The notes: a model not told the origin generated them from the sequence alone. Counted from the stretch's first letter, positions 1-64,000 are shown. The stretch: 64,000 nucleotides of DNA from Roseivirga sp. E12 (GCF_017592825.1 NZ_JAGFMD010000001.1:434001-498000); one strand, 5' to 3'. Made by a program: numbers and translations.

Positions 1-955
1 AAGGGAAACCTCCCCAGTGAACAGGAACTGAGATGTTAACTTTTGCATCAATGGACGATTGAACCGTTTCTTCCGGAAACATGTGAATGGGATGCCAGAG
101 CTCATTGTACTGTCCGCATTCCATAAAACCCCAATCGAAAGGCCCTAAACGTTCACCCACTTCCTTGAAATGTTCATCGTAGCCACTGTCACCACTCCAA
201 TAGATGTTGTGGTTGGCTGTTTTGAAAACCCAGCCTCCCCATAAGCACTTGGCACGATCGCTAATTCCACGACCTGAGAAGTGTCTACTCGGTGTGAAAG
301 TAATGTCAATGCCTTCGAAGGTCTTACTGTCCCACCAATCAAATTCGGAAATGGTCTCAGCAGGAATACCCCAAGCTTCTAAGTGTCTGGAAACACCCAA
401 GGCCACATACCAGGTATCTACTTTTGATTTGAGCTTCTTGATACTGGCATAGTCCAAGTGATCGTAATGATCATGCGTCATCAAAAGCATGTCAATAGGA
501 GGTAATTGATCAATTATATCTAGCGTATTGTCACTGAATCGTTTTACTGCAAAAGGAGCGATGGGAGCTGCATTCGGACCAAGCATAGGATCTATCAATA
601 GATTCTTTCCATTCAATTGAAGCAGTAGCACTGAGTGACCATACCAGATAAACTTGGGTTTGTCAGGATTTTGATTAAAGGCTTCCTGATCGAATGGAAT
701 GATGGGAAGAGCATGCTCAGGACTTCTTAGTTTTCTGCCTGTAAACTGTTGTTTCAGTAACCCAGGTAGAGTTTTGAGGTTGATGTCCATCAGCGTTTCG
801 GACTGATTCTCGAAGATCTTTCCATTCCACTGAGGAGATTCTGAATACCTTTTGACTAGGTCCTTGTTCACTTTAGCTCCAAACTGAGGGTTGAAGTTGA
901 GGAAGGCCCAGACGATTAGGGCTAGGGCAACAATGATAGATAAGGCGATCAGCAT
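1..955 (-). CDS. MBL-fold metallo-hydrolase, NAPE-PLD/UlaG-like (3' end outside window)
   Basis: This minus-strand frame runs open into the left edge, so the C-terminus is missing. The visible part begins with a membrane segment (about residues 2-19), followed by a strand ending GHSVLLLQ and the zinc-binding motif THDHYDHLD near residue 160. A later SGDSGYD supplies the bridging aspartate. This order is typical of NAPE-phospholipase-D-like and UlaG-like metallo-beta-lactamase hydrolases, probably acting at the periplasmic face on a lipid or phosphodiester; the substrate cannot be read from sequence. I chose the ATG at 955 because the hydrophobic anchor follows it directly. An in-frame ATG at 1021 would add 22 residues. 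It follows the BNR protein gene on the same strand by about 90 bases. Confidence 0.8.
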   Translation of the reverse strand, partial: MLIALSIIVALALIVWAFLNFNPQFGAKVNKDLVKRYSESPQWNGKIFENQSETLMDINLKTLPGLLKQQFTGRKLRSPEHALPIIPFDQEAFNQNPDKPKFIWYGHSVLLLQLNGKNLLIDPMLGPNAAPIAPFAVKRFSDNTLDIIDQLPPIDMLLMTHDHYDHLDYASIKKLKSKVDTWYVALGVSRHLEAWGIPAETISEFDWWDSKTFEGIDITFTPSRHFSGRGISDRAKCLWGGWVFKTANHNIYWSGDSGYDEHFKEVGERLGPFDWGFMECGQYNELWHPIHMFPEETVQSSIDAKVNISVPVHWGGFP

Positions 956-1048
956 AGGGTTTCGAAAGTAGAAACTAGAAATCAGCAAACCAGAATTCAG
1001 GTGCAATTGTTCACACCTCATTCTTATTTACTGATTTCTGATAACGAA

Positions 1049-4000
1049 CTACTTGTCCCCGCCAGTTTTCTCTATCTCGATGGTTCTGTTCTTACGTTGG
1101 AGGGCCTTATTGAACTTCTCAATGTCCTCTTTGATCAGCTTATCGAATTGTGCAATGGCATTTTCTAGCCTATCGCTAAGCACTTCTTTTACCTCGCCTT
1201 GCTGATTGGTAGGTTTAAAGTCGATGCCACTGCTGTTAATATCACTGGCCAAGGCACTCAAACGGCCATAGAGCTTAATAGGAGAGCGGAAGGCATCTTC
1301 ACGAGCTCCAGTTAAATGGATGTCATAGAGTTTGCTTGCTACTTCTTCTGCTACGGCTTTCAATCGAACGGCCTCGCGTTGCGTTCTTCTGTCGCTTACT
1401 TCTGCAATAATAGCATCAAGCTCTTTGCGCAGCACTTCAACCGCATTGATGTTCACCACGGCCAAGTTCATTGCATTTCTCAACTCAAGCGAGAAGGCCA
1501 CCTGTGCTTCAATATCAGCCTGTGTTCCTTCAGCTCTTGGATCTTTCAGCACAGTCAATGGCTTGCTCATTGACTCAGTCACATTACCTTCTTTGTCTTT
1601 AATGACCAAATGAGCCTCATAGCTACCAGGAGCAACTCTAGGGCCTAACTGACCCGCATTTAAGTCTAGGTCCCATTGTACTAATGGTCTCCATCCTTCG
1701 CCATTTAGCTGTACCCAAGGTCTGCCCGGAGGTGCCACGCGAAGCTTAGGTCGATAAGTCGATTCGTATCGAAGGTTCCATACCGTTCGGTTTACACCTT
1801 TGTTATTTCTGGCATTAACGGTACGGATCAATTCGCCATTCTTATCCTTAATTTCTATGCTAACGCTACCTTCCACTTTGTCAGGTAAGTAGTAGTTAAT
1901 GATCGCTCCATTTGCAGGGTTCTGACCAGAGTTATTACTCGGTCCATCTGTCTTGATACTTTCGCGATTATTGAACCTGTAGGTGTCTCGAATGTCCACC
2001 ATTTGGGCTTTGGAACTCAATTTGTCTGCGTTTCTTACAGCTTTTAAGTCATCGAGTATATAGAAACCACGTCCGTAGGTGCCGACCACCAAGTCGTCAA
2101 AGCGCTCTTGGACTTCCAACCAATAGATAGGTGCAGGAGGAAGGTTAAGCCTTAACCTGTCCCAAGTCTGACCATCATTATGACTGACATATATTCCTTT
2201 GTCAATACCGGCATAAAGGAGTCCTTTTCTCTTGGGGTCTTCTTTTACTACATGAACGAAACTTGATTCTGACTTAGGAATGCCATCTGAAATTTTTGTC
2301 CATGACTGGCCAGAATCTTCCGTTTTATAGATGTATGGATCGAAATCACCCATTTGGTGCAGGTCAACAGTAATGTAAGCCGTTCCCGCTTCATATTTCG
2401 AAGGGTGAATGTTTGCGATAGTACCCCATTTTGGTAGGTCTGGGATGTTGGCTGTCAGGTTTACCCATTCTTTGCCTCCATCTTTTGTCAATTGCACCTG
2501 ACCATCATTAGTGCCTACCCAAATCATACCCGCTTGTAGGGGAGACTCTTCAATAGCAAAAAGGGTAGAGCCGTCAAAGGTCATCAGGTTGTCAATGGCA
2601 ACACCACCAGAACTTTGCTGATGGCTTTTGTCATTCAGTGTTAGATCAGGGCTGATGATTTGCCAGCTTTGGCCACCATCATCTGATTGGTGAACAAATT
2701 GGCTTCCTGTATAAACACGGTGCTTTGTATGCGTAGAAAAACTTAGCGGGAAGTTCCAGTGCCAACGATACTTCATGTCGGCAGGTGCCCAACCGTAACC
2801 GGCTTCAGGCCATACGCGAACATCTCTTGAGTGGCCTGTTCTTAGGTCATGTCTATCCAGTCCACCATCATAACAACCAGACCATATGATATTATTGTCA
2901 TTAGGATCGGGTTTAGCAAAGCCACTTTCGCAGCCTCCCACGCCTTTCCACAGACCTAATGGAATGTAGCCTTGCAAAGAGTTGCTTGGTCCCATATATG
3001 ACCAGCCGTCTTGTCTATTGCCAAATACATTGTAAGGAATCTGGTCATCTACTGAGACGTGATACATCTGAGCGATCGGCAAGACTACACGTTGAAATGA
3101 TTTACCATGGTTATAGGTAATACTGGCACCACCATCATGGGCTACCATATAATGATCCGGATTCTTTGGGTTGATCCAAATGTCATGATTGTCGCCACCA
3201 CCTCTTGGAGGTCTTCTATTACGTGTTTTACCACCATCTAGCGAGTGTGTAAAGCGAACCGTCATAGAATAAATTTCATCGGGGTCGCCAGTATTAACTC
3301 TTAAGCGGGTGTAGTAGGGGGCTCTCTCATTCCATGCGTGCTCCTGGCTCATCAGTGTCCAGCTCTGGCCTTTATCTTCTGAGCGCCATACTTCCGGACT
3401 CTCAGCCTCGAAAAGTGCATAAACAATGTTAGGGTTGCTGTGTGCTACTGCTACCGAAGTTTTACCAACAGGTCGATCTGCACCAAAATTTAAACCGTAT
3501 TTATTCAATGGCTCCCAGTTGTCGCCACCATCAACTGACTTATAGATGCCACTTCCAGCACCTCCTGAGTTTAAACCCCAGGTGTTGATGTTAACAGACC
3601 ACATGGCAGCGTAAATGATATCAGGGTTCTCTGGGTCGATGGCCATGTCTGACACACCAGTACCTTCGTCAATAAAGAGTACTTGTTCCCAATTGTCACC
3701 ACCATCTTTTGTGCGGTATACACCACGTTCTTTTTGTGGTCCATATGTATGACCAAGTGATCCTGCAAACACCACTTTAGGGTTTTCTGGATGGACGATC
3801 ACGCGACCAATTCTACCTGTCTTTTCTAGCCCTTTGTGTTCCCAGGTTTTTCCACCGTCAGGTGAGAAGTAAATACCATTACCCATGGCATGGGCTGGAC
3901 GAATCACAAATGTTTCTCCAGTGCCCACCCAAACTTGTTTTGGATCAGAAGGGGCTAATTCTACCGCGGCAACTGAGGAAATGTCTTGCTGGTCGAAAAT

Positions 4001-4234
4001 CGGTCGCCAGTTGATGCCCATGTCTTCGGTTTTCCAAAGGCCACCAGAGGCCGCACCTATATAGGCAACCTGCGGGTTATCAGGCTCTGCGATAATGGCA
4101 ATGGCTCGGTTGCCCTCGGGTCCGATAAATCGAAAGCGCTGGTTCCCCATTTTGTCGTTTAGCTTTTCCTGGGCGGAAAGGGTAAAAACTGTGAGTAATA
4201 GAGATAGGAGGATTGTGATTCTCTTTTGAAGCAT
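1049..4234 (-). CDS. Secreted VPS10/BNR-repeat propeller protein, 1061 aa
   Basis: A signal peptide (residues 1-21, ending LSAQ) is followed by many Asp-box (BNR) repeats of the S/T-x-D-x-G-x-x-W type, such as SPDGGKTWEHKG, TKDGGDNWEQV, SVDGGDNWEPL, SDDGGQSWQII, TKDGGKEWVNL and SHNDGQTWDRL. These indicate one or two beta-propellers of the sortilin/VPS10 or xyloglucanase-like superfamily over about residues 25-720. The last 300 residues hold a beta-sandwich-like part and a charged helical tail. Proteins of this size and order are common in Bacteroidota and are usually annotated as glycosyl hydrolases or VPS10-domain proteins, but no catalytic residues can be assigned here. The cellular role is unknown. 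It is probably monocistronic or leads into the MBL gene. Confidence 0.85.
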   Translation of the reverse strand: MLQKRITILLSLLLTVFTLSAQEKLNDKMGNQRFRFIGPEGNRAIAIIAEPDNPQVAYIGAASGGLWKTEDMGINWRPIFDQQDISSVAAVELAPSDPKQVWVGTGETFVIRPAHAMGNGIYFSPDGGKTWEHKGLEKTGRIGRVIVHPENPKVVFAGSLGHTYGPQKERGVYRTKDGGDNWEQVLFIDEGTGVSDMAIDPENPDIIYAAMWSVNINTWGLNSGGAGSGIYKSVDGGDNWEPLNKYGLNFGADRPVGKTSVAVAHSNPNIVYALFEAESPEVWRSEDKGQSWTLMSQEHAWNERAPYYTRLRVNTGDPDEIYSMTVRFTHSLDGGKTRNRRPPRGGGDNHDIWINPKNPDHYMVAHDGGASITYNHGKSFQRVVLPIAQMYHVSVDDQIPYNVFGNRQDGWSYMGPSNSLQGYIPLGLWKGVGGCESGFAKPDPNDNNIIWSGCYDGGLDRHDLRTGHSRDVRVWPEAGYGWAPADMKYRWHWNFPLSFSTHTKHRVYTGSQFVHQSDDGGQSWQIISPDLTLNDKSHQQSSGGVAIDNLMTFDGSTLFAIEESPLQAGMIWVGTNDGQVQLTKDGGKEWVNLTANIPDLPKWGTIANIHPSKYEAGTAYITVDLHQMGDFDPYIYKTEDSGQSWTKISDGIPKSESSFVHVVKEDPKRKGLLYAGIDKGIYVSHNDGQTWDRLRLNLPPAPIYWLEVQERFDDLVVGTYGRGFYILDDLKAVRNADKLSSKAQMVDIRDTYRFNNRESIKTDGPSNNSGQNPANGAIINYYLPDKVEGSVSIEIKDKNGELIRTVNARNNKGVNRTVWNLRYESTYRPKLRVAPPGRPWVQLNGEGWRPLVQWDLDLNAGQLGPRVAPGSYEAHLVIKDKEGNVTESMSKPLTVLKDPRAEGTQADIEAQVAFSLELRNAMNLAVVNINAVEVLRKELDAIIAEVSDRRTQREAVRLKAVAEEVASKLYDIHLTGAREDAFRSPIKLYGRLSALASDINSSGIDFKPTNQQGEVKEVLSDRLENAIAQFDKLIKEDIEKFNKALQRKNRTIEIEKTGGDK

Positions 4235-4333
4235 AGTTGTAATAATAGTTCAGCCTTAATTTAATCAATCTAAAACATTGGCAAGGCTAATGATTTGAAG
4301 GACAGTCAAATTGTGATGTGATTGGTTGTTGGG

Positions 4334-4380
4334 GCGTATTGGGTAGTGCGTAATGCGTATAGGGTAATGAGTAGTGCGTA
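4334..4380. repeat. Degenerate short repeats of GCGTAT / TAGTGCGTA
   Basis: The gap upstream of the YCII gene contains GCGTATT, TAGTGCGTA, ATGCGTAT and GTAGTGCGTA in close succession. The same GCGTATT unit reappears as a cleaner tandem array just downstream of that gene (5205-5253). Confidence 0.6.
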
Positions 4381-4394
4381 TATAAATAGGGTAC

Positions 4395-4430
4395 GTCATT
4401 CTGATCCCAGTTTACTGGGAGAAAGAATCC
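4395..4430. repeat. Fragment of a dispersed GTCATTCTGA-type palindromic repeat
   Basis: GTCATTCTGA followed by the inverted repeat TCCCAGT-TT-ACTGGGA and then GAAAGAATCCC resembles, in opposite orientation, the two elements at 44.3-44.5 kb, which end in CAGAATGAC. It is probably a degraded copy of the same intergenic repeat family. Confidence 0.5.
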
Positions 4431-4471
4431 CCTAAATCAAGTGTTCCATTTCAATTAGAAACAGAGCGGTG

Positions 4472-4479
4472 TAATTTTG
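4472..4479 (+). promoter_or_regulatory. Bacteroidota -7 box TAATTTTG before the YCII gene
   Basis: TAATTTTG matches TAnnTTTG exactly and lies 25 bases before the ATG at 4505. No clear TTG -33 box is seen at the proper distance. Confidence 0.45.
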
Positions 4480-4504
4480 TTAACTTGAATTCTACTTTTT
4501 AATC

Positions 4505-5194
4505 ATGAGACTTCTTACTGTACTTTTTGCGCTTGTTATAAGCACCTCTTTGTTTGGGCAAGACCCAATGGCGGGGCGATACACATTTGTATTCCTTAAT
4601 ACCAATGAGGATAGGGCTGAGCTTCCTAAGGCACAGGTTGATAGTTTACAAGCTGGTCATATGGATAATATCAATCGGCTGGTGAAAGCTAGAAAGATGA
4701 TTGCTGCTGGACCATTCTATGGCGGTGGCGGAATTTTTCTCTTCGATACTAACCTTGAACAAACCCAGGCAGTGCTCGATACGGACCCGGCTGTTGCTGC
4801 TGGTAGATTTAAATTGGAGGTGATTCCATTCAATATGGAAATGGGTAAAATCTGCACTTTATGGGATGTGCCAGAAGAGACCATAGAAATGACCACATAC
4901 TTCATTGTGCGTTATACAAACAAGTTTGAAACGGATGGTGCTTATGCAGCAAAGACCAATCGTTTCACATTGACCCACCTGAAGAAGCTGCAGAAGGAAT
5001 TAAAGGACATAGAAATTTTGAGCGATATGGCTTTTGATGGTAATCAAGGCCAAGTGGTGATATTCAAAGGCACCGAGGCTGAACTGAAAAAGTACGAGTC
5101 AGCCTTTGGTGAACATAAACTGGTGAAAAATGGCATTATGGATTTCTATCTGCGCCAAATCTACTTTCCGAAGGGTGTGTTTTGTGAGAAGTGA
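4505..5194 (+). CDS. Secreted protein with two YCII-like domains, 229 aa
   Basis: A signal peptide (residues 1-18, ending LFGQ) precedes two consecutive ferredoxin-like YCII folds. The first, residues 24-120, has the family pattern of a central HMDNINRLVKARKMIAAGPF segment and a later strand with phenylalanine and glutamate. The second, residues 131-225, starts TTYFIVRYTNKFE and is more divergent. Single-domain cytoplasmic YciI proteins are about 100 aa; an exported tandem form is a Bacteroidota variant with unknown function. The usual His-Asp pair is only partly evident in the first repeat and missing from the second. The gene stands alone on its strand, flanked on both sides by GCGTATT repeats. 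Confidence 0.8.
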   Translation: MRLLTVLFALVISTSLFGQDPMAGRYTFVFLNTNEDRAELPKAQVDSLQAGHMDNINRLVKARKMIAAGPFYGGGGIFLFDTNLEQTQAVLDTDPAVAAGRFKLEVIPFNMEMGKICTLWDVPEETIEMTTYFIVRYTNKFETDGAYAAKTNRFTLTHLKKLQKELKDIEILSDMAFDGNQGQVVIFKGTEAELKKYESAFGEHKLVKNGIMDFYLRQIYFPKGVFCEK

Positions 5195-5204
5195 TGATTG
5201 CAGA

Positions 5205-5253
5205 GCGTATTGCGTATTGCGTATTGCGTATAGTGTAGAATGTATTGCGTATT
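5205..5253. repeat. Heptanucleotide tandem array (GCGTATT)
   Basis: Three exact head-to-tail copies of GCGTATT occupy 5205-5225. A fourth, GCGTATA, follows at 5226-5232, and a further separate GCGTATT is at 5247-5253. The array lies between the convergent ends of the YCII and quinone oxidoreductase genes. Confidence 0.8.
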
Positions 5254-5260
5254 ACGAGGT

Positions 5261-6235
5261 CTAGATTACCACAACGTTTTTGCCGATCACTTTACGGTCC
5301 ATTAGATCTCGAATCGCCTGTCCGCCTTCTTCAAGTGGATATTCTCTATAGATGTTCTGCTTTAACTGTCCTGATTTGATCCATCCAAGAATCTGCTGAA
5401 AGTTCTCAAAACTCTCTTTAGGCTGTTTTTGAGCGAAGGCTCCCCAAAAAACTCCTACGATAGAAGCTCCCTTTAACAATGGAAGATTCAGTCTAATGGA
5501 TGCGGGTACACCTGCAGCAAATCCTACCACCAAATATCTACCACCCCATGCCAATGATCTGACAGCAGGCTCTGAGTATTTGTCGCCAACTGGGTCATAA
5601 ATAACATCAGCTCCTTTTCCCTTGGTTAATTCCTTGATGCGTGTCTTCAAGTCTTCTGTGGTGTAGTTGATTGTTTCATCAGCTCCAGATGCCTCGCAAA
5701 GATTGAGCTTTTCATCGGAGCTCGCCACTGCAATGACATGTGCACCCATGAGTTTTCCGATTTGAACTGCGGCTAGACCAACACCACCTGCTGCTCCTAA
5801 TACCACCAATGTTTCACCAGCTTGGAGAGTACCTCGTTGTTTTAAGGCATGTAATGAAGTGCCACAAGTGTACATTGTAATGGCACCTGTTACAAAATCC
5901 ATCCCGTCAGGCATTGGTAGGCATTTGTGCGCATCGGCCAAGACAAATTCAGCAAAACCGCCCCAGATTGTCAAAGCAAATACTTTGTCTCCCGGTTTCA
6001 CATGTTTGACTTCCGAACCGATGGCTTCGACAATACCAGACACTTCTCCACCAGGGGCGAAGGGAAGTTCCGGTTTGAATTGATACTTGTCTTGAATGAT
6101 CAGTGTATCAGGAAAGTTGACGCCACAGGCTTTTACCTTAATCAATACTTGAGAAGGGCCTGGTTTAGGTGTCTCAGTATCAGACATAGTCAATGACTCG
6201 GGTTCACCAAATTGATGGCAGAGTAGGGCTTTCAC
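5261..6235 (-). CDS. NADPH:quinone oxidoreductase family protein, 324 aa
   Basis: This is a medium-chain dehydrogenase/reductase of the zinc-free quinone oxidoreductase branch. The N-terminal GroES-like domain covers residues 1-125 and includes GVNFPDTLI and the PGGEVSGIVEAIG motif. The Rossmann domain follows, with the nucleotide-binding loop GAAGGVGLAAVQIGK near residues 147-161 and the family pattern GKGADVIYDPVG. It probably reduces quinones or enoyl compounds with NADPH in the cytoplasm. The start is GTG and overlaps the TAG stop of the upstream SIMPL gene by one base (TAGTG), which suggests translational coupling. No zinc ligands of the alcohol dehydrogenase type are visible. Confidence 0.9.
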   Translation of the reverse strand: MKALLCHQFGEPESLTMSDTETPKPGPSQVLIKVKACGVNFPDTLIIQDKYQFKPELPFAPGGEVSGIVEAIGSEVKHVKPGDKVFALTIWGGFAEFVLADAHKCLPMPDGMDFVTGAITMYTCGTSLHALKQRGTLQAGETLVVLGAAGGVGLAAVQIGKLMGAHVIAVASSDEKLNLCEASGADETINYTTEDLKTRIKELTKGKGADVIYDPVGDKYSEPAVRSLAWGGRYLVVGFAAGVPASIRLNLPLLKGASIVGVFWGAFAQKQPKESFENFQQILGWIKSGQLKQNIYREYPLEEGGQAIRDLMDRKVIGKNVVVI

Positions 6236-6957
6236 TAGTTTTCTTTTCGATAAATGAAATATGAGATTCGGATACTCTTCTGAAGTGTCTGTGGTGCTAG
6301 GTTGAAATTAGCAAAGCTTCTATCTTCAGACGATTTAAGGGCCATAGACTCCATTCTAGCCAAGGCGTTTACCTGGAAAGGTTCACCTTGTGTATAGTCA
6401 ACACTTCTTACTGCACCGACTTCGAAACTACCGGCCTTGGCGAGCATTTGAGCTTGTCGCTTTGCGTTGTCAAATGCCGCATTGATTAATGCTTCTTCAG
6501 ATTGGGCTTTTGCTTTATCGCTGAAATAGCTGCTCGTATTTACATTAACAGGTAGGTTCGTGTATGCAATGACATTTAAGATTTTTATAATCTGCTCTTT
6601 ATCAGCGCTGACTTTTAATTGCAATGTCTGGCTGGCTGTATAAGTTGTCTTTGTTTCAGGTCTATATCGGTTGTCATTGATATTCGTATAGAAACCGATC
6701 GTTTTGAGACTGTCCTTACTGATTTTGGCTTTTTTGTTAAGGCACTTAATCATATAGTTGGTCATATGCTCAAGACTATCAACAGACTGACGTTGTGCCT
6801 CTGTTGTGACCGTAAACCTCAGGTCAAATTGGAACAGGTCAGGAATCGTTTCGATTTGTGCTGAACCCTGAACTTTTAAAGTATTGGCTTCTTGCTCTTG
6901 CGCAAAGAGTCCAGCGGACATCAGTGCCATCAATGCAATTGTATAAATCCTTTTCAT
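6235..6957 (-). CDS. SIMPL (DUF541) domain exported protein, 240 aa
   Basis: A signal peptide (residues 1-19, ending LFAQ) is followed by a SIMPL/DUF541 domain over residues 25-235. The family pattern of LKVQGSAQIETIPDLFQFDLRF at the start, an alternating region around residues 80-130 and the duplicated alpha/beta layout are recognisable. SIMPL proteins are periplasmic or outer-membrane-associated oligomers; some are linked to oxidative stress or outer membrane integrity, but the molecular role is not settled. It heads a two-gene operon with the quinone oxidoreductase, sharing one base with it. Confidence 0.85.
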   Translation of the reverse strand: MKRIYTIALMALMSAGLFAQEQEANTLKVQGSAQIETIPDLFQFDLRFTVTTEAQRQSVDSLEHMTNYMIKCLNKKAKISKDSLKTIGFYTNINDNRYRPETKTTYTASQTLQLKVSADKEQIIKILNVIAYTNLPVNVNTSSYFSDKAKAQSEEALINAAFDNAKRQAQMLAKAGSFEVGAVRSVDYTQGEPFQVNALARMESMALKSSEDRSFANFNLAPQTLQKSIRISYFIYRKEN

Positions 6958-7004
6958 AATGTTTTTTAGGTCGACACTACAAGTTCGGTGCCAGTAGGAG
7001 TAAT

Positions 7005-7613
7005 TTAGCGCTTATACTTGTCATTAAGCCCTTCGCCTCGACTTATCATAGGGGTGATTTTTTCCAGTCGACTTAGTTTTGTTTCTGCTCGTTTGGCATT
7101 CGCAATGTACTCCGCAAAATCTCTTTTATTGCTTAGCGAAAAGGCTTCAAAGCTCTCTTTCAATCCTTCAATGCTATCTAAAGCTTCTTGTAGTTCTTCA
7201 GGAATTACTAATGGCTTGGAAGCCTTTTTTTGTGGTTTGAATTCTTTTCCAGCCAAGTGGTTATCAATCGCTTCTTGAACGTAAAGTCTGATCAAGTCTT
7301 CATTGTCTTCAATTTCTTCCAAGGACATAAATCTCCATTGACGCATTCCGTGTGTTTTCCCTTCCTGTGCATTGATTAGCTTTTGCGAAGCGTCCTCAAG
7401 AAACACGCCTTGAAAAAACCAAATACCTGCATATGCCTTGAAGCCTCCAAGGCCCACAACGTTTTTCCCATTGATCGTATAAACCGGGAAGGCCCATTTG
7501 ACAGTTTCTTCAAACGGAAAGGACATGATGATGCTCCTTAAGAAGCGCATTGATTTAGGGTGAGGGGAGTCGTTCGAAAAGTATTCCTCAATGTTTTTCT
7601 TCTCCATAGTCAA
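7005..7613 (-). CDS. YdeI/OmdA-like DUF1801 protein, 202 aa
   Basis: The N-terminal half is a DUF1801 (YdhG-like) domain: residues 20-120 contain SFPFEETVKWAFPVYTINGKNVVGLGGFKAYAGIWFF in broken form, typical of that fold. The C-terminal half (about 140-200) matches the OmdA/YdeI tail, with LQEALDSIEGLKESFEAFSLSNKRDFAEYI and the conserved AKRAETKLSRLEK. Such proteins are small, cytoplasmic and of uncertain function; some are linked to peptide or stress resistance. The start may be the ATG at 7613 or the one two codons later (MEKK). It stands between the SIMPL operon and the deiminase-like gene on the same strand, with about 50-base gaps. Confidence 0.8.
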   Translation of the reverse strand: MTMEKKNIEEYFSNDSPHPKSMRFLRSIIMSFPFEETVKWAFPVYTINGKNVVGLGGFKAYAGIWFFQGVFLEDASQKLINAQEGKTHGMRQWRFMSLEEIEDNEDLIRLYVQEAIDNHLAGKEFKPQKKASKPLVIPEELQEALDSIEGLKESFEAFSLSNKRDFAEYIANAKRAETKLSRLEKITPMISRGEGLNDKYKR

Positions 7614-7666
7614 TTAAAAAATGATCACAGGAAGTTCTTAAAATCCAATGCTTAATGCAAGCCCTA

Positions 7667-8728
7667 TTAACTTCTAGCGGCTAAAATTAGCTTCTCTGCA
7701 TTTGCTCCAGTCAATTGCCATGTCAAGCACCTAACACTGCCACCCATGGCACAAACTCCTTCCGCATTTACTTCTATTATGTTTTTTGAAGTGTTCTGTC
7801 TCATAAGCCTGAGTGCTTCTTGTTCATGATCCATTCCGAAAACAGGCACATATATATTATTGAAAGTGATGGTTGCATTGAGGTTGATGCCACAGGCGGA
7901 TTCGAAACCGTCCCACTGTCCCGGAGGGTTGGTGGTATAGTCAACAGGTACTTCGATAATGGCTATACCCGGGAATGCACGGTTAAGCTCATCCAAAACT
8001 CGTGTCCTGAAAGCAGGGTCATTGCTGTAGTCGTTAATAAGTAGCGTATTGTCATCTACCCAGCTAACCATCCCATCTGAATGTGCCAGTACTTCTTCGT
8101 CTGGTTCAATGATGGCAACTTCATTTGCTCCAAGCAATTCTTTGAGTTGGGATACGCCTTGAGCATGTGTGAGATTATTGTCTTCTAAGAAGCGGGTTGT
8201 CGTGATTACCCTTCCTTTATAATTGTCTACAATATTACCACCATCGATCAAGAGACTTGTATTGGCGCGTTGTATGTTTAGCCTGTTGGCCAATTCGCTA
8301 AAGCTACCTTGGACTTCTCTGCTCTGTTGACGGGTCATAGAAGCCCATGTATAGGTAAACTGTACTGGGGAGAGGGGGTTGATTGTACTGAAATCTCTCA
8401 TCCAGATATCATAGACATCTGCTGTTATTAATATATCTTCTGGAAGATGTCCTTCATAGAAACGCTTTGTTTCACTATCCACGATTACAACAATATTATC
8501 ATTGTTCATGACTTGCTTAGCATAAGCTATCTGAAAATCAACAATCAATTGAAAGGCGGGTGAATAATAAGAATCGCTAACTGACGGTGCGGATAATACC
8601 AAGAGCATTCTGTCATTGCTCAATGTATTAGTAAGCTGATCTTGTGAATCGTTCTCTGGCGCAGGAGAGTTGCTGCAGGCTGCTATAGTAAGCGCTAATG
8701 AAATTAGTATCACTGATGTTTTTCTCAT
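7667..8728 (-). CDS. Agmatine deiminase/peptidylarginine deiminase-like lipoprotein, 353 aa
   Basis: A lipoprotein signal with lipobox (IAAC, Cys 18) precedes a pentein fold of the bacterial peptidylarginine/agmatine deiminase family. Visible active-site segments are IWMRDFSTINP (near residue 108), LLIDGGNIVDNYKG (near 160), LAHSDGMVSW (His, near 217) and MGGSVRCLTWQ near residue 333 with the probable nucleophilic cysteine. These match the Asp, His, Asp, Cys layout of guanidine-modifying enzymes. Unlike cytoplasmic agmatine deiminases, it should be anchored in an outer or periplasmic membrane, like the exported Porphyromonas enzyme. An element shared with the fecR promoter lies 17 bases upstream, which hints at control by an ECF sigma factor. 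The substrate (agmatine, arginine or peptidyl-arginine) is not determined. Confidence 0.85.
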   Translation of the reverse strand: MRKTSVILISLALTIAACSNSPAPENDSQDQLTNTLSNDRMLLVLSAPSVSDSYYSPAFQLIVDFQIAYAKQVMNNDNIVVIVDSETKRFYEGHLPEDILITADVYDIWMRDFSTINPLSPVQFTYTWASMTRQQSREVQGSFSELANRLNIQRANTSLLIDGGNIVDNYKGRVITTTRFLEDNNLTHAQGVSQLKELLGANEVAIIEPDEEVLAHSDGMVSWVDDNTLLINDYSNDPAFRTRVLDELNRAFPGIAIIEVPVDYTTNPPGQWDGFESACGINLNATITFNNIYVPVFGMDHEQEALRLMRQNTSKNIIEVNAEGVCAMGGSVRCLTWQLTGANAEKLILAARS

Positions 8729-8745
8729 GGTTTTGGTCTTTGATA

Positions 8746-8776
8746 TGAATACTGTTGAGACACTTTTACCCTACCT
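8746..8776 (-). promoter_or_regulatory. Candidate ECF-sigma promoter of the deiminase gene
   Basis: Reading the minus strand, AGGTAGGGTAAAA, then 11 bases, then GTATTCA stands 17 bases before the ATG at 8728. The same two blocks with the same 11-base spacing stand 18 bases before fecR (23963-23993). Block spacing resembles the -35/-10 layout of ECF sigma promoters. Confidence 0.55.
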
Positions 8777-8827
8777 TGTTTTTTTGAAATGGGGTTTTTA
8801 TGCGGGTAGGAGTGTTTTTTAATGATT

Positions 8828-8871
8828 ACTAAAAATAATAGTTTACAATACTAATATATTTAGTATATTTG
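8828..8871 (+). promoter_or_regulatory. Two ACTA-N7-TAGT dyads overlapping a TATATTTG -7 box
   Basis: ACTA-N7-TAGT occurs at 8828-8842 and again at 8850-8864, 22 bases apart. The second is part of a longer inverted repeat, ATACTAA-TATAT-TTAGTAT (8848-8866), that overlaps the -7 box TATATTTG (8864-8871). This looks like an operator over a promoter. A similar dyad precedes the DUF763 gene. Confidence 0.5.
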
Positions 8872-8875
8872 AATC

Positions 8876-9484
8876 ATGATCACTGAAAACACCAGCAACA
8901 TGTTCACCTATACCACCCTCAGTGAGTACTTGGTTATCGCGCTCCCTTATGCCGAAATCAATGAAGAAGTCAAGAAGTTCAAGAAGGAATTCTTCATGAA
9001 GTATGGATCATACTCAGGTCAGAATTCATGTGCTCACATTCGTTTAGTATCCTTCTTTCAGCCAGAAGAAAGAGAAGACAGGATATTAAGGGCCACTCAA
9101 GATGTACTAGATGAAGTAAAAGGCTTTGAGGTTTTTTTGAATGGGTTTGGGTTCAATGGAATGGACAAGAGTGTGTTCCTCGATGTCCTTAATAAGCAAT
9201 CACTTCTAGATGTTTATCATCAACTGAGGTTGAGGCTTTTTAAGGAGCTTATATCACTTGCATTTCTGAATAAGCACTATCAGCCTGCAATGAATATTGC
9301 CCGTGATTTAAATGCATTTCAGTTTATGGAAGCCGTACGCGATTACGAGCATACACCTTATACTAACAATTTTAGAATTACTCGATTACACATACTAAAG
9401 AGAAAAGCACCTTTTAATACCTGGGAAAGTTTGACGACACTGCCCTTTGCTAAATCAGAAGGAGAGTTGCTAGGGCTTAATTAA
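8876..9484 (+). CDS. Degenerate 2H phosphoesterase (2'-5' RNA ligase-like), 202 aa
   Basis: Length and order resemble LigT-like 2H phosphoesterases of Bacteroidota: a first strand with CAHIRLVSFF near residue 50, an FGFNGMD-like turn, and a second half with YQPAMNIARDL near residue 140. In active members both positions are H-x-T/S. Here the first motif keeps His but has Arg in place of Thr, and the second reads A-M-N. Catalysis is therefore doubtful; an RNA- or nucleotide-binding role is possible. The start is uncertain: ATG 8876 lies only four bases after the TATATTTG box, so the ATG at 8900 (MFTYTT) may be the real start. It is transcribed divergently from the deiminase gene. Confidence 0.65.
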   Translation: MITENTSNMFTYTTLSEYLVIALPYAEINEEVKKFKKEFFMKYGSYSGQNSCAHIRLVSFFQPEEREDRILRATQDVLDEVKGFEVFLNGFGFNGMDKSVFLDVLNKQSLLDVYHQLRLRLFKELISLAFLNKHYQPAMNIARDLNAFQFMEAVRDYEHTPYTNNFRITRLHILKRKAPFNTWESLTTLPFAKSEGELLGLN

Positions 9485-9502
9485 TGTTTAGGTTAGTCCC
9501 GT

Positions 9503-9546
9503 GCCAGTTTTAACTGGCCAGTCTCCGCCATACCAGGTGGCGGAGA
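9503..9546. repeat. Two adjacent palindromes in a leader region
   Basis: GCCAGTT-TT-AACTGGC (9503-9518) is followed by TCTCCGCC, a nine-base loop and GGCGGAGA (9522-9546). No T-run follows, so this is not a normal terminator. It lies between the LigT-like stop and the four-helix-bundle start and may be a REP-like element or a transcript structure. Confidence 0.6.
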
Positions 9547-9578
9547 TTGAAAGGGGCGTTAGGTTTAAAATATTTAAG

Positions 9579-10031
9579 ATGAAGACTTTTGGAAGTTTAA
9601 AAATATTGGAGCAAGGCATGGAAATCGTGGCTGCTACACATCAATTGGCTGGTAAATACACACAAACCAACATGGCGGGCTTGATCAATGAGATCAGCCT
9701 GTTAGCCATTGGTATTCCATCGAGTATTGCTGCATGCAGTAAGCAAGAAGCTCCACAAGCTTATCGAGAAGGGCTGAAGCTTGCCAAGGATGCTGTACAT
9801 CGCATAGATCAAAAATTGATTCACTTGACGGATGGAGAGCCCGCATTAGAAAACCTTAAATGCTTGATTCATTTTGAGAAACAGTTAATCGATCAGGCAT
9901 TAGGGAAGTCAGGTAGAATGACATTGAAAAGACCTACTAAAACCTCAAGGTTAGATATAGGACCTATGAAGTCGAGAGCACCCATCTCGCGCCTTAAAGT
10001 TTCTCTTGGCGTACAAGGTGAGCTGTTTTAA
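9579..10031 (+). CDS. Four-helix-bundle protein (23S rRNA intervening-sequence type), 150 aa
   Basis: The sequence has the hallmarks of the four-helix-bundle family first seen in rRNA intervening sequences: a leading LKILEQGMEIVAATHQLAGKY helix, then GLINEISLLAIGIPSSIAACSK, which corresponds to the conserved 'R.AAVSIPSNIAEG' helix, then an amphipathic region and a helix with LKCLIHFEKQLIDQ. The last 30 residues are a basic extension ending GELF. The start was set at the ATG at 9579 because the frame upstream reads through two hairpins and has no family similarity. Such proteins are usually free-standing in Bacteroidota and their function is not known. Confidence 0.7.
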   Translation: MKTFGSLKILEQGMEIVAATHQLAGKYTQTNMAGLINEISLLAIGIPSSIAACSKQEAPQAYREGLKLAKDAVHRIDQKLIHLTDGEPALENLKCLIHFEKQLIDQALGKSGRMTLKRPTKTSRLDIGPMKSRAPISRLKVSLGVQGELF

Positions 10032-10079
10032 GGTTTGTAGATAAATCACAGACTTAGAGGGATTACCAAAGCATATGGT

Positions 10080-10087
10080 TACCTTTG
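10080..10087 (+). promoter_or_regulatory. -7 box TACCTTTG before the DEAD-box helicase
   Basis: TACCTTTG matches TAnnTTTG and lies 21 bases before the TTG start at 10109. No convincing -33 box was found. Confidence 0.4.
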
Positions 10088-10108
10088 CGAATCATATAAT
10101 AATTCCCA

Positions 10109-11851
10109 TTGAGTCATTTTAGCAAATTAGGACTGTCACAGCCAATCTGTGATGTTTTACAAAATATGGGCTTTGAACAGCCCACCCCAATTCAAGAAAA
10201 AGCCATACCCATGTTGTTGGAAAACAATCCAACAGACTTTATTGGCTTAGCACAAACCGGTACAGGAAAAACTGCAGCATTTGGTTTACCACTGATCGAT
10301 CTTATAGATTCCAAGAATCCGGCTACACAAGCCTTGATTATGGCTCCGACACGAGAGTTAGGTCAGCAAACGGCACAGCAGTTGGTTAACTTCTCCAAGA
10401 GTAAGAAGGACGTCAATGTAGAAGTAGTATATGGTGGAGCTGATATCAGCCGCCAGATTAAAGCACTGAAGAGACCTACTCAAATTGTAGTAGCAACTCC
10501 AGGTCGTTTATTGGACCTTATCAAAAGAAGAGCAATTAAGCTTGAGAATGTAGAGTATGTTGTCTTGGACGAGGCAGATGAAATGCTCAATATGGGTTTC
10601 AAAGAGGATATCGATGAAATTCTATCACATACATTAGAGAATAGAGTTACTTGGCTCTTTTCAGCCACCATGCCAAAGGAGATAAGACGATTGGTAAAGA
10701 CCTACATGAAAGACCCTCTGGAGGTCGCTGTAGATGCTGAACAAAAGAGTAACAAAGATATTTCTCATCAGTATGTAGTTACTAAGTCCGATAATAAGCT
10801 TTCGGCACTGAAGAGGTTCTTGGACATTCAACCTGATATGAAGGGGATTATGTTCTGCAGAACTAAAATGGATACTCAAGAGATTGCTGATGAGCTTTCG
10901 AAGATTGGTTATTCTGTTGAGGCCTTACATGGCGATTTATCTCAAAGACAGCGCGACACCGTCATGAAGCGTTTCAAAAGCAGGTCTATGCAATTATTAA
11001 TTGCCACCGATGTAGCGGCAAGAGGTATTGATGTCAATGATTTAACCCATGTTTTCCACCATAAGCTTCCTGACCAATTAGAAAGCTATACACACAGGAG
11101 TGGAAGAACGGGAAGAGCTGGAAATAAAGGTATCTCCATGGCCTTTATCAATCCACGTGAGGGGAGAAAGATCACTGATATTGAAAGGAAGATGAATATC
11201 ACCTTTGAAAAGGTGACTATCCCAACGATTGACGAACTGAAAGTGAACCGCCTAAATAATTGGGCAAGTTTGATTCTCAATACCAAGGTTGACGAAAAAG
11301 CAGAAGAGATTCTTAATAGTTTGCACGGTCAGTTTGCTGAATTGAGCAAGGAAGATCTTCTCAAACGACTAATCACCACTCAACTTGATCATTTAATGGT
11401 ACAAGGTGGAGGTATGGACGACCTTAACGAAGGTCAAGGAAAAGGAAGCGAAAGAGACAAGCCAAGAAAAGATCGTCAATCAAGGACAAAAGAAGGGGCG
11501 AACCGCTATTTCATCAATGTTGGGACTATGGACGGGATCACGGAAGCCGACTTGATTCATTTCTTGTCGGATGTTACCGGAATTGGCCGTAGACTCTTCT
11601 CAGACCTATCGATTCAAAAAAATTGTAGCTTTTTTAACCTAGATTCTAAGCATGATGATGGTTTGAGCAAACACTTTGAGTATATTGAGGTCGAAGGACG
11701 TTCAATTCGTGTCAATCGAGACGAAGAAGGAAAGCCTTCAGGCAGGCAAAATCATAGAAAAAGCAACAATAGGAATGACCGGGGAGGTAATAATAGGTCT
11801 AAACACTCCGCAAATCCTGCAGGCCGAAGAAACAGGGGCCGAAGAAGGTAA
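10109..11851 (+). CDS. DEAD-box ATP-dependent RNA helicase, DeaD/CsdA-like, 580 aa
   Basis: All helicase motifs are visible: the Q motif (GFEQPTPIQ), Walker A AQTGTGKTAAFGLPL near residues 48-62, PTRELGQQ, TPGRLLDL, DEAD within VLDEADEML near residue 155, SAT within FSATMP, then ARGIDV and the arginine-finger segment HRSGRTGRAG in the second RecA domain. A DbpA-type RNA-binding domain covers about residues 465-540 and is followed by an Arg/Asn/Gly-rich basic tail. It should unwind structured RNA in ribosome assembly, mRNA decay or cold adaptation. The start is TTG: an in-frame TAA lies three codons upstream, and the next ATG (residue 19) would remove the start of the Q-motif region. It is transcribed alone. 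Confidence 0.93.
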   Translation: MSHFSKLGLSQPICDVLQNMGFEQPTPIQEKAIPMLLENNPTDFIGLAQTGTGKTAAFGLPLIDLIDSKNPATQALIMAPTRELGQQTAQQLVNFSKSKKDVNVEVVYGGADISRQIKALKRPTQIVVATPGRLLDLIKRRAIKLENVEYVVLDEADEMLNMGFKEDIDEILSHTLENRVTWLFSATMPKEIRRLVKTYMKDPLEVAVDAEQKSNKDISHQYVVTKSDNKLSALKRFLDIQPDMKGIMFCRTKMDTQEIADELSKIGYSVEALHGDLSQRQRDTVMKRFKSRSMQLLIATDVAARGIDVNDLTHVFHHKLPDQLESYTHRSGRTGRAGNKGISMAFINPREGRKITDIERKMNITFEKVTIPTIDELKVNRLNNWASLILNTKVDEKAEEILNSLHGQFAELSKEDLLKRLITTQLDHLMVQGGGMDDLNEGQGKGSERDKPRKDRQSRTKEGANRYFINVGTMDGITEADLIHFLSDVTGIGRRLFSDLSIQKNCSFFNLDSKHDDGLSKHFEYIEVEGRSIRVNRDEEGKPSGRQNHRKSNNRNDRGGNNRSKHSANPAGRRNRGRRR

Positions 11852-12014
11852 ATCAGACGAAAACTATTGACTATTAGTTGTTTCCTTTCAGAAGAACGAG
11901 TGAGATTAATCTCAGCACTGAGGCCTAATAGTTGCTTTAAAAACTATCACTATCAAGCATCCTAAATTTCAGAAGGGCCAAGGCTCTGAATTTTCTCGCG
12001 CTGTAAAGAGTCGC

Positions 12015-13058
12015 GTGAACAATTATTTTTCAGAAAAGGGTATTTGTAAACAAGCCAATGCAGGTATGGTATTCAAAACCATCTTGATGTTGTCTCTATT
12101 TATAGTGCCTATTGTACTCATCAATGTCGGAGTAGTTACCAGTATAGGACTCCTTTTTGTGCTTTATTTGACCAGTGGCTTTGGTATGGCTGGTATTGGA
12201 ATGGGCGTCATGCATGACGCAATTCATGGCTCTTATTCTAAGAATAAGACTGTCAATCGATTACTGGGCTATTCTATGAATGTCATTGGTGCAAACGCTG
12301 GGGTATGGAAAATCCAGCACAATGTATTGCATCATACATATACTAATATTGACGAGGCTGATGATGATATCAATACACCACCATTCTTAAGGTTTTCTCC
12401 GAATAGAAAATGGATGAAAGCACATCGCTATCAGCACATTTATATTTGGTTTTTCTATTCTATCTCTACCATTTCATGGATTACAACCAAGGACTTCATA
12501 AGAGTACATAGATACTGGAAAATGGGCCTTGTAGGTTGTAAAGGGACTTATAGAAAGCAAATGGCTCAGGTTGCGATTTGGAAGACACTTTATTATATCT
12601 ATGCTTTGGTATTACCAATGATCTTTCTGCCGTTCAGTCCGGGTATTATCTTTTTGGCCTTTCTAAGTATGCATATGGTCACAGGGATCTGCATTAGCGC
12701 GGTATTTCAGACAGCCCATATCATGCCAGATGTTGAGTTTCCGAAAATGGATGAGGATGGAGCTATTGAAAAAGATTGGGCTGTCCATCAATTGGAAACT
12801 ACAGCCAACTATGCTCCAGGAAGCCGTGTGTTCTCTTGGCTTATTGGTGGTCTTAACTATCAGGTTGAGCATCACTTATTTCCCAATATATGCCATGTTC
12901 ACTACAGAAAACTCTCTAAGATTGTAAGGGAAACCGCAGCTGAATTTGGGGTGCCATATTATAGCCATAAGACTTTCGCCAGTGCCTTAGTTCAGCATAC
13001 TAAAAAGCTTCACAATCTAGGGCAAGAATTCAGTGATGAGTCACCTTTAATGCACTAG
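12015..13058 (+). CDS. Membrane fatty acid desaturase (acyl-lipid, DesA/delta-6 family), 347 aa from GTG
   Basis: Three histidine boxes mark a di-iron membrane desaturase: HDAIHGS near residue 70, HNVLHHTYTN near 100 and QVEHHLFPNICH near 290. Several membrane segments lie between. It should insert a double bond into membrane-lipid acyl chains. There is no fused cytochrome b5 domain. GTG 12015 is the first standard start codon, but the same frame is open upstream to a TGA at 11919-11921. That upstream stretch encodes KTITIKHPKFQ and later EFSRAVKSRV, which looks like the normal N-terminus of this family. The real start may be non-standard or the gene may have lost its start codon. Its stop shares CTAG with the convergent DUF763 gene. 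Confidence 0.85.
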   Translation: MNNYFSEKGICKQANAGMVFKTILMLSLFIVPIVLINVGVVTSIGLLFVLYLTSGFGMAGIGMGVMHDAIHGSYSKNKTVNRLLGYSMNVIGANAGVWKIQHNVLHHTYTNIDEADDDINTPPFLRFSPNRKWMKAHRYQHIYIWFFYSISTISWITTKDFIRVHRYWKMGLVGCKGTYRKQMAQVAIWKTLYYIYALVLPMIFLPFSPGIIFLAFLSMHMVTGICISAVFQTAHIMPDVEFPKMDEDGAIEKDWAVHQLETTANYAPGSRVFSWLIGGLNYQVEHHLFPNICHVHYRKLSKIVRETAAEFGVPYYSHKTFASALVQHTKKLHNLGQEFSDESPLMH

Positions 13059-14269
13059 AAGAGTTGTAGCTGTGGGCTCGACTTTGCGGCTGGTTTTTTT
13101 GCGGGACCCTTCACTGTCATTCCTCCATACTTGTAGCTTTCTGCTCTTTCTTTGGCGATGACTTCTTCAAAGTTGGCATTAGGAGTGAATGAGTCTTCTA
13201 GGCGCTGTGCAATTTGACTGAGACTTTTTACTGCTCTTAGTTTGTCACTGTGACCAATCTTGGCTTTTTCTAAACCAGTCCTTAAGATGTTAAGCGTTTC
13301 ATCGTAAGTTTTTAATGGCACAGGGAAGGGATGTCCGTCTTTTCCACCGTGGGCAAAGGAAAACCGAGCGGGATCTGTAAATCTGGATGGTGTACCGTGG
13401 ATTACCTCGCTCACTAGTGTCAGAGACTGGAGAGTTCGCGGACCAACACCCTTCAATAGAAGTAATTCTTCGAAGTTGTTAATATCCGAATCGTGAGCAA
13501 GTGCCAAAACGCTTCCTAACCTCTTAAGGTCAATATCCTTAGCCCTTACTTCATGATGCGGAGGCATTAACACATATCGCTGTGCTTCCCGTGAGATTAT
13601 GCCTGGCTTTTCCTTAGTCAATTCAAGAATCCCATCTTTTGTCTTATCTGCCTCATTGGCGGTGAGATTGAGTATTTCTCCCTGATTTGGACCAACCACG
13701 GAAGTATGAGGTTCCTTTAAGAAATCTTGAAAAGCCTGCGAGTGCCAATGATATCGCCTAGCATATCCTGTAGCACCATTCATTCCTTGTTGCACCACCG
13801 ACCATTGACCATCTTTGGCTAAGAAGAAGGAGTGTAGGTAAATGGAGAAGCCATCTTGAATGGACGTGTTGTCTACCTTAGCACTTAATTTACTCGACCT
13901 GACCAATTCATCCCCGTCCAGGCCGGTCTTCATGGCAATCTTCATCAGTTCCTGAGGTGTCTGTCTCGAATATTTACCCCTGCCTCCGCATACATAAAGA
14001 CCTAACTGATCGGAGATAGGATTGATGGCTCTTTTTAAAGCACCGACTACCGAAGTGGTAATGCCTGAAGAGTGCCAGTCCATTCCCATAACAGCACCTA
14101 AAGATTGAAACCAGAGTGGATCACTCATACGTTGAATAAAAGTGTGTGGTCCATATTCAATAAGGATGGATTCGGTGATTGCCCTTCCTAGCTGGGCCAT
14201 TCTAGTGGCTAGCCAAGGTGGTACAGTACCATAGTGAAGAGGTAAATCAGCATGTCCTGATCGATTCAT
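13055..14269 (-). CDS. DUF763 family protein with C-terminal clamp-binding-like motif, 404 aa
   Basis: The whole length matches DUF763: an opening RSGHADLPLHYGTVPPWLATRM, a GGRGKYSRQTP segment near residue 95, an ATGYARRYHWHS segment near 180, HHEVRAKDIDLKRL near 250, and a helix-hairpin-helix-like LLLLKGVGPRTLQSL near 280 that suggests DNA contact. The family is conserved but has no firm function. A linker rich in Ala, Lys and Pro ends in PQLQLF-stop. QLQLF fits the bacterial beta-clamp binding pentapeptide pattern (QL-x-LF), so an association with replication or repair is plausible. The gene is divergent from the cyclase gene and converges with the desaturase, overlapping it by four bases. 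Confidence 0.85.
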   Translation of the reverse strand: MNRSGHADLPLHYGTVPPWLATRMAQLGRAITESILIEYGPHTFIQRMSDPLWFQSLGAVMGMDWHSSGITTSVVGALKRAINPISDQLGLYVCGGRGKYSRQTPQELMKIAMKTGLDGDELVRSSKLSAKVDNTSIQDGFSIYLHSFFLAKDGQWSVVQQGMNGATGYARRYHWHSQAFQDFLKEPHTSVVGPNQGEILNLTANEADKTKDGILELTKEKPGIISREAQRYVLMPPHHEVRAKDIDLKRLGSVLALAHDSDINNFEELLLLKGVGPRTLQSLTLVSEVIHGTPSRFTDPARFSFAHGGKDGHPFPVPLKTYDETLNILRTGLEKAKIGHSDKLRAVKSLSQIAQRLEDSFTPNANFEEVIAKERAESYKYGGMTVKGPAKKPAAKSSPQLQLF

Positions 14270-14278
14270 TATATTAAT

Positions 14279-14312
14279 TTACTAAATATTTTAGTAATCT
14301 ATTGAAATTAGT
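14279..14312. promoter_or_regulatory. TTACTAAA/TTTAGTAA operator-like dyad between divergent genes
   Basis: A perfect inverted repeat, TTACTAAA-TAT-TTTAGTAA (14279-14297), contains ACTA-N7-TAGT at 14281-14295. Next to it, 14298-14312 read on the minus strand gives ACTA-N7-TAGA, a one-mismatch second copy. The first dyad is 9 bases from the DUF763 start codon. Confidence 0.55.
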
Positions 14313-14380
14313 ATTCCTGTATTAACACATATAGATTTGCTACTGGTAAGCAATCAATTATAATCACTAATTTGTATGCA

Positions 14381-15472
14381 ATGAATGAGAAACTAAGGAT
14401 AAAGTGGTCGAAGATGAGAGTAATCTCAGTGGCTTGGCTATCTATATCAATAGTCTTTGCCCTTGTAGACCACTGGACAGTCAATTCGTCTTATTCATTG
14501 GGAACTACTGCATTGTACTCCTTCGGAGGGAACCTGACCTTTCATATTATATCAACGCTCATTGCGATTGCTATAGGTGCCTCATTTCTAGTGTTCTATC
14601 TCCATGACCGCTTAATCGATCGGCCGTACTGGCACGGAATATTGACAATAGTCATGGTTTATATTTCCGTAGTGAGTGTTATAACCTTTGTTATGGGTTT
14701 CATACTCGTGCCTTTAAATGCTGGGATCCCCATTGGGCAAGAGGGTTTTATTGATGCTTATAGGGCCTATTTGCTTGACTCAATACATCTAAGAAACATA
14801 ATGCTATGGTCCATAGTTGTTGGTTCTACTCAATTGCTCCTTCAGATCAATGATAAGTTCGGACATGGTCTTCTGGGTAAACTAATCTTAGGAAAATATC
14901 ATAAAGCACGAGAAGAAGATCGTGTATTTATGTTTCTCGATTTAAAATCCTCAACGGCAACGGCAGAAAAGCTTGGTAATCTAAAGTATCATAAGTTTCT
15001 GAGAGACTACTTTTCAGACATGACCAATGCCATAATTTTCAATAAGGGCAAGATCTATCAGTATGTGGGAGATGAGGTAGTAATTACCTGGACAGTAGAG
15101 GATGGCATTTCTGATCATCACTGCCTGAAGTGTTACTTTGATATCAAGCGATCGATCCAAGAAAAGAAGGCCGTATACGAAGAGCGGTATGGATTTATAC
15201 CTGAATTTAAGGCCGGGATACATACTGGAAAAGTTATTGCAGGTGAGATCGGCATTGTCAAAAGAGATATTACTTATTCTGGCGATGTATTGAACACGGC
15301 CGCTAGAATTCAGGCTAAATGTAATGAGCTAAAGGTGTCGCTATTAGCTTCGGAAGATGTATTTGATCTATTCTCTGAGAAAATACCTTTTGAAAAAAGA
15401 AGTATTGGAGAGATCGAATTGAGGGGTAAGTCCCTAAAAGTTCCTCTGAGTACATTCTCATTGATGAATTAA
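14381..15472 (+). CDS. Membrane-bound class III adenylate/guanylate cyclase, 363 aa
   Basis: Four membrane segments occupy roughly residues 10-150. A class III cyclase catalytic domain follows over about 180-355. It begins FMFLDLKSSTATAEKLG with the first metal-binding aspartate, then YQYVGDEVVITW with the second, and carries GIHTGKVIAGEIG and DVLNTAARIQ, where the asparagine and arginine for catalysis lie. It should make cAMP or cGMP from ATP or GTP at the cytoplasmic membrane. ATG 14381 was preferred over an in-frame TTG three codons earlier. Downstream and after a 93-base gap begins the exported redox locus on the same strand; whether they are co-transcribed is not clear. Confidence 0.88.
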   Translation: MNEKLRIKWSKMRVISVAWLSISIVFALVDHWTVNSSYSLGTTALYSFGGNLTFHIISTLIAIAIGASFLVFYLHDRLIDRPYWHGILTIVMVYISVVSVITFVMGFILVPLNAGIPIGQEGFIDAYRAYLLDSIHLRNIMLWSIVVGSTQLLLQINDKFGHGLLGKLILGKYHKAREEDRVFMFLDLKSSTATAEKLGNLKYHKFLRDYFSDMTNAIIFNKGKIYQYVGDEVVITWTVEDGISDHHCLKCYFDIKRSIQEKKAVYEERYGFIPEFKAGIHTGKVIAGEIGIVKRDITYSGDVLNTAARIQAKCNELKVSLLASEDVFDLFSEKIPFEKRSIGEIELRGKSLKVPLSTFSLMN

Positions 15473-15565
15473 GAAGTCTTTTCGCGTTAGATATTTTTTT
15501 TCTGAGCAAGGGGTGGGGTAAAGTCGCAGCTCCAGTATTCTCTAGTGATTATACCAAAACACTAG

Positions 15566-16003
15566 ATGAAAAATTTACTTCTGATACTCTCATTTACACT
15601 GCTACCTTTCAACGATTCAGTTGATTGGACTTTCGACTTCGAAGAAGCAAAAGCTCAGGCAGCAACATCACAAAAAACCATATTGGTTGTTTTTTCAGGA
15701 TCTGACTGGTGCAAGCCATGTATACAACTGCACAAGGAACTATTTGAATCAGATAAGTTTATCGTTTATGCGAAGGAAAACCTGGTCCTTGTAAAGGCCG
15801 ATTTTCCTTACAGAAAGAAAAATAAGCTTTCTAAAGAGCAGACACTACACAATGAGGCTCTAGCAGCCAAGTACAATCCAAATGGAGAGTTTCCATTAGC
15901 TGTATTTACTGATGCCTCAGGTAAAGCATTAGGCACTTTTGGTTTCGATAAAACCAAGACTCCTCAAGATTACATTCTTCAATTCAACCAATTTTTAAAA
16001 TGA
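15566..16003 (+). CDS. Exported thioredoxin-fold protein (WCKPC), 145 aa
   Basis: A short signal sequence (residues 1-18) is followed by a thioredoxin-like domain with the redox motif SGSDWCKPCIQLHKELF near residues 47-63. A cis-proline position near GEFPLAVFTDASGK (about 112-125) and the trailing LGTFGFDKTKTP fit the thioredoxin_7/DUF255-like group common in Bacteroidota. It probably reduces or isomerises disulfides of exported proteins. Its stop codon overlaps the ApbE start as ATGA, and it leads the operon of ApbE, DUF4266 and DUF3570. Such a thiol oxidoreductase may service the Cys-rich DUF4266 lipoprotein, which is an inference. Confidence 0.85.
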   Translation: MKNLLLILSFTLLPFNDSVDWTFDFEEAKAQAATSQKTILVVFSGSDWCKPCIQLHKELFESDKFIVYAKENLVLVKADFPYRKKNKLSKEQTLHNEALAAKYNPNGEFPLAVFTDASGKALGTFGFDKTKTPQDYILQFNQFLK

Positions 16004-16989
16004 GACAGTTTTTGACCGTGAGTCTTCTGATAAGCTGTTGTGCCGCCTTGGCACAACAGCCTCAGAAGCACCACAAAGTACTGGAGTTAATGGGCTCTAG
16101 GTTTGAGATCAGTGCATTTCATACAGATGCGCAAAGGGCCTGGTATGGCATCAATGCGGGTATTACAGAAATAAGCCGCATAGAAAAGCTCATCTCTTCA
16201 TGGGATCCAAATTCTCAGACCTCTTTGATCAATAAGAATGCAGGTATTAAACCTGTAAAGGTTGATAAGGAATTGTATCAATTAATTCAAAGAGCGATTC
16301 AGATATCGGCTATTACAGATGGTGCATTCGATATATCATATGCTTCCATGGATCGGATTTGGAAATTCGATGGATCAATGGAAGCCATGCCATCAGAGGA
16401 AATAGTCGCTCAGGCTAAGTCTAAAATTGGCTTTAGAAACATCCAACTCAACCCAACAAAGCAAGAAGTTTATTTAAAGGTAAAAGGAATGAAAATAGGC
16501 TTTGGGGCTATAGGCAAAGGATATGCCGCTCAAAAAGCTAAAGAAAAAATGTCTGCCTTAGGCATCAAAAGTGGGGTAGTGAATGCAGCGGGAGATTTGA
16601 TTGCCTGGGGTAAAGACGTTGATGGAGAAACATTCAAAGTAGGAATTGCTGACCCAAGACAAAAGGGGAAAGTCTTATCGTGGCTTGCGGTAAACAATAC
16701 ATCTGTTGTCACATCAGGAGACTATGAGCGATTCGTCATGTTTGGTGGAGTTCGCTATGCTCATATCATCGACCCAAGAACGGGTTACCCAACCACAGGA
16801 ATAAAGAGTGTCACCATAGTAAGTGCAAACCCGGAGTTAGCGGATGCACTCTCGACAAGTGTGTTTGTGCTCGGAGTAGAAAAAGGAATTTATCTCATCA
16901 ATCAATTAGAGGGAGTCGAATGCTTAATCATCACAGATGGGGATGAATTAGTGACATCAGATCGATTGGAGATCAGCAACAAATCATAA
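16000..16989 (+). CDS. apbE: FAD:protein FMN transferase ApbE, 329 aa
   Basis: A signal peptide (residues 1-18, ending ALAQ) precedes a complete ApbE domain. Recognisable parts are MGSRFEISAF at the start, ISSWDPNSQTSLINKNAG near residue 65, AFDISYASMDRIW near 107, GAIGKGYAAQKAKE near 170, VNAAGDLIAWG near 190, and HIIDPRTGYPTTGIKSVTIV with ADALSTSVFVLG near 250-290, which hold the metal and FAD contacts. The enzyme transfers FMN from FAD to a threonine or serine of an exported protein. No canonical S-G-A-T-type acceptor motif is evident in the neighbouring genes. It overlaps the thioredoxin gene by four bases and is followed by DUF4266. Confidence 0.95.
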   Translation: MRQFLTVSLLISCCAALAQQPQKHHKVLELMGSRFEISAFHTDAQRAWYGINAGITEISRIEKLISSWDPNSQTSLINKNAGIKPVKVDKELYQLIQRAIQISAITDGAFDISYASMDRIWKFDGSMEAMPSEEIVAQAKSKIGFRNIQLNPTKQEVYLKVKGMKIGFGAIGKGYAAQKAKEKMSALGIKSGVVNAAGDLIAWGKDVDGETFKVGIADPRQKGKVLSWLAVNNTSVVTSGDYERFVMFGGVRYAHIIDPRTGYPTTGIKSVTIVSANPELADALSTSVFVLGVEKGIYLINQLEGVECLIITDGDELVTSDRLEISNKS

Positions 16990-17017
16990 CGACTAAGATC
17001 ACATTAAGGATAAAATC

Positions 17018-17242
17018 ATGACTAAGAAAAGACTACTTATTGGCGTATTGGCAGGAGCTGGCTTCATGCTTTCACAATCTTGCACAAGCGTCAAAGGGTA
17101 TCAAAAAATGTATCTAAACGATCAAGAGATGTCTTTGAGCGCTCGGTCGATAGACTATTTCTGTATCAATTTTCAATCTTATCGAGAAGGTGCCTCTGGC
17201 GCTAACGGTGGTAAAGTAGGTGGGGGATGCGGATGCAACTAA
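17018..17242 (+). CDS. DUF4266 lipoprotein, 74 aa
   Basis: This very small lipoprotein has its lipobox at SQSCTS (Cys 22), followed by the DUF4266 signature: VKGYQKMYLNDQEM, then a stretch ending in GASGANGGKVGGGCGCN with a terminal Gly/Cys cluster. DUF4266 genes recur between apbE and DUF3570 genes in Bacteroidota and other phyla, which points to a common exported redox function, though no biochemical role is established. The C-terminal CGC pair might bind a metal or form a disulfide. The last 16 bases overlap the start of the DUF3570 gene in another frame, so the two are probably translationally coupled. Confidence 0.9.
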   Translation: MTKKRLLIGVLAGAGFMLSQSCTSVKGYQKMYLNDQEMSLSARSIDYFCINFQSYREGASGANGGKVGGGCGCN

Positions 17243-18438
17243 GGAAAGTAATAGTTCTCTCTCTTCTGCTTGCATGGACAGGCGAACTGTGGGCTCAAAG
17301 TGAAAAGTCAAAAGCAGACAGCTCTGCATTTGAGATAAAGAAACTGGCAGAGTCAGACATCAGTCTTCTCTTTAGTTACTATTCGCAAGATGGTAACAAC
17401 TCACCAGTTACGGGTGGCTTAGGAACCGAGCAGTTAACTGATTTGACATCCAAGATCATTGTCAATCTTGTGCTGGACGAAAAGAACACAGTTACGATAG
17501 ATGGAGGTTTTGACATGTATTCTTCGGCTTCAACTGATAATATAGATGACTTCGTGTCTTCTGCATCCAGCAAGGATACGCGTGTTCATGCAAACTTCGG
17601 ATATAGCCGCAAAGCAAAGAACGATTTGACTTGGGGATTTAAGGTGGGTGGTTCTACAGAGTATGATTATAATTCCATACAACTATCCGGTTATGTCTCT
17701 AAGACCTCACTTGATGGTAATCGAACCTTCGGGCTTTCTGCTCAGGCTTTCATAGATCGTTGGGAGATTATATATCCGAGGGAGCTCAGAGATAGACAGT
17801 GGGTAACTACGGATCAAAGAAGGTCCTACAGTATATCAGCAAGCTTCTCTACTGTTATCAATAGACGTATGCAGGCAAGTATATCTGCTGATGTAGTAAC
17901 ACAATCTGGGCTGCTAAGTACGCCATTCCATAGAGTGTATTTCACTAACCAGACTGAAGCCAGGGTGGAGAGGCTGCCGTTTAATCGATTGAAAATCCCT
18001 GTAGGTGTTCGTTTAAACTATTACGCGACTGATTACTTGCTGCTAAGAGCTTACTATCGTTTCTATTGGGATGATTGGGGAATTATAGGACATACGCTTG
18101 CCTTAGAAGCACCAATCAAGTTGAATCGCTTCTTTTCGATTTATCCTTTCTACAGGTACCACACCCAATCCGAGGCGAACTATTTCGCATCCTTTGGGCA
18201 GCACACCGGTGAATTTCAGTACTACACATCAGACTATGACTTAAGTAACCTCTCTAGTCATCAATATGGTATAGGCGTGAGGTATTCTCCAGCGGATGGA
18301 ATTGGGGCCATGAGACTACCAGGTAGAAACAATAGACTTCTTACGCTCAAAGAGATCAATTTCAAATATGGGCATTATACAAGAACGCCAAGCTTGACTG
18401 CAGATATTTTCAGTATTGGGATGAACTTTACATTCTAA
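17227..18438 (+). CDS. DUF3570 outer-membrane beta-barrel-like protein, 403 aa
   Basis: A signal peptide (residues 1-19, ending LWAQ) is followed by a DUF3570 domain across the whole chain. Near the N-terminus stands the conserved segment YSQDGNNSPVTGGLGTEQL. The rest is made of alternating strands with aromatic ends and terminates in SIGMNFTF, the phenylalanine-terminated C-terminus of outer membrane barrels. The family is a regular partner of ApbE and DUF4266, so it may be a porin-like conduit or scaffold for a flavin-carrying redox protein; this is inferred from gene order. The start overlaps the DUF4266 gene by 16 bases. Confidence 0.9.
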   Translation: MRMQLRKVIVLSLLLAWTGELWAQSEKSKADSSAFEIKKLAESDISLLFSYYSQDGNNSPVTGGLGTEQLTDLTSKIIVNLVLDEKNTVTIDGGFDMYSSASTDNIDDFVSSASSKDTRVHANFGYSRKAKNDLTWGFKVGGSTEYDYNSIQLSGYVSKTSLDGNRTFGLSAQAFIDRWEIIYPRELRDRQWVTTDQRRSYSISASFSTVINRRMQASISADVVTQSGLLSTPFHRVYFTNQTEARVERLPFNRLKIPVGVRLNYYATDYLLLRAYYRFYWDDWGIIGHTLALEAPIKLNRFFSIYPFYRYHTQSEANYFASFGQHTGEFQYYTSDYDLSNLSSHQYGIGVRYSPADGIGAMRLPGRNNRLLTLKEINFKYGHYTRTPSLTADIFSIGMNFTF

Positions 18439-18497
18439 TAAAATAATATATGTATGTATGAATAAATGTTAATATGTAATAATGATTATAAAATAAT

Positions 18498-18923
18498 ATG
18501 AAACGTAAAGACTTTTTAAAAAAACTAGGAGGGGGAGCTGCATTTGCACTCACCGCCACTTGCCTCGGAGGTTGTGCTGTTGAGAACATCAACCCTGATC
18601 AACCGGGTACATCTACTGCAATCGACTTTACACTAGATCTTAATGCAGCAGTGAACTCAAATCTATCAAATAATGGTGGATATGTAATAGTCAATAATCA
18701 GGTTGTAGTGGCTAGGGCCACAACTGGGGAATATGTAGCTGCAACCAGGACATGTTCACATGACCCAAGAAAGGAAGTGATTCTTAGGAATGGAGAGTGG
18801 TATTGTACTGCTCATGGTGCCCGCTTTAGATTGGATGGCGCGGGATTGAATGGAAATGGAAGAAATGGCCTAACCATTTACAATACGGAGTTGAATGGCA
18901 ATATGCTAAGGGTTTTTGCTTAA
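18498..18923 (+). CDS. Exported Rieske [2Fe-2S] protein, 141 aa
   Basis: The N-terminus, MKRKDFLKKLGGGAAFALTATCLGGCAVE, combines a Tat-like basic start with a lipobox, and Cys 26 is the likely lipidated residue. A Rieske fold follows, with cluster ligands in TCSHDPRKE (C-x-H, near residue 93) and WYCTAHGARF (C-x-x-H, near 111). The protein is shorter than bc1-type Rieske subunits and resembles stand-alone periplasmic electron carriers of Bacteroidota. It probably passes electrons outside the cytoplasm. It lies 59 AT-rich bases after the DUF3570 gene on the same strand, so it likely belongs to the same redox locus. Confidence 0.9.
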   Translation: MKRKDFLKKLGGGAAFALTATCLGGCAVENINPDQPGTSTAIDFTLDLNAAVNSNLSNNGGYVIVNNQVVVARATTGEYVAATRTCSHDPRKEVILRNGEWYCTAHGARFRLDGAGLNGNGRNGLTIYNTELNGNMLRVFA

Positions 18924-18928
18924 ACGAT

Positions 18929-19114
18929 ATGAAAATGAAAAGACTAACTATGCTCATTACGCTATTGGCCATCATTGGCTTTACTAGCTGTGAACAAATT
19001 AACCCACAGGCAGACGGAACTGCCAGTGGATCGGATGTTCAAGTGACACAAGGAGACACCATGGGTGGCGATGATAACGAGAACGATGATAACGATGATG
19101 ACAACGATGATTAA
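18929..19114 (+). CDS. Small Asp-rich lipoprotein, 61 aa
   Basis: The signal sequence (residues 1-20) ends at a lipobox, FTSC. The mature part, only about 40 residues, is hydrophilic and ends in a run made almost wholly of Asp and Asn (about residues 48-61). No family is recognised. It begins five bases after the Rieske stop, so co-expression is likely. The acidic tail resembles the linkers of the next protein and a loop of the nearby TonB receptor. Calcium or other metal binding is possible but unproven. Confidence 0.7.
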   Translation: MKMKRLTMLITLLAIIGFTSCEQINPQADGTASGSDVQVTQGDTMGGDDNENDDNDDDNDD

Positions 19115-19211
19115 CTGAAAAGTCCTCACCTAAGAGTACCAATGAAGTAGAGGGTTTGGTCACCAGCCACGCCCAAGTGAATGATTGATTTTAAAGTATT
19201 CTAAACTAATA

Positions 19212-20261
19212 ATGATGAAAATGATTAAAAAATTCAGAACAATGATGGGGCTAATGACCCTGGCAATCATGACAGTTGTAATGTCATGTGACAATCAAAA
19301 TACGGATACAGTTCCTACTGAAGTCCAGGCTAATGCAGCTAGTAAGTCTCGATTAAGGTTTGTCGATTCTAAGGACTATGATACTTCTGGCATGGATAGC
19401 TGGCAAGAAGTAACGACTATTCCAGACGCTATTACACAATATGTAACGGACAATCACGCTGGATTGACAATTGAGGAAGCATGGTTAACCACAACCGGTG
19501 AGTATATAATTCTTCTTGATGATGATACAGTGCTTGTTTTTAATGCTTCAGAGCAGTTTATCATCTCGTTTAATCTAGAGGCGTATGCCGGTAGTTTTGA
19601 AGATGATTTTGAAGAAGTAGATTCTGCATCACTTCCACAGCCTATACTCGATTACCTAATCGCCAATCACAATGGAGTCGGAATAGATATCGCTGGTCTT
19701 AATGCTGAAGACGGTGAGTATGTGGTTGTACTAGAATCTGGAATAGTGCTTGTTTTCGACACTAATGGAACACTTTTAGATGAGTTTGATGAAGATGACT
19801 ACGAGGACGATTACGAGGATGATGACTACGAGGACGTAGAGATTGATTCTTTAGCACAGTCTATTAAGGACTATATAGCGACTAATTATGCTGGCGCTGT
19901 TATTGAATTTGCCGTGTTTGATACGGAAGATGAGGAATACTTGATCTTCTTAGATAGTGGGATTGTAGTGATCTTCGATAAGGATGGCAATTTCATTGAA
20001 GAAGATGAGGATGATGGTGACTATGAAGACGACTGTGAAGAAGTTGATCTTGCTGACCTACCAACTGCTATTTCGGATTACGTGACCGCTAATTATGCTG
20101 GAGAGCAAATTGAAGAGGCGTGGTATGATGCTGAGGAGATGCAGTATTATATAGAGTTGTCAAACGATGTTGTGCTAATCTTTGCTGAGGATGGGTCTTT
20201 TGTCAGTGAGTACACGGAAGACGATGACGATGGAGAAGATGATGATGACGATGGCGAGTAG
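19212..20261 (+). CDS. Lipoprotein with four PepSY-like repeats and acidic linkers, 349 aa
   Basis: After a lipobox at VVMSC come four repeats of about 60-70 residues, each of the form 'LP-x-x-I-x-DY(I/V)-x-x-N(Y/H)-x-G-x-x-I-E-x-A' followed by a beta hairpin with 'G-E-Y-x-(I/V)-x-L-(D/E)-x-G-x-V-(L/V)-(V/I)-F-(D)'. This matches the PepSY-like (BLIP-like) fold seen in exported Bacteroidota proteins. Repeats are joined by acidic linkers such as DEDDYEDDYEDDDYED. I set the start at ATG 19212; an in-frame TTG at 19185 would add nine residues without family support. It ends the plus-strand redox locus and is followed by a strong terminator. Its function is unknown; inhibitor, chaperone or metal-binding roles are all possible. 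Confidence 0.8.
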   Translation: MMKMIKKFRTMMGLMTLAIMTVVMSCDNQNTDTVPTEVQANAASKSRLRFVDSKDYDTSGMDSWQEVTTIPDAITQYVTDNHAGLTIEEAWLTTTGEYIILLDDDTVLVFNASEQFIISFNLEAYAGSFEDDFEEVDSASLPQPILDYLIANHNGVGIDIAGLNAEDGEYVVVLESGIVLVFDTNGTLLDEFDEDDYEDDYEDDDYEDVEIDSLAQSIKDYIATNYAGAVIEFAVFDTEDEEYLIFLDSGIVVIFDKDGNFIEEDEDDGDYEDDCEEVDLADLPTAISDYVTANYAGEQIEEAWYDAEEMQYYIELSNDVVLIFAEDGSFVSEYTEDDDDGEDDDDDGE

Positions 20262-20285
20262 TCACTAGTCAATCTCAATAAGCTT

Positions 20286-20319
20286 AAAGGCCATCTCGAA
20301 TTATCGAGATGGCCTTTTT
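20286..20319. terminator. Bidirectional intrinsic terminator, 14-bp stem
   Basis: AAAGGCCATCTCGA, loop ATTA, TCGAGATGGCCTTT forms a perfect 14-bp stem, followed by T residues on the plus strand and, because the stem starts with A residues, also on the minus strand. It separates the PepSY-like gene from the convergent TonB receptor gene. Confidence 0.93.
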
Positions 20320-20340
20320 ATATGCTTGTCATGATGGATT

Positions 20341-23055
20341 CTAGAACCAAATTCTGAAGCTGATATTTGGGGTAAACCCAAGGAAAAACTTCGTGCGTTC
20401 AAGGACTGAGATCTGATTATTGCGATCAAAATCAACTGAATAACTTCTGTTAAAAGTGTTTTTGCGGTTGAGCAAATTGATAATACTGAGTCCAACTTCA
20501 CCTTTTATACGACTATTATCGCTTCCAAACTTGTGCCAAACAGAGAGATCAATTCTATGGTAGTTGGGGAGGCGCTGGGTATTAGGGGAGACGTATTCAA
20601 GGTCGTATATAATGTCATCACTTCCTGTGTCAGGATCGTCATCATCATCGTCATCATCGTCAGAATCAGTAGTAGTAGTGAGGGTTGGAGTTGGAGTGAA
20701 TGGCAAGCCTGTTTTAAAGATGTAGCCAAGAGAAAATTCCCAATTTTTCCAGTTGTAAGTGGTTGAAAGTCTTAGTTGATGTTTAATGTTAAAAGAAGAT
20801 GGAAATGGATTATCAAAGATAGAATTAAGCTCAACTTTCGAGTCTTGGAAGTTGTAACTCATCCACGCACGTAAGTACTTCCAACGTTTTCTGATGGTTA
20901 AATCAATACCTTGAATAAGCTCGAAGCCAGGTTCAAAAGCCTGGTCACTTTCAAAGCCAAAGCCCTGATTTATGGCCAAAATACCATCGATGTCTTTGAG
21001 GTAAAGGTCTAAGTCTATCAGCCAAGATTTTTCATTGTAGATAAAGCCCAAAGTGGCTTGGCGATTGAATATGATGGGTACTGTTGCTATTTCGTCCTCA
21101 TCTTCATTAAGATCGGAAAGCAACCAATGCCTTTCAACGGCATTGGACAAAGTAAAATCAGATTCTTGAATGGTACTCAAGTATTGATGATAAAGTCCTA
21201 CAGATGATTTAAGAATCAAATTGGGCTTCAAACTGTAGTTGAGCTTGGCTTGTGGGCTAAAATAGGCTTCTCCTAAGGTGCCAACGTGCGTAACCCGACC
21301 ACTGACGATTGCTTCCAATTTATCATTGGGTCGGTGATTTAAGTCAAAGAAAAGCCCATTGACAAGCCCATTTGAATTAATGTCCGTTACAGCATCTTCT
21401 TCAAAGAATTCTGTTTCCGAGATTACATTGTCAATATTAAAGTGATTGAGTTGGTAGCCATATTCAAGAATGTTTGAATCATTGATTCTCCAAGAATTTG
21501 AAAGTCTCAATTCTAAGTTCCTGATGGCATTACTTCTGGTAGACTCGTCATTATCATCTTCTGATACATCGTCTCGAAGGTTGCTAAAAGCGTATGACAT
21601 GTCATAGTTAGAGTAACTTAGACTTGACTTCAAAGAGTTTTTGTCATTGATGCGGTAGGAATAACCAAAATTACCACCATAGCTTTTGATTTCATGGTTT
21701 TGTTGAATGTTGACATCTTCTAAATCATCATCTTCTTGGTAGCTAAACCTGCTAGAGCTGTTCACAAAGCTTGCGGTGAACAAAGAGCGACTATTGGGCT
21801 GATAATCCCATTTGAGGTTGATGTCGTAAAAACTTAGATTATTCTCGAAATCGGCTACATTATCAGTCACTTGATAGAGGCCTTGCCCATCTCTGGTTTC
21901 ACTACCAAAGAGCTTTGTGGAGTACGAGTTATAGGTCCATGTGGGCAGTGCATCGTTATAAGACCTTCTTAAGGCGACCATAAATGAACCTAAGTCCCTT
22001 TTAAACGGAAGTTTCGCATAGACATCGGCATGCGTCATATTTACACTTGCTTCAGCTCTAGTTTCTCCATCAATCTGATTCCTGGAGGCAATGGAAATAA
22101 GGCCAGCAGTAGCTCCGCCATATCTGACTGGAATGTAATTCTTATAGATATCCAAAGAACCTGTTGAGGATGGTATAAAGCTCGATACATTGCCAAAATA
22201 GTGGGCCGAATGATATACAGGAACATCATTCCAATAGAGCAGAGTATTATCAGGCGCACTACCTCTTATGTTGATACCGGAAGCAGATTCATCATTGGAA
22301 GTGAGTCCTGATATTATTTGTGCCGATAGAAGCACATCTCTCTCAGACAAACCAGGCAATATTTCCATTTGCTGAGGCAGTATTCTGAAACTGTTGGCTT
22401 TTGGATCAGAGCCAATTCCAACATTAATGTATTCCTTAACTTCAAAGTCAGTTAGTTCAATTGGGGTGGGCTTCAGGTTTATTACAAATCGATCGTTTGT
22501 ATTTATACTTTCAACATTTACCGTTGTGGTTTGAAAACCCAGGTATGACACTTCCAGTACTGCAGATTTTGGATTAGGTAAGACCAGCTTTATGGCCCCA
22601 TCCATACCAGCAACTTGACCTAGAGAGGTGCCCAGTAATCTAAAAGTAGCATAGGGCAGAGGTCCGCCAGTTTCATCGTCTATTACCTGAATGTCTAAGT
22701 ACTTAGATTCAGGTCTCTTTACGACATAGAATTCATCTTTGATCTGTTCTAGTTCTAAGCTGGTTTGGCCAATGATAAGCCCCAAAAGACTGGAAAGACC
22801 GGTGTAGTTACCAGAAATGCTTATTCGTTCCTCCCGTACCTCATCTGGGTTGTAAGAAAAGTAAATTGAAAATTGCTTTTCAAGATCGTTGAGTACTTGC
22901 TTTAAAGAACGGTTAGATGCTGTGTATTGACCATCTGACTGTGCTTGAACAGTTAGGGGTAGGATAAGTAAACAAAGGAGTAGAGCTATGCGCTTACTGG
23001 CCTTTGATACCAGAAAGTACCAGTTTTTGATTTGTTGAGTCGTATTGATATTCAA
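20341..23055 (-). CDS. TonB-dependent receptor with STN signalling domain, 904 aa
   Basis: A signal sequence (about residues 20-39, ending VQAQ) is followed by an STN domain (40-115: SLKQVLNDLEKQFSIYFSYNPDEV), a carboxypeptidase-like regulatory beta-sandwich (120-205), a plug domain (about 215-340, with INIRGSAPDNTLLYWNDVPVY) and a 22-strand barrel ending in SFRIWF. The STN domain signals to FecR and the sigma factor encoded just upstream. A periplasm-exterior loop near residue 800 carries nine consecutive Asp residues. The ligand is unknown. The first 62 bases overlap fecR in another frame; no later Met exists before the signal sequence, so this start is favoured. Confidence 0.93.
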   Translation of the reverse strand: MNINTTQQIKNWYFLVSKASKRIALLLCLLILPLTVQAQSDGQYTASNRSLKQVLNDLEKQFSIYFSYNPDEVREERISISGNYTGLSSLLGLIIGQTSLELEQIKDEFYVVKRPESKYLDIQVIDDETGGPLPYATFRLLGTSLGQVAGMDGAIKLVLPNPKSAVLEVSYLGFQTTTVNVESINTNDRFVINLKPTPIELTDFEVKEYINVGIGSDPKANSFRILPQQMEILPGLSERDVLLSAQIISGLTSNDESASGINIRGSAPDNTLLYWNDVPVYHSAHYFGNVSSFIPSSTGSLDIYKNYIPVRYGGATAGLISIASRNQIDGETRAEASVNMTHADVYAKLPFKRDLGSFMVALRRSYNDALPTWTYNSYSTKLFGSETRDGQGLYQVTDNVADFENNLSFYDINLKWDYQPNSRSLFTASFVNSSSRFSYQEDDDLEDVNIQQNHEIKSYGGNFGYSYRINDKNSLKSSLSYSNYDMSYAFSNLRDDVSEDDNDESTRSNAIRNLELRLSNSWRINDSNILEYGYQLNHFNIDNVISETEFFEEDAVTDINSNGLVNGLFFDLNHRPNDKLEAIVSGRVTHVGTLGEAYFSPQAKLNYSLKPNLILKSSVGLYHQYLSTIQESDFTLSNAVERHWLLSDLNEDEDEIATVPIIFNRQATLGFIYNEKSWLIDLDLYLKDIDGILAINQGFGFESDQAFEPGFELIQGIDLTIRKRWKYLRAWMSYNFQDSKVELNSIFDNPFPSSFNIKHQLRLSTTYNWKNWEFSLGYIFKTGLPFTPTPTLTTTTDSDDDDDDDDDPDTGSDDIIYDLEYVSPNTQRLPNYHRIDLSVWHKFGSDNSRIKGEVGLSIINLLNRKNTFNRSYSVDFDRNNQISVLERTKFFLGFTPNISFRIWF

Positions 23056-23944
23056 TATTGTCAGCTCTTAGAACGAGTTTAATTGCCGCGATAACATCAT
23101 CATTAGGGAAGTTACCTGTAAACGGAATAATATCAATTTCTGGTGTTGATTTTATGTCTATCCCAAAAACATTACTCAGTTCATTCAGAGCTTCCTTTAG
23201 AGTTACGTTTTCAAGTTCGGTTACCCCACTTGTAATCCATACAGGCTTACCGTCATTCAGTTGCTTTTTCCACGAACGTTTAAACGAACCATTATCAATT
23301 CTGACGCCATCGCCCGGTATAAGGTCCTGGGAGAACTCCTGTTCACTAACGTTTACTTTACCAGTATAACATACAACATCCAGTAGGTTGTTTCTATTCC
23401 AAACATTGAATGATGTACCTAAAACCTTAACGGTACCTTGATCTGTTTCAACTTCGAAGTTTATGCCTTTTGTAACCTCGAAGAATGCTTCTCCCGTAAG
23501 GAGCAAGTGTCTATTCTCACCAAACTCGTCAGGGTCAAAGCGTAACTTGGAATTAGCATTCAGTGTAACGATCGATTGGTCTGGTAATGTGATTGTCTCA
23601 ATTTGACCCGCCAGAGTTTCGTAAACAGTATAGTTAGGCAGTGTCAGATAGTATATCAAGGAAATTCCTATTACCACAACTGCAGCAGCGGCATATTTAA
23701 AGAATCCACCAAGGCGTATGACTTTAGTTTCTGTTGGTGCCTCTTGCGAGCGTCTGTCCTTTAGCTTTGCTAATTCAGTCTCTACATCATATTGTGGCAT
23801 AGCCAACTTATCCGTGGACTCGACAATCTTCGAAAAGGCAATACCTTCCTCAGAACTCTCGAATTCACGTTGTTCCTCTGGTGACAATTCACCACTTAGC
23901 CATCTGGCTAGAAAGTCTTCGCTATCGTTTATTTTATCGGCCAT
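22994..23944 (-). CDS. fecR: FecR-family anti-sigma/sensor protein, 316 aa
   Basis: The N-terminal cytoplasmic part (residues 1-80, with FLARWLSGELSPEEQREF) should bind the sigma factor. A single membrane segment lies near 83-102, followed by a periplasmic FecR domain (about 108-205, with TLPDQSIVTLNANSKLRF and EAFFEVTKG) and a C-terminal STN-like module (about 240-310) that contacts the receptor. It is the usual middle partner of a sigma/FecR/TonB-receptor cell-surface signalling system. It overlaps the receptor gene by 62 bases, and a candidate ECF promoter lies in the 54-base gap between it and the sigma gene. Confidence 0.93.
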   Translation of the reverse strand: MADKINDSEDFLARWLSGELSPEEQREFESSEEGIAFSKIVESTDKLAMPQYDVETELAKLKDRRSQEAPTETKVIRLGGFFKYAAAAVVVIGISLIYYLTLPNYTVYETLAGQIETITLPDQSIVTLNANSKLRFDPDEFGENRHLLLTGEAFFEVTKGINFEVETDQGTVKVLGTSFNVWNRNNLLDVVCYTGKVNVSEQEFSQDLIPGDGVRIDNGSFKRSWKKQLNDGKPVWITSGVTELENVTLKEALNELSNVFGIDIKSTPEIDIIPFTGNFPNDDVIAAIKLVLRADNIEYQYDSTNQKLVLSGIKGQ

Positions 23945-23962
23945 TTATACCAACTATGCTCT

Positions 23963-23993
23963 TGAATACGTTCTGGTCTTTTTTACCCTACCT
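23963..23993 (-). promoter_or_regulatory. Candidate ECF-sigma promoter of fecR
   Basis: On the minus strand AGGTAGGGTAAAA, 11 bases, GTATTCA precede the fecR ATG by 18 bases. The same arrangement precedes the deiminase-like gene at 8728. If real, it would allow fecR and the receptor to be induced by the adjacent sigma factor. Confidence 0.55.
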
Positions 23994-23998
23994 CTGTC

Positions 23999-24514
23999 TT
24001 AAATATTTTTATGAATTTCTCTAATTTTCACTAAAGCCTTGTGCATTCTCTTCTCTACGGCCTTTACGCTTACCTCCAGCATCTCGGCTATTTCAGAATA
24101 TGTCTTCTTCTCAATTCTATTTAAAAGAAAAACCTCCCGCTGCCCTTCAGATAGTCCATTGATCGCATTCTGAATTTGCACATCAAATTCAGAAAACTCC
24201 ATCTGAAATTGTGGGTCTTCGTTGTGAGTAGTTTTCGAAATGAACTGGATGTGTTTTTGTTTGACCTTGTCCTTATCCACCAACTTCAACATTTGGTTTT
24301 GAGCAACTCTGTAGAGATAGGCCTTTGCCATATCTGGCATCACTTTTTCACAGTTCTTCCATAAGGTGAGGAAAGCCTCTTGCACCATATCAGCAGCTCT
24401 TTCGGCATCTCTGTATTTATAGATGAGAAAGTTTCGAATGGTAGGGGCTAAGGTTCGAAATAGCGATTCATAGAAGGTATTATCGCAACTATTCTGTAAA
24501 CCCGAAGTGTCCAA
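23999..24514 (-). CDS. ECF (FecI-like) RNA polymerase sigma factor, 171 aa
   Basis: Region 2 is visible in FLIYKYRDAERAADMVQEAF and LTLWKNCEK, with AYLYRVAQNQML after it, and region 4 in GLSEGQREVFLLNRIEKKTY and SEIAEMLEVSVKAVEKRMHKA, a helix-turn-helix for the -35 element. It should direct transcription of the fecR/receptor genes once FecR relays a signal. The start is TTG at 24514; no ATG occurs before the conserved region. Oddly, the stop codon of the upstream GH13 gene is in the same frame, only three codons before this TTG, so translation may depend on re-initiation after the GH13 gene. Confidence 0.92.
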   Translation of the reverse strand: MDTSGLQNSCDNTFYESLFRTLAPTIRNFLIYKYRDAERAADMVQEAFLTLWKNCEKVMPDMAKAYLYRVAQNQMLKLVDKDKVKQKHIQFISKTTHNEDPQFQMEFSEFDVQIQNAINGLSEGQREVFLLNRIEKKTYSEIAEMLEVSVKAVEKRMHKALVKIREIHKNI

Positions 24515-24523
24515 GCTAATATT

Positions 24524-26380
24524 TTACTTTAAGGTTAATACAGTAGTCGTTTTGCCAGCCACTGTAAAGTCCTTGCTAATATCGACTTTTTCGTCAGTTA
24601 TTGCATTATGTCCTTCTGAATAACCTCGTAGCATTTCTATATGCTTTTGCCTGGAAATTGTCAGTGGTTCGTCATTCATGTTCATAATGACCATTACCCG
24701 TTCATTGTCTGTATATCTGAAAAAGACGTAACTATTGCTCTCTGGTACAAAATGAAGAAGCTTTCCATGGTGGATCGCTTCGCTGGTTTTCCTCCAATTG
24801 GTGATCTTTTTGACATAGTCGAACATGTCGTTTTCAGCTTCCGTTCTTCCTGAAGCAGTAAAAACAGACCTTTCATCGCCTTCCCAGCCTCCAGGCATTT
24901 CGGCTCTTTTATCTCCATCTCCTCCTTGAGTTCCTTGTTTAAAAGCTAACTCAGTACCATAGTATACCTGCGGAATCCCACGAGTGGTCAAGAGAAAAGT
25001 ATAGGCCATCTTCAAATGGTCGGGGTTTTCTCCCAGGGTAGAAAAGATTCTTCCAATGTCATGATTGTCTAAGAAGATGACATTCTTCATTGGGTCAGAA
25101 TATAGACGATCTTGAGATAAGGCATAGTAAAGTTTCATGAGACCGCTTTCCCAACCAAAATTCGAATTGAAGCCATCTCTGACGGCAAAGTGGATTTGAA
25201 AGTCTGTAACGCTAGGTAAATAAGAATTGTAGCCATCATTTTCACCAGCCCTATCTTCTTGCCAGTATGACTCATGAGCGACAGTTTCCACCCATGATTC
25301 ACCCACAATATTAAAGTTGGGGTAGGCCTCAATGACCTCTTTTGCCCAGCGGGCCATATATTCTTTATAGGGGTATACATAAGTATCCATACGGATACCA
25401 TCAACACCACTATATTCTATCCACCAGAGTGTGTTCTGAATTAAATAGTCCGCTAAAGTTTCATTGCGTTGATCGAGGTCTGGCATTTCATCCACAAACC
25501 AACCCTTTATCAATCTGTCCTTGTCGTGTTTTGATGCATATGGATCTGACGCCACAGGACCTCTGTAGCTGGTATTCCCATATACACTTTGATCATGCAC
25601 CCAATTTTTGAATGGCAAATCTTTCATCCACCAGTGCTGATCTCCAATATGATTATGAATCATATCCATTATGACCTTCAGTCCTTTAGCATGACAAACT
25701 TCTACAAACGCTACAAATTCTTCATTACTACCAAAACGCCTATCTATCTTATACATATCGGTAGCTGCATAACCATGATAAGCCTTGTATTCGGGTGTTT
25801 GATCATTCTCAAAAACGGGGGTCAACCAAACGGCTGTCATACCTAATTCTTTAATATAATCGAGTTGTTCAAGGACACCTTGAATATCTCCGCCATGGCG
25901 TCCGCTAGGGTCGTCTCTTCGTGCAGGCTCTAGCATTCCTTCAACTGTGTCATTGTCTGGATTCCCATTGGCAAAGCGATCAGGCATTAAGAGATAGATA
26001 ACATCCTCACTAGTAAAGCCTTGGTTCCTATTGCTATCCGAAGGCCTTTGTCTTAATTCAAACTGAATAGGTAAGGCCTTTTTCTTTTTGTGTAAGGTTA
26101 AATTGAAGCTTCCGGCAGCCACATCAGGACTAATCTCAAGATTTAGGAATAGGTAGTTTGGACTATCACCTATGGTTTGGTTTACCAAAGTGATTCCCAA
26201 AGCATCAATACTAGCTCTCCAGGAAGAAATATCTTTGCCATAAATGGAGATTTGAAGTTTCTCCGTAGGCATGTTCGCATACCAAAAAGGTGGTTCTATC
26301 TTAAGTTCAGGAAGCTTCTGACTAAAGGCGACCTGTGAGAAAAGCATGATAAGAACAAAGAATCTGCTTGAGTTTTTCAT
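24524..26380 (-). CDS. GH13 alpha-amylase family enzyme, neopullulanase/cyclomaltodextrinase-like (SusA type), 618 aa
   Basis: A signal peptide (residues 1-20, ending AFSQ) precedes an N-terminal cyclomaltodextrinase-type sandwich (to about 110), then a GH13 barrel with YLLMPDRFANGN, VIMDMIHNHIGDQHW, the nucleophile Asp in DGIRMDTY (near residue 330), acid/base Glu in VGESW (near 360) and Asp in LDNHDIGR (near 438). A small C-terminal sandwich ends the chain. It should hydrolyse alpha-1,4 (and perhaps alpha-1,6) glucans in the periplasm. There are no SusC/SusD genes beside it, only the sigma/FecR/receptor trio, whose receptor has no adjacent SusD. Its stop codon is nine bases before the sigma start. 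Confidence 0.93.
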   Translation of the reverse strand: MKNSSRFFVLIMLFSQVAFSQKLPELKIEPPFWYANMPTEKLQISIYGKDISSWRASIDALGITLVNQTIGDSPNYLFLNLEISPDVAAGSFNLTLHKKKKALPIQFELRQRPSDSNRNQGFTSEDVIYLLMPDRFANGNPDNDTVEGMLEPARRDDPSGRHGGDIQGVLEQLDYIKELGMTAVWLTPVFENDQTPEYKAYHGYAATDMYKIDRRFGSNEEFVAFVEVCHAKGLKVIMDMIHNHIGDQHWWMKDLPFKNWVHDQSVYGNTSYRGPVASDPYASKHDKDRLIKGWFVDEMPDLDQRNETLADYLIQNTLWWIEYSGVDGIRMDTYVYPYKEYMARWAKEVIEAYPNFNIVGESWVETVAHESYWQEDRAGENDGYNSYLPSVTDFQIHFAVRDGFNSNFGWESGLMKLYYALSQDRLYSDPMKNVIFLDNHDIGRIFSTLGENPDHLKMAYTFLLTTRGIPQVYYGTELAFKQGTQGGDGDKRAEMPGGWEGDERSVFTASGRTEAENDMFDYVKKITNWRKTSEAIHHGKLLHFVPESNSYVFFRYTDNERVMVIMNMNDEPLTISRQKHIEMLRGYSEGHNAITDEKVDISKDFTVAGKTTTVLTLK

Positions 26381-26479
26381 TTTGCGCGTCTGAATGAATT
26401 AGAAAACTAAGGAATTCTTAAGAATACTTGAAACTATTCAAATGGTGATTAGGCCTTCTGTGGCTGCAAACGTTTGTTA

Positions 26480-27553
26480 TTACTTGATCAGGTAGTCAAT
26501 GACTTTATCGACCATTGATGCAGCAATCCAAGTCAGTACGGGAATAATAAGGTAGAAGATAAACCGCGATGCTGTAGGTATATTAACAGGTATCTCTAGG
26601 GTGTTCTCGATAGTCTTCTTATAACCGATAAGGTCAATTACATTAATGTTCTGCAGGTTATTGCCGATACGAGATTGTTTCAGTGCTTCATTGTCTCCTT
26701 CGATGGCGGCTTCAATCAAGGTAATCTCTCGTTGTTTGGCTTCAATTATTCTTTTTCTGACCCCTTTCAATGGCCTACGTATCATGATCCAAATAGTGGG
26801 CAGCAAGACCAACATAGCAGGGTTAGTCGTTAGATCACTTACATTGAAGGCAAATATGAACAGAATGGCATAGACTCCGGTAAATGCAAGCATACTGATA
26901 ACACCTGCACTTGTTAATGGCATAAAGCGCTGGAGATTTAAAAGGTCCACCTTGATATGCTGAGATAGCTTATTCATGATGGTCATATTTCTGGTGTAAA
27001 TGGAGATAGATTGGGTGATGATTATCCAGATCATGATCAGGTGAAAAGCACGCCACCAACTTAAATATTCAAAAGTGGATTCTCCCTTAAGAATCACTCT
27101 AATAATGGCAAAATAGGCATGCCCAAAGCCCACGGCAGCGGCAATAAGGGTTTCTGGCCAGAGTCTTCTGTGTTGTTTAAATTCATTTGACCACTCAGTT
27201 CTTTGAGATTCAGAGAGATCTGTATAGCTCAACAATTGATTAAACTGGTTTGTGTGGCTGTTGTTAATTAATCGGGATATATAAATAAGGTAACCAAAAG
27301 ACAGTGTGTAGAAGGAAGCCACATTTTCATAGTTGTTCCAAGACAAGAGAATGTTATCTGTCTTAAACACCAAGGTCAGGGCAATTAGACTAGGAATGGA
27401 AACCATTACTCCGACTACTAGTGGTGGTATTCTTCCTGAAGTAATTCTGAGTAGAAGAGGAGTGTGAGGCTTGTTCATTGGCCTTAAAATAGCAAATGAT
27501 TCTCTACTTGCCATGGAGGTTTGATTGGAAAGCGCGGATGATTTCGTTTGCAT
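26480..27553 (-). CDS. Uncharacterised polytopic membrane protein, 357 aa
   Basis: I do not recognise a family. The chain has about six hydrophobic segments: two between residues 45 and 95, two between 135 and 185, one broad region near 215-260 and one at the C-terminus near 330-350. A charged cytoplasmic-like region at about 262-325 (KGVRKRIIEAKQREITLIEA) lies before the final membrane segment. There is no signal peptide and no visible catalytic motif. It is divergent from the M24 peptidase gene and follows the start of the GH13 gene by about 100 bases; a link to either is not supported. Confidence 0.65.
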   Translation of the reverse strand: MQTKSSALSNQTSMASRESFAILRPMNKPHTPLLLRITSGRIPPLVVGVMVSIPSLIALTLVFKTDNILLSWNNYENVASFYTLSFGYLIYISRLINNSHTNQFNQLLSYTDLSESQRTEWSNEFKQHRRLWPETLIAAAVGFGHAYFAIIRVILKGESTFEYLSWWRAFHLIMIWIIITQSISIYTRNMTIMNKLSQHIKVDLLNLQRFMPLTSAGVISMLAFTGVYAILFIFAFNVSDLTTNPAMLVLLPTIWIMIRRPLKGVRKRIIEAKQREITLIEAAIEGDNEALKQSRIGNNLQNINVIDLIGYKKTIENTLEIPVNIPTASRFIFYLIIPVLTWIAASMVDKVIDYLIK

Positions 27554-27632
27554 TTTCTTTTGTCCAAAGGATTAACACCGTGCGTTTGATGTTAAGCCTC
27601 TTTTACCTATTTTGAACGATCAAACCTTCGAC

Positions 27633-28967
27633 ATGAAAAGACTACTACTGGCATTCTGCCTGCTTACTGTTTATACAATTTCTCAAGCACAAAACTTAGG
27701 CCCCGACATACTCTCTATGAAAGATAGAGCGGGTGTCATCAATAGCCTTTTGGAAGATAAGGTCAAGAATTATCTGCCATCTATTATGAGACGGGAAGGT
27801 ATTGACATGTGGGTTGTTATTTCCCGTGAATACAACGAAGACCCTGTAATTAAAACACTTTTACCTGCGGAATGGCTGGCAGCCAGAAGAAGAACCATTC
27901 TAGTCTTTTTTGATAGGGGGGCTGATCAGCCGATCGAGACCTTGGCCGTAGCCCGTTATGATGTAGGTTCTGTTTTTAAGAGTGCTTGGAATAAGGAAGA
28001 ACAGCCTAATCAATGGGCAAGGCTCGCTGAAATAATCAAAGAAAGAAAGCCGAAGAAAATCGGTATCAATAAATCCGAATATTTCGGTTTGGCAGATGGT
28101 ATTGTAGCCACGGATTTTGAAGAGTTCAGAGCGACTTTGGACAAAAATCATCAAGATAAGATCGTGTCTGCCGAGAAAGTCGCTATCGGCTGGTTAGAGA
28201 CTAGAACTGCAGCTGAAATGGCTGTTTATCCCCACATCGTCAGGATTTCTCATGACATCATTAAAGAGGCTTTTTCTAATAAAGTAATCACACCGGGAGT
28301 AACGACCACTGAGGATGTGGTTTGGTGGATGCGAGAAAAGGTGAGGGAGTTGAAACTAGTTACCTGGTTTCATCCTACGATTGACGTTCAACGAGCAGAC
28401 CCTGAAAACTTTGATCACCTCCGAACCTTTAGCAAGAGACCTGATAAAAATGTGATTCTACCTGGAGACTTGCTCCACTGCGATTTCGGTATTACTTACC
28501 TCCGGTTAAATACCGATCAGCAACAACATGCCTATGTGTTGAAACCAGGAGAGAAGGATGCACCAGGATTTCTAAAGAAGGCGTTTAAAAACGGAAATAG
28601 ACTTCAGGATATCTTTACTGGAAACTTTAAAGAAGGAAGAACTGGAAATGAAGTGTTGAAACTTAGTAGAGCTACTGCTATTTCAGAAGGAATCAAGCCC
28701 TCCATTTACACTCATCCCATTGGCTATCATGGACACGCAGCAGGCACCACGCTGGGCATGTGGGATTCACAAGGAGGTGTGCCAGTGACTGGAGACTACC
28801 CATTACATCTGAATACGGCATATTCCATTGAACTAAATGCTGCCACTTATATCAAGGAGTGGGACAAAGAAATTAGGATTATGCTGGAAGAGGAGGCTTA
28901 TTTTGACAAATCCGGTGTTTGGTATATTGATGGCCGGCAGGAAGAAATACTTGTAATCCAAAGATGA
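27633..28967 (+). CDS. Exported M24-family metallopeptidase (Xaa-Pro aminopeptidase-like), 444 aa
   Basis: A signal peptide (MKRLLLAFCLLTVYTISQAQ, residues 1-20) precedes an N-terminal creatinase-like domain and a C-terminal pita-bread M24 fold. Metal ligands appear in order: Asp in LHCDFGITY, a second Asp in LNTDQQQHAY, His in HPIGYHGHAAG, Glu in SIELNAA and Glu in IMLEEEA. It should remove N-terminal residues before proline or cleave related dipeptides in the periplasm. The ATG at 27633 is preferred to an in-frame TTG at 27612 because the signal peptide begins there. Its TGA overlaps the histidine kinase ATG, so it is the first gene of a three- or four-gene operon. Confidence 0.9.
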   Translation: MKRLLLAFCLLTVYTISQAQNLGPDILSMKDRAGVINSLLEDKVKNYLPSIMRREGIDMWVVISREYNEDPVIKTLLPAEWLAARRRTILVFFDRGADQPIETLAVARYDVGSVFKSAWNKEEQPNQWARLAEIIKERKPKKIGINKSEYFGLADGIVATDFEEFRATLDKNHQDKIVSAEKVAIGWLETRTAAEMAVYPHIVRISHDIIKEAFSNKVITPGVTTTEDVVWWMREKVRELKLVTWFHPTIDVQRADPENFDHLRTFSKRPDKNVILPGDLLHCDFGITYLRLNTDQQQHAYVLKPGEKDAPGFLKKAFKNGNRLQDIFTGNFKEGRTGNEVLKLSRATAISEGIKPSIYTHPIGYHGHAAGTTLGMWDSQGGVPVTGDYPLHLNTAYSIELNAATYIKEWDKEIRIMLEEEAYFDKSGVWYIDGRQEEILVIQR

Positions 28968-30847
28968 GGTATGCGAGACTATTTCTTGCTTCTTTTTTGT
29001 TGCTAATATCCTTTCAGAAATTAGTAGCACAAAACCGAAGTGTCTTTGATCTTAGGGGTAAGAACTTTGAGGAACCTGTGCGACTTAACGGTACATGGGA
29101 TTTTCACTGGATGAAACTCATTGAATCCTCGAAAGGGCTCCGACCTTCTATGAATAAGGTGGAAGTGCCTCATGACTGGGCTACGGAAACTATTGATAAT
29201 GAAATTCTTACCTCAACGGGATATACTACCTATTCGGTTCGGCTACTTGTAGATAAAGACAGACCTCCCATTGGTATATACATACCTCACGCTTTCTCTT
29301 CCTATAAGTTAATTGTAAATGATTCACTTGTTTGGACTTCTGGAGAAGTTGGAACAACCAAGGAGGAGTATAGGGGTTTCAGAGAACCAAAGATTGTATC
29401 CTTGAGGGAGTTTAAGACAGGCACTCTCGATGTTCTCATTCAAGTCGCAAATTTCGATCATCATAATGCCGGTTTATATTTTCCATTAGAAGTCGGTATT
29501 TACGATAACCTTATCCGAACGGTCAGAACTAATCAGGGGATTAGCCTCTTTTTGGCAGGAGGATTCTTTATAACTGGAATTGTCTTGTTAGCCTTTTCAA
29601 CTGTTTATCGTCACTTATCACTTCCCATTCCATTCTATGCTTTTTTCTCATTGAGCATGATGTATCGCATGATAGGAACAGATTATTATCCACTACATGC
29701 CATGTTCAATGACTTCAATTTTAATCTTGCACTCTGCATTGAATACCTCAGCGCCTATTCGGCTGCAATGTTTGGTGGCTTGTTTATCTTTTTCATGTAC
29801 CCCAATCAAACACCTAAATGGACGAAGTGGTCTTTCATAACTGTCACTTTTATATATATGCTTCTGACAGTATTTACTGACTCTCTCTTTTTTACTTCCA
29901 TACTTCGCTACTACCTAATATTCATTTTGGTATACATAGTATTCTTTATTCTCATTATTCTAAAAGCTAAGAAAGAAGATGAACCTACATCTGACTACCT
30001 GATTATTACAGTGGCTGTTGTATTTCTCTGGGCACTGTTCCAGACACTCTCATTTCTTAACATTACAGATCCATATTATGAATTGAGAGTCATTTTGATG
30101 GGCTCCATTATAATTCTTTGCAACCTAGCGCTTTTTAGGACATTTGTTTTAAGGATCAACATAGTTAAACAAGCAGAAGCCGACTTCGAATATCAAAAAA
30201 GTAGACAGACCATGCTTTCCTTGATTTCTCATGAAATAAAGATGCCCATTGCATCACTTCAGATGAATATGGAAATGTTGAAAATGTCCAGTGAAAGGCC
30301 AGAGAAATTTGAAAAGGTAAAAGATAAGATAGTTGGACTTTCTCTCAATGCCGTGGAGACAATTAAGCGTATGCTGCATGACTTCATTTATTTCATGTCA
30401 TTAGATCAGAAGTCTAATGATCTACTTTCTTTCGATGACATTAAGTGCTTTATCTCAGACAATTGGAGTTTGAAACTGTTCGCCAATGCATCAATTGATA
30501 TGGATTTGAAGAAGTATCCAACCGATAAACTGACACTAAAATATATTCTAAATACGGTGGTGGGCAATGCTGAAAAATATACTCGAAACATAGATAAACC
30601 TGTGGAGATCCACCTAGGAGGAGAAGCTAATGAGATAATGATCGAAGTTAGAGACTTTGGGGTGGGTATGTCTGATGAGCAGTTAGCGAAAATGGGGACC
30701 GAGCAAGCTAAAATTGACGAGAATCAAGAAATTACTGGTATGGGTTTTTATCTTGCAAAAGAATTGGCCCAACGACTAGGGCATGACTTGTCAATTACAT
30801 CACGAGGTAGTGATGGAACCAGCGTATTTATTCGCATAACAGTATGA
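28964..30847 (+). CDS. Membrane histidine kinase with extracytoplasmic beta-sandwich sensor, 627 aa
   Basis: After a signal sequence, residues 25-185 form a GH2/7TMR-DISM-like beta-sandwich (LNGTWDFHW, GYTTYSVRLLV, YKLIVNDSLVWTSGE). About seven membrane segments lie between 190 and 400. The kinase core has the phospho-accepting His in LISHEIKMPIASLQ (near residue 421), N box in LNTVVGNAEKYTRN, G1 box in VRDFGVGMS and G2 box in GMGFYLAKELAQRLG. It should sense an external ligand, perhaps a carbohydrate, and phosphorylate the receiver encoded next. It overlaps the M24 gene and the response regulator gene by four bases each. Confidence 0.9.
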   Translation: MRYARLFLASFLLLISFQKLVAQNRSVFDLRGKNFEEPVRLNGTWDFHWMKLIESSKGLRPSMNKVEVPHDWATETIDNEILTSTGYTTYSVRLLVDKDRPPIGIYIPHAFSSYKLIVNDSLVWTSGEVGTTKEEYRGFREPKIVSLREFKTGTLDVLIQVANFDHHNAGLYFPLEVGIYDNLIRTVRTNQGISLFLAGGFFITGIVLLAFSTVYRHLSLPIPFYAFFSLSMMYRMIGTDYYPLHAMFNDFNFNLALCIEYLSAYSAAMFGGLFIFFMYPNQTPKWTKWSFITVTFIYMLLTVFTDSLFFTSILRYYLIFILVYIVFFILIILKAKKEDEPTSDYLIITVAVVFLWALFQTLSFLNITDPYYELRVILMGSIIILCNLALFRTFVLRINIVKQAEADFEYQKSRQTMLSLISHEIKMPIASLQMNMEMLKMSSERPEKFEKVKDKIVGLSLNAVETIKRMLHDFIYFMSLDQKSNDLLSFDDIKCFISDNWSLKLFANASIDMDLKKYPTDKLTLKYILNTVVGNAEKYTRNIDKPVEIHLGGEANEIMIEVRDFGVGMSDEQLAKMGTEQAKIDENQEITGMGFYLAKELAQRLGHDLSITSRGSDGTSVFIRITV

Positions 30848-31227
30848 TTAGATTATTGATTGTTGAAGACGACTTTGCCGTTAGGGATACACTCAAAGAT
30901 TTTATTGAGTTTATGTACGATGATGTTGAGGTGTCAGAGGCTGTTGATGGTAAATCTGCAAGCCTAAGGCTAGATTCCGAAAACTTTGACATAATGATTA
31001 CAGATCAAATGATGCCAGACATGAAGGGCTCAGATCTAATCTCACGCTATTTTGACAAGCTTACTAATGACGGCACTTGGATATATGTCTATAGCGGTCA
31101 AATGAGCAATGAGTTGAGGAAACAATTTGAGGATTTTCCTCAAATTGAGATTATAGATAAATTCACGAACCCCACCTTCTTCAAAGAGATTATTGACAAA
31201 TTCAAAGAGAGTCTAAATCAGGCTTAA
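30844..31227 (+). CDS. Single-domain response regulator, 127 aa
   Basis: A receiver domain fills the protein: acidic pocket VEDD (residues 8-10), phospho-acceptor Asp 54 in MITDQMMPD, a serine in YSGQ and the conserved lysine in IDKF near residue 105. There is no output domain, so it must act by protein contact, as CheY or Spo0F do, or pass phosphate on. It overlaps the kinase gene by ATGA. The target is not in view; no DNA-binding partner is encoded nearby. Confidence 0.9.
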   Translation: MIRLLIVEDDFAVRDTLKDFIEFMYDDVEVSEAVDGKSASLRLDSENFDIMITDQMMPDMKGSDLISRYFDKLTNDGTWIYVYSGQMSNELRKQFEDFPQIEIIDKFTNPTFFKEIIDKFKESLNQA

Positions 31228-31284
31228 AAAAATTTGATACTCTTAAAGTTTTTTCAATTACTTTAAACAGATCAAATGTCCTGA

Positions 31285-31869
31285 ATGGCCAATAAGAATA
31301 AGGATTTCTATAATTACTTTTCCCAAAACCTTATCAAAGGTTTCGTATACCTTTTAGTCCTAATCGGTTTGGTTATCATATTTAAAAGCACTTTTAAAAG
31401 TCAGTATGATGTAATAGAACATGCTGTATCTGACAGCTACTATCTGATGTTCTTCATTTTTCTGATTTCTGAATTTTTTGTAGGAATTCTTCCCCCAGAA
31501 CTTTTTATGATTTGGTCTAGTGATGATCCGTGGCATTACTATTTGACAGCTGTGACCACAATGACATTGGTGTCACTATTTGCAGGGTGGTTAAACTACC
31601 GTATTGGTAAAAGGCTGGGAGAAAAGGAATTCTTCATGAATTTTGTTAAGAAGAGGCTCAAATTCGACAAGTATCAGCAACGCTATGAGCAATATGGCAG
31701 CGGTTTAATTATTGTCTCAGCGCTGACACCGTTGCCCTTTGCCCTGGTTAGCATGTTGACGGGTACACTTGCTTATCCGCAAAAGAAATACCTGATGTTT
31801 GCTTCCTTCAGAATCATTCGGTTTGTCGTCTATGGGATCATTGTATGGAATTTAGAAGGCGTAATCTGA
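31285..31869 (+). CDS. VTT/YqaA-type membrane protein, 194 aa
   Basis: Five or so hydrophobic segments and the sequence YNYRIGKRLGEK-like GWLNYRIGKRLGEKEFF, then ALTPLPFALVSMLTGTLAYP, match the VTT (SNARE-associated/YqaA) fold of small DedA relatives. Such proteins are thought to move lipids or help proton-dependent transport, but no activity is established for this branch. It lies 57 bases after the response regulator gene and may be co-transcribed with it. Confidence 0.78.
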   Translation: MANKNKDFYNYFSQNLIKGFVYLLVLIGLVIIFKSTFKSQYDVIEHAVSDSYYLMFFIFLISEFFVGILPPELFMIWSSDDPWHYYLTAVTTMTLVSLFAGWLNYRIGKRLGEKEFFMNFVKKRLKFDKYQQRYEQYGSGLIIVSALTPLPFALVSMLTGTLAYPQKKYLMFASFRIIRFVVYGIIVWNLEGVI

Positions 31870-31924
31870 TACTAAATCAAGGTTTTGTAGTTATATGAAT
31901 AGTTTGAATAAACTCAATTTGCCT

Positions 31925-32440
31925 ATGAAGCGGTTATTACTATCCAAATGCCTCTTGATATTTAGCTTGATTGCTTTTCTTGGATGCGATTCACAAGATG
32001 ACCCTGTGGACCCAGAAAGTTATCCGGGTGTTGATAGTAGACTTTGGTACTTCTTTGATGCCTTTGAGAGAGAAGCAAAATCTAGAGGAATAGAGGTTGA
32101 CTTAAGAGCTTCTGGACTTACCGGGCAAATTGGAAATATAGACGGTGCGAATGTGGCAGGTGGTTGCAATTTTCATAGTTCTCGTCCAAATGAGATTATC
32201 CTTGATTCGACTTTTTGGAGTACACTAAGCTTCTTACAGCGAGAAATGATTGTTTTTCATGAGCTTGGACACTGTGTTCTTTATCGAGAACATAGAGAAG
32301 CCGTAGATGTTACCGGAAGGTGCCTGTCAATCATGAGAAGCGGCCTTGGGCAATGCAGAGATGGATATAGCGAAACAACCAGAGATGGCTATCTCAATGA
32401 GTTATTTGACCCTGCCTTCGCCAATGAAATTACTCCCTAG
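31925..32440 (+). CDS. Putative zinc metallopeptidase lipoprotein (HExxH), 171 aa
   Basis: A lipoprotein signal with lipobox FLGC precedes a short domain with FHELGHCVLYREH and, 25 residues on, SIMRSG, which looks like the Met-turn of metzincins. In canonical metzincins the third ligand is His at H-E-x-x-H-x-x-G-x-x-H; here Glu is at that position and His one later, so ligand assignment is uncertain. No known family is recognised. ATG 31925 was chosen over ATG 31895 because the signal peptide begins there. It converges with the DUF6090 gene and shares the four bases CTAG for both stop codons. Confidence 0.7.
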   Translation: MKRLLLSKCLLIFSLIAFLGCDSQDDPVDPESYPGVDSRLWYFFDAFEREAKSRGIEVDLRASGLTGQIGNIDGANVAGGCNFHSSRPNEIILDSTFWSTLSFLQREMIVFHELGHCVLYREHREAVDVTGRCLSIMRSGLGQCRDGYSETTRDGYLNELFDPAFANEITP

Positions 32441-33153
32441 TTATTAAGTCGTTCTTCAATGGCTTCTTTGAAGCTCACTAGTTGCTGTCTGAATTTTTCG
32501 ACCTCTCTGACATAATTACCATAGATTAGAATAAATCGCCAGCTGGCTTGATTTCTATAGGTCTGATCGGTTATGGCAAATTCAATGTACTCGTCAGTTA
32601 TGTTTTCTTGAGCAAATTGAGAGAACCAGTCATACTGATCTCTCCAGGACTCAAGATCTTTGGTAATACTCGCTCTGATCAAGTCGTCAATTGAAGAGAT
32701 GTTTTCAATTGAAGCGGTCATTGATTGCACGATTTGATTTACCAACGAATCCTCGTCATAAGCTGAATTGAAACTTTTTAATGCCTCATAACCACGGACC
32801 TCAATGATAAAGGAATTGTGGCCGGTGATTAAAAATGTACAATCACCACATTCTTTGAACTGCCTTTTATTCATCTCACCGTTCATGATCTTCTGAAAGG
32901 CTTCTTTATTGCTACCGTAGTAATCAAGCACCCTATCGATGTCGGCAATGTCATTATCAATGTCTTTTTCAAAAGTCAAAAAGATATTGCGCAGTCTACC
33001 TTCTTGTTGTCTTCTTTCACTCCAATTGTTAATTGACAAAGCAATCAAAATACCGACCACTACTAAGAGTATCTCACCAATGACATAGGTGAGATACCTC
33101 CCGAAATTGTTCTTTCTTAGAGTACTCGTCTTCCACTTTCTGAATAGGGTCAT
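32437..33153 (-). CDS. DUF6090 family membrane-anchored protein, 238 aa
   Basis: The N-terminus GRYLTYVIGEILLVVVGILIALSINNWSE is the DUF6090 hallmark, with one membrane anchor near residues 20-43. The rest is a soluble, largely helical periplasmic domain with a pair of cysteines in ECGDC. Many Bacteroidota have several copies of this family, and their function is unknown. It lies nine bases downstream of the bestrophin gene on the same strand, suggesting joint expression. Confidence 0.85.
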   Translation of the reverse strand: MTLFRKWKTSTLRKNNFGRYLTYVIGEILLVVVGILIALSINNWSERRQQEGRLRNIFLTFEKDIDNDIADIDRVLDYYGSNKEAFQKIMNGEMNKRQFKECGDCTFLITGHNSFIIEVRGYEALKSFNSAYDEDSLVNQIVQSMTASIENISSIDDLIRASITKDLESWRDQYDWFSQFAQENITDEYIEFAITDQTYRNQASWRFILIYGNYVREVEKFRQQLVSFKEAIEERLNN

Positions 33154-33162
33154 AACTTTTGA

Positions 33163-34224
33163 TTACATCTGAATATCGTATACAGCAGGGTATGGCTCTG
33201 GTATTTCATCGGCCTCTTCGTCAATCATCTCTCGCATATCGATTTCTATTCCACGAGCCATTGTAGTAATCGGTACATCATTGGCCGAACCTTCAAAAGG
33301 ATTTTCACCAGCTGTGCCTATGCGTTGCATGGTATTAAATATCCATGATACAAGTGCAGAGAATGGCACGGCAAGCCAAACAAAATACTCACCCAGCCCA
33401 TGACCATTTTGGATCAGCTTAACACCAATTTCCGAAAACTCAGGAACGACACCAAGGGGTAATAAGAAGATGAACAGGTTGACAAAGTCATAGGTGAGTG
33501 TTGCATACTGGCGCGGGTAGGGGAAGTTCTTTATTCTTTCTGATTTACCTTGAAGGGTAAAGAACTCTTTTAGTACACCTTCCAATTCTAAAAAAGAAAA
33601 TTCCCAAATTAGCCCTGCATCTTTGAGTTCTCGAATGTGTTTTGACTGAAGGGTAAGAACTGCATTGGCTTTGTTCTTTTTTGACATTACATAGGCTAAG
33701 TCGTCTTTAGAAAGTAAGCGACCCAGTTCTTCTTCCAAGGGAACATTGAGCTCTGGTAAGTTTAGCATTTCGGTCCATTCTTTATGAGACTTTGACTTTG
33801 ATATGGTTTCCCATGGCTTACCCTGTCTTAGTGCATATCGTAGGCAACTCATCCATGCTATCTGTCTATGAATCAATATTGTACGCTCTTTTTTGAGCGA
33901 GTCATTAGTCCTTGGTTCTACGGCATGCTCGTTGTTAACCATATCTCTTACCATCATTGCCCAAGTCCTGCAATTGTTGACAATACCACCCCAAATCATT
34001 CTAGCCTCCCATATTCGGCCATAAGCTGCATTATTTTGGAAGCCAATCAAAAAGGCTACCGCTGTACCAACGAGCGCAATCGGGGTCCATGGTAGTTGCA
34101 TCCACTGGAGTCCTAATAGTTCATAAAGAATGGTAATGACAAATGCGAAAAACAAGAAGAAACGTGTTTCACGTTTTGTCCAACGCATCATGTCGCGCTT
34201 CGAATATTTCTTTTTGGTGTACAT
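33163..34224 (-). CDS. Bestrophin-family ion channel protein, 353 aa
   Basis: The protein matches bacterial bestrophins (UPF0187): basic start, membrane segments near residues 22-40 and 45-62, the typical AVAFLIGFQNNAAYGRIWEARMIWG (residues 57-80), and later LLPLGVVPEFSEIG and PFSALVSWIFNTMQRIGTAGENPFEG. Bacterial bestrophins form pentameric ion channels; the selectivity cannot be deduced here. It is the first gene of a pair with the DUF6090 gene and is divergent from the sugar isomerase-like gene. Confidence 0.9.
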   Translation of the reverse strand: MYTKKKYSKRDMMRWTKRETRFFLFFAFVITILYELLGLQWMQLPWTPIALVGTAVAFLIGFQNNAAYGRIWEARMIWGGIVNNCRTWAMMVRDMVNNEHAVEPRTNDSLKKERTILIHRQIAWMSCLRYALRQGKPWETISKSKSHKEWTEMLNLPELNVPLEEELGRLLSKDDLAYVMSKKNKANAVLTLQSKHIRELKDAGLIWEFSFLELEGVLKEFFTLQGKSERIKNFPYPRQYATLTYDFVNLFIFLLPLGVVPEFSEIGVKLIQNGHGLGEYFVWLAVPFSALVSWIFNTMQRIGTAGENPFEGSANDVPITTMARGIEIDMREMIDEEADEIPEPYPAVYDIQM

Positions 34225-34297
34225 GTTGAAGGGTTTGTCTTTCTAAATATAACTAGCTCTTGATATTTTGTATATTGATTGCCATCAAATCCAATTT

Positions 34298-35203
34298 ATG
34301 AAACGAAGAGATTTTATTGCTTCAAGCACTTTTGCCACAGCGGGGTTGACCTTTGGTGTCAATAGCTGGTTTAATTCGAATCAGAATGAATCATTCAAAT
34401 TGAACTATGCACCGCATTTCGGGATGTTCAAGAATTCAGCTCCTGACGGTTTTCTCAATGAATTAGATTTCATGGCTGAGCAAGGATTTAAATCGCTAGA
34501 AGATAATGACATGAAGAAGCGATCTTTAGAAGATCAAAAGGCGATTGCTGGCAGAATGGAGAGGCACGGAATGGCCATGGGGGTCTTTGTAGCACACACC
34601 ATTTATTGGAATGAGCCTAACCTAGCCAGTGGTAGAAGTCAATGGAGAGCCGAGTTTTTGAAGGAGATAAAAGAGTCTGTCGAAGTAGCTAAACGTGTCA
34701 ATGCCAAATGGATGACTGTTGTGCCGGGCCATCTGGATTTAAGGAAGGACATGGGCTATCAAACTGCCAATGTCATAGAGACCCTAAAGCAGGCGTGTGA
34801 TATACTGGAAGCCCATAATCTGGTAATGGTTTTGGAACCTCTCAACCCGAGAAATCATCCCGGCTTGTTTTTGACGAAAGCCTCTCAGGCCTATGAGATA
34901 TGTAAGGCTGTGGACAGCCCATCATGCAAAATTTTATATGATATCTATCACCAACAGATTACTGAAGGAAACTTGATCCCAAACATTGAATCATCTTGGG
35001 ACGAGATCGCTTACTTTCAAATAGGAGATAATCCGGGTAGAAAGGAGCCTACTACAGGTGAAATAAACTATCCGAACGTCTTCAAATACATTTATGAAAA
35101 AGGGTATCGTGATATTTTAGGTATGGAACATGGTAACTCTTTAAAAGGGATCGAAGGGGAGAAAGCTGTTATCGAGGCATATAGAAAATGTGATAGTTTC
35201 TAG
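34298..35203 (+). CDS. Tat-exported TIM-barrel sugar isomerase/hydroxypyruvate isomerase-like protein, 301 aa
   Basis: The start MKRRDFIASSTFATAGLTFG is a Tat signal with the twin arginine. An AP-endonuclease-2/xylose-isomerase-like TIM barrel follows, with metal-binding residues suggested by VLEPLNPRNHPG (Glu), ILYDIYHQQITEG (Asp and His) and GMEHGNS (Glu near the C-terminus). This is the hydroxypyruvate isomerase branch. The substrate is likely an exported sugar or keto-acid. ATG 34298 was chosen over an in-frame TTG at 34268. Its TAG abuts the stop of the convergent antiporter gene (TAGCTA, no gap). Confidence 0.88.
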   Translation: MKRRDFIASSTFATAGLTFGVNSWFNSNQNESFKLNYAPHFGMFKNSAPDGFLNELDFMAEQGFKSLEDNDMKKRSLEDQKAIAGRMERHGMAMGVFVAHTIYWNEPNLASGRSQWRAEFLKEIKESVEVAKRVNAKWMTVVPGHLDLRKDMGYQTANVIETLKQACDILEAHNLVMVLEPLNPRNHPGLFLTKASQAYEICKAVDSPSCKILYDIYHQQITEGNLIPNIESSWDEIAYFQIGDNPGRKEPTTGEINYPNVFKYIYEKGYRDILGMEHGNSLKGIEGEKAVIEAYRKCDSF

Positions 35204-37066
35204 CTAGGCTTCCATGATGGACCTAAATTCTGCGAGAGCAGCGCTAGTTCCAATCACTGTCATTACATCACCGATGAGTAAATGAGTATTTCCGTGAGGA
35301 ATAAATACTTCACCACCTCTTCGTAGAATTACTAGAGACCCTGATGGAGGGAAGGCAATATCTCTAACAAGCTTTCTATCAATCGAAGGCTTAGTCACCA
35401 AAACTTCTTCAACTCGATACACATCGAAACTAGTTGACAAGGAGTCTACAGCATTCGGTCTCATCACGATATCCTCGATATGATTGGCGATCAGTTCATC
35501 ATGGTCAACAAGCTTTATCTTACTTTCAGGGCTTAACATTTCATGGTCGGCCGATTGCTTTCTAGTAATAATCTTGCTGTGGCCCAAGGCACCGTGAATG
35601 TGATGTGTCAATTCCCTGTTCAAAGTATTCGATTCGGTTAAGATTACTACTAAGTCCCCAGTTCTTATTTCTAATTCATCCAGAACCTTCGTAGTTATTT
35701 GCTTTAGTTTCTGGAATGGAAGACTCTTCTTTTCGAATAGAGGCATGACGTCCTCTTTTTGCAAAAGTGTGATAAATGAAAGATTATGCATCTTAAAGCG
35801 CTCTGCTAGATATAAGCTCGACTTGCTACCACCTAAAAGAATAATATTATGGAATTCTTCATGATTCTTTTTGCTTAGTGTTCTGTATATGAGAGGAGAT
35901 ATTAGGCTGGTAATGATGGCAGCAGCCACTATTCCCGCATTATCGGCTGTATCAATTACCTCCAATGAAAGGCCGATTTGAGCGGCAGCGATTGTAAGTC
36001 CTAACCGTGCAGTTAAAAGTACCCCTCCAGATAAGGCCTTCTTTAGTCCGAAAATACCGACCATAATTAAGGCTGGAATTATCTGAGTTAAGAAAAAGCC
36101 TACAATTAAAACGAGTATGAATGGAATAGACTCTTGGAACTGACTTAAAGCCGAAAGGTCAAGGTTTACGCCTACCATTATAAAGAAGATGGGTATGAAG
36201 AATCCATAACTCATGCCATCAAGTTTAAAAAGTAGGGCTGAGCGTTCCTTTATTACAAACATGCTTAGCAATGTTCCAGCAAAGAAGGCGCCCATAACTA
36301 GTTCTGTACCTATGGCTTGTGCTACGATTACAAATAGAAATAAGAGTGCCATAGTACCCCTTACTTTGATTTGACTAGCCGCATGCTCAAGTCTGTAAAG
36401 TAACTTTTGAAAAGTCCTCATTTTAACTAATCGCTTGCCAGCGATATAAGTGATAATGAACACGATGAAGATCACACCAAATAGCAATAATTCGACCTCA
36501 AAGCCATTTTTCAAAACACCTGAGTAAATCGAAATAAGAATTATACTCATTACCGTAGCAATGGCACCTTCCATGAGCATTATCTGACCAAACTTCCTTT
36601 TCAATTCACCATCCGCTTTCAATATTGGTACAGTAATACTTAAAGCCACAGTGGGCAGCAGCATACTGAAAAACACAATGTCTAAGGGTATAAAAAGGCT
36701 AACCAACCACGCAAAAGGAATGGATAGGACCAATGAACCAAAGTAGATGACGATGGAGACAAGAAGGGTATTGGTAGAGAAATCGATCCATTTGATTCTA
36801 CCTTTCGGGAAGGACGAAATGATTTTGTTGACATTGATCTCTAGACCCGCAAGGAAAATCAGAAGTAGAAAACCGGTTTTTGACAAGAAGGCCATATATG
36901 GCGTTTCATTCACTAAGTCAAAAACATAAGGGCCAATGACTACTCCCATAATGATCTCCACAATCACAGCTGGCAGCTTGCCTATTTCTAACCTAGAAAG
37001 TGTTAGCGGTACTAACCATGCAATCGCGAAAACAAGAAATAGGGGGTAATAATCGAGTGAATCCAT
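35204..37066 (-). CDS. CPA2-family cation:proton antiporter with TrkA-type regulatory domains, 620 aa
   Basis: Twelve or so membrane segments (residues 1-390) include the exchanger core, with GLEINVNKI and GAFFAGTLLS and a terminal VAAAIITSLISPLIYRTL. A Rossmann-like NAD-binding RCK-N domain follows (about 400-520, NIILLGGSKSSLYLAERF), then a TrkA-C domain (about 540-618, ending in a GDVMTVIGTS segment). It should exchange Na+ or K+ for protons under nucleotide control, as KefB/KefC-type systems do. There is no glutathione-gated loop to recognise. It is a single gene whose stop directly abuts that of the sugar isomerase-like gene. Confidence 0.9.
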   Translation of the reverse strand: MDSLDYYPLFLVFAIAWLVPLTLSRLEIGKLPAVIVEIIMGVVIGPYVFDLVNETPYMAFLSKTGFLLLIFLAGLEINVNKIISSFPKGRIKWIDFSTNTLLVSIVIYFGSLVLSIPFAWLVSLFIPLDIVFFSMLLPTVALSITVPILKADGELKRKFGQIMLMEGAIATVMSIILISIYSGVLKNGFEVELLLFGVIFIVFIITYIAGKRLVKMRTFQKLLYRLEHAASQIKVRGTMALLFLFVIVAQAIGTELVMGAFFAGTLLSMFVIKERSALLFKLDGMSYGFFIPIFFIMVGVNLDLSALSQFQESIPFILVLIVGFFLTQIIPALIMVGIFGLKKALSGGVLLTARLGLTIAAAQIGLSLEVIDTADNAGIVAAAIITSLISPLIYRTLSKKNHEEFHNIILLGGSKSSLYLAERFKMHNLSFITLLQKEDVMPLFEKKSLPFQKLKQITTKVLDELEIRTGDLVVILTESNTLNRELTHHIHGALGHSKIITRKQSADHEMLSPESKIKLVDHDELIANHIEDIVMRPNAVDSLSTSFDVYRVEEVLVTKPSIDRKLVRDIAFPPSGSLVILRRGGEVFIPHGNTHLLIGDVMTVIGTSAALAEFRSIMEA

Positions 37067-37126
37067 AAATTTTCCTTACTGCCACAAATCAAGCAACGAG
37101 TAAATTAATGAATTGTAATGAAAGAC

Positions 37127-37813
37127 CTAGAGGTTTGTCAGTACTTCGATCATTTGATTGAAAGATTCTTCATTTGATATCCATCGCTTGAATTTTCTGT
37201 ACTTCAATGATGTGAGGTCCGAAGATGGAAAAAGGACTTTTATATGGACTAGCGCCATTAGAAAGCTTCCTGTAACAGAAGGATGGAATTGATCGGGCTG
37301 ATAAAGGGATAGCTTCTCGAAGTTTTCATGAAAGTGTTTCCAGACTTCACCACCTCTCACAAGCAATACCTTGTTTAATTGAGAAGCATCAGTGTGATTC
37401 TTTATCACACCTTCAAAAGTTTGATAGTATTGTACAGAAGGCCAAACCATGAAATAAGCCGGCTTGGCATCGTTTTCTATTGCTAGCTTTGAGATTTTCC
37501 CACCATAATCTATAAGTGAGCTTCTTCCATAAGACTGTGAGGATGGACCCTGCTGAAAGATTACATAGTCAAACTTGTTTTTGCTGATCAAGCCTTGGAT
37601 TAACCCATCATTCCAGTGATCCTCAAGGCCATAATTAGGTAGACATATGCATTGTGAATCGATATGCTCCCCAAGATCTTTTGCGAGCTCTTCAACAATA
37701 CCCGGTAGATCATTTGAATATGTCAGGCTATTGCCTATAAATAAGACTTTTTGAGCATATGCACTGTTAATTAACCAAAACAGTGATAAAGCAAATGGTA
37801 GTAGTTTTCTCAT
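37127..37813 (-). CDS. Exported SGNH/GDSL-like hydrolase, 228 aa
   Basis: After a signal peptide (residues 1-20, ending AYAQ) comes LFIGNSLTYSNDLPG, with the block I serine, and near the C-terminus PDQFHPSVTGSF, which holds the Asp-x-x-His of block V. Gly and Asn oxyanion positions can be placed near LPNYG and in the central GPSSQSYG. The pattern fits SGNH esterases of the DUF4886-like group, acting on esters of carbohydrates or lipids in the periplasm. The precise substrate is unknown. No operon partner is evident. Confidence 0.8.
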   Translation of the reverse strand: MRKLLPFALSLFWLINSAYAQKVLFIGNSLTYSNDLPGIVEELAKDLGEHIDSQCICLPNYGLEDHWNDGLIQGLISKNKFDYVIFQQGPSSQSYGRSSLIDYGGKISKLAIENDAKPAYFMVWPSVQYYQTFEGVIKNHTDASQLNKVLLVRGGEVWKHFHENFEKLSLYQPDQFHPSVTGSFLMALVHIKVLFPSSDLTSLKYRKFKRWISNEESFNQMIEVLTNL

Positions 37814-37899
37814 TCTTAAGAAGTTAAACCTCTCAGTAGAGAAAAACCCTTATTGGCTGATTGGGTATAGATTTTGGATTCAAAATGCCTGAAACTTGT

Positions 37900-38265
37900 T
37901 CAGTGCTTCAGCTCTGAGAAAACGACTTCCCCTTTGTACTCAACCTTAGAAATATGATGACTAGTGCCATTACTTAACAAAGACCAATATTCTGGATACT
38001 TAACGGTGATTTGATTTCCCAATAGTCGCTTTTTTAGGTCATCAATGTTAAGCCCTTGTTCTAGGCCCCGGTTGATGTAAAACATATCATTGCTTTCTCT
38101 GAGCTTAAATACAATATCATTTTCGCCACCCTCATAAATGTTGGAAACAATGCCATTGGCAATTGTCAACTCGTTTTCGGGAAGTGAAGGAACAGGACGG
38201 AGTGTCAAGCTTAGGAGAATGATTACCGAAAACCCAGAAATTAAGAGGATCAGAGGCTTCTTCAT
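37900..38265 (-). CDS. Uncharacterised membrane-anchored protein, 121 aa
   Basis: One N-terminal membrane segment or signal sequence (about residues 5-22) is followed by an 80-residue soluble part with alternating hydrophobic strands (ANGIVSNIYEGGENDIVFKL, GNQITVKYPEYWSLL) suggestive of a small OB-like or SH3-like beta barrel. No catalytic residues or family are recognised. It stands alone on the minus strand; the 233 bases upstream before the alpha/beta hydrolase gene hold no supported gene. Confidence 0.6.
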   Translation of the reverse strand: MKKPLILLISGFSVIILLSLTLRPVPSLPENELTIANGIVSNIYEGGENDIVFKLRESNDMFYINRGLEQGLNIDDLKKRLLGNQITVKYPEYWSLLSNGTSHHISKVEYKGEVVFSELKH

Positions 38266-38498
38266 GTCAGTAAAGATTGATTTGGAAGGATCAATTTGTC
38301 TAAAAAGAATCGAATATGCAATTCCGCTTCAAATCGATAACAATCAAGAGAACCGTATATTACTCTCTAGAAACCAGAAAGATGATTCATTCCTTAGTAC
38401 TCTTTTGTGGTCTATTGATGAGCACTAATCCAATCGCTTATGACTTTGGAGAGCGAAAAGCTAGGAGTTGACTACATCAAATTCTATGAAGTTGGCAA

Positions 38499-39506
38499 TT
38501 AGTCAATTCCTAATCTATCTTTCAAAAAGGTCATGCTACGCTGTCTGGCCAAAGTATTTGCTTGTCCGTCTACGCCATTTGTTTTGTTATCAAAACCATG
38601 ATTGGCATCCTGATAGTTATGGATTGTGGCTACACCGCCACCATTGTTAGAGACTGTCTCTAACATGCAATTAGAATTGCTGGTCAGTGGATCTTCAGAC
38701 GCCAAGTGGATCATGAAATCGATTGTCGTCTGAAAAATACTAGTTCCATTACATGGATTGCCATAATAGCTGTTGTGAAATGAGCCAGGATAATACATCA
38801 CCCCAGCGACAAAGCCTCCAGACTCAGGCGTAGGAGCTGGACTTCGAATTTCATTGGTATACAATGTGCCGCTATATGATTGAGACCATTCCCAGTCAAC
38901 AGGGGTGGCTTGGGTATCGAATAAAGTGCTCTGTACGGCAGTAGCTCCATGGGAGAAGCCCAAAATCGCTACGTTATTGGATTGAACTATAGGCGTTCCG
39001 TCTTCTCTAACTAGGCTTCTCAATAACTCTAAGGTGTTGAAAGCGTCATAATTCCTGACAAATGAGGCGCTAATTTGAAACTGAAGCGGTGGGTTCTTCC
39101 ATTCTCCTTCGTTTTCAACTGTGCCTCTTCTGAAATAACTCCCTGGGAAAGCCGATACTATATTCTCATTGTCGAGCATTGATTTCCATTCATCATTTTG
39201 GTTAGAGAGCTCCCATTGCACAATGGTATCATCTACACCATCATTATTGGTATCTGAATCCTGCCAATTACCGCCAGAACCATGCATTACTACTGTGCCA
39301 GGTAAGTTGACGGATGATGATGGTATTGAAATAAATATGGGTAGCTGGATATTGTCAATGGCATTGACGAATAGTACTGTGTCCCGAGTAGCATTTGGAA
39401 TAACAATTTTACCTGTTAAGTCTATTAGGGGTCCGCCACTGTCATCTTCAGTTTTGCAGGAGGCCAGGATAAGAATCATTGCCGTAGCAAGAAAAAATCG
39501 ATTCAT
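38499..39506 (-). CDS. Alpha/beta-hydrolase lipoprotein (dienelactone hydrolase-like), 335 aa
   Basis: A lipoprotein signal with lipobox LASC precedes an alpha/beta-hydrolase fold. The nucleophile elbow is GFSHGA near residue 196, the oxyanion segment is VVMHGSGGN, and the likely catalytic histidine is in DANHGFDN near the C-terminus. An insertion at residues 70-85 reads DSDTNNDGVDDT, a calcium-binding-like thrombospondin type III motif. It should hydrolyse an ester or lactone on the outer side of a membrane. ATG 39506 was preferred over ATG 39539 since the lipoprotein signal begins there. Confidence 0.8.
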   Translation of the reverse strand: MNRFFLATAMILILASCKTEDDSGGPLIDLTGKIVIPNATRDTVLFVNAIDNIQLPIFISIPSSSVNLPGTVVMHGSGGNWQDSDTNNDGVDDTIVQWELSNQNDEWKSMLDNENIVSAFPGSYFRRGTVENEGEWKNPPLQFQISASFVRNYDAFNTLELLRSLVREDGTPIVQSNNVAILGFSHGATAVQSTLFDTQATPVDWEWSQSYSGTLYTNEIRSPAPTPESGGFVAGVMYYPGSFHNSYYGNPCNGTSIFQTTIDFMIHLASEDPLTSNSNCMLETVSNNGGGVATIHNYQDANHGFDNKTNGVDGQANTLARQRSMTFLKDRLGID

Positions 39507-39595
39507 AATAATTCTGTTTTGGAGTCTCAATTTAGCCAATAGGAAATAAAACTCGTAATGACTTTTCTGAGAACGGCAATGCTGAAAAACTCAGA

Positions 39596-40729
39596 TTATG
39601 TGCTACTTATTTTCGTCTTTACGAATTCTGTAGGTGTGAGGCCATTCTTGCTTTTAAATGCTCTATTGAATGTGCTCTTACTGTTAAACCCAACTTCATA
39701 AGCGAGACCAGCTATTGTTTCCTTGACTAAATAGCCTGATCTAAGTCTATGTTCTGCTTCTTCAATGCGTAGGTCATTGATAAATCGAAAGAAGTTCTTT
39801 CGGTACTCTGAATTCAAGAATTGAGAAAGTACATAGGGCTGAACACTCAGCTCATCGGCAAGGTCTTTTAATTTCAATTCTGAGATTGTGTAAACCTTCT
39901 CTTCTCGGATAAGCAAATCCAGATCCTTATGTAGCTTCTTCTTTACATCAACAGATAATTCAGAATCCCTGTTTTGATCACCATTATATCCTATTGAGGA
40001 ATAGATCTCAGGTCTTCTCCATGATTTGACAACTAGTGTCAAGACTATACCGGCAATAAGCAAGAGATATAGGAAATCCGCATTGTTGTTGAATTGATAG
40101 TAACCACCAGAAACTATAAGGATTTGCATGGTAAGGACGATTAGTCCGAATAGCCCTGTGACAAGGGTAAGCTGTTTAACCCATATGAGGCTTATTCTGG
40201 TAGTCGAAGAAAAGTAATTTCCTAAACTGTCTTCAAAGTGCAGTACCTCCTTTCTAGCAAAACCTATATAGGCGAAAAGATGGATGATCTGTATGGATAT
40301 GAAGATAATGAAGCCAGCTTTTAATGCAGAAGTTATTTCCATAGTCATGAGGTTATCTCTGAAAATGAAACCTATTATGCTAATCAATGCGACTATCAAT
40401 CCGGTAGCGTAATGCTTCATGAGCAAAGACCTGCTTACCGATTTTCCCATCATTTCACGAACATGAAAGAGGATAGAGGGACCAATCCAAAAAGCCAATC
40501 CATGTGAAAGAAATAGAAGGAAAATGAAATAATCCCTAAGTGGCTGAGTGTATGAGCCTCTCATCATAATCCGAAGTGATAGGATGACCATTAGTAAGCC
40601 TAAAAATCGGTTTGCCTTTTTATGACCTCTTTTATGAGTGAATAATAAGACCGACCAGAACAGCCCTAGACAGGCTATGAAGAGTAAAATGGTCTGTTTA
40701 AATATTTCTGAATCCATGGGTAAGTTCAA
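39596..40729 (-). CDS. AraC-family transcriptional regulator with seven-segment membrane N-terminus, 377 aa
   Basis: About seven hydrophobic segments fill residues 8-240. A DNA-binding AraC/XylS domain ends the chain, with the first helix-turn-helix in LADELSVQPYVLSQFLN and the second in AGLAYEVGFNSKSTFNRAFK, then the closing KNGLTPTEF. This membrane-embedded AraC layout is common in Bacteroidota. It is divergent from the DoxX gene, which is a possible target, though no operator was identified in the 99-base gap. Confidence 0.88.
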   Translation of the reverse strand: MNLPMDSEIFKQTILLFIACLGLFWSVLLFTHKRGHKKANRFLGLLMVILSLRIMMRGSYTQPLRDYFIFLLFLSHGLAFWIGPSILFHVREMMGKSVSRSLLMKHYATGLIVALISIIGFIFRDNLMTMEITSALKAGFIIFISIQIIHLFAYIGFARKEVLHFEDSLGNYFSSTTRISLIWVKQLTLVTGLFGLIVLTMQILIVSGGYYQFNNNADFLYLLLIAGIVLTLVVKSWRRPEIYSSIGYNGDQNRDSELSVDVKKKLHKDLDLLIREEKVYTISELKLKDLADELSVQPYVLSQFLNSEYRKNFFRFINDLRIEEAEHRLRSGYLVKETIAGLAYEVGFNSKSTFNRAFKSKNGLTPTEFVKTKISST

Positions 40730-40828
40730 TGCTAACTATCAAGGCTCATAATTGTGTGTCACTTTATAAGTTGCACCAGATGTAATATCCAAAATCATAA
40801 GATTTAACCAAACTCAAAAAGAAGTCTT

Positions 40829-41185
40829 ATGAATAAACCGAAAGTAAAAAGAGTGTTTTCCTGGGTATTGCAAGTTCTATTGTCGCTGGAGTTTATCCTA
40901 GCAGGTCAGGCAAAGTTTACCAATCCAGAAGCATGGCAAAAGCAGTTTGATAGATGGTCCTATCCAGATGGGACCTATTACATCGTTGGAGGTTTGGAGG
41001 TGATTCTCGCCATTCTTCTGTTATTTCCAAAGTACGCTTATAAGGCGGCATTGGGAATGGCGGTGATCATGTTGGGAGCTTCTATAACACATATCATTCA
41101 TGGTGAGAGCAGAACCACAGTCACCATGATTCTAATGGTATTGTTGATTACGTTAAGCTATCTTAGAAAGCCAGAGCTCAAATAG
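40829..41185 (+). CDS. DoxX-family membrane protein, 118 aa
   Basis: Four membrane segments in a short chain, with an early LSLEFILAGQAKFTNPEAW and a central YYIVGGLEVILAILLLFPK, match the DoxX/DoxD-like family. DoxX proteins are associated with quinone or thiosulfate metabolism or with redox homeostasis in different bacteria, and the exact role here is unknown. The gene is followed by a hairpin terminator at 41200-41224 and is divergent from the membrane AraC regulator. Confidence 0.85.
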   Translation: MNKPKVKRVFSWVLQVLLSLEFILAGQAKFTNPEAWQKQFDRWSYPDGTYYIVGGLEVILAILLLFPKYAYKAALGMAVIMLGASITHIIHGESRTTVTMILMVLLITLSYLRKPELK

Positions 41186-41199
41186 GCTAAAACTAGAAT

Positions 41200-41224
41200 G
41201 CCGATCATTATTGCGATCGGCTTT
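41200..41224 (+). terminator. Hairpin terminator after the DoxX gene
   Basis: GCCGATC, an eight-base loop and GATCGGC are followed by TTTCTT. The stem is only seven pairs and the T-run is short, so efficiency is uncertain. Confidence 0.6.
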
Positions 41225-41303
41225 CTTGGTCAGAATGAAAATTAGGTTGTCCTAATAATTGATTATATTAGGAAAGACCTTTTTAAACTAAACCCTTTTC
41301 TTT

Positions 41304-41954
41304 TTGCGAAGCTGGCTGATCGCATTCTCCATTATTCTTATTAATACGGTGGATACCGTTGATTCTTCGGCCTGGAACCTCAGTAAGGAGGATGACGGTA
41401 TTTCAGTTTACACAAAGACTGATTCCAAAAGTGGATTGAAAGTTTTCAGAGGGGTGACTAAAGTAGAAACATCCTTAAGCAATTTGGTTGCTCTGATGAA
41501 AAGTATTGAAGATGGCCCAAATTGGATTTACAATTGCACTGAGGCAAAAGTGTTGAGCGCAGATAACTTTTGGGAGGAATACATCTACTTTAGAAATCAT
41601 GTCCGGTGGCCTTTTCGAGATAGAGACGCTGTTGTACATATGAAACTCGATCAAGACCCTCTGACAGGGATATTGACGATATCAATGAAAGGTGTTCCTG
41701 ACTATATTCCTGAGACTAAAAAGGTGGTTAGAATGCCAGTAATGGAAGGGTATTGGCAGTTGGCTCCAGTAGGCGATCATGTGATCGTGACCTACCAAAT
41801 GATGAGTGACCCCGGTAAGGGTATCCCAGACTTCCTTATCCGAATCAGTTTGATAGATTATCCTTTTGAGACGCTCTCGAAGCTAAGGGATCGAGTTAAT
41901 TTGCCTAAATATCAGAACCTTACCTTCCCAGAACTATCTCTTCCCAAGGAGTGA
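41304..41954 (+). CDS. Exported START-domain lipid-binding-like protein, 216 aa
   Basis: An N-terminal signal-like segment (residues 1-20) precedes a START domain covering almost all of the rest: WNLSKEDDGISVYTKTD at the start, then VALMKSIEDGPNWIYNCTEAKVL, a WPFRDRDAVVHM segment, and EGYWQLAPVGDHVIVTYQ. START domains bind lipids or hydrophobic ligands in a deep cavity. The start is TTG 41304, since an in-frame TAA lies five codons upstream and no ATG is in reach of the signal sequence. It is apparently a single gene. Confidence 0.85.
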   Translation: MRSWLIAFSIILINTVDTVDSSAWNLSKEDDGISVYTKTDSKSGLKVFRGVTKVETSLSNLVALMKSIEDGPNWIYNCTEAKVLSADNFWEEYIYFRNHVRWPFRDRDAVVHMKLDQDPLTGILTISMKGVPDYIPETKKVVRMPVMEGYWQLAPVGDHVIVTYQMMSDPGKGIPDFLIRISLIDYPFETLSKLRDRVNLPKYQNLTFPELSLPKE

Positions 41955-42020
41955 ATTTATAAGCCCGCATACTTTCAATTTTGGCTTCGAATCCAGAAAG
42001 GCTTTCCACTGATGTAAATC

Positions 42021-42053
42021 TTGGTTTTAGAAAGAAAAGATGACTTAGTTTTG
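42021..42053 (+). promoter_or_regulatory. Promoter TTG-N22-TAGTTTTG of the DUF5916 gene
   Basis: TTG at 42021-42023 and TAGTTTTG at 42046-42053 match the Bacteroidota -33/-7 consensus with 22-base spacing. The -7 box ends only four bases before the ATG at 42058, so the mRNA leader would be extremely short or absent. Confidence 0.6.
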
Positions 42054-42057
42054 CAGC

Positions 42058-44268
42058 ATGCGGAAGCGGATATTTGGGGTGCTCATCTTACTGGTGAGCG
42101 TTTTCACCTATGGTCAGGATATAGAGATTAAGAGAGTTAATGAAAAGATCATTATTGATGGTCAGATCGATGAAATCTGGTCATACGCTGACTCCGCTTA
42201 TGATTTCCAACAGTTTTTTCCAATGGACACTTCGCTGGCTTATGCTCAGTCAGTTGCAAAGGTGCTATATGACGATCAGTTTATCTATGTGCTGGGAGTC
42301 ATGCAAAACCCAGATGGTGACAGGGGCTATATAACACCATCTCTTAGACGTGACTTTTTTGGAGATGCCAATGATTCCTTTTCTTTTCTGATTGATGCAT
42401 TTCAAGACAATACGAATGCCTTCATTTTCGGTATTAACCCTTTTGGCGTTAGAAGAGAAGGCCTTATTTCAAATGGTGGAAGTGGCCGGAGTGGATTCAG
42501 TCTAGACTGGGACAATAAATGGAGGGGTGAGGCAAGGCAAGAGGACGGTTATTGGGTAGCCGAAATGGCCATCCCTTTAAAAACGCTCCGTTTTGCCGAA
42601 GGGCAGACAAAATGGAATGTAAACTTCTATCGTGTTGACAGTGAGTATGCTGAACGATCTACATGGTCTCCCATTTCAAGAAATTTCTCAATCATTAACC
42701 TTGCAACCATGAGGAAAATGAACTGGGATAAACCGACTGAAAAGCCCGGTTCTAATATCTCATTTATACCTTATGTAGCGTCTGGAATAAGCAAGAACTT
42801 TCAGTCTGGAAATCCTTCTCAAACGAATTTTGATGCTGGCTTTGATCTTAAGTATGCCGTAACTCCTGGTCTAAACCTTGACGTTACTGTTAACCCTGAT
42901 TTCTCACAGGTCGAGGTGGATCGGCAAGTGACGAACCTTGACCGTTTTGAGATCTTCTTTCCCGAACGAAGGCAGTTCTTTTTAGAAAATGCTGACTTGT
43001 TTGCGAACTATGGAAACCAAGGCACACGTCCATTTTTCTCTCGAAGAATTGGAGTAGCAAGGGATGAGACTACAGGACAGAATATTCAAAACCCAATACC
43101 GGCTGGAGTCAGACTGAGTGGTAAGGTCAATGATAACTTACGACTAGGCTTCCTTTCGATGCAAGCTGGAAGGGAAGGAGATGCGGCTTTGCCTTCTTAC
43201 AATTATTCTGTGCTCTCTCTTCAACAGAAGGTATTCGCACGATCAAATGTTTCCTTTTTACTAGTCAATAAGCAGACTTTTGATGATCCGGGATCATTTG
43301 ATCCAAACCTTTACACGGAATGGAATAGGACTGTGGGTGTGGACTATAACCATGCTTCTGCCGATAATGTATGGAACGGCAAAGTGTTTTATCACCAGTC
43401 AATTGATGAGATCCAACCGGATGATGCTTATGCCATGGGTCTTGAAGTGAACTATGGTGTGCCGAAGTGGTCTTGGAGGCTTTTTACCCAAAGAGTTGGT
43501 GCTAACTACAATCCTGAAGTGGGCTTTGTCAGGAGGAGAGATGTCCAACAATTAGCGAATACAGTGCGCTATTCATTCTTTCCTGAGAAAGGTGGCATTC
43601 AGCGTCATGGGCCGGGCTTTGATTTTGATATGGTCTGGAATGATGAGTTTGGCTTTTTGGACTGGGATATGAATATTCTCTATGATATTAACTGGAGGAG
43701 TTCGGCACGTTTTAGTGCACGCTTAAGAAGGCAATATACCTTTCTATTTAACGGCTTTGATCCAAGTGGGTCGGGTGGCTTGGCGCTGCCAAGTGGCACC
43801 GGGTATCATAATAATTTGATTATTGCCAGTTACAATTCTGATCAGCGAAAACTTGTGAATTTTAGAGTAAGTACCCGTTCTGGTGATTATTTCAATGGAA
43901 CACGAATCAACCTGGAAGGAAGCTTGAATATTCGTTATCAACCACTCGGCTTTACAAGTATCAACTTTGCTTATAATAGAATTAGATTGCCTGACCCTTA
44001 TAGTGATGCCAATCTATTCTTAATAGGACCGAGGTTCGACTTCACATTCACTAAGAAACTCTTTTGGACCACCTTTGTGCAGTACAATACTCAAATCGAG
44101 AACCTGAATATCAATTCAAGACTTCAGTGGCGATTTGCACCTGTATCAGACTTCTTTCTGGTATATACCGACAACTACTTGGCTACTAATGACGAAGGTT
44201 TTATCAATATTGGTTCCTCTAAGTCTAGGGCCCTTGTATTCAAACTTACCTACTGGCTGAACTTCTAA
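42058..44268 (+). CDS. DUF5916 protein with CBM9-like N-domain, 736 aa
   Basis: A signal peptide (residues 1-20, ending TYGQ) leads into a carbohydrate-binding-module-9-like sandwich (about 25-215; IIIDGQIDEIWSYADSAYDF and the WVAEMAIPLKTLRF segment). A DUF5916 domain follows with DFSQVEVDRQVTNLDRFEIFFPERRQFFLEN, a highly conserved block, and a C-terminal set of strands ending in FKLTYWLNF, as in outer membrane barrels. The family is common in Bacteroidota, and is often near peptidase or transport genes, but its role is unknown. A consensus promoter stands directly before it. Confidence 0.9.
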   Translation: MRKRIFGVLILLVSVFTYGQDIEIKRVNEKIIIDGQIDEIWSYADSAYDFQQFFPMDTSLAYAQSVAKVLYDDQFIYVLGVMQNPDGDRGYITPSLRRDFFGDANDSFSFLIDAFQDNTNAFIFGINPFGVRREGLISNGGSGRSGFSLDWDNKWRGEARQEDGYWVAEMAIPLKTLRFAEGQTKWNVNFYRVDSEYAERSTWSPISRNFSIINLATMRKMNWDKPTEKPGSNISFIPYVASGISKNFQSGNPSQTNFDAGFDLKYAVTPGLNLDVTVNPDFSQVEVDRQVTNLDRFEIFFPERRQFFLENADLFANYGNQGTRPFFSRRIGVARDETTGQNIQNPIPAGVRLSGKVNDNLRLGFLSMQAGREGDAALPSYNYSVLSLQQKVFARSNVSFLLVNKQTFDDPGSFDPNLYTEWNRTVGVDYNHASADNVWNGKVFYHQSIDEIQPDDAYAMGLEVNYGVPKWSWRLFTQRVGANYNPEVGFVRRRDVQQLANTVRYSFFPEKGGIQRHGPGFDFDMVWNDEFGFLDWDMNILYDINWRSSARFSARLRRQYTFLFNGFDPSGSGGLALPSGTGYHNNLIIASYNSDQRKLVNFRVSTRSGDYFNGTRINLEGSLNIRYQPLGFTSINFAYNRIRLPDPYSDANLFLIGPRFDFTFTKKLFWTTFVQYNTQIENLNINSRLQWRFAPVSDFFLVYTDNYLATNDEGFINIGSSKSRALVFKLTYWLNF

Positions 44269-44291
44269 GAGGTACTAAATCAAATAGTTTA

Positions 44292-44395
44292 GTCATCCCG
44301 AAGGAGGGTTCCTATCTATATAGAAAGTCCGGTTCAGCGTTAAGGGTAAAGATTCTTCGTTACACCTGTCTGCCGCCAGGCAGGCTCAGAATGAC
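44292..44395. repeat. Dispersed GTCATCCCGA...CAGAATGAC intergenic repeat, copy 1
   Basis: The element starts GTCATCCCG, contains AGATTCTTCG and ends CAGAATGAC. Near its end is the palindrome CCTGTCTGCCGCCAGGCAGG. A second, related copy lies 37 bases on (44433-44517); the two share the inner blocks GAAAGTCCG, TTCAG-GTTAA and GGTAAAGATTCTTCGT. Such repeats are known to be scattered in intergenic regions of Bacteroidota genomes. Confidence 0.8.
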
Positions 44396-44432
44396 GAACG
44401 CGAAGTTCGCTTTAGAATAACCCTTTCATTTG

Positions 44433-44517
44433 GTCATCCCGACATAGGAGGGATCTTCTGCACGTGGAAAGTCCGATTCAGTGTTAATGGTAAAGATTCT
44501 TCGTGCCTCAGAATGAC
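44433..44517. repeat. Dispersed intergenic repeat, copy 2
   Basis: This copy begins GTCATCCCGA and ends CAGAATGAC, lacks the CCTGTCTGCC palindrome of copy 1, and is 85 bases long against 104. Ends are complementary-like (GTCAT...ATGAC), so the transcript could form a long hairpin. Confidence 0.8.
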
Positions 44518-44523
44518 AGCCGA

Positions 44524-45060
44524 TTATTTATCAGCGACTAAACTTTCCCAAACATAAATCTTTGCAGTTTGATGATTACAGGTAATTATGAATTGCTCTG
44601 GAAGCATGTGCATAGTGATTTGTCCATGATAAGAGGTGGATGCAAACCCTACAGTAAACGGGTCAGTGTATACCGGGTCCTTAACTTTCCTTCTACTTAT
44701 TAGGTCATATTCATTGGTTTCATAGTTGTACCTATGCAACTTATTCCCTCTGCCGGTTATGTAAAGGACTTTGCTATCTGATTTATCCACAAAAGAATCA
44801 TAAAGATATGCCCAGCCTTTTGCTTTAAATTCTCCTAGTACTTCCCAACTCTTTGTATCCAATATTTGGATGGTGCTATTTCTGCCTCCAAACTCAATGG
44901 CGGCTATTTTCCCATCCCTAGAGACAAAGAGATTTCGAGGTTCTTGATAGTCATTCACACTCACCTCACCTAAAAGCTTATAGCCTTCGGGAATTGATTG
45001 AGCAATCACATTAATGCTTTGTAGTAGCATTAATGTGATTATGTACTTAATTGTCTTCAA
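44524..45060 (-). CDS. Exported propeller-like protein of unknown function, 178 aa
   Basis: A signal peptide (residues 1-20, ending VIAQ) is followed by repeats of strand-turn motifs (EPRNLFVSRDGKIAAIEFGG; TIQILDTKSWEVLGEFKAKG; SKVLYITGRGNKLHRYNYET) like blades of a WD40 or YVTN beta-propeller. At 178 residues there is room for only about three blades, so it may be a fragment or a partial propeller. Its start is two bases after the tricorn-like protease stop on the same strand, so it is the second gene of that operon. A 15-bp perfect inverted repeat lies inside its signal-peptide codons. Confidence 0.6.
   Translation of the reverse strand: MKTIKYIITLMLLQSINVIAQSIPEGYKLLGEVSVNDYQEPRNLFVSRDGKIAAIEFGGRNSTIQILDTKSWEVLGEFKAKGWAYLYDSFVDKSDSKVLYITGRGNKLHRYNYETNEYDLISRRKVKDPVYTDPFTVGFASTSYHGQITMHMLPEQFIITCNHQTAKIYVWESLVADK
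45004..45040. other. 15-bp perfect inverted repeat inside the start of a gene
   Basis: AATCACATTAATGCT, a seven-base loop TTGTAGT and AGCATTAATGTGATT sit about 20 bases after the start codon of the 178-aa protein. In mRNA this would fold into a strong hairpin inside the signal-peptide region and could influence its translation. Confidence 0.85.
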
Positions 45061-45062
45061 TT

Positions 45063-48000
45063 CTAATTCCCTTTCTTGGCTGGCGTAGGGTAAGGTGGTG
45101 GTGTGATCTTGGCTTTTGGTGTATTACCCAATTGCCTTAAGACCTCTTGTACGGCTCGCTCTAATTGCGGATCCCCGCCATTGGATAAAGACCTCGCGTC
45201 TTGCCTTACCTCAATATCAGCGGGTACACCTTCGTTTTCTGCCACAAACACATTGTTGATAGGGTCAAAGACAGCATTATCAGGAGCGGTCATTGAACCG
45301 CCATCAATAAATCGATAGTGTGTCGAGGATTTTACCAGTCCACCCCAAGTTCTTGCACCAATCAATGCTCCGGCTTGCTGCTGACGGAAAACCCATGGGA
45401 AGAAGTCTCCTCCAGAACCTGCCAATTCATTGATCAAAAGGACTTTTGGTCCTAAGATTCCAGCTGGTAACCTCATCGCTTGACCATTAGGGACTTCATT
45501 GGTTAGTCCTGCTCTAACAGTTCGAGTCATTAAGTCGACCATATAATCATCAAGGAGGCCACCGCCATTAAAGCGTTCATCTATAACAGCACCTTCCTTA
45601 TTTTGCTGCGCGAAGAAGTATCTGTTGAAGTTTACAAAGCCTGGTCCGCCAGTATTTGGCACCCAGATGTAGCCCAGCCTACCGTTTGATAGCTCATCTA
45701 CTCTTCGTCTATTGTCTTCCACCCAAGCCCTTTGTCGTAAGGCATTCTCGCTTCGAATAGGCTCAACGACTTCTCTCCAAGCCCCTTCAAATTCAGGCTT
45801 GTCGTTAATATGCAAGACAGTCTGCTCGCCCATAGTACCATCCAGTAATTCAAATGGATCTTGACCCGAAGTGAGCTCTTGGCCATTCACACCAACCAAA
45901 TAATTGCCTTCAGTCACTTTGATACCCGGTCTGTCCAAAGGACTTGTCAAACCTGGGTTCCAACTCTCAGTGGTGTAAATGCGATCGATACGCCACCTGT
46001 TTTTGTTGATTGAAAGGTCTGCACCGAGCATACCCATCGTAGAGCGGTCAATTGAAGGGTAATTACCTCCGCCAACAAAGCTATGTCCTACAGAAAGCTC
46101 TCCATTCATCATATCAAAGATATAGTTGAGGTCGGCTCTGTGCTTAACATATGGAATCAATGGTGCATAGCGATCGTATACAGCATTCCAGTCTCTGCCA
46201 TGCATATTTGGGTCATAGAAATAATCTCTTTCATATCTCCATGCTTCCTCGAACATTTGATTCCACTCTTCGGAACGATCCAATTTCATTTTAAGACTTA
46301 CTCTCACAGGCTTTCCACCTTTTCCACTTGGTCCAGCTGTTCCAGACACTGCCCAACGCCCATTTACACGAGCCAACATTTTCTTTCCATCTGCTGATAA
46401 GGTGAATGTTCCTACTCCTGTCAAGTACTCCTTCGCTTTGCGGTCTTTTAAAGTAAATTTGTGAAGTGTCTGGCTAAATGATCCAGGTTTTCTCTCAGCT
46501 ATGAACGCAGAGCCTGCTGGTCCAGGAGCAGTGGTAGTATAGTTTCCAGAAGGTAGGGGAAGGGCGATTGTTCTTCTATCAATGCCCTCGAAGTCTATCT
46601 TGATTCCAGTATCTTCTTTAGCTTCCTCTTTCTTTTCTTCTTTGCCTTTCTCTTCCTTCTTATCTTCTTTTTTAGGCTTTTCTGCTTTTACTTCTTCTTC
46701 GTCACTACGTGGAATGAAGGGTGAGTCAACACCTTCTTGTAAAACGATTACGTAAGGTGAATAACTAGGAGAGGCTGTAATTGAACTGGTATTGGCCCAT
46801 CCCGAGCCCAAAGCCACATTTGTACTAGCTAAGAAGTAGAAGTGTTTCTTGTCATTGTCCCAAGATGGAGCAAAAGCATCCGCAAAGTCGTTGGTCAATT
46901 GACTTGTGGTGTTCGTCTGACTGTCCCAAACCATTACCTTTCTAAACATATTTTCTCCTGCTTTGGTGTAAGCCAATTTCTTGGAATCTGGAGCCCAAGC
47001 TAGACCTGAGCGACCTCTTTCTAAGTTTGTACCACCAACACCAATCGTTTGAAGGTTCCCGTTTTCCATGTCCATTACACGGATTCTGACATCATCATCC
47101 ACAAAGGCGATGTGCTTGCCATCTGGAGACCATTTAGGTTCCCATCCTAATTTAGACTCTCCAATACTGAAACTGGTAGGTTCTGATAGTCCATCTTGAT
47201 CGGCTAGATATAGTCTGTAACCTTTTCCATCCATATCAGAAAACCATGCGATTTTATCGCCCTTTGGCGACCAAATTGGTCTCCTGTCAGCAGCTCCAGA
47301 ACTTTGGGTGATATTACGGGCATCCCCAAATTCAGTCGGCACAGTAAATATCTCTCCTCGAGCTTCCATTACTACACGTTTACCCGTGGCAGATAGTGCC
47401 ACGGCAGTGGCTCTATTCGATACTGTTTCCCATTTGGTTTCAGCCCATGGGAAGTCTCCAACAACATTAATGTTTAATTGAGTGGTATTGCCATTGGACG
47501 GATCGACAGTATGTAAATAGCCGTTCTGTTCAATGATTAATTGTCCATTCGCTCCTTTATTTAGGGACTTTACATCCGTTCCGGTGAATCTGGTGACCTG
47601 GTTTAGTGCTTTAGACCTTACATCATAAGACCAGACATTCATATTCCAATCACGATCAGATAGGAAGTAGACCTTATTGCCAATCCATAAGGGTTGGATG
47701 TCAGTGGTTCTCTCTTCATTCGGAATGAGTGTTTCGCTCTGATCTCTTAGGTTCAGAATGATTAAAGGAGTGTTTTGACCGCCTCTGTAAGCTCTCCACT
47801 CTACATCCCAGCGACTCATTTTATCCACAGCCATTTGCCTTGCATTGGCCGAAAACGATCCGTCAAAGCCCCATTGATGACTTAGCATGGTAGATGGCCC
47901 ACCTGCTACTGGAACCGTCCAAAGACGGTTGTAACCAGAAGGAGCCGTTTCTCTAGAGGAAGCATAAAGAATACGCTTACCATCTGGTGTCCAACCTCTA

Positions 48001-48338
48001 ACTATTGCAGCTGAAGGTTGCCAGGTGAGACGTTTAGGGGTGCCACCTTCTTTCGAGACAATATAGACTGCCGTGTTGCCTGAGCGATTGGATGAGAAGG
48101 CTATCCAGTTGCCATCAGGAGAAAATTGAGGCTCGCTTTCAATAGCGGGTGTACTGGTAATTCTTTTTAGGTTTTGACCATTGAGGTCTGTAATCCAGAT
48201 GTCACCTCCATAGGTAAAGGCAATATTTGAATCGCTCATTGTAGGCTGTCGCAATAAGCGTGTGCCTTGGGCAAAAACATTAGTTGAAAAAAGGCATAGT
48301 ACGACCAGAATGGTCAGGGTTGAGGATATTCTCTTCAT
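45063..48338 (-). CDS. Tricorn-protease-like S41 peptidase, 1091 aa
   Basis: A signal peptide (residues 1-23, ending VFAQ) precedes two WD40/PD40-like beta-propellers (about 30-530, with many 'SPDGK-x-(I/L)-A(F/Y)' repeats). A Lys/Glu linker (about 545-575) leads to a C-terminal region with a PDZ-like domain and an S41 core: LGYIWVPNTGG, IDERFNGGGLLDDYM, and LINELAGSGGDFFPW with the probable catalytic serine near residue 976. Exported tricorn homologues degrade peptides in the periplasm. The 178-aa gene follows two bases after its stop, so they are an operon. Confidence 0.93.
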   Translation of the reverse strand: MKRISSTLTILVVLCLFSTNVFAQGTRLLRQPTMSDSNIAFTYGGDIWITDLNGQNLKRITSTPAIESEPQFSPDGNWIAFSSNRSGNTAVYIVSKEGGTPKRLTWQPSAAIVRGWTPDGKRILYASSRETAPSGYNRLWTVPVAGGPSTMLSHQWGFDGSFSANARQMAVDKMSRWDVEWRAYRGGQNTPLIILNLRDQSETLIPNEERTTDIQPLWIGNKVYFLSDRDWNMNVWSYDVRSKALNQVTRFTGTDVKSLNKGANGQLIIEQNGYLHTVDPSNGNTTQLNINVVGDFPWAETKWETVSNRATAVALSATGKRVVMEARGEIFTVPTEFGDARNITQSSGAADRRPIWSPKGDKIAWFSDMDGKGYRLYLADQDGLSEPTSFSIGESKLGWEPKWSPDGKHIAFVDDDVRIRVMDMENGNLQTIGVGGTNLERGRSGLAWAPDSKKLAYTKAGENMFRKVMVWDSQTNTTSQLTNDFADAFAPSWDNDKKHFYFLASTNVALGSGWANTSSITASPSYSPYVIVLQEGVDSPFIPRSDEEEVKAEKPKKEDKKEEKGKEEKKEEAKEDTGIKIDFEGIDRRTIALPLPSGNYTTTAPGPAGSAFIAERKPGSFSQTLHKFTLKDRKAKEYLTGVGTFTLSADGKKMLARVNGRWAVSGTAGPSGKGGKPVRVSLKMKLDRSEEWNQMFEEAWRYERDYFYDPNMHGRDWNAVYDRYAPLIPYVKHRADLNYIFDMMNGELSVGHSFVGGGNYPSIDRSTMGMLGADLSINKNRWRIDRIYTTESWNPGLTSPLDRPGIKVTEGNYLVGVNGQELTSGQDPFELLDGTMGEQTVLHINDKPEFEGAWREVVEPIRSENALRQRAWVEDNRRRVDELSNGRLGYIWVPNTGGPGFVNFNRYFFAQQNKEGAVIDERFNGGGLLDDYMVDLMTRTVRAGLTNEVPNGQAMRLPAGILGPKVLLINELAGSGGDFFPWVFRQQQAGALIGARTWGGLVKSSTHYRFIDGGSMTAPDNAVFDPINNVFVAENEGVPADIEVRQDARSLSNGGDPQLERAVQEVLRQLGNTPKAKITPPPYPTPAKKGN

Positions 48339-48446
48339 GATTGATGTTTGGTTGATAAGTTAAATTGACCAAACTCAATGTAGGGAATAATGCGGGGAAT
48401 TGGAACAGCTCTGATGCTTAAGGTAAACCGAAAGCGGTCTGGGTCA

Positions 48447-49550
48447 CTAAATACCTAAAACGGTTTGCTCTGTTATGTAGTCAACTACATCCTTAACATC
48501 TCCGGATTTTTCAAAGACCTGCAATTGACGATCGGCACCTGTACCATTTTTTAGAATTTTAAACACGCTCTCAACTTCTTCTCTTGAGTCAAGGTCGTCA
48601 ATAACGTCATCCACAAAATCCACAAACTCGCTAACTAACTCGTGCATTGGTACTTCTGCTTCTCTTCCAAAGTCTATCAACTTGCCGTCAATTCCATACC
48701 TGGATGCTCTCCATTTGTTTTCCGTTATCAGCGAGCGTTTATAACTCATGTAGTTCATATTGCTTTGACGAAGCTTCACCAACTTGGCTACAAGCGCTTG
48801 AATTAATGCTGCTATGGTAATGGTTTCGTCAATGGTCAATGGAATATCACAAATTCGGATCTCTATCGTAGGGAACTTAGGATGAATACGACAGTCCCAC
48901 CAGATTTTAGTCGCCTCATCGATACAACCCGTCTTGATAAGGAGGTTTACATAGTCGTTATATTCCGAAACACTCTCAAAGTAATCGGGAATACCCGTTC
49001 TTGGAAACTTGTCAAATACTTTGGGTCTGAACGACTTGAAACCAGTATTTCTCCCTTCCCAAAATGGTGAGTTAGTGGACAGGGCATAGATATGTGGCAA
49101 AAAATAACGGATAGAATTGGCCACATGAAGCCTCATGGTTTCATCTTCTATTCCCACGTGCACATGCAAGCCGAAGATTAGATTGGCTCTGGCGGTATCT
49201 TGAAGTTCCCTGATCAACATCTGATAGCGCTCCTTTGGCGTGATGGGCTGATCTTTCCAATGGGAGAAGGGATGTGAGCCTGCAGCTCCAATTTTATAAC
49301 CCAGTCCAGTAGCGATATCAGAGATGCTCTTTCTAAGAAAAGTAATCTGTCTGCGGGCGTCTTTAATATCAGTGCAGACCTTGGTACCAACTTCGACCAT
49401 GGCTTCATGCATTTCTGGTGTAGCCTGACCCGCAATAACCTTCTGTGCTTCTGTTACTATTTTCTGGTCATGCGAAACGAGTGCTCTCGTCTCTGGATCT
49501 ATGACCATGTACTCTTCTTCTATACCTAAGGTGAAGTCCATCGAATTCAA
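48447..49550 (-). CDS. Carboxylate-amine ligase of the GCS2/YbdK family, 367 aa
   Basis: The start DFTLGIEEEYMVIDPETRAL, then HEAMVEVGTKVCTDIKDARRQI, LIFGLHVHVGIED and, later, WWDCRIHPKFPTIEIRICDIP, are the conserved blocks of gamma-glutamyl-cysteine ligase type 2. Members join glutamate or another acid to an amine with ATP; YbdK itself has only weak glutamate-cysteine ligase activity, so the product here is not certain. It is 78 bases downstream of the N-acyltransferase gene on the same strand and could be part of the lipid operon or of a separate unit. Confidence 0.9.
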   Translation of the reverse strand: MNSMDFTLGIEEEYMVIDPETRALVSHDQKIVTEAQKVIAGQATPEMHEAMVEVGTKVCTDIKDARRQITFLRKSISDIATGLGYKIGAAGSHPFSHWKDQPITPKERYQMLIRELQDTARANLIFGLHVHVGIEDETMRLHVANSIRYFLPHIYALSTNSPFWEGRNTGFKSFRPKVFDKFPRTGIPDYFESVSEYNDYVNLLIKTGCIDEATKIWWDCRIHPKFPTIEIRICDIPLTIDETITIAALIQALVAKLVKLRQSNMNYMSYKRSLITENKWRASRYGIDGKLIDFGREAEVPMHELVSEFVDFVDDVIDDLDSREEVESVFKILKNGTGADRQLQVFEKSGDVKDVVDYITEQTVLGI

Positions 49551-49628
49551 TTAATTTGAGTATAACAGACCTAAGATAAAAAGGAATATCATTAATCAAA
49601 CAATGGAATACTTCGGTTTTACGCCTGA

Positions 49629-50582
49629 CTAGGGTTTTATATAACCTGAACAATGGCGATCTATTACCGATTGATGAATGTCGGGGATAGTCACCATAAG
49701 ACCCGTTTCCTCAACACCACCAAAATCAGGATTAAACGCAGTGCCAAAAGACATCATGGTTGAAGAGAGGTTCATGTAGATGTTAATCAATGGAGGAATC
49801 CATTCACCTCTTTCTTTCAAAAGCTTTTGCAGTACTTTGAAACCATCTTCAAATGAGACATCTGCATCGAAATTGGCTTTGAACAACTCATCAGAATAAC
49901 TGGAAAGAAGCTCTTCTTTAGGTGCTGATAGCTTGTCTCTGTCCGGGAAGTAGTTGGCCATAAAAGCAAGGAGAATATCTCTTGCTTCCTTATTATATGA
50001 CGTGTACATAGTTACTTTTCCGAAGAAGTAGTTCATTTCTCCTTCGTAATTGACAATCAGTGCACCAAGACCATCCCAAATATTGGCCAAAGCAAAAAGA
50101 CCTTTACGTGGATTGACCGAAGGCTGGTAATTAGGCTGGACCCACGACCGACCCAATTCAATAGAGTAGGGAAGGTATTCCTTCTTCATTTGCTCTGAGA
50201 AATCGAAGTAATGGGCAGTAGATAGATCGAAGTCTCCCGTCTCTGGGTTGTAAGCCCTGTCTCCTGTAATAAAGCGATAGCCACCAATGATTTCTTTGTC
50301 TTCAGGACTCCAAACAATCAATTGCTCATAACACCTGTCTGTTGTGTCATACTCGTCAATATCAATTTCATGCCCAGTGCCGCCTCCCGCACCTCTAAAA
50401 GAAATCTCTCTCAGCCTACCGATCTCACGCATCGTATGTGGTGAGTTATGATGGTTTACAATGTATATCTCATTGCCTCCTTTGTTGGTGTTTCTGACAA
50501 AACGGTCGTTTCTCAATTCGTCTTCTATCAGTTCTCTTTCAACTGCAGGAATAATAGGCTTAAGGTCTTTGCTTTGCTTCAT
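49629..50582 (-). CDS. N-acyltransferase of the OlsB/GlsB type (GNAT fold), 317 aa
   Basis: The conserved acyl-ACP-type GNAT core reads REISFRGAGGGTGHEIDIDEYD and later IGGYRFITGDRAY, LPYSIELGRSWVQPNYQP and GKVTMYTSYNKEARDILLAF. This matches the OlsB/GlsB family, which adds a 3-hydroxy-fatty acid to the amino group of ornithine or glycine. In Bacteroidota the partner gene encodes the O-acyltransferase; here that gene is directly upstream (15 bases). It should act in the synthesis of an N-acyl amino acid membrane lipid. Whether the head group is glycine, ornithine or another amino acid cannot be read from the sequence. Confidence 0.85.
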   Translation of the reverse strand: MKQSKDLKPIIPAVERELIEDELRNDRFVRNTNKGGNEIYIVNHHNSPHTMREIGRLREISFRGAGGGTGHEIDIDEYDTTDRCYEQLIVWSPEDKEIIGGYRFITGDRAYNPETGDFDLSTAHYFDFSEQMKKEYLPYSIELGRSWVQPNYQPSVNPRKGLFALANIWDGLGALIVNYEGEMNYFFGKVTMYTSYNKEARDILLAFMANYFPDRDKLSAPKEELLSSYSDELFKANFDADVSFEDGFKVLQKLLKERGEWIPPLINIYMNLSSTMMSFGTAFNPDFGGVEETGLMVTIPDIHQSVIDRHCSGYIKP

Positions 50583-50597
50583 TTATTTTATTTAAGC

Positions 50598-51407
50598 TTA
50601 CGCAAGCTTGTATACTTCTTCTTTTACCCATTGGGCCCATTCCTTGTCGGTTTTTGACTCATCGAAAGTCGATGCCGGTATAGGTTGACCAATAGTAATC
50701 TTCATTTTAGTATTGTGTTGCTTGTAAAACTCATCAGCCAAATAGAACATCTCGATATTTACTTTGATGCCCAGTGCCTTCCTAAGGTTGGCCAATCTAT
50801 AAAACCGATTGGTGAGCTTTCCTTCAATATACACTGGAACTATTGGCTTTTTATATTTTATCGCTTTGACCACAAAGGTTTTCTTCCATTCTAAGTCTTT
50901 AACTACCCCTTTTGTTCTTCTGCTGACGAGACCGGCAGGGAAGATAAATGTAGCATAGTCAGAGCCAAACTGCTCATCAACTTTTTGTAAGGATTCTGCC
51001 TTGTTTTTTCCTACCTTATTTACACCTATGAAACTGTCTTTCAGATTGTTGAGGCTCAGCAAGAAGTCGTTGACAATAAACTTAATGTCGGGCCTGATTT
51101 CCTTAAGTGACGTGATAATGGCCAGTGCATCAAAACCGCCTAGGGGATGATTGGCAGCAAAGATGATTCCTTCTGGAGGACGAGGTACGTTGTCGAGTCC
51201 GTGAATATCCAGCGTTACATTAAATTTCTCCATGACCGCCTTGCTAAACTCATAAGAGTTTGCCTCAGTATGTGCTGCCATAAATTCATTAATATCATCT
51301 TGGTGAATGATCCGCTCGACATAGCGAACAACGAACCCTGGTAGCCATTTCAATAGCTTTGGATTCTTGCCGTGAATTAGTTTTCGTACATCTACGAATT
51401 TCTCCAT
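50598..51407 (-). CDS. 1-acyl-glycerol-3-phosphate-type O-acyltransferase, OlsA/GlsA-like, 269 aa
   Basis: The PlsC-type acyltransferase motifs are IIFAANHPLGGFDALA (block with His and Asp; here His and Asp are separated by five residues), FIFPAGLVSR (glycine/proline block) and VVPVYIEGK. The length and the lack of a clear membrane anchor match the GlsA/OlsA group, which adds the second fatty acid to an N-acyl amino acid lipid. It leads the operon with the N-acyltransferase gene. Its upstream 332 bases hold no supported gene. Confidence 0.85.
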   Translation of the reverse strand: MEKFVDVRKLIHGKNPKLLKWLPGFVVRYVERIIHQDDINEFMAAHTEANSYEFSKAVMEKFNVTLDIHGLDNVPRPPEGIIFAANHPLGGFDALAIITSLKEIRPDIKFIVNDFLLSLNNLKDSFIGVNKVGKNKAESLQKVDEQFGSDYATFIFPAGLVSRRTKGVVKDLEWKKTFVVKAIKYKKPIVPVYIEGKLTNRFYRLANLRKALGIKVNIEMFYLADEFYKQHNTKMKITIGQPIPASTFDESKTDKEWAQWVKEEVYKLA

Positions 51408-51739
51408 TAAGGTTAATTAGTGCAGCCGAATAAATGGCAATTATAAGGGCAAATCTTCCAGAAATCAAACCTGAATTGACAAAGCCCTTGAGGTGAATCA
51501 GTTAGCCACTTTCCGGTCAATGAAAATAGTTTTTATTCGGCAAAAACGGAAGATCTAAAATAGTCAATCTCTTTTGATGAATAATTCTAGTGATAGTGAA
51601 GCGCTTGATCAAAGTCAAATGACTCCAGTACTGTATGCAAAAAAGATCATCAAGACTGAATTTTTACCAGTGACAAGAATTAATACACCTTTGATCATTC
51701 TATCCGAAAACTGCTTACAGGTTTTTATAATTTCGCCTT
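51408..51739. other. Divergent intergenic region, no gene seen
   Basis: Between the O-acyltransferase and cupin genes there are 332 AT-rich bases. A short open frame (51574-51777) overlaps the cupin start and has no family likeness. Close to the cupin ATG, TAATTTCG (51728-51735) differs by one base from the -7 consensus; if used, the cupin mRNA would be leaderless. No terminator or dyad of note was seen. Confidence 0.5.
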
Positions 51740-52111
51740 ATGGACCTTTCAAAGAAAACTATACTTCAAAAGTTTGAGCAATTTCAAGAACAATGGAAAC
51801 CCCATATCATTGGAGAACTCAATGGTCAGCAGGTTAAACTGGCTAAGCTTCAGGGGGCTTTCGTTTGGCACAGTCATGAGCATGAAGACGAATATTTTCA
51901 AGTTTTTAAAGGCAAACTGTTTATGGAATTTCGCGATAGAACCGAAGTTTTAGAAGCAGGAGATATGATCATTGTGCCGAAAGGTGTTGAACACAATCCA
52001 TTTACTAGAGCAGATGAAGAGGTATGGGTTCTGCTTTTTGAGCCAGCCTCGACAAAGCACACCGGTGAGGTAGTTCACGAACGCACGCATAATGATCAAA
52101 AATGGATTTAG
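51740..52111 (+). CDS. Single-domain cupin, 123 aa
   Basis: The cupin motif 1 is FVWHSHEHEDEYFQVFKGKL (residues 38-57; His, His and Glu metal ligands) and motif 2 is GDMIIVPKGVEHNPFTR with the fourth histidine (near residue 88). The protein is a small, probably metal-binding beta-barrel of the mannose-6-phosphate-isomerase-like group; the substrate is unknown. It is the first of three adjacent plus-strand genes with a ThiS-like protein and a BNR propeller, but gaps of about 100 and 84 bases leave co-transcription uncertain. Confidence 0.85.
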   Translation: MDLSKKTILQKFEQFQEQWKPHIIGELNGQQVKLAKLQGAFVWHSHEHEDEYFQVFKGKLFMEFRDRTEVLEAGDMIIVPKGVEHNPFTRADEEVWVLLFEPASTKHTGEVVHERTHNDQKWI

Positions 52112-52212
52112 CCGAACCAGTGGCATTGACGAGCAACAACCCAACGGACTAATAATCGTTTGAAACATCAATTTTGATTTTATAAATTCAATGGATTTGT
52201 TCGATTAATAAT

Positions 52213-52485
52213 ATGGCAGTAGTAAAGTTCACCAGCAATCTCAAGAGATTCTATCCTGATTTGTCACCCCTTGAAGTAAGTGGTAAGACGGTATCCGAGA
52301 TTTTGAATGAAATTGAAACGAGGTATACTGGCTTAAAGGATTACATCGTAGATGAGAATGGGACTTTACGGAAACACGTTAATATCTTCATTGGCAATGA
52401 GATGGTGAAGGATAGAGAGGGGTTGAAGGATGAATTGGATGAGAGAGATGAAGTTTATGTGATGCAGGCCCTGTCAGGAGGTTAA
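52213..52485 (+). CDS. MoaD/ThiS-like beta-grasp sulfur-carrier-type protein, 90 aa
   Basis: A ubiquitin-like beta-grasp fold is suggested by residues 1-90: VVKFTSNLKRFYPDLSPLEV, a VSEILNEIETRYTGL helix, then VNIFIGNEMVKDREGLKDEL and the end VMQALSGG-stop. The terminal di-glycine is the site that is adenylated and thiocarboxylated in sulfur carriers or conjugated in archaeal modifiers. No moeB/thiF-like activating gene is in the window. The BNR propeller gene follows after 84 bases; this pair is known to recur in other genomes. Confidence 0.88.
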   Translation: MAVVKFTSNLKRFYPDLSPLEVSGKTVSEILNEIETRYTGLKDYIVDENGTLRKHVNIFIGNEMVKDREGLKDELDERDEVYVMQALSGG

Positions 52486-52568
52486 TGTCCCTTATTTAGG
52501 GCAATGATCGTCAATGGTTGAGTATACTTTTTAAGCAATAGATTTTTTAATCTTTATCATACTATATC

Positions 52569-53660
52569 ATGGCTCAGAATCATCTTTTGATTGGTACCAG
52601 AAAGGGGCTAATCACTTACAAACAATCTAGTTTAGGTAAATGGGAGTATGAGCATACCTCGTTTATAGGAATTCCCGTCACTATAGCAACTATAGATGAA
52701 GTCACTGGTACTTGGTGGGCATTGCTCGACCATGGTCACTGGGGCTGCAAACTCCATAGATCCAAAAATGGTAAAGACTGGGAAGAGCTTGAAGCACCAA
52801 AGTATCCTGATGGTGAGGAGATCAAAGATGGCATTCCTGCTTCTACAAAACTGCTTTGGGCATTCTCTAATGGAGGTGCTGATAGACCTGGAACAGTCTA
52901 CGTGGGTACAGAACCAGGTGGCTTATTCAAGAGTACCGATAATGGAGACTCATTTGAATTAGTTAGGGCCTTGTGGGATCACCCAAGCCGTAAAGAACAA
53001 TGGTTTGGTGGGGGAAGAGATCATCCCGGCTTACATTCAGTCTTAGTAGATCCAAATGACTCGGATCACCTTTATATAGGTATTAGTTGTGCTGGCGTTT
53101 TCGAATCGAATGATGGAGGAGACAGTTGGCATGTAATGAATAAAGGCCTTAGGGCTGATTATTTACCAGACCCGTCTTCAGAGTATGGGCAAGACCCACA
53201 CTTGGTAGATTGGTGCAAAGCGAATCCTCAGGTAATGTGGCAACAAAATCACTGCGGCATATTTAGAACAGTAGATGGGGGCAAAAACTGGTCAGATATC
53301 ACGGAAAAAGATGGGATTGCCAACTTCGGATTTGCGATAGCAGCACATGATACTAACCCTGATGTGGCCTGGGTGGTACCGGGTGTAAGTGACGTTATGA
53401 GAGTGGCTATCGATCAGTCGCTGTGCGTAAGCCGCACTGACGATGGGGGTAAAACATGGCAGCATTTCAGAGAAGGCCTTCCGCAAGGTTCGGCATTTGA
53501 TATTACCTATAGACATGCATTAGGCTTAAAAGGAGAGACTTTGGCCTTTGGAACTACGACCGGTAACCTCTATTTATCAGATAATGGCGGTGAACGTTGG
53601 GAGACGCTCAGTAATAATCTACCAATGATTCACAGCGTAGAATTTGTGCAGGCTGATTAA
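52569..53660 (+). CDS. Cytoplasmic BNR-repeat beta-propeller protein (sialidase-like fold), 363 aa
   Basis: Unlike the 1061-aa exoprotein, this one has no signal peptide. It starts LLIGTRKGLITYKQS and has Asp-boxes STDNGDSFELV, SNDGGDSWHVM, TVDGGKNWSDI, RTDDGGKTWQHF and SDNGGERWETL spaced as propeller blades over the full length. The closing GTTTGNLYLSDNGGE completes a blade. Annotations as sialidase or glycosyl hydrolase are by fold only; no sialidase arginine triad was located. It is next to the ThiS-like protein, which suggests a joint, possibly sulfur-related or modifier-related role. Confidence 0.82.
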   Translation: MAQNHLLIGTRKGLITYKQSSLGKWEYEHTSFIGIPVTIATIDEVTGTWWALLDHGHWGCKLHRSKNGKDWEELEAPKYPDGEEIKDGIPASTKLLWAFSNGGADRPGTVYVGTEPGGLFKSTDNGDSFELVRALWDHPSRKEQWFGGGRDHPGLHSVLVDPNDSDHLYIGISCAGVFESNDGGDSWHVMNKGLRADYLPDPSSEYGQDPHLVDWCKANPQVMWQQNHCGIFRTVDGGKNWSDITEKDGIANFGFAIAAHDTNPDVAWVVPGVSDVMRVAIDQSLCVSRTDDGGKTWQHFREGLPQGSAFDITYRHALGLKGETLAFGTTTGNLYLSDNGGERWETLSNNLPMIHSVEFVQAD

Positions 53661-53731
53661 TGGTTGATTATCAATGACTTGAATTGTTCTGCTTCAATTA
53701 GTATCTTTCATTACACGAATAATCAAAATTT

Positions 53732-53860
53732 ATGGGTAAAGGAGATATTAAAACCAAAAAGGGAAAAATCAGTATGGGTACATTTGGCGTTAGAAGACCA
53801 CGTAAGAAAAACGTTAAGGTCGAAGTACCAGCCGCAAAGAAAAAGAAGGCTAAGAAGTAA
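53732..53860 (+). CDS. 30S ribosomal protein THX, 42 aa
   Basis: A 42-residue very basic protein begins MGKGDIKTKKGKISMGTFG, followed by VRRPRKKN and a Lys-rich tail. This is the THX (Thx/bTHX) family of small-subunit proteins found in Thermus, Bacteroidota and plant chloroplasts, which stabilises the 30S head. The gene is too short to be found by usual length cut-offs. It is an orphan between the BNR gene and the toxin-antitoxin genes. Confidence 0.9.
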   Translation: MGKGDIKTKKGKISMGTFGVRRPRKKNVKVEVPAAKKKKAKK

Positions 53861-53911
53861 TATTTAGAGACTTTCTCTTTATTCTCAACTCCGTTAAACT
53901 TTTTATTCTCG

Positions 53912-53956
53912 AAACTCGTTTATATATTTGAGTCCCAATTGGGAATAAATGAGTTT
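53912..53956 (+). promoter_or_regulatory. Promoter-operator of the RES-Xre module
   Basis: A -7 box, TATATTTG (53923-53930), is followed at once by the perfect palindrome TCCCAATTGGGA (53933-53944). Both are enclosed by an imperfect inverted repeat, AAACTCGTTTA (53912-53922) and TAAATGAGTTT (53946-53956). The antitoxin ATG at 53960 comes next. This arrangement suggests autorepression by the antitoxin. Confidence 0.6.
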
Positions 53957-53959
53957 CAT

Positions 53960-54460
53960 ATGAGACAGTCGGTAGGAGATCTTCAGAATGTTCAGCGCTT
54001 CAGTGGCGTGTTTCAAATCAGTGATGATAGTACTGATTTTGGAAGGCACTTTAACATCAAGGGAAAGCGCATGACCGTTGCATTTCATGCATTGGTTAAT
54101 TATGATGGTATGGAGCCTGTTGAAATTCCAGGGGCATTTTTATCAGCAATTCCTGGTATCACAAATCTACCTGTTACTGATATTGCCAAGATGCTCGATA
54201 TGAGCAAATCATCCTTTTATCGTGCCAAGGAAGAAGACTTACTTGAGATGGATACGGTCGATAAGATTTCTAGTCTTATGAAGATTTACCGAAAGGGCCT
54301 TGAAGCCTTTGAAGGTGATAAAGATGATTTCTACGATTGGCTAGACACTCGAATTACTTCTTTAGGAGACAGAAAACCAGCTGAATTGTTAAAGACCGAA
54401 ACAGGTCGCCTATCCGTACTCAATGCAATTGATAGAATTGAGCAAAACGTTTACGGTTAA
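53960..54460 (+). CDS. Xre/MbcA/ParS-type antitoxin, 166 aa
   Basis: A DNA-binding helix-turn-helix-like part (about residues 55-95, TDIAKMLDMSKSSFYRAKEED) is followed by the toxin-binding MbcA/ParS/Xre domain near the C-terminus (VDKISSLMKIYRKGLEAFEG, then WLDTRITSLGDRKPAELLKTETG). This pairs with the RES toxin gene, which overlaps by one base (TAATG). It should neutralise the toxin and repress its own promoter. ATG 53960 is favoured over TTG 53939, because the latter lies within the operator palindrome. Confidence 0.88.
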   Translation: MRQSVGDLQNVQRFSGVFQISDDSTDFGRHFNIKGKRMTVAFHALVNYDGMEPVEIPGAFLSAIPGITNLPVTDIAKMLDMSKSSFYRAKEEDLLEMDTVDKISSLMKIYRKGLEAFEGDKDDFYDWLDTRITSLGDRKPAELLKTETGRLSVLNAIDRIEQNVYG

Positions 54461-54915
54461 TGCTCGTCTACAAAATCGACAAGTATAAGTTTAGCAGTTT
54501 CTTTCCGCCCAGAGGATCTTTCTATAGTTCAGGCCGATGGAGTAAGCGAGATATGTGGGTGGTGTATACCTCAGAAAACATCGCTTTAGCGAAGCTCGAG
54601 ACACTAGCTAATACAGGTCAGTTCATTCCGAAAAACAGGGTCTTACGCGTAATTGAAATCAAAGAAGATGCGCCAATAGTGAATATTTCGGAGGAAGACT
54701 TGCCTTCGAATTGGTCAGACGTGCCGTACCCTGATCAGCTTGCCAATAGTATAAGAAAGGTGATTGAATCAAAGTCCTATGCAGCAGCGATAGTCCCATC
54801 AGTTCAGTCGGTTCGCGAACGTAATTTTCTTCTTTTTCCTGATTTTCCTGACTTCGACAAGTATGTTCGGCAGGTCGAAATCATTGAGGAGTACTTTGAT
54901 AGAAGGCTTAAATAG
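54460..54915 (+). CDS. RES-domain toxin (NAD+ phosphorylase family), 151 aa
   Basis: The RES fold is seen in FPPRGSFYSSGRWSKRDMWVVY, SENIALAKLETLAN, then LPSNWSDVPYPDQLANSIRKVIES and AAIVPSVQSVRERNFLLFPDFPDF. In known RES toxins an Arg, a Tyr/Ser pair and a Glu form the active site that degrades NAD+ with phosphate; here R, Y and E are present in GRWSKRDMWVVYTSENIALAKLE. It shares one base with the antitoxin gene and should be expressed only with it. Confidence 0.9.
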   Translation: MLVYKIDKYKFSSFFPPRGSFYSSGRWSKRDMWVVYTSENIALAKLETLANTGQFIPKNRVLRVIEIKEDAPIVNISEEDLPSNWSDVPYPDQLANSIRKVIESKSYAAAIVPSVQSVRERNFLLFPDFPDFDKYVRQVEIIEEYFDRRLK

Positions 54916-54989
54916 CCGGTAATCCATTCTTAATAGGGATTAGGACTACATCAATATTACGACAGCCCATACTTTCTGACATCAATAGA

Positions 54990-55019
54990 TTGATGATATT
55001 CTATAGTCTTTTATGTTTG
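54990..55019 (+). promoter_or_regulatory. Promoter TTG-N19-TATGTTTG of the GH1 gene
   Basis: TTG at 54990-54992 and TATGTTTG at 55012-55019, separated by 19 bases, fit the Bacteroidota consensus. The ATG of the beta-glucosidase follows 16 bases later. Confidence 0.65.
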
Positions 55020-55035
55020 TAACAGAGACGCGAAT

Positions 55036-56415
55036 ATGAAACATTTTCCTAAAGACTTTGTATGGGGTTCAGCAACCTCATCCTACCAAATTGAAGGTGC
55101 ACATGATAAAGATGGCAAAGGTCCATCGATATGGGATGCCTTCTGTACCATTCCTAACAGGGTAAAGAATATGGACAATGGTAATATTGGAATTGACCAT
55201 TACCATAGGTTCAAGGAAGATGTGGCTTTGATGAAATCGCAAGGCTTTAAAGCTTATCGTTTCTCAATCGCCTGGGCGCGTGTTATGCCTGAAGGCAAAG
55301 GGGCGGTTAATGAGAAAGGAATTCAATTCTATTCTGACTTGATTGATGAGCTCTTAGCCAATGATATTCAACCATGGGTTACACTTTATCACTGGGATTT
55401 GCCTCTGGCTCTTCAAACAGAAGAAGATGGCTGGTTAAACCCAAAAGTGACAGATTACTTTAAAGAATATGCTGACCTCTGTTTCGAACGCTTTGGCGAT
55501 CGTGTAAAAAACTGGATCACATTCAATGAACCTTGGGTGATTTCGGTACTGGGATATGGGCACGGTAGCTTTGCACCGGGCAGAAAGTCTAATAGTGAGC
55601 CGTATCTGGCTGCACATCACATTCTCGTATCACATGCAAAAGCTGTTGATCTATATCGCAGTAAGTATGCTTCACAAGAAGGAGTAATTGGGATTACCAA
55701 CAACTGCGATTGGAGAGAGCCACTGACAGATAGCCAAGAAGATAAAGAGGCCGCTGAGCGCGCCTTACAGTTCTTTTTAGCTTGGTTTGCGGATCCAGTC
55801 TATTTTGGAGACTATCCACAGGTAATGAAGGAAAGACTAGGAGATAGGCTTCCAAAATTCACTAAAGAAGAGTCTGAAATGCTAAAGGACTCATCCGATT
55901 TCTTTGGGCTGAATCATTACACAACAATGTATGCCGCTAATGATGTATCCAGTTCACAGAATGACATTAAGGGTAATGGAGGAATTTCTGAAGACCAGGG
56001 AGTAAGTCTCACGCTTGATCCTGATTGGACACTCACTGCGATGGATTGGGCGGTTGTGCCATGGGGCTGTAGAAACTTGCTTCAGTGGATCAACGCTCGC
56101 TATGATAAGCCACCAATCTATATTACAGAGAATGGTTTTGCCTGCGATGATGAAATGATTGATGGCGCTGTTGATGATTCATCAACGCGACTCTCATATT
56201 ATAAAGGATACTTGACGGGTTGTCATGAAGCCATTGAAAGTGGCGTTGACCTGAAAGGCTATTTTGCCTGGAGCATGTTCGATAACTTTGAATGGGCCCA
56301 TGGCTACGGATCGCGATTCGGCATTAACTATGTGGACTATCAAACACTTGAACGAACACCAAAAGCTTCTGCCTTATGGTTTGCCCAAGTGTTTGATAAA
56401 AACGGATTTGAATAA
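55036..56415 (+). CDS. GH1 beta-glucosidase, 459 aa
   Basis: A complete GH1 barrel without signal peptide: FVWGSATSSYQIEGA at the start, acid/base Glu in TFNEPW near residue 165, and nucleophile Glu in YITENGF near 365, then the substrate-binding SMFDNFEWAHGYGSRFGIN. It should hydrolyse beta-linked glucosides or related disaccharides in the cytoplasm. It is preceded by a clear consensus promoter and runs alone, with its stop five bases from that of the convergent permease gene. Confidence 0.95.
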   Translation: MKHFPKDFVWGSATSSYQIEGAHDKDGKGPSIWDAFCTIPNRVKNMDNGNIGIDHYHRFKEDVALMKSQGFKAYRFSIAWARVMPEGKGAVNEKGIQFYSDLIDELLANDIQPWVTLYHWDLPLALQTEEDGWLNPKVTDYFKEYADLCFERFGDRVKNWITFNEPWVISVLGYGHGSFAPGRKSNSEPYLAAHHILVSHAKAVDLYRSKYASQEGVIGITNNCDWREPLTDSQEDKEAAERALQFFLAWFADPVYFGDYPQVMKERLGDRLPKFTKEESEMLKDSSDFFGLNHYTTMYAANDVSSSQNDIKGNGGISEDQGVSLTLDPDWTLTAMDWAVVPWGCRNLLQWINARYDKPPIYITENGFACDDEMIDGAVDDSSTRLSYYKGYLTGCHEAIESGVDLKGYFAWSMFDNFEWAHGYGSRFGINYVDYQTLERTPKASALWFAQVFDKNGFE

Positions 56416-56420
56416 CAGAC

Positions 56421-59060
56421 TTATTCTGTCCGAAGGTTTTTGATTGGGTTGGACTTGGCCGCTGTGAAAGTTTGATAGGCCACAGTTAAGAAAGCTATTC
56501 CTAAAGCCATTATTCCTGTAAGGGCGAAAATCCACCATGACAGGCTTATCTTATAAGCAAAACCTTGTAGCCAGTCCTTCATAAGATAAGCCGCTATAGG
56601 TGCTGCAATGATAAACGAGAGGGCTACTAATTGTAGAAAATCCTTCGAGAATAATCTGATTATGCTTGAGATTGAGGCACCTAACACTTTTCTAATTCCA
56701 ATTTCTTTAATCCGCTGTTCAGTCGAAAACATGGCTAAGCCTAGAAGCCCAAGACATGAAATCATAATTGCTAGAATGGCAAATATGTTGGAAAGACTGC
56801 TGACGACTTTTTCATTTTTGTATAGTTCGGCATACTCTAAGTCCATGAATTGATAATCGAGAGGGTAGTTGGGGTTAATAATGGACGAGACTTCTTCCAG
56901 GCTTTTCAAGGCAGTTTCCGTTTGACCGGGAAGGGTTTTTACCATAATGATTCCAAAGTTTAAATCTTCTTTGACATCTACAATCAGGGGTTTGATGGGC
57001 TCATGAAGTGAATGGGTATGGTAGTCTTTTAACACACCAATAATCCGTCCTTGCTTTGACCAGGCAGAAATTCTCTTACCTAATGGTTCGTCAAGGTTCA
57101 TCAATCTTAGGGCTGTTTCATTGATCATAAAAGCAGCGGTGTCAGTAGGTATTGTCTTATCGAAGCCTCTGCCGTCCACAATCTCTAGGCCCATCATTTC
57201 AAGGAAGTCAAAGCCAACTGAAGTTGGCTTGAAGCTCATTTGACGTCCTTCTTCCATTCCTTCCCAGGCAAAGGGTCCGGCAATCTCAAAAGCCATATCA
57301 TGTGGCGCTTCGCTGCTCCGGTCTACCATTGCTATGCCTGGTTTAGTCGAAAGGCGTTCCTTAAACAGGTGGTACTTACTTACCAAATCACCTTCAACGC
57401 GAACATAGATCACGTTTTCTTTTTCATAACCCAAATTCGTGTTTTGTATGTAGTCAGTCTGGCGCGAAACGACCAAAGTTGCAATCAGGAGCAGGATAGA
57501 CAAGCTGAATTGAAATATCGCCAAACCTTTTCTGAAAAATTTTGCCGACTTAGTGAACCTTGCGAGGCCTTTCAATACTTTGGCGGGCTGCAATGAGGAT
57601 AAGAAGATTGCTGGATAGGCACCTGATAAAAAACCTGTTAAGACAATAATTCCGATCAAGTATAAACCATATGTTAGGTCGCCTATAGGCAAAAGCATTT
57701 CTTTCCCTGTAAAGTTGTTAAAGGCGGGTAAGGCTACACTGACCAAAACAAGTGAGATTATCATGGCAATGGTGGTCAACATTACGGATTCGCCCAGAAA
57801 CTGCCAGATGAGATATTTTTTAGAGGAACCAATCACCTTTCGTACACCGACTTCCTTTGCCCTTTTGAGTGAACGGCTAGTGGCTAGGTTGGTGAAATTA
57901 ATACAGGCTATGATGAGGACGAATATGGCAACACCACTAAAGATTCTTACATACTCGATTCGACCCGTTGTGGGCTTTCCATTTTCGAATTTAGAGACAA
58001 GGTATTGGTCTCCATAAGGCTGTAATCCTAATTCTAAGTTTTCGTAAGCGGGATTGTTACGAGAGTCATCGAATGCTCGAAGCTTTTGCTCAACTAATTT
58101 AGGGTCAGCATTTTCATGCAATTGTATGAATGTAGGGGCTTTGTTATCGGACATGACAATAGGCAGGCGTTCGGCATCTTCCCAACTGATTAGGTAATCG
58201 AACTGAAGGGAACTATTGGCTTGTGTGTTCTTAAAAACACCAGTGATTTTCATATCCAGCGTGTTCTCATAGCGGATTGTTTTGCCCACAGCGTCTTGAG
58301 GGTTCTCAAAGAAAATGGATGCCATGTATTCTGAAATAACAAGTGTTTTGGCATTGGTTAGAGGGTTCTCTTTGTCGCCATATAGGATTGGATAAGAGAA
58401 CATCTTAAAGAAGTCATTTCCAGTAATTGCTCCTTCAAGTCGATGTTTTACATCTCCAATCTGGAAGGTGTTAGGGTATCCCCATGGAAGCTCATAACCT
58501 GTGATATAGGTAGCTATGTGCTTTATTTCAGGAATTACTTTGGGTAACTCTTCAGCTAGCCAAACATCTCTATTACTAAAGAGCTCCCATTCTTTAATAT
58601 CATAATCTCCGAAGACCTCACCATTAATTTCTGAGGTCAAATAAAGCGCGTATAAGTCCTTCTGGTGTTCATGGAAATTGTCAACAGACTTCTCATCATC
58701 TACCCATAGATTAATCAACAGGAAGGCACTTATCCCTAAGACTAAACCCATCACGTTGATGAATGAAAAAGCTTTGTTGCGGACGATGTTTCTGGTTGCT
58801 GTAATGAAATAGTGCTTGATCATGATGGCAAAATGTGTTTTTGAATGTTTTGACTTGCTTCGACTGAGTGCTGTCGACTTTAAATAAATCATGACTTCCA
58901 GAGCATATCTTAAGTTGGCAGGTTTCGAACCTTTCTTAACTGCCATATAATGATAGCGTTCATGTAAGTCTCCAAGAACTTCTTCATGTAGGTCTGAAGG
59001 ACACAACATTTCAATAAGCTTGTCTAGCCACTTTGGAGGGTGGTAGTGAGGATTGCTCAT
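56421..59060 (-). CDS. FtsX/MacB-type ABC permease with N-terminal prefix domain, 879 aa
   Basis: An N-terminal soluble stretch with PPKWLDKLIEMLCPSDLHEEVLGDLHERY (residues 8-36, permease-prefix-like) leads to a first membrane segment near 95-113 (FINVMGLVLGISAFLLINLW), a MacB-PCD periplasmic domain, three more segments (about 370-480) ending with FLSGAYPAI, a second periplasmic domain, and three final segments (about 755-865) with IKEIGIRKVLGAS. No ATPase is encoded nearby. The substrate is unknown. Its start overlaps the PadR stop by one base. A paralogous module faces it across 239 bases. Confidence 0.9.
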   Translation of the reverse strand: MSNPHYHPPKWLDKLIEMLCPSDLHEEVLGDLHERYHYMAVKKGSKPANLRYALEVMIYLKSTALSRSKSKHSKTHFAIMIKHYFITATRNIVRNKAFSFINVMGLVLGISAFLLINLWVDDEKSVDNFHEHQKDLYALYLTSEINGEVFGDYDIKEWELFSNRDVWLAEELPKVIPEIKHIATYITGYELPWGYPNTFQIGDVKHRLEGAITGNDFFKMFSYPILYGDKENPLTNAKTLVISEYMASIFFENPQDAVGKTIRYENTLDMKITGVFKNTQANSSLQFDYLISWEDAERLPIVMSDNKAPTFIQLHENADPKLVEQKLRAFDDSRNNPAYENLELGLQPYGDQYLVSKFENGKPTTGRIEYVRIFSGVAIFVLIIACINFTNLATSRSLKRAKEVGVRKVIGSSKKYLIWQFLGESVMLTTIAMIISLVLVSVALPAFNNFTGKEMLLPIGDLTYGLYLIGIIVLTGFLSGAYPAIFLSSLQPAKVLKGLARFTKSAKFFRKGLAIFQFSLSILLLIATLVVSRQTDYIQNTNLGYEKENVIYVRVEGDLVSKYHLFKERLSTKPGIAMVDRSSEAPHDMAFEIAGPFAWEGMEEGRQMSFKPTSVGFDFLEMMGLEIVDGRGFDKTIPTDTAAFMINETALRLMNLDEPLGKRISAWSKQGRIIGVLKDYHTHSLHEPIKPLIVDVKEDLNFGIIMVKTLPGQTETALKSLEEVSSIINPNYPLDYQFMDLEYAELYKNEKVVSSLSNIFAILAIMISCLGLLGLAMFSTEQRIKEIGIRKVLGASISSIIRLFSKDFLQLVALSFIIAAPIAAYLMKDWLQGFAYKISLSWWIFALTGIMALGIAFLTVAYQTFTAAKSNPIKNLRTE

Positions 59061-59404
59061 TAATGATTAAGGTTTAATGAGGGTAGGGTGCCAGGCTCAA
59101 TTTTGCCCCATAGATTGTCACGAATCGACTTTACAGAATGAAGCATACGACTACCAAGGGTTGTGACGGTAAAGAGGCGCTTTCTTCGGCCACCGCGTTC
59201 CTTAGTGGCTTCTCCCATACTTGAATCCAAATAGCCCTTCCTTTCCAAGCGCTGTAGCGCAGAATGAACAGCACCTGTGGTTACTATCTTATCCATCTGT
59301 TTTTCAAGTTCCTCGGCTACTGCTACGCTATAAGCAGAGGGGGTCAGGACGGCCACGGTGAGTAGAACGAGTTCTTCAAATTCACCTAAATCACTTCTTC
59401 GCAT
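59060..59404 (-). CDS. PadR-family transcriptional regulator, 114 aa
   Basis: A PadR winged helix domain covers the chain: LGEFEELVLLTVAVLTPSAYSVAVAEELEK, then VTTGAVHSALQRLERKGYLDSS and the RGGRRKRLFTVT wing. PadR proteins usually repress adjacent transport genes and are relieved by an inducer. It is the first gene of the minus-strand module with the 879-aa permease, overlapping it by one base. The paralogue at 59644 has a closely similar sequence, so the two could bind similar sites in the shared intergenic region. Confidence 0.93.
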   Translation of the reverse strand: MRRSDLGEFEELVLLTVAVLTPSAYSVAVAEELEKQMDKIVTTGAVHSALQRLERKGYLDSSMGEATKERGGRRKRLFTVTTLGSRMLHSVKSIRDNLWGKIEPGTLPSLNLNH

Positions 59405-59421
59405 AGATTTAATGATTGTTT

Positions 59422-59450
59422 TTGTTATTACATCTATTTCGGTATAACAA
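59422..59450 (-). promoter_or_regulatory. Inverted repeat TTGTTAT...ATAACAA before the minus-strand padR
   Basis: TTGTTAT (59422-59428) and ATAACAA (59444-59450) are a perfect 7-bp inverted repeat separated by 15 bases, beginning 17 bases from the start codon. GGTATAACA resembles the TGTATAACA of the opposite promoter. No TAnnTTTG box is certain on this side. Confidence 0.45.
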
Positions 59451-59590
59451 ATACTTTACCAAAGTAGAAAAGTGTATTTAGAATTGACTAGAGGGCTATT
59501 TAAGATTTACGAGAAACATCAAATCGTTCAAATCTGTACAAGAAGCGTTCGGAAAGCGAGCAGTTTAATGGGAGAAATTTCTTGATGGTA

Positions 59591-59638
59591 TTGTTTATCA
59601 AATACATTAGTTATAATTTTGTATAACATACAATGTAT
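59591..59638 (+). promoter_or_regulatory. Promoter-operator TTG-N20-TAATTTTG before the plus-strand padR
   Basis: TTG (59591-59593) and TAATTTTG (59614-59621) form a consensus promoter. The -7 box lies inside the inverted repeat GTTATA-ATTTTG-TATAAC (59610-59627), itself inside ATACAT (59602-59607) and ATGTAT (59633-59638). This is a likely PadR operator. Confidence 0.6.
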
Positions 59639-59643
59639 ATCTT

Positions 59644-59973
59644 ATGAAAGATAAAGGACTTGGTGAATTTGAAGAACTTGTGCTACTGGCAGTTTGCATT
59701 TTGGAGGGTACGGCTTATGGAGTAAGTGTTAAGAATGAAGTAGAGAAGCATTCTGGCAGATCAATACTCTTAGGAGCTATTCATATCACACTTTATCGAC
59801 TTCAGGATAAAGGATATCTAAAGTCAGAGATGGGAGGTAATACCGAAAAAAGGGGAGACCGAAGAAAGCGCCTGTTTTCCATCACTCCAACTGGCCTAAA
59901 ACAGCTCAAAGCCTCCCAAGATGTCCGCCAAAAGATGTGGCAATTGATTCCTCAATTAAATGCCGGTCAGTAG
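59644..59973 (+). CDS. PadR-family transcriptional regulator (paralogue), 109 aa
   Basis: The winged helix is again complete: LGEFEELVLLAVCILEGTAYGVSVKNEVE, GAIHITLYRLQDKGYLKSEM, and RGDRRKRLFSIT. It is paralogous to the regulator encoded at 59060-59404. It abuts the 910-aa permease gene (stop TAG directly followed by ATG). A promoter with an overlapping dyad precedes it; autorepression is likely. Confidence 0.93.
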   Translation: MKDKGLGEFEELVLLAVCILEGTAYGVSVKNEVEKHSGRSILLGAIHITLYRLQDKGYLKSEMGGNTEKRGDRRKRLFSITPTGLKQLKASQDVRQKMWQLIPQLNAGQ

Positions 59974-62706
59974 ATGAGCAATAATCGGTCAAAACTATCC
60001 AATTGGATACTCTCCAAACTATTGCCAGATGTCTATCTGGAAGAATTCTTCGGTGATCTCAAGGAAATGTATGATCATCGATTAGAAGTAAAGGGTAAAA
60101 CATATGCACGACTAATGTATTGGGTCGATACAGTGCATTTACTCTTTGGTTTCTCTTCAATAAGACTTTTCAAAACTCAGAATAACAACGTGATTATGAT
60201 TCAGAACATGTTCAAAATGGCCATAAGAAGTGCCAGAAAACAAAAGCAGTTCACTATTCTCAATTTATTAGGTCTTTCTTTAGGGATAACGGCTTGCCTA
60301 TTCATAGGCTTATATATCCATGAAGAATCTACCTACGATACTTTCCATGAAAAAGGGGATCGTATTTATCGTGTCAATCAACCAATGATTTGGAATGCCT
60401 GGGATGAGCAATTTGCTTCTACAGGACCCAATGTTGCGCTTGCACTCAAGGAGGAAGCGCCTGAATTTGAAGAGCTGACTCGTCTTTTGAGCTTAGGACC
60501 TCAGACGCTACGTATGACCAATGGAGCTGATGATTTCTCATTGGTTAAAGAGACTAAGTTCTTTGGTGCCGAAGAAAACTTCTTTAAAGTATTCTCATTC
60601 AAAGCAATACAAGGAAATCTCGACAACGCGCTGAAAGATCCACTTAGCATTGTAATTACACAAGAAACTGCCCAACGCTATTTCGGCTATGAAGAAGCGG
60701 TAGGTAAGTTTATTGAGGTAAAAGAATTCAATGACGAGTGGAGATCATATACCGTTAAGGCTGTCATTGAGGATATACCTACTAAATCGCACTTGCAGTT
60801 TGACATCCTGGTTTCCTTTAGTAGTTACCCTGAAATGTTCAAGGATAGTGAATGGAAATGGATCTGGACTGGATTTTCAACCTACGGATTGGTACAAGAG
60901 GGGACGGATATTGAAGCTTTGACCGAAAAGATCCAGGCTGTTCCTCCAAAATACGCACCCGCCACAACAACTAGAATCTTTAATCAGAGCTATGAAGAGT
61001 TTACCAATGGTAACCCTTGGACACTTTACTTACAGCCTTTAAGAGATCTATACCTCTCTAACGAACCGGATAGTCATCGATTTGGTCCAACAGGAAAACC
61101 ACAACCGATCAAAATCTTTACAGCTATTGGTGTCCTGATTTTGATTCTATCAAGTATCAACTTCATGAATCTATCAACAGCTCGTTCTGGGCATAGAGCT
61201 AAAGAAATTGGCGTTAAAAAGGTGCTGGGCTCTCACAGAAGGAGTTTGATCTATCAATTCATTTTTGAATCAGTACTTTTCGTCTTTGTAAGTACTATAG
61301 TGGCTTTTTTTACGGTTTGGTTGACCACTGACTCTTTTAATGAACTGTCTAATAAATCGCTGGATATAAGCCAGTTAATTGTCGACCCTGTATTTATTGC
61401 TTTGACAATAACATTTGTGTTGGTACTCGGCATACTTGCAGGAGCTTACCCAGCATTTTATCTCTCATCCTTTAGACCTGTGCAGGCGCTTAAGGGAGGT
61501 CTTAGTACTGCCTTTAAAGGCAAAACGTTGAGAAATGGGTTGGTCATCTTTCAGTTTACGATATCCATTGCCTTAGTCATATGCACATTCTTTGTTCAGC
61601 GTCAACTGAACTACGCTTCTAGCCTTAATTTGGGCTTTGACAGGGACAATGTTCTTCAGATTCATAATATGGAACAATTGGGGAGTCAATTGAATGTCCT
61701 GAAATCAAAATTATCCAGCAATCCCACAATTGAAGCTATTGGTACGTCCTATGCCACGCCTGCTAATGTCTGGGATGGCGAACGTTATAAGACGAAAGGT
61801 CCGGAACCGAGTATTGCTGATATGAGCAATTTTAGAACAGAGGGTGAGTATCTAGACTTGTTAGGTGTTGAATTTATCGCAGGAAGGAATTTCGATCCGA
61901 CTAGAGTAAATGACAAGTACAGTGTTGTCCTGAATGAAAGGGCCGTCAAAGCTTTAGGGTGGGGAACTCCCGATACCTGGAAAGAAAATTCCCCAATTGG
62001 AAAAATGGTGGTATGCGCTTTTGACAATGAAGAGGAGTTGGAACTGATCGGGATCGTAAAAGATTTCAATTATAACACCCTCAAAGAAGACATAGAACCA
62101 TTGGTTATCATGCATCAGGAAAATGACAAGATCTGGAATTATGGCTTGGGAAGAGCTTTCATTTCCTTACGCTTGAATTCTGAGCTTATCAACTCTTCAG
62201 AAAGCCTAAGTTCCTTTTTAAATGAAGTTGAATCTGAAGTCCATAATGTGGATACTGAAACCATGTTTGAGTACAGCTTTATGGATCAGGATTTTGAGGC
62301 TACTTTCAGAGAAGAAAAAAGGATGGGCAAGGTGCTAAACCTTTTCTCCATGATGATGATGGTGATTGCTTGTTTAGGCCTATTCGGATTAGCGACTTTT
62401 TCGGCAGAACAGCGCTTAAAAGAGCTTTGTATAAGAAAAGTCCTTGGAGCGAAGGTTTCAAATCTAGTGATTACATTCTCTTCAGAGTTTACCATTTTGG
62501 TCGGGGTCTCAATTTTAATTGCTATCCCAGTATCATACTTCTTGGTGGATAGTTGGCTCAACGGATTTGCTTTTCATACGCCCATTCAAGCCTGGGTATT
62601 TGTGCTAGCTACTGCACTGACCATGGTACTTGCAGTACTGACAATTGGCTATCAATCTTTTGCTAACGCGAAGAAAAATCCGGCAACTGTATTGAAGAAT
62701 ACTTAG
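59974..62706 (+). CDS. FtsX/MacB-type ABC permease (paralogue), 910 aa
   Basis: The layout repeats that of the minus-strand permease: a prefix domain (LSNWILSKLLPDVYLEEFFGDLKEMYDHR, residues 7-36), a first membrane segment near 102-120 (FTILNLLGLSLGITACLFIGLY), a MacB-PCD-type domain, central segments near 385-500 with LAGAYPAFYLSSFRPVQALKG, a second periplasmic domain and final segments (about 785-900) with LKELCIRKVLGAK. No ABC ATPase is beside it. The role may be export of a lipid, peptide or antimicrobial. It abuts the PadR gene and ends its operon. Confidence 0.9.
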   Translation: MSNNRSKLSNWILSKLLPDVYLEEFFGDLKEMYDHRLEVKGKTYARLMYWVDTVHLLFGFSSIRLFKTQNNNVIMIQNMFKMAIRSARKQKQFTILNLLGLSLGITACLFIGLYIHEESTYDTFHEKGDRIYRVNQPMIWNAWDEQFASTGPNVALALKEEAPEFEELTRLLSLGPQTLRMTNGADDFSLVKETKFFGAEENFFKVFSFKAIQGNLDNALKDPLSIVITQETAQRYFGYEEAVGKFIEVKEFNDEWRSYTVKAVIEDIPTKSHLQFDILVSFSSYPEMFKDSEWKWIWTGFSTYGLVQEGTDIEALTEKIQAVPPKYAPATTTRIFNQSYEEFTNGNPWTLYLQPLRDLYLSNEPDSHRFGPTGKPQPIKIFTAIGVLILILSSINFMNLSTARSGHRAKEIGVKKVLGSHRRSLIYQFIFESVLFVFVSTIVAFFTVWLTTDSFNELSNKSLDISQLIVDPVFIALTITFVLVLGILAGAYPAFYLSSFRPVQALKGGLSTAFKGKTLRNGLVIFQFTISIALVICTFFVQRQLNYASSLNLGFDRDNVLQIHNMEQLGSQLNVLKSKLSSNPTIEAIGTSYATPANVWDGERYKTKGPEPSIADMSNFRTEGEYLDLLGVEFIAGRNFDPTRVNDKYSVVLNERAVKALGWGTPDTWKENSPIGKMVVCAFDNEEELELIGIVKDFNYNTLKEDIEPLVIMHQENDKIWNYGLGRAFISLRLNSELINSSESLSSFLNEVESEVHNVDTETMFEYSFMDQDFEATFREEKRMGKVLNLFSMMMMVIACLGLFGLATFSAEQRLKELCIRKVLGAKVSNLVITFSSEFTILVGVSILIAIPVSYFLVDSWLNGFAFHTPIQAWVFVLATALTMVLAVLTIGYQSFANAKKNPATVLKNT

Positions 62707-62856
62707 GATATCCAACCCTTCGTCTAAGCTGCTTCCTAGGTCCGCTAAGTTTATCAAAAAAGTATTAGTAGAAATCTTTTGGTATAATAGATTAAGTAAA
62801 GCCAAGCAAATTGGCTAAATTGCGCTGAACCTAATTATCAAAGATTTATAGACTGA

Positions 62857-63309
62857 ATGGCAAGATCACAAAACACGTTCCAGAAGAAAGAAAGAGAGAA
62901 GAAGCGCTTACAGAAGCGTAAAGAAAAAGAAATGAAGAAGGAGGAGCGAAAGGCTAATGCTTCTGGTGGTGGTCTTGATGAAATGATGGCTTATGTTGAC
63001 GAGTTCGGTAATATCTCCGACACTCCGCCAGATCCACTAGCCAAGAAGAAAGAAGTCAAAGCTTCAAGTATTGAAATAGGAGTTCCTAAGCAGGAGAAAG
63101 AAGATATGACGGCCGAGCGAAGAGGCAAAGTGTCTTTCTTCAATGACTCTAAAGGTTACGGTTTTATCAATCAAGATGGAACGCAAGAACGCTTCTTTGT
63201 TCATGTTAATGGCTTAATGGAGCCGATTCAAGAAGGGGATAAAGTGAGTTTTCTCTTAGAGAAAGGAATGAAGGGTATGAATGCCGTTAGTGTGAAAGTT
63301 ATTCGCTGA
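62857..63309 (+). CDS. Cold-shock-domain protein with basic N-terminal extension, 150 aa
   Basis: The C-terminal part (about 86-150) is a CspA-type OB fold with GKVSFFNDSKGYGFINQDG (RNP1-like) and FFVHVNGL (RNP2-like). The first 35 residues are very rich in Lys, Arg and Glu (QKKEREKKRLQKRKEKEMKK) and probably form a charged helix; a flexible linker is in between. This layout, seen in Bacteroidota, should bind single-stranded RNA or DNA. It has about 150 bases of upstream sequence with a small AGCCAA/TTGGCT dyad (62800-62816). Confidence 0.9.
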   Translation: MARSQNTFQKKEREKKRLQKRKEKEMKKEERKANASGGGLDEMMAYVDEFGNISDTPPDPLAKKKEVKASSIEIGVPKQEKEDMTAERRGKVSFFNDSKGYGFINQDGTQERFFVHVNGLMEPIQEGDKVSFLLEKGMKGMNAVSVKVIR

Positions 63310-63343
63310 TATTCTGAATTACCTCAACAGCTAAAAAATAAAA

Positions 63344-63376
63344 AAACGGAAGAATATTATTCTTCCGTTTCTTTTT
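63344..63376. terminator. Bidirectional terminator between convergent genes
   Basis: AAACGGAAGAAT, loop ATT, ATTCTTCCGTTT is a perfect 12-bp stem; on the minus strand it is followed by a T-rich run, and on the plus strand by TTCTTTTTCTG. It overlaps the final codons of the minus-strand gene. Confidence 0.88.
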
Positions 63377-63755
63377 CTGCCTCTTCTTCAGGGGCATCTT
63401 CAGTTTCGTTAACTACAGGAGTGCAGCTGATATTGAGCATAAACTGCTTGTCTAATTCGATGTGATACGTAGCAGTACTCATAAGTTCAATGGCTTTGCC
63501 AGACTGTCTGATCATTTCCATAAAGTCCTGTGCTACCAAAGAAGTTTTGATTGCTACCAAAGGCTTGCTTTCGAAAATATCGATCTTAAACGAGTATACA
63601 ATGTTCTTCTTAGGAGCTAGATCAGTAAACTCATGCTTTGAAAGAGGGTAAGACTGAGGTCCATTTTCGGCATCTACCATTAATTTCAGAACTACAGGCT
63701 TGTATTTTTTCCACAAAGGATAGAAAGCACTAATCTGGAGGTTATCGTTTCGCAT
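63357..63755 (-). CDS. Uncharacterised protein with acidic tail, 132 aa
   Basis: No family is recognised with confidence. The first 110 residues contain alternating strand-like segments (FYPLWKKYKPVVLKLMVDAE, PKKNIVYSFKIDIFESKPLV), suggestive of a small beta-rich fold, with no signal peptide. The last 20 residues are almost all Glu, Asp, Ala and Thr. Its stop lies inside a bidirectional terminator stem. The 245 bases beyond its start to the window end show no supported gene; an ATG at 63992 may begin one that runs out of the window. Confidence 0.6.
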   Translation of the reverse strand: MRNDNLQISAFYPLWKKYKPVVLKLMVDAENGPQSYPLSKHEFTDLAPKKNIVYSFKIDIFESKPLVAIKTSLVAQDFMEMIRQSGKAIELMSTATYHIELDKQFMLNISCTPVVNETEDAPEEEAEKETEE

Positions 63756-64000
63756 AATTTGTTATGACCTTAGAGAGGTCCATTTGTTTTTAGAGAGGCT
63801 TAGAGCTGAACAAAAAATCGATGTTTAAGGCCAGCAGCAGTTAGTTATATTTTAGGCCTCAGGTTTTGTTTAAGCATAATTGTGATGCAAGTTAATGAAA
63901 CCGTAGAGATATGTCGGGTAAACCAGCCAATAAGTTTGTATGCATGACTAATATTTTCGCCTTTAGGCTTGCAACAGACTAGTCTTGCTGAATGTCTCCA

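Follow-up and report, generated by a model that had tools for sequence, protein, structure and literature searches.

A probable Rieske-equipped flavinylation operon with a predicted outer-membrane flavin barrel in Roseivirga

Results and discussion

Overall organization of the operon

A run of seven genes in Roseivirga sp. E12 is, with somewhat better than even confidence, a flavinylation system equipped with a Rieske protein, forming a cell-envelope electron chain that ends on a flavinylated outer-membrane barrel and possibly reduces iron. The genes lie in a window of 64,000 nucleotides, the whole stretch of DNA analysed here, from a 4.70 Mb genome of the Bacteroidota that is assembled in 35 contigs. 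They occupy positions 15566-20261 on the plus strand in tight order (Table 1). The thioredoxin-like gene overlaps ApbE by 4 bp, and DUF4266 overlaps DUF3570 by 16 bp. The remaining gaps are 28 bp (ApbE to DUF4266), 59 bp (DUF3570 to Rieske), 5 bp (Rieske to the small lipoprotein) and about 100 bp (small lipoprotein to PepSY_like); for the last gene, one of the ATG codons at 19212-19221 is a likelier start than the TTG at 19185. All seven proteins were judged, by eye rather than with a trained predictor, to carry a signal peptide or a lipobox. The hairpin at the end of the run has a 14-bp stem at about 20286-20317. None of the shuffled sequences equalled its folding energy, and a simple pattern scan of the window did not pick it up. 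The open reading frames, the Pfam matches and this hairpin agree with the first-pass annotation, which had described seven ordered plus-strand genes closed by a strong terminator. The gene order of the operon is kept throughout the genus Roseivirga, while the gene 5' of the thioredoxin-like gene varies among Roseivirga relatives; therefore, the operon unit starts at the thioredoxin-like gene.

Table 1. Features of the operon and its convergent neighbours (positions in the window)
Feature	Position	Strand	Evidence
Exported thioredoxin-like protein (145 aa) with WCKPC; opens the operon	15566-16003	+	Pfam Thioredoxin_7, 1.5e-12
ApbE, FAD:protein FMN transferase, exported	16000-16989	+	Pfam ApbE, 6.8e-83
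DUF4266 small lipoprotein	17018-17242	+	Pfam, 1e-16; alignment; third-Cys survey
DUF3570, 403 aa, predicted 16-strand outer-membrane beta-barrel	17227-18438	+	Pfam, 6.7e-28; AlphaFold2; structure matches
Rieske [2Fe-2S] lipoprotein (putative cluster), 141 aa	18498-18923	+	Pfam Rieske, 3e-5, 24.3 bits (cut-off 20.3)
Small Asp-rich lipoprotein, 61 aa	18929-19114	+	Homologues in loci L084-L086 and L088
Acidic lipoprotein of the PepSY_like family (PF11396), with about 4 repeats	19215-20261	+	Pfam, 1.7e-19
Intrinsic terminator at the operon end	20286-20319	+	-28.3 kcal/mol, z -7.7
TonB-dependent receptor, convergent neighbour	20341-23055	-	
FecR, convergent neighbour	22994-23944	-	
ECF sigma factor, convergent neighbour	23999-24514	-	

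Relation to the published flavinylation cluster

The first four genes of the operon are the published "DsbD-type" flavinylation cluster. ApbE, DUF3570, a thioredoxin-like protein and DUF4266 have been described as a flavinylation system, which in some bacteria receives its electrons from DsbD (Meheust et al. 2021, PMC8238504). That study reported 227 DsbD-linked clusters with DUF3570, most of which also contain the thioredoxin-like protein and DUF4266, and a further 316 clusters without a linked DsbD; flavinylation of DUF3570 from Chlorobium luteolum was demonstrated by UV gel and a double serine mutant. The first-pass annotation had taken ApbE-DUF4266-DUF3570 for a trio without an assigned function, which the published work contradicts, and had regarded the Rieske and thioredoxin-like genes as additions to it. 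The former is indeed an addition, and the latter belongs to the published core. In total, the Rieske, small Asp-rich lipoprotein and PepSY_like (PF11396) genes are added to the core in the window. The core gene order is the same as that of the window in 108 complete loci.

A DsbD gene is encoded in the genome on another contig (G000:C33), and DsbD is present and unlinked in all 19 members of the genus. The window cluster is therefore of the DsbD-unlinked type, and no linked inner-membrane electron donor was found at the locus. In this respect and in its three additional genes it differs from the DsbD-type cluster, with which it shares all four core genes, the C-terminal CxC of DUF4266 and DUF3570 as the presumed flavinylation substrate. 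The thioredoxin-like protein matches the disulfide reductase DsbH below the cut-off, and WCxxC is retained in nearly all of its 114 homologues. DUF4266 ends in GGGCGCN, which contains the CxC and is invariant in the alignment, and it has a third cysteine of the Roseivirga type (YFC). DUF4266 was also considered as a flavinylation substrate because of its motif-like SGAN, which reads SGAS or SGAT in two homologues, but this was rejected because the last position is Asn in nearly all of them.

Predicted structure of DUF3570 and its putative flavin sites

Structure prediction gives DUF3570 as an outer-membrane beta-barrel of 16 strands. A sequence search found no solved structure of a relative, and the AlphaFold2 model, built from 56 sequences, has 16 strands and a pLDDT of 88.6. 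Foldseek matched it to the outer-membrane barrels OmpG, FadL, OprD and AlgE, and VIA-align to BamA (Z = 20.9), PgaA (19.7), BcsC (18.9) and CymA (18.1) with a shared strand order. The signal peptide, the predicted closed barrel with an even number of strands and the C-terminal Phe are those of an outer-membrane barrel. DUF3570 is not described as a barrel in PMC8238504, and a follow-up study on flavinylation mentions outer-membrane substrates in passing and did not model DUF3570 (PMC11334425). The Chlorobium DUF3570 was found in the pellet when expressed in E. coli (PMC8238504), a location that fits a barrel and equally fits plain insolubility.

The putative FMN-carrying residues are Ser102 and Ser114. 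The first site has the motif D96-x-x-[T/S]-S-A-S102 (D96-x-x-S-S-A-S102 in the window) and the second is S-S-A-S114; Ser102 is conserved in 117/117 and Ser114 in 114/117 of the DUF3570 homologues. The published motif is two copies of [S/T]GA[S/T]. The window protein has SSAS102 and SSAS114 at the expected places with Ser in the position of Gly, and Bacteroidota DUF3570 proteins have [S/T]SAS at the first site where [S/T]GAS would be expected. This variant is a point against flavinylation at these sites, as is the finding that replacement of glycine by alanine in another substrate decreased flavinylation by approximately half (PMC12052999).

Both putative FMN serines are located in the hairpin between strands 3 and 4 of the model, on the side opposite both termini. 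The termini of outer-membrane barrels usually face the periplasm; therefore, the hairpin would lie on the cell exterior, and both flavins are predicted to be on the outer face of the barrel. Ser114 is in a stretch of low confidence (pLDDT <50 at 112-114), and the hairpin might alternatively be held inward by the barrel. The far-side loops of DUF3570 are more conserved than the terminus-side turns (1.56 vs. 2.31 bits), and conserved outer-side loops are unusual in outer-membrane proteins. A periplasmic location is expected for ApbE, and the flavins would then need to be attached before the barrel is inserted.

The predicted fold is also that of porin and transport barrels. This resemblance would suit a DUF3570 that acts as a porin or transporter with structural or sensory flavins, the other genes merely serving its maturation, which we consider improbable because the two near-invariant, adjacent flavin sites point to electron flow instead, as does the recurrent acquisition of Rieske or haem proteins.

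The Rieske protein

The Rieske protein of the window has the ligands C86-x-H88 and C103-x2-H106 and the Rieske fold, and 19 of 21 homologues retain the CxH...CxxH ligands intact. The two ligand pairs are separated by 14 residues, and the usual spacing in Rieske proteins is 15-17. Its model (pLDDT 78) matches Rieske ferredoxins with Z scores of up to 11.5 over 94 residues, and PetC3 (PDB 5cxm) was the best PDB match in a profile search (E = 3.8e-11). Like this cyanobacterial stand-alone protein, it consists of a single small Rieske domain. It differs from PetC3 in being apparently a lipoprotein, in its location in a flavinylation operon and in the 14-residue spacing. TatC is encoded in the same genome.

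For the survey of linkage, DUF4266 loci were collected from genomes of the genus, family, order and class and from named species, which gave 130 distinct loci. Of the 130, 20 have a Rieske gene in direct, same-strand linkage, so that about 85% are without one, and the gaps are mostly 4-76 bp. There are two gene orders. The Rieske gene is 3' of DUF3570 in eight loci, all of the Roseivirga group, and just 5' of the thioredoxin-like gene in 12 loci from families f11, f13, f60 and f73, Crocinitomicaceae and Saprospiraceae; one further Rieske gene lies 5.7 kb away in L179. In an even sample of the class, 10 of 45 genomes with DUF4266 have the linkage, for which a simple model gives a chance of about 1e-17, a value to be read with the caution that related genomes are not independent. 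Within Roseivirga, a Rieske gene is beside DUF4266 in 8/9 genomes with DUF4266, and none is beside the second DUF4266 copy of G001 or beside the copy of G005. Linkage of both the Rieske and PepSY-like genes in relatives had been set beforehand as the neighbourhood check, and both were found linked. The earlier description of the locus as an exported redox cluster is upheld, and so is its grouping of ApbE with the Rieske and thioredoxin-like genes.

The class-search ranking of the linked Rieske proteins is partly circular, as the profile was built from them; therefore, the origin of the linkage was judged from a tree of 20 linked, 1 distant and 20 unlinked Rieske proteins. Linked and unlinked sequences are intermixed, and the linked ones are polyphyletic. 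The upstream-linked type needs six changes, at least five of which are forced by well-supported branches, and the unlinked type needs five. The association has therefore been gained, moved or lost several times.

Most loci have the core without the Rieske, small lipoprotein and PepSY_like genes, as would be expected if these were hitchhikers functionally unconnected to it. We regard this as very improbable, because the tight same-strand linkage recurs in several families and in two orders with polyphyletic Rieske proteins. Moreover, a Flavobacteriaceae-like genome (G429) keeps a Rieske gene adjoining ApbE although DUF3570 is absent genome-wide. The linked Rieske protein is new relative to the published cluster: the word Rieske is absent from Meheust et al. 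2021 (PMC8238504), and nothing on a Rieske protein with ApbE or flavinylation was found in the literature searched.

Haem proteins in the carrier position

In seven loci other than the window, the gene directly 5' of the thioredoxin-like gene encodes a lipoprotein that has two CxxCH motifs for haem; these proteins have only weak cytochrome matches in Pfam. In L179, the product of the gene in this position has two PSCyt1 cytochrome domains together with a stretch that matches PepSY_like weakly. No run has both Rieske and haem genes, and this pattern is not significant alone as strict mutual exclusion (p = 0.24). From gene position, we infer that the Rieske slot is interchangeable with the two-haem lipoprotein, as would be expected of an electron carrier.

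Acidic lipoproteins

The last protein of the operon matches only PF11396 in Pfam (70.4 bits; cut-off 28.3), with three repeats that pass individually. It is 27% Asp+Glu, with acidic repeats after a single lipoprotein signal, and its gene is the only one for PF11396 found in the genome. PF11396 is a soluble family with the BLIP fold (PMC2954215). The PF03929/PF16357 domain with three transmembrane helices was not detected, and a role as a membrane electron carrier is ruled out by the Pfam result. The PepSY-like flavinylation systems with DUF2271 (PF03929/PF16357, PMC8238504) resemble the window in name and in proximity to ApbE; those are three-helix membrane proteins, whereas the window has a soluble BLIP-like protein and no DUF2271. 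The first-pass annotation had listed the PepSY-like protein in an exported redox locus; a redox role finds no support in this soluble family except for the weak natural cytochrome fusion in L179. Linked PF11396-like genes also occur in four loci of Saprospiraceae: L156, L166, L179 and, as a weak match, L158.

The 61-residue Asp-rich lipoprotein has no Pfam match and has homologues in Roseivirga only. Six Saprospiraceae loci encode, in place of a PF11396-like protein, an unrelated Asp/Glu-rich lipoprotein with up to 50% acidic residues; FecR and a TonB receptor are present in the same loci. Metal binding by the Asp-rich proteins is plausible.

Possible connection with iron

An ECF sigma factor is encoded in five of these six Saprospiraceae loci, and the genes are mostly in the run of the core: the sigma factor, FecR and TonB receptor are all in the core run of L155, L162, L169, L187 and L190, and L171 has no sigma gene. 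In the Roseivirga group, the same set is beside the operon in the window, L079, L085 and L088, on sides that differ; in L084, FecR and the receptor are beside the operon and the set is cut by the locus end. No other receptor of the genome matches a linked Saprospiraceae receptor as well as the TonB receptor of the window does (2.3e-61; next, 1.0e-43). The genome has eight FecR sets. The window FecR is only the second-best match to a linked Saprospiraceae FecR; therefore, the set was kept only as a lead, with a possible role as a regulatory or uptake partner of the operon. The ferrous-iron transporter family VIT1 is encoded in 10 surveyed loci, on the same strand in eight, and directly 5' of the Rieske gene in L097, L099 and L102; VIT1 was also reported in 25 such clusters (PMC8238504). 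Taken together, the acidic lipoproteins, the sigma/FecR/TonB set and VIT1 hint at a metal, most likely iron.

A more specific proposal is that the chain serves iron uptake by reducing the ferric form, either at the cell surface or periplasmically, with the neighbouring TonB/FecR/ECF sigma set in control. The VIT1 genes, the Saprospiraceae and five Roseivirga loci with the set and the receptor match make this a possibility, albeit one clearly short of even, since VIT1 and the sigma/FecR/TonB triad are both absent from most loci, FecR sets are common in the genome and another FecR of the genome is a better match than that of the window.

Proposed electron transfer pathway

In the reading we favour, that of a Rieske-equipped chain ending on a flavinylated barrel, ApbE would attach FMN to both SSAS serines of DUF3570, as shown for the Chlorobium homologue. 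DUF3570 would form an outer-membrane barrel of 16 strands, and a single hairpin on its outer side would hold both flavins. DsbD or another inner-membrane donor may pass electrons to the periplasmic thioredoxin-like protein, the CxC lipoprotein DUF4266 and the Rieske lipoprotein. From these, the electrons would move to the DUF3570 flavins and from there to a cell-surface acceptor. The acidic lipoproteins could be surface accessories and perhaps bind cations, and ferric iron may be the most likely acceptor or beneficiary, a suggestion that is speculative.

Rieske centres usually have mid to high potentials, and the thioredoxin-like and CxC proteins are components of disulfide chemistry. Electrons might accordingly flow inward, for envelope thiol oxidation or repair or for oxidant detoxification, with the flavin and Rieske centres as sinks towards the respiratory chain. 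This direction appears unlikely because the cluster has a published link to DsbD, which exports electrons (PMC8238504), and the VIT1 and TonB links suggest uptake.

For outward flow, DUF3570 may serve as a flavin-based electron outlet with two FMNs at its outer mouth, supplied by periplasmic Rieske or two-haem carriers and operating without multihaem cytochromes; we put this forward as a tentative and rather doubtful model. It shares with porin-cytochrome conduits of the MtrCAB type, by analogy only, the idea of an outer-membrane barrel that sends electrons outward. However, the window has no multihaem cytochrome or haem plug, and covalent flavins would sit on the barrel itself.

What is most interesting here is a barrel whose flavins are predicted to face outward and whose Rieske or haem partners would be exchangeable. 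The predicted position of the flavins recasts the destination of the electrons as a test of surface accessibility, and the recurrent Rieske or haem proteins name the likely electron donors. If the prediction is true, many Bacteroidota would possess a cytochrome-free electron route across the outer membrane.

The third cysteine of DUF4266

DUF4266 carries a third cysteine, within a YFC motif, at all eight Roseivirga-group loci in which the Rieske gene lies downstream of DUF3570, the window operon included, a pattern whose relation to the Rieske position is confounded by ancestry. This cysteine was not found in L089 or L091 when the DUF4266 homologues were compared. The Saprospiraceae proteins have an extra cysteine at a different place (NDPCM).

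Gene neighbourhoods

The receptor triad flanking the operon was found again at other DUF3570 loci, and the position of the cyclase gene is not kept in most relatives. Eight surveyed loci (L081, L107, L124, L125, L127, L128, L132, and L151) contain a small outer-membrane-type barrel gene immediately 5' of ApbE or DUF4266, mostly flanked by the thioredoxin-like and ApbE genes.

Locations of the features discussed
Feature	Location	Strand	Context
Class III nucleotide cyclase, membrane-type	window 14372-15472	+	directly 5' of operon
DUF4266	window 17018-17242		
TonB-dependent receptor (with Asp-run loop), FecR, ECF sigma factor	window 20341-24514	-	convergent with operon
Rieske-ApbE gene pair	L250 7319-8801		
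Possible PepSY_like/PSCyt1 fusion	L179 5488-6453		

The neighbours of the Rieske-ApbE pair in L250 include no thioredoxin-like, DUF4266, or DUF3570 gene, and DUF3570 was not found anywhere in that genome. A different Rieske setting, adjoining a DUF5777-type barrel gene and a YceI-like gene, occurs in L259, L263, L264, L267, and L258, some of which also contain a PSCyt1 cytochrome. In L179, a weak PepSY_like stretch accompanied by two PSCyt1 cytochrome domains may represent a natural fusion.
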